Positions 1-33,160 of a stretch of DNA of 33,160 bases are shown here, piece by piece. The notes under the pieces are model-generated. The model was not told the DNA's origin and ran no database searches. It saw nothing but the letters and a program-made list of their open reading frames with translations. The stretch comes from Planktothrix paucivesiculata PCC 9631 (GTDB lineage: Bacteria > Cyanobacteriota > Cyanobacteriia > Cyanobacteriales > Microcoleaceae). Each line of letters opens with the position of its first letter. Positions within the stretch are counted from its first letter, which is position 1. The stretch lies in NCBI RefSeq assembly GCF_900009265.2, contig NZ_LR735020.1, positions 13,622 to 46,781 on the forward strand, written 5' to 3'. The translations under genes and the position numbers were made by a program.

Positions 1-607
1 GTTTTTGATGATACGGTACTCGATAAAAGATTTTCCTCAAAAATTGAACTTGTCCGCCGTCAATATATATGCAGCGCAAAAGTTAATGGCTTTGATTGAT
101 AATTTAGGGAAAATTTATTATGTTCCGCTCAAAAAAAACCGGCTGGTTGATGATACAGGAGGTCAAAAAAAATATCAGCCTATTGAACAGTTAATGTGGT
201 CTGAAATTGAAGAAAAACAGGGAAAGCTAATCAAAATAAATAAATTCCCCTCATATAAAAAGGTCAAACTATTTCGGGTGACTGTTTCTGCCAACAGAAC
301 GGAATATGTAGCTACAAATGATTTAAATCAGTCTTCAATAGATGAGGTCATATCTGAATGTAAACTGCGATGGAAAATTGAGGAATTCCACCGAGAAATT
401 AAACAATTAACCGGGATAGAATCTTGCCAATGCCGTAAAGCGAGTGTTCAAAAAAACCACATTGCTTGCGCTTTATTAGTTTGGGTTTTTCTGACTCGTA
501 TGGCTAAGAAAGTTTCTCAAACTGTCTATCAGTTAAAAGCTGGTTTATTAGCAGATTACCTGAGCCAAGAGCTTAAACATCCCTCTCTAAAACTTTCTTT
601 TATTTAG
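1..607 (+). pseudogene. Transposase remnant, IS4/IS701-like DDE family, copy 1
   Basis: The first bases read VFDDTVLDKR in frame 1, the first catalytic-Asp region of a common cyanobacterial DDE transposase. Shortly after the RRQY motif the homology jumps to another frame, which continues as YAAQKLMALIDNLGKIYY and runs to a stop at 607. By memory of intact relatives, roughly 70 residues are missing at this junction, including the second catalytic Asp (the DSWYA region). The C-terminal part with WKIEEFHREIKQLTG and the CQCRKA motif is intact. Deletion plus frameshift means no active enzyme. An open frame from the ATG at 5 covers only the C-terminal half and is unlikely to be a functional protein. 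Confidence 0.85.
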
Positions 608-639
608 TTTACTCATCAGTTCAAACACAGATTGATTCT

Positions 640-722
640 CTTTATTATCAGCGCGATGCCGACAGATGGCGGCATCACCATCGCGTAGCGTGCCGGACGC
701 ATATTGCCCTTCTGTTTGAATA
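640..722. repeat. Hairpin-rich IS tail, divergent from copy 2
   Basis: Between the transposase stop and the right IS end, copy 1 contains nested inverted repeats: GATGCCG / CGGCATC inside CGCGATG / ATCGCG. Copy 2 lacks this roughly 30-bp palindromic block and instead has a few different bases (32395-32465). The segment is non-coding and could form a stem-loop in DNA or RNA. Confidence 0.5.
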
Positions 723-756
723 ATGCGCTATATATAGCGTCCTTGCGTAAGTCCTG

Positions 757-863
757 ATCAATTCAGTTAGAATTACTCACTTTTCTCGCCTCGATTTTGC
801 CAAATGAAACACCCCTTCCCCCCCTCCGTCCCCTACTCCCCCTGCTCCCCTGCCCTCCTTAAC
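757..863. other. Intergenic, C-rich low-complexity tract
   Basis: The spacer between the IS end and the hydrolase gene contains a pyrimidine tract at about 810-858 built from CCCCTNCTCCCC-like units. The same sequence in reverse orientation (GGGAGCAGGGG) appears at 7155-7255, and a short piece at about 29603. This is typical dispersed cyanobacterial low-complexity sequence. No gene is seen. Confidence 0.5.
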
Positions 864-1919
864 CTATCTCAATTTAGCAGGAATAGCATAGGGGCCTTTT
901 TTCAAAGCCGTTGCCAAGGCATTATTATTCAATCTTAGGGCTTCATAAAAGAAAAATATTTCTCCCTGAACTCCTTTAAAACGATTATAGTCAATTGACT
1001 TTAATAAATCATCAGTCGTAATGCAATAGGAACCTATTTTTGCTAAAATTCCTGGAGAAAGTTTAGGTAACTGCCAATCCCTAAACTGAACATCAACTAA
1101 TTGATCAACTAACCCTTTATAACTCCAAAAATTGCGTCGATATAATTGAGGGTGAATCCAATCAACTAAATCTTGATCAATCCAAGCAATATAATCCTGT
1201 AAATATTCATCTAACCCCCATTTATAAACACTAGGAGCCATGGAAATCATCAAATGTGGTTTAATTGCCTTAACTTCTCGACGTAAACGAATTAAAAAAT
1301 TTGTTAGGATATTCGCCCGCCATTGTACCCATTGGGGATCTTTATGATAGGTCGGAGGTTGACGCCCAAATTCTTGTCGATAAAGAGCAACCGTTTTCGG
1401 ATCATAACCTCCTTCCGAGGGCATTGCCGGCATCCGGTCATCCCCCTGAATCCCATCAATATCGTATTTTCTTACCACTTCTAAGACTAAACTTAGGACA
1501 AAATTTTGTACTTCTGGGTCAAAAGCATTCATCCACTCAAACCCATTTTTAGCAACTAATCCCCCCGTGGAATTAATCCCCGACCACTCAGGTTTTTGAG
1601 ATAAAATTCGGCCGCCATTTTGTTGATAGGAACTCGCAAATCCAAATTCAAACCAGGGAATTACTTTCAACCCAACCCGATGACCTTCCTCAATCACTTC
1701 CTGTAACGGGTCACGTCCCTTAGAATAGAAATCGATTTCAATGCCGAAGGTTTGGGCCATCACCTGAGAGCGATACAAAGTCACGCCCTTATTCCAAACC
1801 ACCGGAAACACCACATTAAAACCCGTATCCGCCAAAAATCCCATCGCTTCGGCAATGGTCTGTCGAGAAAACATAACTCGACTGTCCGTATTGGTTAACC
1901 ACACACCGCGAATTTCCAT
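864..1919 (-). CDS. Glycoside hydrolase family 10-like (GHL10) protein
   Basis: A 351-residue protein that opens with MEIRGVWLTNTDSRV, the typical start of the GHL10/DUF187 TIM-barrel family (YddW-like). Family marks visible include FNVVFPVVWNKG near residue 34, VIPWFEFGF near 106, the GIQGDDRM acidic strand-end motif near 157, and IDQDLVDWIHPQLYRR in the second half. Related proteins are predicted to hydrolyse polysaccharide or peptidoglycan-linked glycans, but the substrate is unknown. There is no clear signal peptide from this start, so a cytoplasmic location or a missed upstream start are both possible. The gene stands alone, facing the IS. Confidence 0.85.
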   Translation of the reverse strand: MEIRGVWLTNTDSRVMFSRQTIAEAMGFLADTGFNVVFPVVWNKGVTLYRSQVMAQTFGIEIDFYSKGRDPLQEVIEEGHRVGLKVIPWFEFGFASSYQQNGGRILSQKPEWSGINSTGGLVAKNGFEWMNAFDPEVQNFVLSLVLEVVRKYDIDGIQGDDRMPAMPSEGGYDPKTVALYRQEFGRQPPTYHKDPQWVQWRANILTNFLIRLRREVKAIKPHLMISMAPSVYKWGLDEYLQDYIAWIDQDLVDWIHPQLYRRNFWSYKGLVDQLVDVQFRDWQLPKLSPGILAKIGSYCITTDDLLKSIDYNRFKGVQGEIFFFYEALRLNNNALATALKKGPYAIPAKLR

Positions 1920-2116
1920 AAAACCTCCTGAAAGCGATCACACTTTAATCTTAGTATGGAGGTTTTCCCGGTTTAGTGATTCAGTCCTTAAAACTTTTAG
2001 CTTGACTGAGATCCAGGCTAACTTGAAAAACCCATCTTGCCGAGTTAAGCCGCCAGCGATTATGATTAGTTTAAGAAATAATTGTGATCAATCGAGGCAA
2101 AAAGATCAGTTAATCT

Positions 2117-2521
2117 TTGATCCTAACCCACAAAAATCCCCTAACTCTCAAGGGAAGGCAGTTTTGCCTAAACCGTCGTAGAATTAGGAAGAAGGAGGGT
2201 TTAGGATTAAAACATCCTATGAATATCCCAAATCAACAGCGATGGAGGAGTTTCTTCCGGGTTAGACCTCTAGCCCGTCGTTTTCATCCGAAACCGATAT
2301 TTCACTCGAACTCGGTTGTAAGTTTACCTAGGCTTGGGGTGTTTCCCGTCCCAGGTAATCAACCTAGGTCTAGGGCTTATAAACCCTCTCAGTCTCCAAT
2401 TATTTTATCGACATGGCGGGATATTCCACTTCAGCCGCAATGTGATTTTCAGCAATTCTGTTTAGTAATAATCTGGCGATTAATCGCTCAATACACCTAT
2501 ATTGCAGGTGATACCAGTTAA
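2117..2521 (+). CDS. Doubtful hypothetical protein
   Basis: An open frame of up to 134 codons; an inner ATG at 2219 would give 100 residues and is preceded by the purine-rich stretch AGGAAGAAGGAGGG, though about 20 bases away. The product is rich in Arg and Pro, has no recognisable domain, and ends with a hydrophobic piece (FCLVIIWRLIAQYTYIAG). Codon use looks less regular than in its neighbours. It may be chance or a decayed gene. Confidence 0.2.
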   Translation: MILTHKNPLTLKGRQFCLNRRRIRKKEGLGLKHPMNIPNQQRWRSFFRVRPLARRFHPKPIFHSNSVVSLPRLGVFPVPGNQPRSRAYKPSQSPIILSTWRDIPLQPQCDFQQFCLVIIWRLIAQYTYIAGDTS

Positions 2522-2682
2522 GCCCGATTAACTTTGGGGTTGGCGATTCACCGAAGTGTAGTCCGGTAGCAAAGCCCGATACAGTTAGATTCTAGCAAAG
2601 AATTTAGACTGAAATCCGATCCCGGTTGAGTTATCCGTGATTACACACCCATAACTGTATATTGTGCATTCCTTTTTCCCCG

Positions 2683-2711
2683 CCATGAACTGCGATTAAA
2701 GCCATTCATGG
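2683..2711 (+). repeat. Inverted repeat upstream of the pentapeptide gene
   Basis: CCATGAA at 2683-2689 is mirrored by TTCATGG at 2705-2711, with a 15-base loop. It lies 44 bases before the start codon at 2756, so it could be a 5'-UTR hairpin or an operator. No function is known. Confidence 0.35.
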
Positions 2712-2755
2712 TCGATTTCTACTATTAACACATTAAATAAAACCGTTCATTTTTT

Positions 2756-3811
2756 ATGAAGGCTAGTGAAAGCATTGATGTCGATAAGCTATTAACCCGA
2801 TATGCAACGGGAGAGAGAAATTTTAGTGGCATCCATCTGATGGCGGCCTGCTTGAAACAGGAAAATTTGAATCGGATTAATCTAAGTAATGCTAACTTAC
2901 AAGGGACTAATTTATCTCGCGCCCGCCTCATCGGAGCCAATCTCAATGGGGCTGATTTGAGTCAAGTCAACCTGTCCATGGCGGTTCTGGTTGAAGCAAA
3001 TCTCAGTGGTGCTAGTCTGACCGATACTATTTTACGCAATGCTGACCTGAGTGGAGTTATGCTCAGTGGTGCGATTTTGTCTCAAACCGATTTGACTGGG
3101 GCGAACTTGACCGGAGCGAGTTTAATTTCAGCCTGTCTCCTGAATGGTTGCAAACTCAACGATGCAATTTTAGTGGGGGCAACCCTCAGCCGAGCAATTT
3201 TAAGCGGGGCTGATTTAAGTGGGGCTAACTTAACTCGAACCATTTTAACTGAAGTTGATCTCAGTGGTGCTAATTTAAGTCATGCTAAATTAGTCCGAGC
3301 TTACCTCAATCAAGGGAATCTGAGTGGGGCTAATCTGAGTCATGCCGATCTGAGCGAGGCTAGTCTACGAGAGGCTAATTTAGGTGTGGCTAACCTGACG
3401 GTGGCTAACTTACAAGGGGCCGATTTAAGTGGCGCGAACTTAAACGGAGCCAATTTAAAAGGAGCCAACCTCCAAGACACAAATCTGAAAAATTCCTATT
3501 TAAACGGTTTGAATTTGCAGAATGCTGATTTAAGGCACTGTGATTTGACCAAGGCTAATTTGCGCGGAGCGAACCTCAGTTGGGCGAATTTAGAGGGAGC
3601 GACTTTATTAGAAGCCGATTTGCGGGGAGCGAACTTGAGCCATGCTAATCTCACTGGAGCCGGACTGCTTTTGACTTCCCTCAAAGGAGCCAATTTAACC
3701 GGAGCCAACCTCTGTGCAGCTAACTTAATCGGTGCGAGTCTCAATATTGCTAACCTGAATGAAGCCACCCTCGAAGGAGCAATTATGCCTAACGGAGCCA
3801 GCTATTCATAG
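2756..3811 (+). CDS. Pentapeptide-repeat protein
   Basis: A 351-residue protein. After about 25 N-terminal residues it is nearly all A(D/N)LXX-type pentapeptides (for example ANLQGTNLSRARLIGANLNG and ADLSGANLTRTIL). Such arrays fold into a right-handed quadrilateral beta helix of about 16 coils. No signal peptide, membrane segment or enzyme domain is seen. Cyanobacteria have many of these, mostly with unknown roles; the DNA-gyrase-protecting Qnr/MfpA type is one known subclass but nothing here points to it. The gene is monocistronic, with no obvious Shine-Dalgarno before the ATG. Confidence 0.95.
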   Translation: MKASESIDVDKLLTRYATGERNFSGIHLMAACLKQENLNRINLSNANLQGTNLSRARLIGANLNGADLSQVNLSMAVLVEANLSGASLTDTILRNADLSGVMLSGAILSQTDLTGANLTGASLISACLLNGCKLNDAILVGATLSRAILSGADLSGANLTRTILTEVDLSGANLSHAKLVRAYLNQGNLSGANLSHADLSEASLREANLGVANLTVANLQGADLSGANLNGANLKGANLQDTNLKNSYLNGLNLQNADLRHCDLTKANLRGANLSWANLEGATLLEADLRGANLSHANLTGAGLLLTSLKGANLTGANLCAANLIGASLNIANLNEATLEGAIMPNGASYS

Positions 3812-3912
3812 AAATTCAGAGCGGTTTCGATAAAACTATTGCACAATTTCTAAAAACGTGTGATATGATCAGAGGGTTTGATACACTTTAGGGTGGAGGT
3901 AAAACCCGAAGA

Positions 3913-4332
3913 ATGAAACAATTGGGAACTCATCTGGTCGTTGACGCTTGGCAGTGTCCTGCAGAACTTCTGAACGATCCCGAACGCATCCGTCGCGCGA
4001 TGCTTGATGCAATTTCTGCTGGAGGGGCTACCCTCATCGACTTATGTGTACACCAGTTTAGTCCTCACGGAGTAACTGCAACAGCCACTTTGGCTGAGTC
4101 TCACATTGCTATTCACACTTGGCCAGAATTAGGCTATTTCGCCGCTGACTTATTCTTTTGTGGAGCAGGCAACCCCCAGCGAGCCATTAAATTTCTAGAA
4201 ACCGCGCTTCAAGCCAAACAGGTAAGATCCAGAGAATTCAAACGCGGTTACGAACCCGAAGCGACTGAGATCCCAGATTCAATTAGCGAAGAATCTTTAG
4301 CAACTTTAGTTGAAACTGGAACTCGCGGCTAG
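3913..4332 (+). CDS. speD: S-adenosylmethionine decarboxylase proenzyme
   Basis: A 139-residue class 1B SpeD. It decarboxylates S-adenosylmethionine to give the aminopropyl donor for spermidine-type polyamine synthesis. The proenzyme cuts itself between Glu62 and Ser63 in LAESHIAIHTWPE, and Ser63 becomes the pyruvoyl cofactor. His68 and Cys83 (FFCGAG) match the processing and catalytic residues known from the Thermotoga enzyme, with identical numbering. A GGAGG-like ribosome site lies about 14 bases before the ATG. The C-terminal 20 residues are acidic and probably disordered. There is no spermidine synthase gene in the window. Confidence 0.95.
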   Translation: MKQLGTHLVVDAWQCPAELLNDPERIRRAMLDAISAGGATLIDLCVHQFSPHGVTATATLAESHIAIHTWPELGYFAADLFFCGAGNPQRAIKFLETALQAKQVRSREFKRGYEPEATEIPDSISEESLATLVETGTRG

Positions 4333-4625
4333 AACCCGTTCATCGGTTATCCGAGTCAAGTCAAATCGAAACAAAAGACTGTGTTTCTCATCCTTTCGTT
4401 GGTATTGATAGTTTCCTACAATTTAATAGTGAAAAGATTAATACCAACACCGAGTTAACATAGTCAACTTTCCATCTGGAAATTCTATTACAGTCACTTA
4501 ATAAAGTGACTAAATCCTTGAAAGTTGCATTAATATTCACAACTTCAAAAACAGTATTGGCGGAGGGTCTTCCTTCCGCCATTATTTTTATAAAATCATG
4601 TTTGGGAAACAATTCCTAAGTAAAA
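4333..4625. other. Convergent intergenic region
   Basis: This spacer lies between speD and the minus-strand membrane protein. It contains a 7-bp hairpin (GTCACTT / AAGTGAC, 4493-4510) and the terminator at 4559-4580. A possible 74-codon minus-strand frame here (4388-4612) has no family features and spans both hairpins, so I do not call it a gene. Confidence 0.5.
4559..4580. terminator. Bidirectional intrinsic terminator
   Basis: GGCGGAGGG and CCTTCCGCC form a 9-bp stem (one G-U pair) with a 4-base loop. It is followed on the plus strand by ATTATTTTTAT and on the minus strand, after a few bases, by TTTTT. It sits between the convergent speD and the gene ending at 4626 and could serve both. 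Confidence 0.7.
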
Positions 4626-5237
4626 CTAGCGTTGTTGGTTCAACAAAGGACGAACAATCCAATAACCCGCACCAAAGGCGACTACTACAATCAAAACAAT
4701 TGATACAATTAGCCAAAAACCGCTCAATTCAGAACGCTGAGATTTAGACATCGGGCGTAACCGAGCCTCCGTTGGTTCTGTAAATAAAGGTTGGGCTATT
4801 TCGGGATTTAAGGGGGGTTTGGGAGACTCGGAAAACGGAAAACTGGGTTCATTTCCCCTGGGTTCAAGTTTAATTGAGGGTGCAATTTCCATCATGGGGG
4901 AAGTCGTGGGAGTGGCTCCGAGATGGGTCGGAATTTCAACGGTAAAAGAACTCGCTCCCGGGGGTGAAAATTGAGATTTTTTGCCCTGACTGATGTTTTG
5001 GGCTTTATTAATGGCTTGGTGTAACTGAATCGCCGATTGCACCACAGTTTCTAATTCTTGCCTAAGTTGTTGATTTTGCTGGGTTAGCTGTTGATTTTGG
5101 GTTTTGAGGGTTTGCAGTTGAGATTGAACCGTTTGCAACTCCGCCGTAACTTCTCGATAAATGGAAATGGGAATCGATGGAGAGTAATTACTCGATGCCA
5201 CTGACGGATTAGGGCTAGAGGCGTCAGCATTTTGCAT
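4626..5237 (-). CDS. Coiled-coil protein with C-terminal membrane anchor
   Basis: A 203-residue protein of unknown function. Residues 28-80 form a Gln/Leu-rich coiled coil (ELQTVQSQLQTLKTQNQQL and onward). Residues 85-165 are Pro/Ser/Thr-rich and probably disordered. Residues 173-195 form one membrane helix (FWLIVSIVLIVVVAFGAGYW), followed by a short basic tail. This suggests a tail-anchored protein with a cytoplasmic coiled coil. It is divergent from queF and convergent with speD. The architecture is common in cyanobacterial hypothetical proteins, but I cannot name a family. Confidence 0.75.
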   Translation of the reverse strand: MQNADASSPNPSVASSNYSPSIPISIYREVTAELQTVQSQLQTLKTQNQQLTQQNQQLRQELETVVQSAIQLHQAINKAQNISQGKKSQFSPPGASSFTVEIPTHLGATPTTSPMMEIAPSIKLEPRGNEPSFPFSESPKPPLNPEIAQPLFTEPTEARLRPMSKSQRSELSGFWLIVSIVLIVVVAFGAGYWIVRPLLNQQR

Positions 5238-5391
5238 AAGACTTTTAATTGAGGGTGAACATTTTATTAGAAACTTATTATGTTTCAGGATACCTGTGAT
5301 TAGAACGATTTAAACGAATTTTTTCCAGCAATTTCAGAAAAATTTCCCCTTCCATCACTACACTTTAAAGAGTTACTGTTGAATTCTAACC

Positions 5392-5826
5392 ATGAGTCAC
5401 TCTTATACTGAACCCACAGAAGTTCCTACCGCCAGTCCAGAAGCATTAAAGTATGGTGAACGGGAAATCGAGGAAGGTCAATTGATTACCTTTCCCAATC
5501 CCAGAATCGGTCGTCGCTATCAGGTTGAGATTACCTTACCTGAATTTACCTGTAAATGTCCTTTTTCCGGGTATCCCGATTTTGCTACGATTTATTTAAC
5601 CTATGTTCCCGATCAGCGGGTGGTGGAATTAAAGTCGATCAAACTGTACATTAATAGTTATCGCGATCGCTATATTTCCCACGAAGAATCCATCAACCAA
5701 ATTTTAGATGATTTTGTCGCCGCTGCCGATCCCTTAGAAGTCCGAATTAAAGGGGATTTTAACCCCCGGGGGAATGTGCATACCGTCGTGGAAGTTGCCC
5801 ACCAGAAGCCCAACCCCAAACTCTAA
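5392..5826 (+). CDS. queF: NADPH-dependent 7-cyano-7-deazaguanine (preQ0) reductase
   Basis: A 144-residue unimodular QueF of the tunnel-fold family. It reduces the nitrile of preQ0 to preQ1 in queuosine tRNA-modification synthesis. Cys56 in CPFSGYPDFA is the nucleophile that forms the thioimide, and Asp63 is the partner acid. The QueF signature ELKSIKLY (from residue 79) binds NADPH, and HEES at 97-100 supplies the substrate-binding Glu. Length fits the short Bacillus-type enzyme. It is followed by the ribosomal pair after about 70 bases and could be read with it, although no other queuosine gene is here. Confidence 0.96.
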   Translation: MSHSYTEPTEVPTASPEALKYGEREIEEGQLITFPNPRIGRRYQVEITLPEFTCKCPFSGYPDFATIYLTYVPDQRVVELKSIKLYINSYRDRYISHEESINQILDDFVAAADPLEVRIKGDFNPRGNVHTVVEVAHQKPNPKL

Positions 5827-5896
5827 AGCGCGGGACTTGTGAGAATATCAACTTCCTATGATACAATTGTAGGCTGTGTCGAATTTAGGCGAATCC

Positions 5897-6094
5897 ATGC
5901 CCAAACTCAAAACTCGTAAATCCGCAGCCAGACGATTCAAAGTCACTGGCAGTGGAAAAATTGCGCGTCGTAAAGCTTACAAAAGCCACCTGTTACAGCA
6001 TAAAAGCTCTGCTCGCAAACGGAATCTGTCTAAGATGGCGCTAGTGAGTGAGACTCAAACAGATAACGTGCGTTTGATGCTGCCCTATTTGTAA
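5897..6094 (+). CDS. rpmI: Large ribosomal subunit protein bL35
   Basis: A 65-residue, very basic protein with the conserved bL35 start [20 protein letters not shown] and the [10 protein letters not shown] motif. The ATG at 5897 is chosen over an in-frame GTG at 5876 because bL35 proteins start with MPK. It is followed by rplT after 37 bases, the usual bacterial pair; infC, which often precedes them, is not adjacent here. Confidence 0.97.
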
Positions 6095-6131
6095 GCCTCT
6101 AAACGAATTTTATTAAAGGAAACAAACGTAA

Positions 6132-6488
6132 ATGACCAGAGTTAAGCGCGGTAATGTTGCTCGCAAACGCCGCAAAAAAGTCCTGAAACTTGCCAAAGGA
6201 TTCCGGGGGTGTCAGTCTACTAACTTCCGCACCGCGAATCAGAGAGTCATGCAGGCGTTGAAAAATTCCTATCGCGATCGCCGTAACCGGAAACGGGATT
6301 TTAGACGGTTATGGATTACTCGGATTAATGCCGCGGCTCGGATTAACGGAATTAGCTATAGTCAGTTAGTTGGCAATATGAAAAAAGCCAATATCTTACT
6401 AAATCGTAAAATGTTAGCCCAACTTGCTGTTTTAGATCCTCAAACCTTTGGGAAAGTCGTTGATCTTGCCAAAAGTGGCAACCCGTAG
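6132..6488 (+). CDS. rplT: Large ribosomal subunit protein bL20
   Basis: A 118-residue bL20 with [20 protein letters not shown] at the N-terminus (the extension that penetrates 23S rRNA) and the conserved [12 protein letters not shown] motif near residue 57. It helps early assembly of the 50S subunit. It follows rpmI with an AAGGAAA ribosome site. In other bacteria bL20 represses its own operon by binding mRNA; no bL20 binding site can be shown from this sequence. A good terminator follows at 6546-6581. Confidence 0.97.
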
Positions 6489-6545
6489 TTTTAACCCGTT
6501 AAAACCACCTGTTCAACTGAATAAAAAGATTGCCCATTGTTGGCC

Positions 6546-6581
6546 AAGGTGAAGGATTGAATTAAATCTATCCTTCGCCTT
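6546..6581 (+). terminator. Terminator of rpmI-rplT
   Basis: AAGGTGAAGGAT (6546-6557) pairs with ATCCTTCGCCTT (6570-6581), a 12-bp stem with one U-G pair and a 12-base loop. The downstream sequence is TGTATTAAAAAAAC, so the U-run is poor on the plus strand. The stem still makes it a likely end or 3' stability element. Confidence 0.6.
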
Positions 6582-6610
6582 TGTATTAAAAAAACTCTTC
6601 TTTTAAAATT

Positions 6611-7153
6611 ATGGATAAGAACCTTCCCCTTGCCTATTTGTTACTTTTAGTGGGGTTGCTTGCAGCAGCTATTGTCTTTGTCATTCGTCAAATTATTAAA
6701 ACCCGTCGGATAGAAACCACCCTTTTTGATTTACAAAATAAATTATCTAAGGAACCCGGAACCGCTCAAGAATACTACGAATTGGGCAGTATTTATAATG
6801 ACAAAAAACTTTATTCTCAAGCCGTTACCATATTACAAAAAGCCTTAAAAGCCGGTGAAGATGAAGACCCTCAAAACCTAGCCATGATCTATAATGCCCT
6901 AGGATATGCTCATTTGGCTAAAGAACAGTATGATATTGCGATTCGTCAATATAAAGAAGCCTTAAAATTAACTCCCATTTATCCCACAGCTTCTAATAAT
7001 TTGGGTTATGCTTATGAAAAGAAGAAGCTAACCGCCCAAGCTTTAGAAGCCTACGAAGAAACTTTAAAAAATGATCCCGATAATCAAACCGCAAAATATC
7101 GGGCCGAATCTTTACGCAAACGGATTGGAATTCCCTCGGAATCGGCTAAGTAG
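6611..7153 (+). CDS. ycf37: Ycf37-like TPR protein, photosystem I assembly
   Basis: A 180-residue protein with one N-terminal membrane helix (about 6-26, LAYLLLLVGLLAAAIVFVI) and three TPR units from about 52 to 155 (AQEYYELGSIYNDKKLYSQA, AMIYNALGYAHLAKEQYDIA, ASNNLGYAYEKKKLTAQA). Order, size and the RQIIKTRR juxtamembrane stretch resemble cyanobacterial and red-algal Ycf37, which associates with photosystem I and supports its assembly or stability. The TPR part would face the cytoplasm. It follows rplT after a terminator, so it probably has its own promoter in the 6582-6610 gap or upstream. A generic TPR protein is the alternative. Confidence 0.75.
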   Translation: MDKNLPLAYLLLLVGLLAAAIVFVIRQIIKTRRIETTLFDLQNKLSKEPGTAQEYYELGSIYNDKKLYSQAVTILQKALKAGEDEDPQNLAMIYNALGYAHLAKEQYDIAIRQYKEALKLTPIYPTASNNLGYAYEKKKLTAQALEAYEETLKNDPDNQTAKYRAESLRKRIGIPSESAK

Positions 7154-7320
7154 GGGAGCAGGTTCGGGGGCAGGTTCGGGAGCAGGGGGAGCAGGGGAGG
7201 CAGGGGGCACTTCGACAGGCTCAGTGGCCGCAGGGGGAGCAGGGGGAGCAGGGGAGGTAAACTCCTTTTCTAACCCATTACCCATTACCCATTACCTATT
7301 ACCCATTTATTACCCATCAT
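7154..7320. repeat. G-rich and CCCATTA short tandem repeats
   Basis: Directly after the TPR gene stop come GGGGGAGCAGGG-type units (about 7155-7255), interrupted by ACTTCGACAGGCTCAGTGG, then five or so CCCATTA heptamers (about 7275-7318). The latter are the reverse complement of the TAATGGG heptamers at 28030-28185. This is cyanobacterial STRR sequence. Any reading frame through it is low-complexity noise. Confidence 0.85.
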
Positions 7321-7344
7321 TAACTTAACTTTGAACCAACTGTT

Positions 7345-8247
7345 ATGGCGATTTTTCCCCGTCCGGCTTATGCAAAAACCGCTTTACTGTTGGTGAATCA
7401 TCATGCCAGCCAAGCCCAAAAGAATTTGTCGCAAGTGATTTATCAGCTTCAGGCTTTGGGTTTTGATATTATTCAAGAATCTCCTGAACATCCCGAGGAG
7501 TTTACACCGACGATTCAACGGTATCGAGAGCAAGTGGATTTTGTGATTGTAGCCGGGGGGGATGGAACTTTAAATGCGGCGGTGGATGGACTGGTGGAAA
7601 CCAATTTACCCCTAGCCATATTACCCTTGGGGACTGCTAATGATTTAGCCCGGACTTTAGGGATTCCTACGACCTTGACGGAAGCCTGTCAAGTGATTGC
7701 CCAAGGACACCGACAAAAGATTGATTTAGGTTGGGTGAATGGCAAACACTTTTTTAATGTGGCTAGTTTAGGGTTGAGTGTGAGTATTACGAATAAACTC
7801 ACCAAACAGTCAAAACAACGCTGGGGGGTGTTAGCCTATGCCTGGGCAGCGATTCAGGTGACGCTGAAAGCTAGGCCTTTTCATGCCTTAATTGAACAAG
7901 ATGGCCAAAGAGAACGGGTAAAAACCTTACAAATTGCGGTGGGAAATGGTAAATATTATGGGGGCGGAATGCCCATTGCCCACGATGCGGCCATTGATGA
8001 TCAACGCTTGGATCTTTATAGTTTAGAAATCAAACATTGGTGGCAAGTGCTGTTTGTCTGGTTAACATTGAGAACGGGAAAACATCGCCAACAATTAGGG
8101 GTTAGGGCAATTCAGGGTTCGGAATTCGCAATATATACCCGTAAACCTTATCCGATTAATACGGATGGGGAAATTACGGCCTGGACACCAGCCCAGTTTC
8201 GGGTAATTCCCCAAATTTTAACGGTTTTGGTTCCTAAACCCCAATAG
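7345..8247 (+). CDS. Diacylglycerol kinase-family lipid kinase
   Basis: A 300-residue protein of the DAGK catalytic-domain family (YegS/DgkB/BmrU type). The nucleotide-binding GGDGT motif is at 71-75, with PLGTANDLART at 94-104 and the second-domain NVASLGLSVSIT near 147. The C-terminal beta domain ends with INTDGEITAWTPAQFRV, where such kinases carry a conserved DGE. It phosphorylates a lipid such as diacylglycerol or a related diol using ATP; the exact substrate is unclear. No signal or membrane segment, as expected for a peripheral membrane enzyme. It begins right after the STRR patch. Confidence 0.9.
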   Translation: MAIFPRPAYAKTALLLVNHHASQAQKNLSQVIYQLQALGFDIIQESPEHPEEFTPTIQRYREQVDFVIVAGGDGTLNAAVDGLVETNLPLAILPLGTANDLARTLGIPTTLTEACQVIAQGHRQKIDLGWVNGKHFFNVASLGLSVSITNKLTKQSKQRWGVLAYAWAAIQVTLKARPFHALIEQDGQRERVKTLQIAVGNGKYYGGGMPIAHDAAIDDQRLDLYSLEIKHWWQVLFVWLTLRTGKHRQQLGVRAIQGSEFAIYTRKPYPINTDGEITAWTPAQFRVIPQILTVLVPKPQ

Positions 8248-8533
8248 AACGCTAAATATAAAAAATCAGTATAAAACAACACAAATTTTAACTCTATATT
8301 CAGGCATTTGTCAAGATTTGATGCAAAGGATTAAAAAAGTTATAGTTCTTGTGACATCTTGTATTTTTTTTTCTCCAATTTGGGAAAACTCGGTTATTCT
8401 TGAAACTTGAAGAAAGTAAAGAAAGTATTAAGCCTTTTCGTCATTGACGCATCGGACTACCTTCTAACTGACTCAGAAAAACACTGTTATTTTCTGTATA
8501 AAAACAGACAAAACTGCATCCATCGGAGATTTT

Positions 8534-8749
8534 ATGACTCCTACAATGCTTCGTCAACTTTGGTCACTGGTAGAAACCACTCAAGCATCCACTTTGGTTG
8601 ATCTTGATGATGCGAGTCTTGTCCAGTGTTTAGTCAAACAGTTCAAAAAACAAGCGGCAATTAACGCAAAAGAGGCTGATCTATTAAGGGATTATATCTG
8701 CTCTCGGATTGCTTTAATTCGAGATATGGCAGAAGGCCGCCTATCTTGA
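8534..8749 (+). CDS. Small conserved-looking hypothetical protein
   Basis: A 71-residue soluble protein beginning MTPTMLRQLWSLVETTQAST, with no Cys, predicted all helical (LVDLDDASLVQCLVKQFKKQ, EADLLRDYICSRIALIRDMA). A GGAG ribosome site (CATCGGAGATTTTATG) supports this start. Similar short proteins occur in other cyanobacteria as far as I recall, but no function is known to me. It stands alone between the lipid kinase and natF, with a hairpin CAGAAAA / TTTTCTG (8474-8496) upstream in its probable leader. Correction on composition: one Cys pair-like residue set is present (VQCLV, YICSR), so two Cys in total. Confidence 0.7.
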   Translation: MTPTMLRQLWSLVETTQASTLVDLDDASLVQCLVKQFKKQAAINAKEADLLRDYICSRIALIRDMAEGRLS

Positions 8750-8872
8750 GACGCTTCTTAGGCTTCCCTCCTATCTGTCCAATATTTTCCCACTTTATGG
8801 AGGTATAACTCTGGGGACATTTTTCTCAAAAAGCTGCATGGAAAATTCTCAGATTAAGGTAAGCTTAAAGCG

Positions 8873-8916
8873 TTTGAGGTCGCTCCTTGAGAGTTAATGA
8901 CCTCAAAACCTTTTTT
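8873..8916 (+). terminator. Hairpin plus T-run just upstream of natF
   Basis: TTTGAGGTC (8873-8881) pairs perfectly with GACCTCAAA (8899-8907), followed by ACC and six T (8911-8916). It is a textbook intrinsic terminator. It could end the 71-residue gene 120 bases upstream. However, only 37 bases separate the T-run from the natF start, so it may instead be an attenuator in the natF leader. Confidence 0.75.
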
Positions 8917-8953
8917 GTTAACTGCCTAACTCATACACGAGTAATATAAAACT

Positions 8954-10021
8954 ATGCACAAATGCGGTTCTTTGCTAGTAGCAACCCTACTGTTAGTTGC
9001 ACCCCTAACAGCCTGTGAATCCTCGAATTCTACTAGCACTGGTACAACTTCGTCTGGGGGAAGCTCAATTAATAGTCGCCTTGATACTATCAAGCAGCGA
9101 GGAAAGTTAATCTGTGGAGTTGATGGTAAAATCCCCGGATTCAGCTTTGTAGATGAAAGTGGTCAATATTCCGGCCTGGATGTGGATATCTGTAAAGCAG
9201 TCGCCGCAGCCGTTTTTGGTGATCCTAAAGCCGTTGAATATCGCAATTTGGATTCTACAGAACGATTTGAAGCTTTAAAATCGGGGGAGGTCGATATACT
9301 CTCCCGCAATACCACCTGGACGATTAGCCGCGATACCTCTGTTGGACTGGAATTCGCCCCGACTACATTTTTCGACGGTCAAGGGATGATGGTTCGTCAA
9401 GATAGTGGGATTACTAAATTAGAAGATTTAGAGGGCAAAGCCGTTTGTGTAGAGGCAGGAACAACTACCGAGCTAAACCTAACTGATGCTCTGCGCCAAA
9501 GAAATATCAAGGCTGAAACCGTTACTTTTCAACAGGCTGACCCGGCCTACGCGGCCTACGCAGAAGGTCGATGTCAAGGGATGACCTCGGACAAATCCCA
9601 ACTGGTCGCCCGTCGCAGTACCCTCCCTAATCCCGACGAGCATATTCTTTTGGATGTTACGATGTCGAAAGAACCCCTTGGCCCGGTAACAGTTAATAAT
9701 GATTCCGCTTGGTTTGATGTGGTGAAATGGACAACTTATGCTTTGATTGAGGCGGAAGAATTAGGGATTAATCAAGGGAATGTGGATCAACTCAAAACCA
9801 GTGAGAACCCCAATATTAAAAGATTTTTAGGAACAGAAGGCGACCTGGGTACGGGGGCGCGATTAAGTAATGATTTTGCGGCTAATGCGGTTAAAGCTGT
9901 TGGTAATTATGGTGAAGTTTACGAACGTAACTTAGGTCAAGGTTCACAATTTAAACTACCCCGAGGACAAAATGCTCTGTGGACAAATGGGGGTTTGATG
10001 TATTCTCCACCTTTACGTTAA
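8954..10021 (+). CDS. natF: Amino acid ABC transporter substrate-binding lipoprotein
   Basis: A 355-residue solute-binding protein of the polar amino acid family (BztA/AapJ/NatF type). A signal peptide ends in a lipobox LTAC (Cys21), followed by a Ser/Thr/Gly linker to about residue 42. The SBP_bac_3 domain starts at RLDTIKQRGKLICGVDG. Motifs include FSFVDESGQYSGLDVDICKA, ALKSGEVDILSRNTTWT and GKAVCVEAGTTTELNL. It would capture acidic and neutral amino acids in the periplasm and pass them to the permease encoded next. In Anabaena the N-II system is NatF, NatG, NatH and BgtA; only F and G are here. The symbol rests on family resemblance. Confidence 0.88.
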   Translation: MHKCGSLLVATLLLVAPLTACESSNSTSTGTTSSGGSSINSRLDTIKQRGKLICGVDGKIPGFSFVDESGQYSGLDVDICKAVAAAVFGDPKAVEYRNLDSTERFEALKSGEVDILSRNTTWTISRDTSVGLEFAPTTFFDGQGMMVRQDSGITKLEDLEGKAVCVEAGTTTELNLTDALRQRNIKAETVTFQQADPAYAAYAEGRCQGMTSDKSQLVARRSTLPNPDEHILLDVTMSKEPLGPVTVNNDSAWFDVVKWTTYALIEAEELGINQGNVDQLKTSENPNIKRFLGTEGDLGTGARLSNDFAANAVKAVGNYGEVYERNLGQGSQFKLPRGQNALWTNGGLMYSPPLR

Positions 10022-10049
10022 AGTCGGTTATCAAGTATCCCCATTATCA

Positions 10050-10077
10050 GTAGAGACGTACCATGGTACGTCTCTAC
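10050..10077. repeat. Perfect 28-bp palindrome between natF and natG
   Basis: GTAGAGACGTACCA is followed at once by its exact reverse complement TGGTACGTCTCTAC. It lies 29 bases after the natF stop and 30 before natG. Related palindromes (GTAGAGACGT...ACGTCTCTAC) are dispersed in many cyanobacterial genomes. In mRNA it would be a strong hairpin without a T-run, likely to protect natF mRNA or reduce read-through into natG. Confidence 0.9.
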
Positions 10078-10107
10078 ACTCATAAGTGATTAATAATTAA
10101 TGATATT

Positions 10108-11268
10108 ATGACCAACCCAGATCAAAAAATTCCCCTTTGGCGAGATGACCGATTTTGGCGAATTGCTTTGCAGGTTTTAGTAATTGTAATTGTGGTTAGT
10201 GTATTTGCTCTTTTGGGAGGAAACCTAAATCGCAGTCTCAGACAAACTGGAAGTAGTTTTGGCTTCGATTTTTTAAGAAATTCGGCGGGATTTAATATTC
10301 TTGATAGTTTAATTCCCTATACTCCCACTGATCCTTATATTCGGGTTTTATTTGCCGGATTATTAAATTCTCTGCGGGTAATGTTTTTTGGGATTATTCT
10401 CACAACTCTATTAGGAATTACTGTTGGTATTGCCCGTTTTTCTGATAATTGGCTTTTGCGTCAGTTATCGTTTATTTATGTGGAAATTGTTCGTAATACT
10501 CCATTATTATTACAGCTTGTTTTTTGGTATGGGGTTTTTGTGCAGCTTCCTCAGATCAAAGAAAGTTTTAGTTTTTTTAATGCAGTTTTCTTTTCTAAGC
10601 AAGGGATTTTTATGCCTTGGCCGTCGGGAATACAAGGAATTATAGGATTTGCAGTTTTATTAATTTGTGCGATCGCAGCCTTCATTATATCAAAAAAACG
10701 CATCAAAGTTATGATCGAAAGGGGAGAATCGGGAAAACCTCAATTGATCACTTTGGGAATTATTGGTATTATTGCTTTATTAATATTAACTATCGGATTA
10801 AATTGGCAAACTCCCATATTTAATCCCACAACCAATAATATAGAAGGAGGATTACGACTGACAATTGAATTTACAACCCTTTTAGTCAGTTTAGTCGTTT
10901 ATACGGCGGCTTATATTGCGGAAATTGTGCGGGCGGGGATTCAATCTGTGCCCAAAGGTCAATGGGAAGCGGCTAGATCTTTGGGTTTACAATCGGGTTT
11001 AGTCATGCAGTTAGTGGTATTTCCTCAAGCCCTGCGGGTGATTATTCCCCCTTTAAATAGTCAATATTTAAACTTAGCAAAAAACTCCAGTTTGGCGATC
11101 GCCGTTGCCTATGCGGATATCTATAATGTGGCGACAACCACCTTTAATCAAACCGGACGTGCCATCGAAGTTATGTTAATTATTATGGGAACCTATCTCA
11201 CTATTAATTTATTAATTTCTTTGGGAATGAACCAATTAAACCGCAGTGTTCAGTTACAAGAACGATGA
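10108..11268 (+). CDS. natG: Amino acid ABC transporter permease
   Basis: A 386-residue inner-membrane permease of the HisM/GlnP family, of the long BztB/AapQ/NatG type. The first helix is at about 17-37. The permease core starts near 80 (LFAGLLNSLRVMFFGIILTT) and ends at about 380. A long insert (about 150-240, with extra helices) separates the core, as in BztB. The EAA loop for ATPase docking reads QWEAARSLGLQSGLVMQLVVFPQALR near 288-315. It works with natF. The usual partner permease (NatH) and ATPase (BgtA) are not next to it, so they must be encoded elsewhere. Its stop is one base from the stop of the convergent hydrolase. Confidence 0.9.
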   Translation: MTNPDQKIPLWRDDRFWRIALQVLVIVIVVSVFALLGGNLNRSLRQTGSSFGFDFLRNSAGFNILDSLIPYTPTDPYIRVLFAGLLNSLRVMFFGIILTTLLGITVGIARFSDNWLLRQLSFIYVEIVRNTPLLLQLVFWYGVFVQLPQIKESFSFFNAVFFSKQGIFMPWPSGIQGIIGFAVLLICAIAAFIISKKRIKVMIERGESGKPQLITLGIIGIIALLILTIGLNWQTPIFNPTTNNIEGGLRLTIEFTTLLVSLVVYTAAYIAEIVRAGIQSVPKGQWEAARSLGLQSGLVMQLVVFPQALRVIIPPLNSQYLNLAKNSSLAIAVAYADIYNVATTTFNQTGRAIEVMLIIMGTYLTINLLISLGMNQLNRSVQLQER

Positions 11269-11269
11269 A

Positions 11270-12157
11270 TTAAGACTCAAAAAAATCATCTTCAATTTCT
11301 CTTTGAATACAACACTGATTCAGAATATTTTTGATATGATTAACTACATTATTGGTCTGTTCTAACATCGCTAAATGTCCACAATTGTCAATTTCAATCA
11401 CATTATTATCCCCCTGACGAAATAGCCAATGAAAGCTGGCTAAATGGCGAACATATTGGGGCTCCATAATTAAATCTTGACATCCCGCCAAAAAATAAAC
11501 CGGTTGCCCGAGTCGAGAAACTACCTGGGGTAAACGATGGACTTCCGCCTCGGTAGTGGAATCTAATAACGCCCCTAATGCCGCTTCAGGGCAAGCTATA
11601 ACAAAATCGATTAATCTTTGGCGTCCCCATCGTTGTTGAATCGGACACGCCACTTGAGCACGGGTAAAGATTAAATCCAATAGGGGTAAATAACATAACC
11701 ATCGGGGGCGGAATTTAACAATTTTTTCTCCCACGGAACGAAATTTCTCAAATTCTTCTTTGAGGTAAATTCCTCCCCCGGCGTTGATACAGATAACTCC
11801 TTTCACCTGTTGCGAGAGTTTATCTGCTGCTAAAAGGGCAATAGTCCCGCCCAGGGAATGACCCACTAACCAGGCATTTTCGATATTCAGGCTTTGTAAT
11901 AGAATCGCTAAATCTTCGGCGTAGGAAATAGGGGTATAGATGGCGTGTGATGGGTTTCCCGCCAATAATTGAGAATTTCCAAATCCCCGTAAATCGTAGG
12001 ATAAACATTGATATTCGGGCGCTAACAGGTCGATGACAGGTTGCCAATACTGACGACTCAGTAGCCACCCATGAATAAACACCAGCACGTCACCCGATGA
12101 TCTTGGTGGCGTCAATTCGTAACTGTGTTTAACTCCCTGGATATCGATAGTAGCCAT
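11270..12157 (-). CDS. Alpha/beta-fold hydrolase
   Basis: A 295-residue alpha/beta hydrolase. The oxyanion-hole motif HGW is at 29-31 and the nucleophile elbow GHSLGG puts Ser at 101. The acid is probably in AGCQDLIM near 237, and the catalytic His in NCGHLAMLEQ near 262. Substrate unknown; esterase, lactonase or dienelactone-type activity are all possible. The ATG at 12157 (MATIDIQGVK) is chosen because AGGA lies just upstream and homology-like sequence starts here; an upstream ATG at 12286 adds 43 residues without family features. The C-terminus (about 20 residues) is acidic and Cys-containing. It converges on natG with one base between stop codons. Confidence 0.88.
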   Translation of the reverse strand: MATIDIQGVKHSYELTPPRSSGDVLVFIHGWLLSRQYWQPVIDLLAPEYQCLSYDLRGFGNSQLLAGNPSHAIYTPISYAEDLAILLQSLNIENAWLVGHSLGGTIALLAADKLSQQVKGVICINAGGGIYLKEEFEKFRSVGEKIVKFRPRWLCYLPLLDLIFTRAQVACPIQQRWGRQRLIDFVIACPEAALGALLDSTTEAEVHRLPQVVSRLGQPVYFLAGCQDLIMEPQYVRHLASFHWLFRQGDNNVIEIDNCGHLAMLEQTNNVVNHIKNILNQCCIQREIEDDFFES

Positions 12158-12360
12158 GATCCTATCGTATCGGTGAAATGTACTTTTCTCAATACCGCGT
12201 GGGGCAATAACCCAGAAATAACCCAGAACTGACACCAGTGGTACATTAGCAAGCGGATCAAATCTAAGCTCAGTGCAAAATAACACCGGGCAAAATGTTC
12301 ACTCCTGCAAAATAGAGGGATAATCAATAGGTAAAAATCGAGTTAAGTGAGAATAAGTCA

Positions 12361-14073
12361 ATGAAAGTCGTCATTGTGGGTGGAGTGGCCGGGGGGGCAT
12401 CCTGTGCGGCTCGTCTGCGCCGATTAGATGAAACGGCTGAAATCATCATGGTAGAACGCGGCCCCTATGTTTCCTACGCCAATTGTGGGCTCCCTTACCA
12501 TGTCGGGGGATTGATTGAAAAAGAGTCCAGTCTATTAGTCGCGGATGAAAGCACATTCCGAAACCAGTTTGCGATTGATGTGCGGACACGCTGCGAGGCG
12601 ATCGCCATTTCACCAGAAAATAAAACCGTAGATTTGCGGAATGTTGCCACGGGTGAAGTTACCACCGAATCCTACGACAAATTGGTACTCTCACCCGGGG
12701 CTGCTCCAATTCGTCCCCCAGTGCCCGGAATTGATCTTCCGGGTATTTTTTCTGTTAGGACTGTACCCGATGCCCGCACCATCCGCACCTGGATTGAACA
12801 GGGTACAACGGAGCCCTGTGGAATGGACACCTATTCGGGATTTCAGACGGTTAAACGGACAAAGCGGGCGGTGGTCGTCGGTGGTGGCTTTATTGGACTG
12901 GAGATGGCAGAAAACCTGATTCATCTCGGACTGGAAGTGACCCTAATCCAGAGGGGTAATCAAATCCTGTCTCCCATCGATCAGGAAATGGCCCGTTTTG
13001 GCGAACGCTACCTAGAAAAACACGGTCTTCGCATTTCCCTGAATGACGGTTTGACCGGATTTCAACAAGCTGCCAATGGCTCGTTAGAAGTTCTCACGAA
13101 ATCGGGTAAGACTTATCCCGCAGATATTGTCATCCTGGGAATTGGGGTAAAACCCGAAACGGATCTGGCGAAACAGGCAGGACTAGAAATTGGCGAGCGA
13201 GGCGGCATCCGGGTTGATGACCAAATGCGAACTAGCAAACCGGATATTTTCGCCGTTGGGGATGCGATCGAGGTTAAAGATTTTGTTACCGGGCAATGGG
13301 CTCTCTATGCTCTGGCTGGCCCCGCCAATCGTCAGGGTAGAATTGCCGCCGATGTCATTGCCGGGCGTAACTCCCGTTTCCGAGGGACTCAAGGCACTGC
13401 GATCATTGGCTTGTTTGGAGGTGCGATCGCCTGGACGGGTGTTAGTGAAAAAGTCCTAACCCGACTCGGGGATACGGATTTTGAAAAAATCTATATCTAT
13501 CCCAACTCCCACGCCGGATATTATCCCGGTGCGAAAATGCTGGCGATGAAAGTCATTTTCCGCAAATCCGATGGCCGGATATTGGGAGCGCAAGCCCTGG
13601 GTTTGGACGGGGTGGACAAGCGGATTGATGCTATTGCCATGGCAATTCAGATGGGTGGGACAATTTATGACTTAGAAGAAGCCGAGCTTTGCTATGCACC
13701 GCAGTTTGGTAGCGCTAAAGCTCCTGTCAACTTTGCGGGAATGGTGGCCGCCGATGTTCTCAGAGGTGATATGCCTTTAAGTCATTGGAATAACATAGAA
13801 TCAGGCCTGCTTCTCGATGTCCGTAATCCAGCAGAACTCGAAATAGAAAATGTACCCGGCGCAGTCAATATTCCCTTACCTGAACTCCGCGCTCGTTTGG
13901 GCGAACTTCCTCAAGATCAAGAGATCCTCGTCTTTTGCCGATCGGGTCAGCGTGCTTACTACGCAACCCGGATTCTAGTACAAAATGGATTTAAAGCCCG
14001 AAATCTATCGGGAGGGATGATGTCACATTCGGTTATTTTAAGGGAGGAAACCGTGGGTGGTACTTTATACTAA
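12361..14073 (+). CDS. CoA-disulfide reductase-like flavoprotein fused to rhodanese
   Basis: A 570-residue protein. The N-terminal part is a FAD/NAD(P)H oxidoreductase: FAD-binding VGGVAGGASCAARLRR at 6-21, redox Cys42 in SYANCGLPYHVGG, NAD-binding VVVGGGFIGLEMAENL near 171, second FAD motif PDIFAVGDAIEV near 296, then a dimerisation domain. The C-terminal part from about 475 is a single rhodanese domain with LLDVRNPAELE and active-loop Cys526 in CRSGQRA. This is the known CoADR-rhodanese architecture, which reduces CoA disulfide, CoA persulfide or polysulfide with NAD(P)H and moves sulfane sulfur. It probably acts in the cytoplasm in thiol balance or sulfur handling. Single gene, followed by a likely terminator. 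Confidence 0.92.
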   Translation: MKVVIVGGVAGGASCAARLRRLDETAEIIMVERGPYVSYANCGLPYHVGGLIEKESSLLVADESTFRNQFAIDVRTRCEAIAISPENKTVDLRNVATGEVTTESYDKLVLSPGAAPIRPPVPGIDLPGIFSVRTVPDARTIRTWIEQGTTEPCGMDTYSGFQTVKRTKRAVVVGGGFIGLEMAENLIHLGLEVTLIQRGNQILSPIDQEMARFGERYLEKHGLRISLNDGLTGFQQAANGSLEVLTKSGKTYPADIVILGIGVKPETDLAKQAGLEIGERGGIRVDDQMRTSKPDIFAVGDAIEVKDFVTGQWALYALAGPANRQGRIAADVIAGRNSRFRGTQGTAIIGLFGGAIAWTGVSEKVLTRLGDTDFEKIYIYPNSHAGYYPGAKMLAMKVIFRKSDGRILGAQALGLDGVDKRIDAIAMAIQMGGTIYDLEEAELCYAPQFGSAKAPVNFAGMVAADVLRGDMPLSHWNNIESGLLLDVRNPAELEIENVPGAVNIPLPELRARLGELPQDQEILVFCRSGQRAYYATRILVQNGFKARNLSGGMMSHSVILREETVGGTLY

Positions 14074-14138
14074 AATCTTGATTGAATAAACCCCAACCTG
14101 AAAAATCTATACTTTCGGGTCTAGTTATTATTAAGAAA

Positions 14139-14181
14139 CCAGGTTGATATCCTCAGATACTAACCTGGGGGTCTGTTTTTT
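14139..14181 (+). terminator. Likely terminator after the CoADR-rhodanese gene
   Basis: CCAGGTT (14139-14145) pairs with AACCTGG (14162-14168) around a 16-base loop, followed by GGGTCTG and six T (14176-14181). The loop is long and the T-run starts eight bases after the stem, so it is moderate in strength. It ends 36 bases before the porin start. Confidence 0.5.
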
Positions 14182-14217
14182 AAATGTGGTTTTACCTCAT
14201 CAAAAATCAAGGTAGTA

Positions 14218-15753
14218 ATGAACACTATCCCATCCGATGTCCTAGTCTTTTTTGGAGCTAGAGGCGATGATGCTAGTAAACTTTTGGTTGGTAGTCTGTT
14301 GACATTATCAATCGCGATCGCACCCTTCCCTGTGAGAGCCAATCAGCGATCGCCGATCTCTACCCCTTCAGAGAAAATCAATTCTAATCATCAGCAATTA
14401 CCAGAATATTCAAAATTATTCACTGATCACCCAGCCATTCTCTCATTATCAGAGATACCTGTCTTTTCTACTCAGGCGAAAGATCTATTCGTTGAAAATA
14501 GGACAGATTCAACCCTTGAGACTCCTTCCCCTCAAACCAACCCAACTGAGACTGAAGATCAACCTCAATCCCCAGAATCCCAACCTGCAAACCCTTTTAA
14601 TGACAAGCTGACGGGTGATTGGGGTGATTTTCGCAGCACTCTTGCCGATCACGGGATGACATTCGACTTAGAATTCACCCAGTTTTACCAGGGGCTAGTA
14701 TCCGGTGCCGGAGATCAACCCTTTGAATATGGCGGTCGGCTGGATAGCTTTGTAAAATTGGATACCGCCAAACTCGGACTCTGGGAAGGAGGAAGTCTGA
14801 ATACCCATATTGAGTATCGCTTTGGCAATCTCCCTGGAGCTTTAGGGAATACTTTTTTCCCGACCAATACGGCGATGGAGTTTCCCTCAGAAAGTCCTAA
14901 TACGGTGATCGCGACATCTCTCTATTTCTCCCAACGCTTGGGCGATCGCGCTTCCTTCCTAATCGGCAAAATCAATGCCCTCGATCTGCTGGAAAACGAT
15001 CTCTTTTTTGGGGGATGGGGCAACCGCCGATTTATGAATTCCGTCTTTGCGGCTCCACCCAGTGGGTTAGTGCCACCGGTGTTTATCGGTGCGATCGCCA
15101 ATGTCAGACTTGATCCGGTCAATCTGTCGTTTTGGGTCTATGATCCTGATGATCGGACTCGGGATTACTGGCCAGGGGATCTGTTTAGCCATGGGGTAAC
15201 TTTTTCCCTCACCACCTCCTATAACACCCAGATTGCCCAACGTCCCACCAGCTTTTCGCTGACAGGCATCTACACCACCAAAGCAGGAACGGATTTTAGT
15301 TCTATATCTGAGAGTTTTAGGGCGGGCATAGAACCTTTGACAAAGCAGGGGGCTTATAGCGTTGCCTTCCAATTCTCCCATCTATTGCATCTAAATCCGA
15401 GTCATCCCCGACAGGGGTGGGGCGTATTTTTCAAGGGGGCTATCTCCGACGGGAATCCGAATTATGTCCAGAAGTCTCTGATTGCAGGCATTGGAGGGAT
15501 GGGACTATTCCGGGGACGGGAGTTAGATAGTTTTGGCTTAGGGTATTACTACTATGACTTAAGTAATGATCTGCAAGACACCCTAAATTCCAGAAAAAAT
15601 AGGTTTGGCGATGAACAGGGATTCGAGGTGTACTACAGTTATGGGGTGACTCCCTACTTCTATCTCACGGCTGATTTTCAATATATTGATCCTCCCCGTA
15701 ATTTCATAGATGATGCCTTTATTGCTGGACTTCGAGCAAATATCCGGTTTTAA
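14218..15753 (+). CDS. OprB-family carbohydrate-type outer-membrane porin
   Basis: A 511-residue protein. After about 20 residues comes a hydrophobic segment (LLVGSLLTLSIAIAPFPVRAN) that looks like a signal peptide, then a Pro/Ser/Thr-rich spacer (about 45-120). The OprB barrel begins with FNDKLTGDWGDFRSTLADHGMTFDLEFTQFYQG and ends in ...AGLRANIRF with the C-terminal Phe typical of outer-membrane barrels. Unlike the common cyanobacterial SLH porins, I see no SLH domain. It would let small solutes, possibly sugars, cross the outer membrane. A sugar ABC importer is encoded 6 kb away, which may be coincidence. Confidence 0.88.
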   Translation: MNTIPSDVLVFFGARGDDASKLLVGSLLTLSIAIAPFPVRANQRSPISTPSEKINSNHQQLPEYSKLFTDHPAILSLSEIPVFSTQAKDLFVENRTDSTLETPSPQTNPTETEDQPQSPESQPANPFNDKLTGDWGDFRSTLADHGMTFDLEFTQFYQGLVSGAGDQPFEYGGRLDSFVKLDTAKLGLWEGGSLNTHIEYRFGNLPGALGNTFFPTNTAMEFPSESPNTVIATSLYFSQRLGDRASFLIGKINALDLLENDLFFGGWGNRRFMNSVFAAPPSGLVPPVFIGAIANVRLDPVNLSFWVYDPDDRTRDYWPGDLFSHGVTFSLTTSYNTQIAQRPTSFSLTGIYTTKAGTDFSSISESFRAGIEPLTKQGAYSVAFQFSHLLHLNPSHPRQGWGVFFKGAISDGNPNYVQKSLIAGIGGMGLFRGRELDSFGLGYYYYDLSNDLQDTLNSRKNRFGDEQGFEVYYSYGVTPYFYLTADFQYIDPPRNFIDDAFIAGLRANIRF

Positions 15754-15785
15754 GGTGAGAAAGTCATGGGGTCAGGGCGATCGCT

Positions 15786-15806
15786 GCGTCCGTTGCATAA
15801 GTCCTC
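15786..15806 (+). repeat. Degenerate solo IS end
   Basis: GCGTCCGTTGCATAAGTCCTC closely matches the right end of the IS copies (GCGTCCTTGCGTAAGTCCTG), with a one-base insertion and two changes. It directly follows a HIP1 octamer. No transposase or partner end is next to it. It is best read as an old excision or recombination scar. Confidence 0.45.
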
Positions 15807-15913
15807 TTACCTTAAATTACCCTAAAGTTCTGTGATAATATGTAAACAAAAATGGGTTATGGGCGATTTTTGATGGGTCGTCTAACCCAGGCAAGTTTAT
15901 TTAAAATTGAACC

Positions 15914-16459
15914 ATGAGTAGCTCCCTCACAAAAGCTGTCTTATTTGTAGACGGCTATAACATAATTGGAATCTGGCCCCTATTGCGACAGAAACGCGAT
16001 GTTGACGATATGGAAACAGCGCGCAGACACTTGATTGAGACTTTAGTGGACTATAGCGCCTTTGAAGGACTCGATGCCCGACTGGTCTTTGATGCTCACT
16101 ATCAAAATACCCCCGGCGTTAGCGAAACCATTACTCGCAATGTGTCGATTCATTATACCGGTTTTGGGCAAACCGCAGATACCTATATTGAAAAACTCTG
16201 TGCTTCCTTGGGTCGTCAACTTAGGTTGTCCCGACGTCGGTTAATTGTGGCGACCTCAGACCGCGCTCAACAGTTGACCGTCACCGGCTATGGTGCGGAG
16301 TGGATGTCCGCCGAACAGTTGGCTGAAGCCGTCGAAGCCACCACCCAGCGTCGTCAGCGTCGTCATCAACCCCGGAAGCCATCTCCGAGCCGTTTTTTGG
16401 CTCATTCCTTAGACCCGGAGGCTCAAAATCGTTTGGCTCGGTTAAGAATGGGGTTGTAA
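15914..16459 (+). CDS. NYN-domain (YacP/Rae1-like) endoribonuclease
   Basis: A 181-residue protein of the YacP family. The PIN-like NYN fold shows LFVDGYNIIG with Asp13 and Asn16, LVFDAH with Asp60, GQTADTYIEK with Asp89, and IVATSDRAQQ in the second half, which together form the metal-binding acidic site. The tail after 135 is Arg-rich (RRQRRHQPRK), likely for RNA contact. The Bacillus relative Rae1 cuts mRNA in the ribosome A site; in plants and cyanobacteria the relatives are less studied. Not clearly in an operon; tRNA-Asn follows after 125 bases. Confidence 0.88.
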   Translation: MSSSLTKAVLFVDGYNIIGIWPLLRQKRDVDDMETARRHLIETLVDYSAFEGLDARLVFDAHYQNTPGVSETITRNVSIHYTGFGQTADTYIEKLCASLGRQLRLSRRRLIVATSDRAQQLTVTGYGAEWMSAEQLAEAVEATTQRRQRRHQPRKPSPSRFLAHSLDPEAQNRLARLRMGL

Positions 16460-16584
16460 TTACTGTATCAAGGGGGTTTCAGCTTTTGCAACCAAAGTCA
16501 AAAAATTTTTTTTCAAAAAAGCTTGCAAAAATTCAGGATCTAGCGCTACTATTATTAACTGTGGCTAAAAGAGAGACACAACGT

Positions 16585-16656
16585 TCCTCGGTAGCTCAGT
16601 GGTAGAGCGGTCGGCTGTTAACCGATTGGTCGTAGGTTCGAATCCCACCCGAGGAG
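16585..16656 (+). tRNA. tRNA-Asn (anticodon GTT)
   Basis: A cloverleaf is readable by eye: acceptor TCCTCGG / CCGAGGA with discriminator G; D arm GCTC-AGTGGTA-GAGC; anticodon stem GTCGG / CCGAT with loop CTGTTAA, anticodon GTT; T arm GTAGG-TTCGAAT-CCCAC. The T stem has an A-C mismatch at its middle pair. The CCA end is not encoded. Total 72 nt. Confidence 0.95.
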
Positions 16657-16790
16657 TTTAACAAAATATTCTTTGAATTTCAGGTTAGACTATAGCCTAA
16701 TCTGAAGTTTTAAGTCCAGTATCCTACATTTCTATTGAGAAAGGTAGGATATTGTTTTGTATATGCTCAAAACCATTCAATCTGATATCG

Positions 16791-18149
16791 ATGATCTTAC
16801 CCTTATTTCTGAGTTTAACTCTATTTGCTCAAGCTGCCCCTCCGGTGAATGAAATTGTACAACCGCAGCAGGTGCGACCCTTACCCGGAAAATTAGATCA
16901 AATTCCTGTGTTTAATAGTAATAGTCCCGAACTAATTTTAAACGAAGGAATTTTACTATCTACCTTTCCAAAAAATAATAAAAAACAGCCAGAAGCCCAC
17001 TTAAATTTTCCCTTCAAAGGCAAATTTGATATTTTTGCCCATCATGTTGCTAAACCACCCCAAGAAAATGATTTAAGAACCCTTTATTTAGGAATATTAG
17101 CCTATAATCCGGGGAATCAACCCGTTACTATTAATATTTTAGAAGCCGCTAGTTATTTAAGTCAACCCGACGCGCCTTTTATTCCCCTGGATGCGGTTTT
17201 AGATAATTCGGCAGGTAATATTTTTGCTGGGCCAGGAAGTCGGGTAATGAATGATATTTTACGGGGAAAACGACAAACTGAATTTGAGGAAAAAATTATA
17301 ATTCCGCCCCAAAGTAGTCGTCTATTATTAAATGCTCCCATTCCGGTTAAAGATTTAGAACCGCCTTTAAATGGTCGGTCTACTTTAATGCGTTTAGAGA
17401 GTAATGGCGAGGTTTATATTGCTAGTTTGGCTAAATATGCAACGGTGCAATCAAATAGAATAGAAATCGCCCCGACATTAACAGAATGGGAACAATTATT
17501 ACAGCAAGGAATGTTAGTTACACCGAGAGATCGTAACCCGACTCCTCCTAATACCAATTCTGAGCAAATTATCTATGGGCGGGTGGCTGGAGTGGCATTG
17601 GGTTCCCGTTGGAATGCTAATATTGTTGATCCAAATCGTTCTATTTTAACTATTCCTGAACCGGGAGAAATCTTTTCTTATCCTATTTCCACTTTACCCA
17701 GAGGACAGTTAGGAACCAATCAAATTCAAAGCGCTCCTTTAGTAGTTAGATATCCCGATACCGCCTATCAAGCCCACGGAAATTATGGGGTAGAATATAA
17801 CTTAATTTTACCACTTTATAATCCCAAAAGTCAACCCCAAAAAGTTGTTTTAACCTTACAAACTCCCATCAAAGAAGAAAAATTATCCCAACCGGGATTA
17901 AGGTTTTTTGACCCTCCAGCCCCTCAAGTTTTCTTCCGGGGAACGGTTAGATTGAGTTATGAAGATGATCAAGAAAAATCCCAAATTCGCTATATTCATT
18001 TAGTTCAAAAACGGGGACAACAGGGAGAAGCGTTAGTAGAATTAACCCTAAAACCCCAAGAAACTCGACCGATTAAAGTTGATTTTCTCTATCCCCCAGA
18101 TGCGTCTCCTCCTCAAGTTTTGACTGTGAAAACATTACCTATTAAATAA
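16791..18149 (+). CDS. DUF3370 exported protein
   Basis: A 452-residue protein of the cyanobacterial DUF3370 family as I remember it. It starts with a short signal peptide (MILPLFLSLTLFAQAAP) followed by EIVQPQQVRPLPGKLDQIPVFNSNSPELILNEG, with family-typical HLNFPFKGKFDIFAHHVAKP, TLYLGILAYNPG, and NGRSTLMRLESNGEVYIASLA. Predicted all-beta and periplasmic or cell-surface; function unknown. The ATG at 16791 is preferred to the in-frame TTG at 16752 because it begins directly with the signal peptide. Followed after 70 bases by a small proline-rich membrane protein. Confidence 0.85.
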   Translation: MILPLFLSLTLFAQAAPPVNEIVQPQQVRPLPGKLDQIPVFNSNSPELILNEGILLSTFPKNNKKQPEAHLNFPFKGKFDIFAHHVAKPPQENDLRTLYLGILAYNPGNQPVTINILEAASYLSQPDAPFIPLDAVLDNSAGNIFAGPGSRVMNDILRGKRQTEFEEKIIIPPQSSRLLLNAPIPVKDLEPPLNGRSTLMRLESNGEVYIASLAKYATVQSNRIEIAPTLTEWEQLLQQGMLVTPRDRNPTPPNTNSEQIIYGRVAGVALGSRWNANIVDPNRSILTIPEPGEIFSYPISTLPRGQLGTNQIQSAPLVVRYPDTAYQAHGNYGVEYNLILPLYNPKSQPQKVVLTLQTPIKEEKLSQPGLRFFDPPAPQVFFRGTVRLSYEDDQEKSQIRYIHLVQKRGQQGEALVELTLKPQETRPIKVDFLYPPDASPPQVLTVKTLPIK

Positions 18150-18219
18150 TAGATTTGAGTCTTTATTTAACCACAAAGACACAAAGAATTTATAAACACT
18201 AATTTTGTAGGTTGATTTT

Positions 18220-18426
18220 ATGTCTCAAAGCGATGCACCCAAACCTAAACTTCCTGTTGATAAACCCCCGCCACCGCCCCCAAAACCGCCAGACTGGGGA
18301 ACGTTGGGATGGTTAATTATTGCTTTATTTTTTTTTATTATTATCATAGGAAATTCTACGGGATTGGGAGATAGTCAAAACCAACCTTTAACTCCTGATT
18401 TGGATCAAAGAGAATGGGATAAGTAG
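18220..18426 (+). CDS. Small proline-rich single-pass membrane protein
   Basis: A 68-residue protein: a soluble N-terminus with KPPPPPPKPPDWG, one hydrophobic helix at about 29-45 (LGWLIIALFFFIIIIGNSTG), and a short acidic tail. Function unknown. The polyproline stretch could bind SH3-like or EVH1-like partners or just act as a spacer. It may be cotranscribed with the DUF3370 gene. Confidence 0.6.
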   Translation: MSQSDAPKPKLPVDKPPPPPPKPPDWGTLGWLIIALFFFIIIIGNSTGLGDSQNQPLTPDLDQREWDK

Positions 18427-18453
18427 GGGGCTATTATTACTATAAATAATCTC

Positions 18454-18500
18454 GTTGTTGTGCTTTAGCACCCCTATTAAGAGCGCTAAAGCGCAACAAC
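18454..18500. terminator. Long hairpin between convergent genes
   Basis: GTTGTTGTGCTTTAGC (18454-18469) pairs with GCTAAAGCGCAACAAC (18485-18500), 16 bp with one U-G wobble and a 15-base loop. It lies between a plus-strand gene ending at 18426 and a minus-strand gene ending at 18513. Similar GCTAAAGCGCAACAAC palindromes are dispersed in cyanobacteria. It probably acts as a bidirectional end signal though it lacks a clear T-run. Confidence 0.7.
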
Positions 18501-18512
18501 AATCAAAAACCA

Positions 18513-19859
18513 TTAACCAATTGTTAAGGCTAAATCCGTGGGTGATGTGATAACCGTAGCCGTTTGAACAACACTGGGTTGGACGTTTTTAACAACTCCT
18601 AAAATTCCCGAATTGGCAACTCGAATAATGGTGTCATTCCCAGAGGATGTAAAACTTAAATTAGCCAGATTAATTGTGTCAAGGACATGAATTTTATCGC
18701 CTTCGGTGACATTAAAATCCGTAATAATATCGGCTAAATTGATATCAGAAACCGTGGCGGCTTCATCCCCTCGTAATAGGAAAATATCAGCCCCGCCACC
18801 TCCGGTTAAAATATCTGTTCCTAAATCTCCGATTAGAAAATCTTTACCATCATTACCATTTAAACTATCATTACCTTGTCCACCTCGAATAAAGTCTGAA
18901 CCTGCACCTCCAAAGATGGTATCACTCCCCCGATTTCCATTTAAAATATCATTACCCTGTCCGCCAGTAATACTATCATTATCTTTTCCTCCCAAAATAT
19001 AATCATTGGCGTCATTTCCATCCAGAGAATCATTCCCTTGATTGCCATTAATTACATCATTTCCGATGGAACCTGTAACCCGATCATTTCCGCCTCCAGC
19101 TAATAATCCGCGAGGATTATTTTGGGTAATATCAGGGGTCATGGTTATGACATTATCGGCATCTAAATCACGAGGATAGGCATAGGATAAAGGCAGACTA
19201 CCACGATTGATAGTATTAATAAATCCATTCAAAATATTGACATCTGAAATAATTCCAGACACTCGACTGGGAATAATTCCATCAACGACGGCGGCATCCC
19301 AAATTACATTACCGACTCGAATTTGATTGACGATATCGAAGCCTTGAGTTACTGTGCCAAAAACCGCATAATTGCCATCCAAATTTGTGGAATTATCCGC
19401 TAAATTAAAATAGAATTGGGAGGAAGCGGTATCGGTTCCTGAACTAGACCGCGCCATGGCAATGGAACCGACGATATTACTTAACACCGGAGGAACGGTA
19501 ATTCCTGCTTGTTGAAAGGTTTGACTATAAAGGGGTTCTGTGGCGCCTTGGGGTTTAATTTCTAAGGGAATATTTCGGACTTGACCCGTAGCAGGGTCAA
19601 TAAAACCGCCAATTCCTAACACATTAGGATCAATATTAGGATCTTTACTTTGGGGGTCACCACCTTGAGCTACAAAGGGATTGGGGTCAATAACAACGCG
19701 ATGAAATAGGGTGTTATTATAAACATTTCGTTCAACTAAATCAACGAAATTTCCCGCCGTTATCGGAGCATTTGCACCATCAACTTGAATGGTAATAGGT
19801 AATCCTTCAACCACCATAATCACGGTGGCAGCACTGGTTAATTGGGGTAGATCAGCCAT
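18513..19859 (-). CDS. Cyclophilin-type PPIase fused to RTX calcium-binding repeats
   Basis: A 448-residue two-part protein. Residues about 10-205 are a cyclophilin peptidyl-prolyl isomerase: LFHRVV with His53 and Arg54, VAQGGDP at 63-69, ARSSSGTDTASSQFYFNL with Gln148 and Phe149, NYAVFGTV near 164. Residues about 252-360 are RTX nonapeptides (GGGNDRVTGS, NGNQGNDSLDGN, GGQGNDILNGN, GGAGSDFIRGG), ending with ADIFLL and ADIITDFNVTEGDKI, the usual last RTX module. There is no N-terminal signal, so export by a type I system reading the C-terminus is likely. It would be a secreted, calcium-dependent folding enzyme. No type I secretion genes are nearby. Conserved active-site residues suggest catalysis is kept. 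Confidence 0.92.
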   Translation of the reverse strand: MADLPQLTSAATVIMVVEGLPITIQVDGANAPITAGNFVDLVERNVYNNTLFHRVVIDPNPFVAQGGDPQSKDPNIDPNVLGIGGFIDPATGQVRNIPLEIKPQGATEPLYSQTFQQAGITVPPVLSNIVGSIAMARSSSGTDTASSQFYFNLADNSTNLDGNYAVFGTVTQGFDIVNQIRVGNVIWDAAVVDGIIPSRVSGIISDVNILNGFINTINRGSLPLSYAYPRDLDADNVITMTPDITQNNPRGLLAGGGNDRVTGSIGNDVINGNQGNDSLDGNDANDYILGGKDNDSITGGQGNDILNGNRGSDTIFGGAGSDFIRGGQGNDSLNGNDGKDFLIGDLGTDILTGGGGADIFLLRGDEAATVSDINLADIITDFNVTEGDKIHVLDTINLANLSFTSSGNDTIIRVANSGILGVVKNVQPSVVQTATVITSPTDLALTIG

Positions 19860-20039
19860 AATAAAATAATGTGTTAGATTGTCTTAAATTAACCTAATTT
19901 TCTCTTGATATTTTACAATAAAGATTGTAATTAGGATAAGATATTGCCAATATTGAGACACCAAACCTAAAATTTAAGTTCCTGTTACTTCTGAAATTGT
20001 GTAAACTTATATAAAGAGTTGTGATTATCCTAAGTAATA

Positions 20040-20588
20040 ATGTCCCGTCGTTTATTTCTGAGTTTTCTGTTATCTCTGGGTTTCGTGGTGTTTAGCTTCA
20101 ACCTAAATTCACCCGCTTGGGCGTTAGGGGGAAAACTGCCCACTTTGAATCAACCCGCCCCTAATTTTACCTTACCAACTAATAGTGGAGAGGGAAAAAT
20201 TTCTTTATCTGATTATCAAGGACAATGGGTTATTCTCTATTTTTATCCAAAGGATTTTACCTCTGGATGTACTTTAGAAGCTCGTCGTTTTCAACAGGAT
20301 TTACCAAAATATTTAGCGAAAAACACCCAAATTTTAGGGATTAGTGCTGATGATATTCAATCCCATGCTGAGTTTTGTGATTCGGAAGGATTAAAATTTC
20401 CCTTACTGGCTGATGTTGATGGAAAAGTCAGTAAATCCTATGGTTCATGGATTAATTTTATATCCATGCGTCATACTTTTATTATCGATTCCGAGGGGAT
20501 TTTAAGGGAAATATTTCTAGGGGTTAATCCGGCTATTCATAGTCAGGAAGTGTTAGTCCGTTTGGATGAATTGCAAGAAACAAGTTAG
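20040..20588 (+). CDS. Peroxiredoxin (PrxQ/BCP type), exported
   Basis: A 182-residue thiol peroxidase. Residues 1-28 form a signal peptide (FLSFLLSLGFVVFSFNLNSPAWA), so it acts in the periplasm or thylakoid lumen. The AhpC-TSA domain holds the peroxidatic Cys77 in DFTSGCTLEARRFQ (usual form TPGCT). The classic PrxQ resolving Cys five residues later is replaced by Arg; Cys113 in EFCDSEG could resolve it, or it works as a 1-Cys enzyme. It removes peroxides using a thiol donor. Monocistronic; starts 180 bases upstream of nothing else, with the divergent RTX fusion on the other side. Confidence 0.9.
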   Translation: MSRRLFLSFLLSLGFVVFSFNLNSPAWALGGKLPTLNQPAPNFTLPTNSGEGKISLSDYQGQWVILYFYPKDFTSGCTLEARRFQQDLPKYLAKNTQILGISADDIQSHAEFCDSEGLKFPLLADVDGKVSKSYGSWINFISMRHTFIIDSEGILREIFLGVNPAIHSQEVLVRLDELQETS

Positions 20589-20595
20589 TTGGAAT

Positions 20596-20629
20596 CAGGA
20601 CTTACGCAAGCAGGCTATATATAGCGTGT
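20596..20629 (+). repeat. Solo left IS end
   Basis: CAGGACTTACGCAAGCAGG followed by CTATATATAGCG matches the terminal inverted repeat of the flanking IS copies nearly base for base, including the inner AT palindrome. No transposase follows. A weak partner (AAAAAGTCCT, about 20673-20682) lies about 80 bp on, so the piece could be a tiny MITE-like remnant of about 88 bp, with an imperfect inverted repeat inside (GCGATCGC / GCAATCGC). Confidence 0.7.
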
Positions 20630-20694
20630 CAAAAGTAGGCGATCGCATACCAATGATCATAGCAATCGCCCTAAAAAGTCCTAATTATTTATTT

Positions 20695-20816
20695 CCCCCC
20701 CAATGTTGGGGGCTAGGGGGCTAGATAATGATCAGGTTATGAAGGATTGATCAGCAGTTTTAGAGACTATTTCTCAAGCAGCAATATTTGCCCCCTAAAT
20801 CCCCCAAAATTGGGGG
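20695..20816. repeat. Long imperfect inverted repeat
   Basis: The left arm (20695-20721, C-run, AATGTTGGGGG, CTAGGGGGC) is matched by the reverse complement of the right arm (20790-20816, GCCCCCTAAATCCCCC, AAAATTGGGGG), separated by about 68 bases. Each arm is itself palindromic around AATNTT. Such CCCCCAAAATTGGGGG sequences are dispersed in cyanobacteria. It lies between convergent peroxiredoxin and ycf33 and may help end transcription. Confidence 0.75.
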
Positions 20817-20887
20817 ACTTTAAGAGGTTGTCCTGTTAATTTAAACAAAATATAAAAAGGGAAATTTAAACCTTCCCTCCCTTTTTT

Positions 20888-21091
20888 TTAAACCGGGTTT
20901 AATCCTAACATTGCCTTTAAGGTAAAAAAGGTAAATGCAAAAACACTTAATAATAAAATTACTAATGCAGTTGCAGTTACCGGGCGATTTAAGAGGGGTT
21001 TTAGACGTTCAAATAGGAAAAAGAAAATTCCTAGGGTAAAGGTAATAAAATAACGGGGATAGCGAGAAACGTTTTGAAAAAATTCTTGCAT
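20888..21091 (-). CDS. ycf33: Ycf33 / DUF751 small membrane protein
   Basis: A 67-residue protein with two membrane helices (about 14-28 and 40-60). The start MQEFFQNVSRYPRYFITFTLGIFFF matches the DUF751/Ycf33 family kept in cyanobacteria and red-algal plastids (F(W/F)xNVxRxPRFFI pattern). Function is not established. It lies just upstream of the end of the sugar transporter operon in genome order, but it is transcribed as a separate minus-strand unit after it. Confidence 0.85.
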   Translation of the reverse strand: MQEFFQNVSRYPRYFITFTLGIFFFLFERLKPLLNRPVTATALVILLLSVFAFTFFTLKAMLGLNPV

Positions 21092-21167
21092 TGTCGGGGT
21101 GGGAATAAACTTCAGATTAAAGGTTTTATAATTTTAACAGATTTTGGGATTATTTTTTAAGATAATT

Positions 21168-22232
21168 TTAAAATAAGCGATCGCCCGATTCAGCATCAAA
21201 CCAGTGTATCCGTTGGGGCGATAAACTTAAGTTTACTGTTTCACTTTCCCAAGTTTGCTGGGCTGGAACCAAAAAACGGATTGTTTGATGGGATTGATTG
21301 ATTCTCACATTCAAAAGTTTTTCTTTTCCTAAATCTTCCACTAAAAAAATTTGACCTTCTAAATCCACAGAATCTTCCCGATTTTCTAAATGAATATCTT
21401 CGGGGCGAATTCCCAATATAATTTGAGAGGGTTGGGTTTTTAACTCCGGTAATGGAATTTGAAATGCTCCTAAAATCCCATAATTTTCTCGACAATTTAA
21501 GCGAATTAAATTCATCTGAGGACTTCCCACAAAACCCGCAACAAATTGATTGGCTGGAGCATTATAAATCTCTGAAGGAGATGCTAATTGTTGTAAATAA
21601 CCTTGATGAAGTACAGCAATTTTACTTGATAAAGTTAGAGCTTCGGTTTGGTCATGGGTGACATAAACAACGGGTTTTTGTTGAGAATTAAATAATTGTT
21701 TTAAATCGGCTCTTACCTGTTCTCGTAATAGCGCATCTAAATTACTTAAGGGTTCATCTAATAAAAACACCTCGGGATTTCTGACTAAAGCTCTCCCTAA
21801 AGCCACCCGTTGACGTTGCCCCCCGGACAGTTGAGCAGGTTTTCTGAGTAATAAATGTTGAATATCTAAGCGATGAGCAACATCATTAACACGGGATTGA
21901 ATCTCATCCGTTGGAATTTTTCTTAATTTTAAAGCCGTCGAAATATTATCAAAAACCGTTAAATGGGGATACAGAGCATAACTTTGAAATACCATGGCAA
22001 TATTTCGTTCACTCGGGGGAAGGTTGGTCACATCTCGATTGCCTAAAATAACTTTTCCCTGGGTGGGTTGGTCAAGTCCTGCAATCATTCTTAATAAGGT
22101 TGATTTTCCACAACCCGAAGGGCCTAATAGGGTGAGAAATTCTCCATCATTGACTTCTAAAGTTATATCTTTTACCGGAATAACCTGGGAGGAAAATTGC
22201 TTTTTTAAATTGATAATTTCGAGTTTTGCCAT
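21168..22232 (-). CDS. Sugar ABC transporter ATP-binding protein (MalK/UgpC type)
   Basis: A 354-residue ATPase. Walker A GPSGCGKST is at 37-45, the Q-loop in VFQSYALYPHL, the signature LSGGQRQRVALGRAL near 134, Walker B VFLLDEPLSNLDALL near 155, and the switch His in YVTHDQTEA. The C-terminal regulatory TOBE domain contains IILGIRPEDIHLEN, as in MalK/UgpC/GgtA. It drives the importer formed with the next two upstream permeases and the binding protein. It starts 34 bases after the second permease and is the last gene of the leftward operon. Confidence 0.93.
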   Translation of the reverse strand: MAKLEIINLKKQFSSQVIPVKDITLEVNDGEFLTLLGPSGCGKSTLLRMIAGLDQPTQGKVILGNRDVTNLPPSERNIAMVFQSYALYPHLTVFDNISTALKLRKIPTDEIQSRVNDVAHRLDIQHLLLRKPAQLSGGQRQRVALGRALVRNPEVFLLDEPLSNLDALLREQVRADLKQLFNSQQKPVVYVTHDQTEALTLSSKIAVLHQGYLQQLASPSEIYNAPANQFVAGFVGSPQMNLIRLNCRENYGILGAFQIPLPELKTQPSQIILGIRPEDIHLENREDSVDLEGQIFLVEDLGKEKLLNVRINQSHQTIRFLVPAQQTWESETVNLSLSPQRIHWFDAESGDRLF

Positions 22233-22266
22233 GATTCATGATCTCCATTAATTGTTAAGATTATGG

Positions 22267-23130
22267 TTAACCTTTGACGGCTCCTGCGGTAATTCCTTGA
22301 ACAATTCGGCGTTGAAAAATCAAAACTAAAATAATTAATGGAAATGTTCCCGCTAAAGTTGCCGCCGCCATTGGCCCATAGGGAATTTCTAATAAAGAAG
22401 TGCCCCCTAGTTGAGCAACAGCAACGGGGATGGTATATAAATCTTCTCTGGTAATAAAGGTTAAGGCAAAAATAAATTCATTCCAAGCAAAAATAAAGGT
22501 TAATAGGCCTGTGGTGACTAAGGCAGGAAGGGTTAAGGGTAAAACAATATTTAATAGCATAGATAAAGTATTGTAGCCGTCAATTTTGGCAGAATCTTCT
22601 AAATCTTTAGGAAGTTGTTGGAAAAAACTTCTTAAAATTAAAATGGTCAAGGGTAAATTAATTGCGGTATAGGGGATGATTAATGCTAAATAATTATTTC
22701 CAATCTGAAAAAATTTAACTAATTCTAATAACCCCATAAATAACAAAATATAGGGAAACAATGTTATAACCAGAATCAGTCCCAAAATCAAATTTTCTCC
22801 GGGGAGTTTTAATCTTGTTAGGGCATAAGCAGCCGGAGCACCTATGGTTAAGCATAATAAAGTTGAAATAATGGAAACAAAAGCACTATTAAAAATATAT
22901 CTTAGAAATTGACTACCTAAGCTGAGATAATGTTGAAAAGTCAGTTGTTCTAAACTGGGAAAATAAATATTAGGAACTGTTGAAATTGCAGCATTGGTTT
23001 TAAAAGAAGTCAGTAATTGCCAAAAAACCGGAGCTAAACAAAACAAAATAGTGAAGATTATACCCAGGGTGAGTAGAATCTTTTTTCCAGGAATAAAACT
23101 AATAGAATTTGAGGGATTAAAATTTGCCAT
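22267..23130 (-). CDS. Sugar ABC transporter permease, MalG type
   Basis: A 287-residue inner-membrane permease with six helices, starting with ILLTLGIIFTILFCLAPVFWQLLTSFK. The binding-protein-dependent transport loop reads DLEDSAKIDGYNTLSMLLNIVLPLTLPAL (EAA type) near 190, followed by FAWNEFIFALTF, typical of MalG/UgpE/ThuG. The end GPMAAATLAGTFPLIILVLIFQRRIVQGITAGAVKG is the family hallmark. It abuts the first permease with no gap (stop and start adjacent at 23131/23130), so the two are translated together. Confidence 0.93.
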   Translation of the reverse strand: MANFNPSNSISFIPGKKILLTLGIIFTILFCLAPVFWQLLTSFKTNAAISTVPNIYFPSLEQLTFQHYLSLGSQFLRYIFNSAFVSIISTLLCLTIGAPAAYALTRLKLPGENLILGLILVITLFPYILLFMGLLELVKFFQIGNNYLALIIPYTAINLPLTILILRSFFQQLPKDLEDSAKIDGYNTLSMLLNIVLPLTLPALVTTGLLTFIFAWNEFIFALTFITREDLYTIPVAVAQLGGTSLLEIPYGPMAAATLAGTFPLIILVLIFQRRIVQGITAGAVKG

Positions 23131-24045
23131 TTATTGATCTCCAATCATATTAACACGCAGTTTTGATAGGAAACAAGCCGCAATACAAACCGCAACAATT
23201 AATAATAAAAAGGTGACGACCACTAAAGCCGCCCCATAACCAAAATCAAGATACCGTCTAATGGTGGCATAAATATAAACAGAAACGGTTTCCGTTGCCC
23301 CGGCTGGCCCCCCTCCAGTCATGACTTGAACTAAATCAAAAATCCCAAAGGCTTGAGCAAATCTAAACAATAAGGCAATGATAATTTGAGGGGTAATTAA
23401 AGGAAGGGTAATTTGAGAAAAACTTTGAATTGAGTTTGCCCCATCCATGGCATGGGCTTCATATAAATCTTGGGAAATAGATTGCAGTCCGGCTAGTAAA
23501 ATAATAGCAATAAAAGGGGTAGTTTTCCAAACATCGGCAATAATTAAAGCGAACATTGCCCGACTGGGTTCTCCTAACCAAGTCATGGGGCTATTAATCA
23601 GATTAAGACGTTGTAAAATATCATTGACGACACCATATTGGTCATTAAAAATCCAAGCCCAAGCTAACCCCATCACCGCCGTTGGTAAAGCCCAAGGAAT
23701 TAAAGTTGCGGTTCTGACCAAACCTCGACCTTTAAAACTTTGATTCAGAATTAAAGCTATGAATAAACCCAAGATTAATTCCAAGATAATAGAAATACTG
23801 GTAAAAACCGTTGTATTCCAAAGGGTTTGCCAAAATCGACCATCTGCTAAGATGCGTTGATAATTATTCAATCCTGAAAAAATAGGTTGTAATTGAGTTC
23901 CTAAATTTTGTGTGAATACGCTTAATGAAAAAGCTCTTAAAATGGGGTAGATAAACACTAAAGCAATGATGAACAAAGCTGGCAAAATCAACAGCCATCC
24001 GGTTCGTTTTTCTTGTTTTTCCAAAGAATTAGTATTCATGCTCAA
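23131..24045 (-). CDS. Sugar ABC transporter permease, MalF/ThuF type
   Basis: A 304-residue permease with six helices. It begins near TGWLLILPALFIIALVFIYPILRAFSLSVF, has GLNNYQRILADGRFWQTLWNT before the core, and the EAA loop DLYEAHAMDGANSIQSFSQITLPLITPQ near 195. The GGGPAGATETVSVYIY motif near 243 is common in trehalose/maltose and glucosylglycerol-type systems. It forms a heterodimer with the MalG-type protein. It starts three bases after the binding-protein stop. Confidence 0.93.
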   Translation of the reverse strand: MSMNTNSLEKQEKRTGWLLILPALFIIALVFIYPILRAFSLSVFTQNLGTQLQPIFSGLNNYQRILADGRFWQTLWNTTVFTSISIILELILGLFIALILNQSFKGRGLVRTATLIPWALPTAVMGLAWAWIFNDQYGVVNDILQRLNLINSPMTWLGEPSRAMFALIIADVWKTTPFIAIILLAGLQSISQDLYEAHAMDGANSIQSFSQITLPLITPQIIIALLFRFAQAFGIFDLVQVMTGGGPAGATETVSVYIYATIRRYLDFGYGAALVVVTFLLLIVAVCIAACFLSKLRVNMIGDQ

Positions 24046-24048
24046 AAT

Positions 24049-25332
24049 TCATTCATTAATGTTTAACAACGTGCGAGTTTCTCCTGCGGCTGCTTTCATG
24101 GCGGCTTCTGGAGTTTTACTCCCGGTTAACGCCGCACTTAAATAGCGTTGGAGAATATCTGAGACTTGAGCATATTGGGGAATGGGTGGGCGCAAAACTG
24201 CATTTTCAGCCCCTTGTAATAGGGCGGGTAAATAGTTATATTGGGCAACTAAAATATCATCGGTAAATAGGGACTTTTGAGAGGGAACATAGCCCGTTTC
24301 TAAAAAATATTGTCGTTGGATATCGGGTTGATTAAAATATTCAATCACTTGCCAGGCTTCGCGTTGATGCTTAGAATTTTTAGAAATCCCAAATCCCCAC
24401 CCTCCTAAACAAGCACCGCTTTGTTTTCCAGGTAAATGAACCATCGGTTGAATCCCATATTTTCCGCCAATAGGAGAGTTAGCAGCCAAAGCATAAACGT
24501 ACGGCCAATTTCTTAAAAAAACTGTATTTCCACTTTCAAATAATCGGCGAGTTTCTTCTTCTGCATAGGTCGTAACGCCGGGGGGAGAAATACTTTGTTG
24601 AATGGTTTGTCGTAAAAACTTAACGGCTTCTATACTTTCGGGCGCATCTAATCCGATAGCTTGGGTTTCAGAATTCACCCAAAATCCTCCATATCCCTGT
24701 AAAATTTCCGTGAACATGGCGGCTAATCCTTCATATTGTTTTCCCTGCCAAACATAACCCCATTGGGCTAAATTTTGATTTTGAAGGGTTTGGGAGGTGG
24801 TGAGTAAATCTTGAAAGGTTTTAGGGGGTTTTAATCCGGCTTTTTCTAATAAATCTTTTCGATAATATAACATTCCAACATCAGTTCTAAAGGGCATTCG
24901 ATACAATTTATCGTGATATTTTCCCCCCTGAACATCCCCTTGAATATAATTATCTAGGGTCTGAGGATCAACTTTTTTAGTTAAATCTTCTAACCACCCG
25001 GCGGCGGCAAATTTTTGTACCCACACCACATCCATATAAGCTAAATCATAGGGAGAATCCCCCAGTAAATAGGCAGAAGTATATAAATCTTCCACCAGAT
25101 TACTATTATTTGGAGCTTTAACCACTTCTAAACGAATTTGTGGATGGGTTTGATGGAAACTATTAATAATGGGTTGCCATTGAGTTGATTCTAAGGCTTG
25201 AACTAAAACTTTAATAGTAACAGGTTGTTGTGTAAATACAGGTTTAACTATTAATAGACTGATGATTAAGCCTATTAATGCCATTAAAATCAATCGATAA
25301 AAGAGTGGAAGTTTGAACTCTGAAAAAAACAT
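24049..25332 (-). CDS. Sugar ABC transporter substrate-binding protein
   Basis: A 427-residue extracellular binding protein of the SBP_bac_1 (cluster B) family. Residues about 13-34 form a signal or anchor segment (LILMALIGLIISLLIVKPVFT) with no lipobox. Family marks are VQALESTQWQPIINSFHQTHPQIRLEVV, YDLAYMDVVWVQKFAAAGWLEDLT, GKLYRMPFRTDVGMLYYRKDLLEKAG-like sequence near 140, and GACLGGWGFGISKNSKHQREAWQVIEYF. First gene of the leftward SBP-permease-permease-ATPase operon. Ligand candidates are trehalose/maltose, sucrose or the osmolyte glucosylglycerol; the sequence alone does not decide. Confidence 0.92.
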   Translation of the reverse strand: MFFSEFKLPLFYRLILMALIGLIISLLIVKPVFTQQPVTIKVLVQALESTQWQPIINSFHQTHPQIRLEVVKAPNNSNLVEDLYTSAYLLGDSPYDLAYMDVVWVQKFAAAGWLEDLTKKVDPQTLDNYIQGDVQGGKYHDKLYRMPFRTDVGMLYYRKDLLEKAGLKPPKTFQDLLTTSQTLQNQNLAQWGYVWQGKQYEGLAAMFTEILQGYGGFWVNSETQAIGLDAPESIEAVKFLRQTIQQSISPPGVTTYAEEETRRLFESGNTVFLRNWPYVYALAANSPIGGKYGIQPMVHLPGKQSGACLGGWGFGISKNSKHQREAWQVIEYFNQPDIQRQYFLETGYVPSQKSLFTDDILVAQYNYLPALLQGAENAVLRPPIPQYAQVSDILQRYLSAALTGSKTPEAAMKAAAGETRTLLNINE

Positions 25333-25546
25333 TTTTAATCTAAGTTATAATAATGGGTTTTTAGTCTGAACTTTATCCATGAAGAAACAATATTACAGCT
25401 TTAGTGCTGGTTTATTCTTAATTACTAAAAACCCAGTTTATTTAAAAAAGCTAAATTTCTAGTAATTTTACATCTATCTTAAGTTATAAATCTCTCTCGA
25501 TTGTGGGGTTCTTCCAAATTAATAATTGGTTCTTAATAGGTAGGGG
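25333..25546. other. Divergent intergenic region
   Basis: This stretch separates the leftward sugar operon from the rightward globin cluster and must hold the sugar operon promoter. It is AT-rich. A loose inverted repeat of AAAACCCAGTTT-like sequence with AATGGGTTTTTAG (about 25350 and 25425) is visible. No gene is seen. Confidence 0.4.
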
Positions 25547-25609
25547 TTGACAGGTTGAGGAAACCATGATATTAGTTAGGAGTCCTAATAATTAGGATTC
25601 CTAACTAAT
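25547..25609 (+). promoter_or_regulatory. Promoter with 39-bp palindromic operator for the globin cluster
   Basis: TTGACA at 25547-25552, a 17-base spacer, and TATTAG at 25570-25575 form a good sigma70-type promoter. From 25571 to 25609 runs a near-perfect palindrome: arm ATTAGTTAGGAGTCCTAAT, one central A, then its reverse complement with a single mismatch. Each arm also holds a smaller dyad (AGGANTCCT). It overlaps the -10 box and the expected start site near 25582, the usual place for a repressor such as MarR. In RNA the same sequence would fold into a hairpin 6 bases before the GTG start and could hide the ribosome site. Confidence 0.75.
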
Positions 25610-25615
25610 GCTCTA

Positions 25616-26056
25616 GTGACTGATATGACATTAAATATTCAGGTTCTACAGACGAGTTTCCAACTGGTAGAGGATCGAGAGCAAGATTTTAAGCAGGCTT
25701 TCTACACCAATCTTTTAGGTGATTATCCAGAAGTCAAGCCCCTATTTGCCCATACAAAAATGGATGAGCAAGGAGATCATCTGTTTGGGTCATTGAAGTT
25801 TGTCGTTGAGAATCTTTGTAAGTCTGAACTTGTGGAACAAACTCTCAAACACTTGGGAACTCGTCACCTTAAATATGGTGTCCTCCCCCATCATTATCGC
25901 CTAGTGGGGAACTCCCTGCTCAAAACCCTAGCCGGATTAGCGGGCGATGCCTGGACTCCCGAGGTCAAAGAAGCATGGGTTGATGCTTATAGCGTGATTA
26001 CAACTGTCATGTTAGAGGGTGCACATTATCCCTCAGAGGTTTTAAAAGTAGCCTAA
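25616..26056 (+). CDS. Single-domain globin, flavohaemoglobin-like
   Basis: A 146-residue globin without the FAD/NAD reductase domain. Aligned by eye to the E. coli Hmp globin domain, Tyr30 (AFYTNLL) takes the B10 place, His84 (LGTRHLKYGVLPHHY) is the proximal haem ligand, and the distal E7 place appears to be His55 (EQGDHLF) rather than the usual Gln. Such globins bind O2 and NO and can act in NO detoxification with a separate reductase, or in sensing. GTG at 25616 gives this length; the ATG at 25625 gives 143 residues and is equally possible. It is the first gene behind the palindromic promoter and is followed by an HPP protein and a MarR regulator. Confidence 0.88.
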   Translation: MTDMTLNIQVLQTSFQLVEDREQDFKQAFYTNLLGDYPEVKPLFAHTKMDEQGDHLFGSLKFVVENLCKSELVEQTLKHLGTRHLKYGVLPHHYRLVGNSLLKTLAGLAGDAWTPEVKEAWVDAYSVITTVMLEGAHYPSEVLKVA

Positions 26057-26095
26057 AAAGAGGAATAGGATGGCGGTTTTTTGTGATGTTTTCAG

Positions 26096-26650
26096 ATGAA
26101 TAAAACTAAGTTTTTGAGAGGGATTAAACATCGACGGTTAATTGTTTATATTCGGAATTCCCGTCGTCGAGGTCGATCTTATCAGCCTCAGTTCTCCTAT
26201 CCTCAAGTGTTGCTCTCTTGGCTGGGTAGTTTTGTTGGAATTAGCATCCTCGCCTATCTTTCTGCCCATAGTCATTATCCCCTAATTGCTGCTCCGATGG
26301 GAGCAACGGCGGTTCTGGTTTTTGGTGTTCCCGATAGTCCTCTAGCCCAACCGCGCAATGTCATCGGCGGCAATTTTTGGGGGGGATTAGTTTCCATTTT
26401 ATGCGTGCAGATGTTTGGTACGGCTCCTTGGGTCATGGCCTTAGCTGTCGCCACCACCATTTTGCTGATGAAACTCACACGAACAATTCATCCGCCATCG
26501 GGGGCTGTTGCCCTGGTGGGTGTGATGAGTGGGGTATCTTGGCATTTTTTGTTCACTCCCGTGTTAGCGGGATCAGCTATTATTGTTCTTTGGACTTTTG
26601 TATTTAATAACACAGCACCCGGCCGCACTTACCCCAAACATTGGCTATGA
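26096..26650 (+). CDS. HPP-family membrane protein
   Basis: A 184-residue integral membrane protein with four or five helices from about residue 38 (LLSWLGSFVGISILAYLSA). The family name motif HPP is in RTIHPPSGAVALVGVMSG near 131, and LIAAPMGATAVLVFGVPDSPLAQPRNVIGG near 64 is the other conserved block. The first 30 residues are very basic. HPP proteins of cyanobacteria and plastids have been linked to nitrite transport. It starts 39 bases after the globin stop, preceded by AGGAATAGGA. With the globin it points to nitrogen oxide metabolism, by inference. Confidence 0.88.
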   Translation: MNKTKFLRGIKHRRLIVYIRNSRRRGRSYQPQFSYPQVLLSWLGSFVGISILAYLSAHSHYPLIAAPMGATAVLVFGVPDSPLAQPRNVIGGNFWGGLVSILCVQMFGTAPWVMALAVATTILLMKLTRTIHPPSGAVALVGVMSGVSWHFLFTPVLAGSAIIVLWTFVFNNTAPGRTYPKHWL

Positions 26651-26660
26651 AACTTAATTG

Positions 26661-27296
26661 ATGGCTAACCCTATGAGTAAAGATGAGTCTATGAATTTTT
26701 CTGATTTTGATCAAGACTCAACCGCAGAACGGATTCTGATCGGGCTTTCTAAGGTCAGCCTTGCCCTAAAAAGTCAATCTTGGCAGGATGCCGGACAATA
26801 TGGACTCTCGCCCACCCAAGCCCAAATTCTATCGTTGTTACAGGCAAAGGGGTCTGAAGGAATGCGTTTATCTGCGGTGGCAAAAGGTTTAGCTGTCACC
26901 CCCGCAACGGCCAGTGATGCGGTACGGGTTTTGTCCGAAAAAGGTTTGGTACAAAAAATCCGATCTCCCCAGGATGGACGGGCGATCGCCATCACCCTCA
27001 CTCCGAAAGGCAAAAGCACCGCGGCAGAAACCTCTTGTTGGTCTGATCTATTCTTAGATGCGGTGGGACAACTCTCTGAACTAGAGCAGACGGTTTTTTT
27101 GCGAGGATTGATTAAAATGATTCTGAAGTTGCAAGAAGGGGGTCAAATTCCGATCTCAAAAATGTGTGTGACTTGTCGCTTTTTTCAGGCTAATCGTTAT
27201 CCGAATAGCGATCGCCCCCATCATTGTGATTTTGTAGATGCTCCCTTTGGCGATCGCAATTTACATCTGGAATGTCCTGAACAAATTGCCATTTAA
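26661..27296 (+). CDS. MarR-family regulator with Cys/His-rich C-terminal tail
   Basis: A 211-residue regulator. The winged helix spans about 50-120: SPTQAQILSLLQAKG, recognition helix region VTPATASDAVRVLSEKGLV, and the wing RSPQDGRAIAITLTPKG. After the dimerisation helices comes an extra tail (about 165-211) with Cys169, Cys172, His187-His188-Cys189, His202 and Cys205: CVTCRFF ... PHHCDFVDAPFGDRNLHLECPE. Four Cys in a CX2C-X16-C-X15-C pattern suggest a metal or Fe-S site. It starts 10 bases after the HPP stop; ATG at 26661 is used, though ATGs at 26673 and 26691 are possible. I infer it represses its own operon at the palindrome and responds to NO, O2, metal or redox state. Confidence 0.9.
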   Translation: MANPMSKDESMNFSDFDQDSTAERILIGLSKVSLALKSQSWQDAGQYGLSPTQAQILSLLQAKGSEGMRLSAVAKGLAVTPATASDAVRVLSEKGLVQKIRSPQDGRAIAITLTPKGKSTAAETSCWSDLFLDAVGQLSELEQTVFLRGLIKMILKLQEGGQIPISKMCVTCRFFQANRYPNSDRPHHCDFVDAPFGDRNLHLECPEQIAI

Positions 27297-27305
27297 TTCT
27301 AATTT

Positions 27306-28031
27306 ATGGATATTTTAATTGTTGAGGATGAACCCGAAATTGCTCGTTTAATTCAGCATACTTTAGAAGCGGAAGGATTTTCTTGCCAGATTTCTAATAA
27401 TGGTTTAGCCGCTTTACAAAAATTTCAAGAATTACAACCGGATTTAATTATTTTAGATTTAATGATTCCGGGGTTAGATGGGTTAGAAGTCTGTGCTAGA
27501 ATTCGTCAGAAACCTGGGCAAAAAGACCCTTATATTTTAATGTTAACCGCTAAAGGTGAAGAACTAGATCGGATTATTGGTTTATCTACAGGGGCGGATG
27601 ATTATTTTGTTAAACCTTTTAGTCCTAGGGAATTAGTTGCTAGAGTTAGAGCGTTATTAAGACGGAGTTTGCGCCAAGGAAGTCAACCGAATCAAGTCTA
27701 TCAAACCGCGCATTTTTTAGTGGATTTAGACCAAAGAATAGCCAGCTATCAATTAGAGTCAGGGAACACAGAAACCCTGGATTTAACGACTTTAGAATTT
27801 AATTTATTATCAACTTTTCTGAGTTATCCGGGTCGGGTTTGGAGTCGTACCCAACTGATAGATAAACTTTGGGGAGATGACTTTTTTGGTGATGAAAGGG
27901 TTGTGGATACCCACGTCGCTAGACTGCGGAAAAAAATTGAACCTGACCCCTCCCATCCCACTTTTATTAAAACAGTGACGGGGGTGGGATATAAATTTGA
28001 AGATGCTGTTATAGGAGGGAATAGGGAATAG
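27306..28031 (+). CDS. OmpR/PhoB-family response regulator
   Basis: A 241-residue two-component regulator. The receiver domain has acidic residues VEDEP at 6-10, phospho-acceptor Asp51 (LIILDLMIPG), Thr80 and Lys102 (FVKPF). The winged-helix DNA-binding domain runs from about 133 to 235, with RVVDTHVARLRKKIEPD and TVTGVGYKFE. It starts 9 bases after the MarR stop, so it may belong to the globin operon. No histidine kinase gene lies next to it, making it an orphan. The last residues (AVIGGNRE) are encoded at the edge of the STRR block and are probably not conserved. Confidence 0.93.
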   Translation: MDILIVEDEPEIARLIQHTLEAEGFSCQISNNGLAALQKFQELQPDLIILDLMIPGLDGLEVCARIRQKPGQKDPYILMLTAKGEELDRIIGLSTGADDYFVKPFSPRELVARVRALLRRSLRQGSQPNQVYQTAHFLVDLDQRIASYQLESGNTETLDLTTLEFNLLSTFLSYPGRVWSRTQLIDKLWGDDFFGDERVVDTHVARLRKKIEPDPSHPTFIKTVTGVGYKFEDAVIGGNRE

Positions 28032-28185
28032 GTAATGGGTAATACTTCGACTTCGCTCAGTAACAGGGTAATGGGTAATGGGTAATGGGTAATGGGTAAT
28101 GGGTAATGGGTAATGGGTAATGGGTAATGGGTAATGGGTAATACTTCGACTTCGCTCAGTAACAGGGTAATGGGTAATGGGTAAT
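28020..28185. repeat. STRR block: GGGTAAT heptamers with two inserted units
   Basis: The block begins at the 3' end of the response-regulator gene. About 11 exact GGGTAAT copies lie at 28066-28142. On either side is an identical 25-base unit starting ACTTCGACTTCGCTCAGTAA (28044-28068 and 28143-28167), 99 bases apart. Shorter heptamer runs lie outside them. A minus-strand frame through the block translates to repeated ITHYPLP and VTERSRS, well-known STRR artefacts and not a protein. Confidence 0.95.
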
Positions 28186-28272
28186 AAGACTTTATTGGCT
28201 GTTGCTATATTTTTAATTAAAATTGAGGGATTTAAGGTAAAATAGATTAACTGTATTGATAATTTTATCATA

Positions 28273-28527
28273 ATGAGTAAATCAAAACCTCTGACAGACC
28301 TAGAATTAATTGACTGTGCGAAAGCTAATGCTAAACAAGGTGTTGAAAATGCGGCTCAACTAGCGGGTTATGGAGAGGATATAGACAAATTTATGGACGC
28401 ACTGCAAACCGCTTGTCATCGCATTGGAGTTAATATTGATTCTTTATCGGATTTAGTTAAAGAGCAGCAGCAAATTAGACACATACCAGGTTTAGAAATT
28501 GCTCCAGATTCAGAATCGAGTTTATAA
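28273..28527 (+). CDS. Small hypothetical protein
   Basis: An 84-residue acidic soluble protein, start MSKSKPLTDLELIDCAKANA, predicted helical (ELIDCAKANAKQGVENAAQLAGYG, IDKFMDALQTACHRIGVNIDSLSDLV). No known domain is recognised. Codon use resembles its neighbours. No strong ribosome site before the ATG (TTTATCATAATG). It follows the STRR block by about 90 bases and is convergent with the glycosyltransferase. Confidence 0.6.
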   Translation: MSKSKPLTDLELIDCAKANAKQGVENAAQLAGYGEDIDKFMDALQTACHRIGVNIDSLSDLVKEQQQIRHIPGLEIAPDSESSL

Positions 28528-28607
28528 AGTGTTTTTATAAGTCAAGAGGGTTGGAAGACCCAACCCCTACGATAAAATGTTACAACCTCGGCGCGGATTT
28601 CTATAGT

Positions 28608-29540
28608 TTATGTCCCCCTATATTTTAACTCATTATAAGCTGAATAAACCGCTTTAACATTATACCAATTCAGAAATATTCGAGCAATTTCTAAGGCTAA
28701 TTGTGATTTTCCTTGATTAATTAAATATTGTAAAAACCCTGCCATTGTCCGCTCGTTTAAACGTCCTCCTAACGATAATAAACCCCATAATATTTTGTGT
28801 AATATCGTCATTTGAATCATCATTTTAACTTCAAAAGAGGGATGCTTTTGATAAAATAAAACCCCCATTCTCCCCCGTTGAATTTCTCGATCTATTAATT
28901 TCGGTAATTGTTCCAAACTAAACGCTGGATGCCAATGATAACCTACGGCATCGGGACATTTAATTAATGTTAAACCTAATTTCTTTAACCTAACTCCTAA
29001 TTCTAAATCTTCCCAGCCATATTGTTGAAATTGAGGATCAAATAATCCGGCTTCTATTAACCAATGACGAGCGATCGCTACATTTCCCGTGGCAAAATAA
29101 GCCGCCGAAAAATCAGTAATTTTATAAGGTTCAGAAGTGGGATCTTCAAAATTACAAGTATTAATTACCCGACCATAGGTAAAAACTTTATCTGAAGTTT
29201 GATATCCCTCAACTAAACTATCAGCATGGGATTGTAAAAACGTTTTTGTTACGACTAAATCACTGTCAATAAAAATAATAATCTCCCCGTTAGCTTTTTC
29301 TATCCCTAAATTTCTCGCCGCGGCAGGCCCTTGATGGGATTGACAAAATAGCCGAACATGGGGAAACTCTAACTGATTTTCCTCTAACCAATTTAAGGTT
29401 CCATCCGTTGAACCATCATCAACTAAAACCACCTCATAGTTAGTAATAATATGATCATATTGTTGCTGTTCCAACGCTTTTAAACACTTTTGTAAAATCG
29501 CTAAACGATTATAGGTAGGAATGACAATACTTAAAAACAC
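28608..29540 (-). CDS. Family 2 glycosyltransferase
   Basis: A 310-residue GT-A fold glycosyltransferase. The N-terminus FLSIVIPTYNRLAILQKCLKAL is typical. VLVDDGSTDGT holds Asp41-Asp42, and FIDSDLV at 90-96 holds the DXD-type metal and nucleotide-sugar site. EDLELGVRLKKLG near 177 is the acceptor/catalytic ED motif. The C-terminal part is mostly helical without clear membrane segments. It transfers a sugar from an NDP-sugar to an unknown acceptor, perhaps surface polysaccharide or glycolipid. It is divergent from argG and not part of a visible polysaccharide cluster. Confidence 0.9.
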   Translation of the reverse strand: MFLSIVIPTYNRLAILQKCLKALEQQQYDHIITNYEVVLVDDGSTDGTLNWLEENQLEFPHVRLFCQSHQGPAAARNLGIEKANGEIIIFIDSDLVVTKTFLQSHADSLVEGYQTSDKVFTYGRVINTCNFEDPTSEPYKITDFSAAYFATGNVAIARHWLIEAGLFDPQFQQYGWEDLELGVRLKKLGLTLIKCPDAVGYHWHPAFSLEQLPKLIDREIQRGRMGVLFYQKHPSFEVKMMIQMTILHKILWGLLSLGGRLNERTMAGFLQYLINQGKSQLALEIARIFLNWYNVKAVYSAYNELKYRGT

Positions 29541-29714
29541 AGTTTTTCTAGCCTGAAACTTAAATCACTATTATTATCAACTACTGACCCGAAAAAAATC
29601 CAGTCCCCCTGCCCTCAAAATGGCCCCCACTCAAATATATAGAATTCCTGACGTCTAAAGGGCATCAAAGGCGAGATAATGTAACATTTGGTTACTTCAG
29701 GAGAAAAATTAATC

Positions 29715-30917
29715 ATGGGTCGCGCTGAAAAAGTTGTGCTTGCTTATTCTGGTGGGGTGGATACCTCCGTTTGTATCCCCTACTTGAAAAATGAGTTTGG
29801 TGTCAAAGAAGTCATTACCCTGGCCGTAGACCTGGGACAAGGGGATGAATTAGGGCCTGTTCAACAAAAAGCCTTGGACTCCGGCGCCGTCGAGTCCCTG
29901 GTGATTAATGTCCAGGATAGATTTGTCAGGGACTATGCGTTTCCGGCCATTCAAGCCAATGCTTTGTATGAAAACCGCTATCCCCTGGCCACGGCCTTAG
30001 CCCGTCCGTTAATTGCTAAAACCTTAGTGGAAGTCGCCGAAAAATACGGAGCCGATGCGATCGCCCACGGTTGTACCGGAAAAGGAAACGACCAAGTGCG
30101 GTTTGATGTTTCCATTGGCGCGCTCAACCCGAAATTGAAAATTCTGGCCCCCGCCCGGGAATGGGGGATGAGTCGGGAAGAAACCATTGCTTACGGGGAA
30201 AAATTCGGCATTGCTTCCCCGGTGAAAAAATCCTCTCCCTATAGTTTAGATAGAAATTTGTTAGGGATTGCGATTGAGGCTGGGCCTTTGGAAGATCCTT
30301 GGACGGAGCCCCTGGAAGAAGTCTATGCGATTACTAAACCGATTTCTGAGACTCCTAACGAACCTGAATATATTGAAATTGGGTTTGAAACTGGAGTTCC
30401 GGTGAGTTTGAATGGCGAGGCGATGGACGGTGTTCAGTTAATTGGCAAATTAAATGAAATTGCCGGAAATCATGGGGTCGGACGCCTAGACATGATTGAA
30501 AACCGTTTAGTCGGGATTAAATCCAGGGAAATTTATGAATCTCCGGCGATGATTGTGTTAATTCATGCCCACCGAGATTTAGAAAGTTTAACCTTAACCG
30601 CCGATGTGACTCGTTATAAACGGGGCATTGAAGAAACCTATAGTCAGTTGGTTTATAATGGCCTCTGGTATAGTCCGTTAAAAGCGGCTTTGGATGCCTT
30701 TATCCAACAAACTCAAGAACGGGTTGCGGGTGTTGTCCGAATCAAATTGTTTAAGGGAAATGCCACAATTGTTGGCCGGAAATCTGCCAATTCTCTCTAT
30801 AGTTTAGACTTAGCAACCTATGGCTCCGAAGACGTTTTTGATCACAAAGCAGCGGAAGGGTTTATCTATGTTTGGGGTTTACCCACTCGTGTTTGGTCTG
30901 AGAAAATAAGAGACTAA
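29715..30917 (+). CDS. argG: Argininosuccinate synthase
   Basis: A 400-residue enzyme that joins citrulline and aspartate with ATP to make argininosuccinate in arginine synthesis. The ATP pyrophosphatase loop AYSGGVDTS lies near 11-19. Other marks are [15 protein letters not shown] near 115, the citrulline-binding [15 protein letters not shown] near 180, and [16 protein letters not shown] near 265. The ATG at 29715 is preceded by AGGAG at a good distance; an upstream in-frame TTG at 29688 overlaps this ribosome site and is not used. Stands alone. Confidence 0.97.
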
Positions 30918-31435
30918 TAATCGGATTAGAAATCAAATTCATCCTGGGGGTGAGGCGTGCTTCGCCCCTAAACAGAAATATCGGTATTGTTTAAGATTAA
31001 TAATATTGAGAAAATGTGGGTTTTGGTTAAAAAGTCGAATTCGTGATCAATTGAATCAGTTTAATTGTTTACGAGATGCGATGGAGGATGTCTTACGCCT
31101 TGCGTCCTGACTGCCGAACGCGGTTGCTATAGTACATAAACCTAAAAAAATTAAGTATAAAACAATACATAAGTTGGTCAGTACCTTAATTTCCAATCAC
31201 CTTCCTAAAATGCTGAAATCCTACTTTAGTCATGGTTTTATCCTAGAAAATGACTCAATTTTAATACGGTTGTAATTTGAACGATTTTTATTAAAATTAA
31301 TTCCCTGAAAAAATCCATATTTTTACTGAAAACAAACACGGCAAAAGCTGAAGGGGGGACGAAATCAGCTACAAGACAGACTCTATAAGCCTCATAGCTC
31401 TTATACCTTGTTGATAGTACTTACATTTATTGCGA
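30918..31435. other. 518-bp intergenic region between argG and the IS
   Basis: This stretch contains a hairpin GGGGTGAGG / CTTCGCCCC (30947-30968) 30 bases after argG that may mark its 3' end. Beyond that I see AT-rich sequence without a gene. A piece at about 31070-31130 (GATGCGATGGAGGATGTC onward) looks like degraded mobile or repeat sequence because it is GC-richer than its surroundings. No RNA gene is recognised. Confidence 0.4.
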
Positions 31436-32496
31436 CAGGACTTACGCAGTGACGCTATATGTAGCGTACTAAGGAGTTAGCGATCGCTAACCCAAAAGAA
31501 ATCTGGAAACGGAGAATAAGAAATGTTAAAATAGCATCAGAATTTATGCCCAAAAATTATGAGCATCAATTATCTATACTATTGCCAATATCTCCTGAGT
31601 AGCCAAATCAACTATACTCTAACTAACTTTGCTGCACATATTCAAGAGTTTAGCCATGATACAATTAATCGTTACTTGAATTCAGAAAACTTAACACCCG
31701 AAGTGATTTGGGAAAAAGTGCATTCAGAACTTCAGAGCCATCCGGAAGCTTGTTTGGTTTTTGATGATACGGTACTCGATAAAAGATTTTCCTCAAAAAT
31801 TGAACTTGTCCGCCGTCAATATATATGCAGCGCAAAAGTTAATGGCTTTGATTGATAATTTAGGGAAAATTTATTATGTTCCGCTCAAAAAAAACCGGCT
31901 GGTTGATGATACAGGAGGTCAAAAAAAATATCAGCCTATTGAACAGTTAATGTGGTCTGAAATTGAAGAAAAACAGGGAAAGCTAATCAAAATAAATAAA
32001 TTCCCCTCATATAAAAAGGTCAAACTATTTCGGGTGACTGTTTCTGCCAACAGAACGGAATATGTAGCTACAAATGATTTAAATCAGTCTTCAATAGATG
32101 AAGTCATCTCTCAATGTAAACTGCGATGGAAAATTGAGGAATTCCACCGAGAAATTAAACAATTAACCGGGATAGAATCTTGTCAATGCCGTAAAGCGAG
32201 TGTTCAAAAAAACCACATTGCTTGCGCTTTATTAGTTTGGGTTTTTCTGACTCGTATGGCTAAGAAAGTTTCTCAAACTGTCTATCAGTTAAAAGCTGGT
32301 TTATTAGCAGATTACCTGAGCCAAGAGCTTAAACATCCCTCTCTAAAACTTTCTTTTATTTAGTTTACTCATCAATTCAAACACAGATTAATTCTCTTTT
32401 TATAAGCGCGCTCGCGTAGCGTGCCAGAGGCCTATTGCCCTTCTGTCTCAACCAGATCCTTAATGCGCTATATATAGCGTCCTTGCGTAAGTCCTG
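31436..32496 (+). mobile_element. IS copy 2, complete ends, internally deleted
   Basis: A 1061-bp element. The left end CAGGACTTACGCA (31436) and the right end TGCGTAAGTCCTG (to 32496) are perfect 13-base inverted repeats. Each is followed inward by a small palindrome around CTATATNTAG. The inner 31757-32363 part is nearly identical to 1-607. No clear target-site duplication is visible (TGCGA on the left, TAAGT on the right). The right side cuts into another reading frame (32490-32621). Confidence 0.88.
31559..32363 (+). pseudogene. Transposase, IS4/IS701-like DDE family, deleted and frameshifted
   Basis: The N-terminal frame (31559-31855) gives YTLTNFAAHIQEFSHDTINRYL and LVFDDTVLDKRFSSKIELVRRQY, matching the start of a cyanobacterial DDE transposase with its first catalytic Asp. 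After RRQY it runs into ten unrelated codons and a stop. The C-terminal half continues in another frame to 32363 and keeps the WKIEEFHREIKQLTG helix. The piece between, with the second catalytic Asp, is missing. Exactly the same junction is found in copy 1, so the deletion is older than the duplication. Confidence 0.88.
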
Positions 32497-32621
32497 TAAG
32501 TCAGTGGGAAACTTGTATTCAGATTTGTCGTCAACTGATTGAGCAGGAGCCAGAACAGGTAGAAGCCTATAGATTAGACATCTCCGAAAATCTCCAAATG
32601 CCCTCTATCGCTACTTTTTGA
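32490..32621 (+). pseudogene. C-terminal fragment of a gene cut by the IS
   Basis: From the IS right end an open frame reads SQWETCIQICRQLIEQEPEQ and continues VEAYRLDISENLQMP to a TGA at 32619. The pattern W..CIQICRQLI..EPEQVEAY resembles a TPR unit, as found at the ends of long cyanobacterial TPR or glycosyltransferase proteins. No start codon exists on this side of the IS. The matching 5' part is not visible left of the IS. Confidence 0.45.
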
Positions 32622-32728
32622 GTCTCTAGCACTCCTGTGCCGGGTTCTCCTAAAGTAACGGATTCATAGGCTTTTTCAGTTACATTAATAATAATTAATG
32701 AATTTTATTTCTGATATTCAATCATTTT

Positions 32729-33160
32729 TCAAAAGTATTCTGGGCAATTCTTAGATGATAATACAATCGCTCCTATTCGCCATCTTATTAGTCCACATAC
32801 TGTCAAGATTACTGCTTCATAATTTTGGCTCTTTAACCGAAATCTTTCGGAAGCAACTCGATAAATTTTTATCAGTCTTATTAAATGTTCGACTACAATC
32901 CTTTGTTTGGCTTTTAACCGATTTTCTTCTCGATGTTCAAGGGATATTTCTTGATTCCTCGGTTTCTTATGTGGTGTATTAATTGCTGTTTCCCCTACAT
33001 AAGCTTTATCCCCCCTGTATTTTTGATGATTCCCCAATTCCTCCCTTCTTTCTCTCCACAATTTCAGATCGCTTGTTGCTCCGGTATAACCCACAGCTAC
33101 ATCCACTATTTCTTTCCCGCTCGGCATGACAATGACTTGATTTTTAAACGTATGTGTTTT
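32729..33160 (-). CDS. IS5-like transposase, C-terminal part, runs off the window
   Basis: At least 143 codons are open from the right edge (KTHTFKNQVIVMPSGKEIVDV) to a stop at 32729. VAVGYTGATSDLKLW, RGDKAYVG (second catalytic Asp) and RIVVEHLIRLIKIYRV (catalytic Glu) are hallmarks of DDE_Tnp_4-type IS5-family transposases. The true start lies beyond the window; the Met at 33127 is internal. Nothing seen here disrupts the frame, so this element may be intact. Its left IS end must lie between about 32622 and 32728 but I cannot place it. Confidence 0.88.
   Translation of the reverse strand, partial: KTHTFKNQVIVMPSGKEIVDVAVGYTGATSDLKLWRERREELGNHQKYRGDKAYVGETAINTPHKKPRNQEISLEHREENRLKAKQRIVVEHLIRLIKIYRVASERFRLKSQNYEAVILTVCGLIRWRIGAIVLSSKNCPEYF

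Follow-up and report, generated by a model that had tools for sequence, protein, structure and literature searches.

What bacterial single-domain globins and protoglobins do for the cell is still a matter of debate. Regulators of the MarR family usually act through a palindromic operator at the promoter, and NsrR, a regulator of a different family (Rrf2), carries an Fe-S cluster. According to PMC1274295, candidate NsrR sites in Bacillus and Streptomyces are found only upstream of hmp, predicted tandem NsrR sites coincide in part with the hmp promoter in B. subtilis, and the NsrR consensus is gATGyAT-N5-ATrCATc. A second point of comparison is AtNITR2;1, a protein of the HPP family, for which a review (PMC4137279) reports nitrite uptake.

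The window analysed here is a stretch of 33,160 nucleotides from Planktothrix paucivesiculata PCC 9631, which carries genes for a globin, an HPP protein and a MarR-fold regulator with a four-Cys C-terminal tail (tail-MarR). The occurrence of such regulators, often with a shared operator, near haemoglobin-type or thiol-redox genes in several distant bacterial groups points to an undescribed redox- or NO-responsive control system; a literature search, judged by title and abstract opening, found no description of the regulator or its operator among the papers listed. The best reading is a repressor of MarR fold, centred on a metal or on thiols, which would act as NsrR does on hmp. The likeness consists of a local repressor of a globin gene (repression by the tail-MarR being presumed) and a palindromic operator. 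The differences lie in the fold, the operator and the partner. NsrR is an Rrf2 protein, whereas the window regulator has a MarR fold with four cysteines in its C-terminal tail and no Rrf2 domain among the eight Pfam families reported for it; the TTAGGANTCCTAA palindromes of the locus do not conform to the NsrR consensus; and NsrR is paired with Hmp, whereas the tail-MarR is paired with a single-domain globin or a protoglobin. Overall, we put at roughly 0.6 the probability that the MarR protein is a local repressor of the globin operon with a redox- or NO-responsive tail.

Genes and proteins of the locus

Four genes follow each other on the plus strand: globin (25625-26056, with an ATG start and a possible upstream in-frame GTG at 25616), HPP (26096-26650), tail-MarR (26658-27296, starting at TTG 26658 or ATG 26661) and an OmpR/PhoB-type response regulator (RR, 27306-28031; Pfam Response_reg and Trans_reg_C). 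The gaps between them are 39, 10 and 9 nt, the middle one being 7 nt if the MarR starts at TTG. The same-strand cluster described in the sequence-only reading is borne out by the open reading frames and their Pfam matches.

The globin matches PF00042 (Globin, 2.3e-18, residues 25-129 of 143), and its match to NF009805 is confined to the globin part (residues 5-131). Judged by its sequence, it is a single-domain protein of the flavohaemoglobin lineage without the FAD/NAD reductase domain. The solved chains nearest to it by sequence (3wfw, 3s1i and 3ubc) are, we assume, Methylacidiphilum-type single-domain globins. The Tyr, Gln and proximal His positions (presumably B10, E7 and F8) align in both alignments shown, but the Planktothrix globin, unlike its structural relatives, sits in a unit with HPP and MarR. 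Two points count against the preferred reading: for turnover, a single-domain globin would depend on a reductase supplied in trans, and the same genome has two further globin matches elsewhere. The HPP gene encodes a membrane protein (TM_HPP, PF04982, 9.2e-51) and is the sole match to this family in the assembly. It belongs to the same family as AtNITR2;1, from which it differs in being linked to a globin.

The regulator matches MarR_2 (PF12802, 2.7e-11) and has a winged-helix, MarR-type fold in an AlphaFold2 model, for which Foldseek finds ST1710 and MepR (best E 2.9e-07). The fold is common to these proteins and the tail-MarR, but the aligned solved chains, about 140-170 residues long, cover the MarR part only and lack the four-Cys tail. 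The tail, delimited by alignments (residues 160-212, 27135-27293, plus strand), carries Cys 170, 173, 190 and 206 together with His 188, in the pattern C-x2-C-x16-C-x15-C plus H-x-C. All four cysteines are present at 75/75 loci from six bacterial groups, which were collected with a profile containing these cysteines. The tail is modelled by AlphaFold2 at low confidence and has no convincing family match in Pfam or the PDB (best E 0.099 and 0.14). Its Cys spacing resembles, to our mind, that of HiPIPs; no HiPIP match for a [4Fe-4S] site of that type was found for it in the PDB or Pfam. Here, then, a MarR fold is fused to a four-Cys domain for which Pfam has no name.

Predicted promoter and operator

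Upstream of the globin gene, on the plus strand, lie a -35 hexamer TTGACA (25547-25552) and, after a 17-nt spacer, a probable -10 TATTAG (25570-25575), which is overlapped by the predicted operator (25571-25609, assigned to neither strand). The latter is an inverted repeat of 19+19 bp that holds two tandem TTAGGANTCCTAA palindromes, TTAGGAGTCCTAA at 25576-25588 and TTAGGATTCCTAA at 25592-25604, placed 16 bp apart. These are the only two exact TTAGGANTCCTAA copies in the 6.15 Mb assembly. The 39-bp repeat, absent from the sequence-only reading, is the most informative element of the locus. The distance from the start of TTGACA to the exact palindrome is 29 or 30 bp at 11/13 cyanobacterial loci checked (11 genomes), and this rigid, conserved spacing supports the predicted promoter. 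A generic promoter scan gave 27 matches against a shuffled mean of 15.3, which is weak evidence, and the TTGACA/TATTAG promoter is not among them because the scan requires a final T in the -10.

In relatives, the exact site occurs at 29/75 tail-MarR loci, spanning Cyanobacteria, Acidobacteriota, Planctomycetes and Actinomycetota, versus 0/75 for the reversed-pattern control; the core AGGANTCCT occurs at 41/75 versus 4/75. Even the core was not found at the other 34/75 loci, which counts against the repressor-operator reading. The table of 75 rows omits duplicates of named loci (L032, L034, L040 and L041), decayed Planktothrix loci (L044-L046) and RR-centred loci (L163-L166), and its rows are not independent because near-copies remain (L074/L075, identical in the tree, L077/L078, L070/L072, L064-L066 and L060/L062). 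L064 was placed with Armatimonadota by similarity, and the tree excludes L149 and L159.

A genome-wide search covered 60 of the 65 tail genomes (five with weak tails being excluded; three of the 60, G190, G126 and G245, hold MarR remnants only) and 20 hand-picked controls, in one of which (G291) the absence of the tail was judged from the stretch read alone. The 60 tail genomes contain 42 exact sites, of which 28, spread over 24 genomes, lie no more than 6 kb from the tail gene, as counted from partly rounded positions. The other 14 are distant from it; one precedes globins, and none of eight profiled partner families was found within about 2.5 kb of the remaining 13. Isolated distant matches can be due to chance, because three of the 20 control genomes hold five exact sites and the reversed pattern, counted across the full set of 80 genomes, gives 18 sites against 47 for the exact pattern.

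The ownership of the operator was addressed with globin loci from the same order (n=30; flanks of about 1.5 kb). Of these, 25 lack a tail-MarR, which counts against the repressor reading. The site is present at 4/5 globin loci with a tail-MarR and absent at 25/25 without one, which rules out the globin as its owner, and its presence at loci without an RR rules out the RR. By these counts, the predicted operator covaries with the tail-MarR rather than with the globin.

Gene neighbours and competing explanations

At 28/75 tail-MarR loci there is a globin or protoglobin no more than 4.5 kb away, the protoglobin partner being confirmed by PF11563 and by solved protoglobins. None was found within that distance at the other 47, which counts against a globin-centred reading; they include 11/11 alphaproteobacterial and 3/3 Armatimonadota rows. 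In several rows (e.g. L039, L043, L071, L086 and L149) part of the 4.5 kb upstream is missing because the contigs are short. MarR and protoglobin genes are neighbours in 6/22 Acidobacteriota and 11/21 actinobacterial rows, whereas the globin of each of the two planctomycete rows is encoded on the opposite strand, more than 2 kb away. A secreted partner has no informative match in Pfam, NCBIfam or the PDB (PDB best E 0.92). The regulated unit of globin, HPP and Cys-tailed MarR proposed earlier is upheld by linkage and a common operator conserved in relatives; as far as neighbourhoods tell, what is conserved at its core is the tail-MarR together with globin, HPP or both. The same comparison goes against the RR, claimed as a fourth member and better read as a neighbour that is possibly reached by readthrough. 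A functional, signal-relaying RR in a four-gene operon would fit the 9-nt gap, the common direction and its position directly downstream of MarR in the three Planktothrix genomes with a near-full MarR (G000, G239 and G273), but the RR is retained in 10/10 Planktothrix genomes, including those where the cassette is a fragment or was not found, and adjoins MarR in only 3/16 cyanobacterial rows, all Planktothrix, and in 0/13 of the others. Conserved membership is ruled out by these two observations, and a relaying role is improbable. Planktothrix PCC 11201 is a further strain in which the set is intact (L057).

What the tail responds to is a separate matter. It might be a general thiol-redox or oxidant switch that senses disulfide or electrophile stress, NO being incidental and the globin one of several accessories, alongside thioredoxin-like, glutaredoxin-like, GATase and secreted partners. 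Thioredoxin- or glutaredoxin-like partners at 6/11 alphaproteobacterial, 7/22 Acidobacteriota, 2/2 planctomycete and 7/16 cyanobacterial loci speak for such a switch, as do the alphaproteobacterial loci, where no globin lies within 4.5 kb. The pairing with globins of two lineages at 28 loci, the MOSC proteins at 7/75 loci and the actinobacterial rows, where 11/21 pair with a globin and a profiled thiol partner is lacking in 21/21, make it rather unlikely. We consider it much less probable that the operon follows metal supply through Zn or Cu bound by the tail, with the globin linkage reflecting haem or iron economy: the Cys4-His1 composition, a cupredoxin-like gene adjoining in L064 and the NCBIfam model that the DNA-binding part resembles most (AdcR-type zinc MarR, at 35 bits far under the 175-bit cut-off) are in its favour, but globins predominate in three groups and the 30 selected neighbour proteins scanned with Pfam include no metal transporter. 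Finally, the globin could be a sensor part that passes its gas-binding state to MarR rather than an effector enzyme. Adjacency in Acidobacteriota and actinobacterial rows and a single stop-free 436-aa MarR-protoglobin frame in an acidobacterium (L063) agree with this. The frame is weak as a true fusion, since by eye its linker resembles a translated spacer and the protoglobin retains its own Met; two different globin lineages serve, and 47/75 tail-MarRs have no globin within 4.5 kb, so a sensor globin is very unlikely.

Proposed mechanism and its reach

The preferred reading is that of a tail-controlled repressor. A MarR dimer would occupy the tandem palindromes over the -10 and block globin-HPP-MarR, including its own gene; in Planktothrix, repression may extend to readthrough into the RR. 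Operator position and covariation make binding and repression highly probable. The tail would hold a putative metal centre (Fe-S or Zn) or act as a redox thiol switch, and its attack by NO, other reactive nitrogen species or oxidants would release the repressor. That the tail is sensory is likely, and NO or reactive nitrogen species have slightly less than an even chance of being its principal signal, as opposed to some other redox cue. The derepressed globin would bind or detoxify NO/O2, while HPP might move a related anion, with nitrite a doubtful candidate. The two globin lineages, HPP, MOSC proteins and thiol-redox partners would fit a putative response to NO or nitrite, but 47/75 relatives lack a globin within 4.5 kb.

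A broader interpretation is tentative: repressors of MarR fold that carry an Fe-S (or Zn) centre at the C-terminus and respond to NO or a similar redox cue may form a hitherto undescribed family spanning several phyla and be a second, independent NsrR-type control of haemoglobins, with an operator almost unchanged from Cyanobacteria to Actinomycetota, coupled to two globin lineages and possibly with protoglobin as a direct repressor partner. Given a dedicated repressor whose operator is strongly conserved, the inducer of these globins and protoglobins can be tested directly, and operator plus tail provide a genomic handle on globin regulons in several phyla. In one tail genome (G174, L228), a second exact site precedes a distant set of protoglobin, secreted-protein and globin genes without a MarR, which is probably a target in trans.

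The gene cluster and its putative operator

The sequence-only reading had described four genes running in the same direction, and the ORFs and Pfam matches of the window bear this out: the globin, the HPP membrane protein (PF04982), the MarR protein and an OmpR/PhoB-type response regulator (RR, 27306–28031) all lie on the + strand, with intergenic gaps of 39, 10 and 9 nt (the middle gap is 7 nt if MarR starts at TTG). The globin is a single-domain protein; the NO-inducible flavohaemoprotein model aligns to the globin part only, and its nearest solved chains are 3wfw, 3s1i and 3ubc. Elsewhere, the window's genome contains two more globin matches, and no protein of the assembly other than HPP matches PF04982.

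A 19+19 bp inverted repeat, overlooked in that reading, is located at 25571–25609 between the promoter and the globin gene. It is made up of two perfect 13-bp palindromes, TTAGGANTCCTAA, spaced 16 bp, that do not recur exactly elsewhere in the assembly (6.15 Mb, 97.5% complete), and covers the -10 element of a TTGACA-17-TATTAG promoter. Among 13 cyanobacterial loci from 11 genomes, each with an exact palindrome, the distance from the start of TTGACA to that palindrome is 29 or 30 bp in 11, counting L039, where this is true of one of its two sites. In L033, the first palindrome, at 29 bp, is degenerate and the exact one is at 45 bp; in L035 the distance is 47 bp. A repressor that interferes with RNA polymerase binding would require such rigid spacing.

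The RR had also been proposed as the fourth member of the unit, which does not hold: it was found in all ten Planktothrix genomes searched (94–100% identity), whatever the state of the upstream globin–HPP–MarR cassette. The cassette is intact in the window's genome (G000) and G239. HPP and MarR are retained in G273, where the globin is a fragment, and the globin is retained in G291, whose read stretch shows no HPP or MarR. In G190 and G126, MarR is reduced to its final 74 residues, adjoining the RR, and a near-operator that differs at one base persists in front together with TTGACA; G245 has MarR fragments, and the stretches read in G260, G075 and G140 hold no recognisable cassette gene. Because the RR is present in 10/10 genomes and the cassette is variably lost, the RR belongs to the core of the genus, whereas the neighbouring globin cassette is dispensable and seems to be decaying in Planktothrix. 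Transcriptional readthrough into the RR is possible. Immediately after the RR (28031–28190), an array of TAATGGG-type short tandem repeats is visible by eye, with a longer unit occurring twice among them.

A MarR protein with a four-cysteine tail

The MarR protein is predicted to have a canonical fold, which is followed by a tail of ~50 residues with the pattern C-x2-C-x16-C-x15-C plus H-x-C. The pattern is kept in all 75 tail-MarR loci collected with a search profile that itself contained it; the C2–C3 distance is 16 in 67 of them and the C3–C4 distance is 15 in all. A MarR domain is found in 74/75, the sole exception being a 46-residue fragment. Searches with the tail found no Pfam family (best E 0.099) and, among solved structures, nothing convincing (best E 0.14). 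Its structure model, of low confidence, has one short C-terminal helix as the main element, which would suit a metal-organised or flexible segment. We take the cysteine spacing to be reminiscent of HiPIPs, a likeness unsupported by the searches of Pfam and solved structures. Judged by titles and abstract beginnings, none of the open-access papers found in targeted searches describes the regulator or the operator, and the protein would be a MarR-type repressor of globin genes that bears a new accessory domain.

The tail-MarR is rare yet widely spread, occurring in at least 4/386 genomes of a cyanobacterial sample (one a mere remnant), 14/297 of an acidobacterium-centred phylum sample, 9/240 of an alphaproteobacterium-centred class sample and 13/246 of an actinobacterium-centred phylum sample, all lower bounds that count each sample's own centre genome. 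A whole-MarR query found near-full-length relatives (at least 62% identity) in 12/291 genomes of the window's order. In a quick tree with several long branches, the 16 cyanobacterial rows form a single clade (SH-aLRT 98). On this tree, no fewer than nine changes are required to explain which rows have a globin neighbour, gains and losses not being separable.

Association of the operator with the tail-MarR

The exact site lies up to 4.5 kb upstream of the tail gene, or at its start, in 29 of the 75 loci, which include near-copies, versus none for the reversed control; the core, AGGANTCCT, occurs in 41 versus 4 and is absent from 34. By group, the exact site is present in 11/16 cyanobacterial, 13/22 Acidobacteriota, 2/2 Planctomycetes, 3/21 Actinomycetota, 0/3 Armatimonadota and 0/11 alphaproteobacterial loci. 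For nine rows from Acidobacteriota and Planctomycetes, the MarR ORF starts 16–31 bp after it. Across 60 tail genomes there are 42 exact sites, 28 of which (in 24 genomes) lie no more than 6 kb from a tail gene, compared to ~0.1 expected from random placement (a rough estimate, 12 kb of ~5 Mb). The 80 genomes searched hold 47 exact sites versus 18 matches to the backwards pattern, and five of the 47 come from three control genomes out of 20. Five of 30 order-level globin loci carry a tail-MarR, four with the exact site and the fifth with the core; the 25 globin loci of the same order without tail-MarR have no exact site (flanks of ~1.5 kb). In genome G174, a second exact site (L228) lies on a different contig from MarR, where it precedes genes for a protoglobin (split between two ORFs), for a secreted protein and for a globin, a probable target in trans. 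None of eight profiled families was found within ~2.5 kb of the other 13 distant sites in tail genomes, and therefore some exact matches lack meaning. Taken as sequence evidence, these counts indicate that the operator and the tail-MarR belong together.

Partner genes were counted up to 4.5 kb from the tail gene. A globin or protoglobin is encoded in 28/75 loci. Single-domain globins occur in 9/16 cyanobacterial and 2/2 planctomycete loci, the latter on the opposite strand and more than 2 kb away. Protoglobins (PF11563; solved protoglobins matched at 4e-81) are found in 6/22 Acidobacteriota, 11/21 actinobacterial and 3/16 cyanobacterial loci, and in 11/13 loci of the actinobacterium-centred sample. 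HPP is present in 5/16 cyanobacterial and 0/59 other loci. Other partners are a thioredoxin-like CPGC protein (five cyanobacterial and five alphaproteobacterial loci), a glutaredoxin-like HAGCPVC protein (12 loci, e.g. L070:7557–7796, L077:8698–8937 and L131:4556–4792; 77–82 residues where the ORF is well bounded), which is below Pfam cut-offs in the one member scanned, and a MOSC protein (seven loci). In L154–L159 (Actinomycetota), a MOSC/YiiM-type protein follows the protoglobin–MarR pair, and a MOSC protein lies downstream of the tail-MarR in one alphaproteobacterial locus, L145. A secreted-looking family of ~230–290 residues with HPDFDD and HSHWVVL signatures occurs in 13 loci (e.g. L036:11598–12413, L130:5246–6091, L143:5285–6046 and L060:8832–9644) from cyanobacteria, Alphaproteobacteria, one acidobacterium and one actinobacterium; the members scanned had no match in Pfam or NCBIfam. 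For a rough comparison, the flanks (at most 1.5 kb) of 15 weaker MarR matches, L017–L031, whose alignments end by residue 177, contained neither a globin nor HPP. In an acidobacterium (L063:7956–9266), MarR-tail and protoglobin share one 436-residue open frame, the linker of which looks by eye like a translated spacer. One Moorena bouillonii contig (L062:1–6154, G160:C2) carries repeated, partly broken tail-MarR copies, including the secreted and glutaredoxin-like neighbours.

Proposed mechanism and signal

Most likely, MarR dimers would bind the paired palindromes over the -10 element and switch the globin operon off, MarR also repressing itself through the same site; alteration of the four-Cys tail would then release MarR. 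The operator logic of NsrR–hmp is similar to that of the globin–HPP–MarR operon (PMC1274295). The tail-MarR would act similarly to NsrR, yet it is no NsrR. By analogy, a globin-plus-HPP operon would most naturally respond to NO or nitrite-derived stress. A broader redox cue is almost as probable, because in Alphaproteobacteria and some Acidobacteriota the partners are thiol-redox or secreted proteins with no globin nearby. The tail may bear Fe-S, Zn or reactive thiols alone.

Other ORFs of the window were assessed by eye. The start of a - strand ORF at 18513–19859 resembles a cyclophilin-type peptidyl-prolyl isomerase, and its later part contains many GGxGxD-like calcium-binding repeats. At the window end, ORFs at 31559–32363, which spans two overlapping frames, and 32729–33127 resemble transposase pieces.
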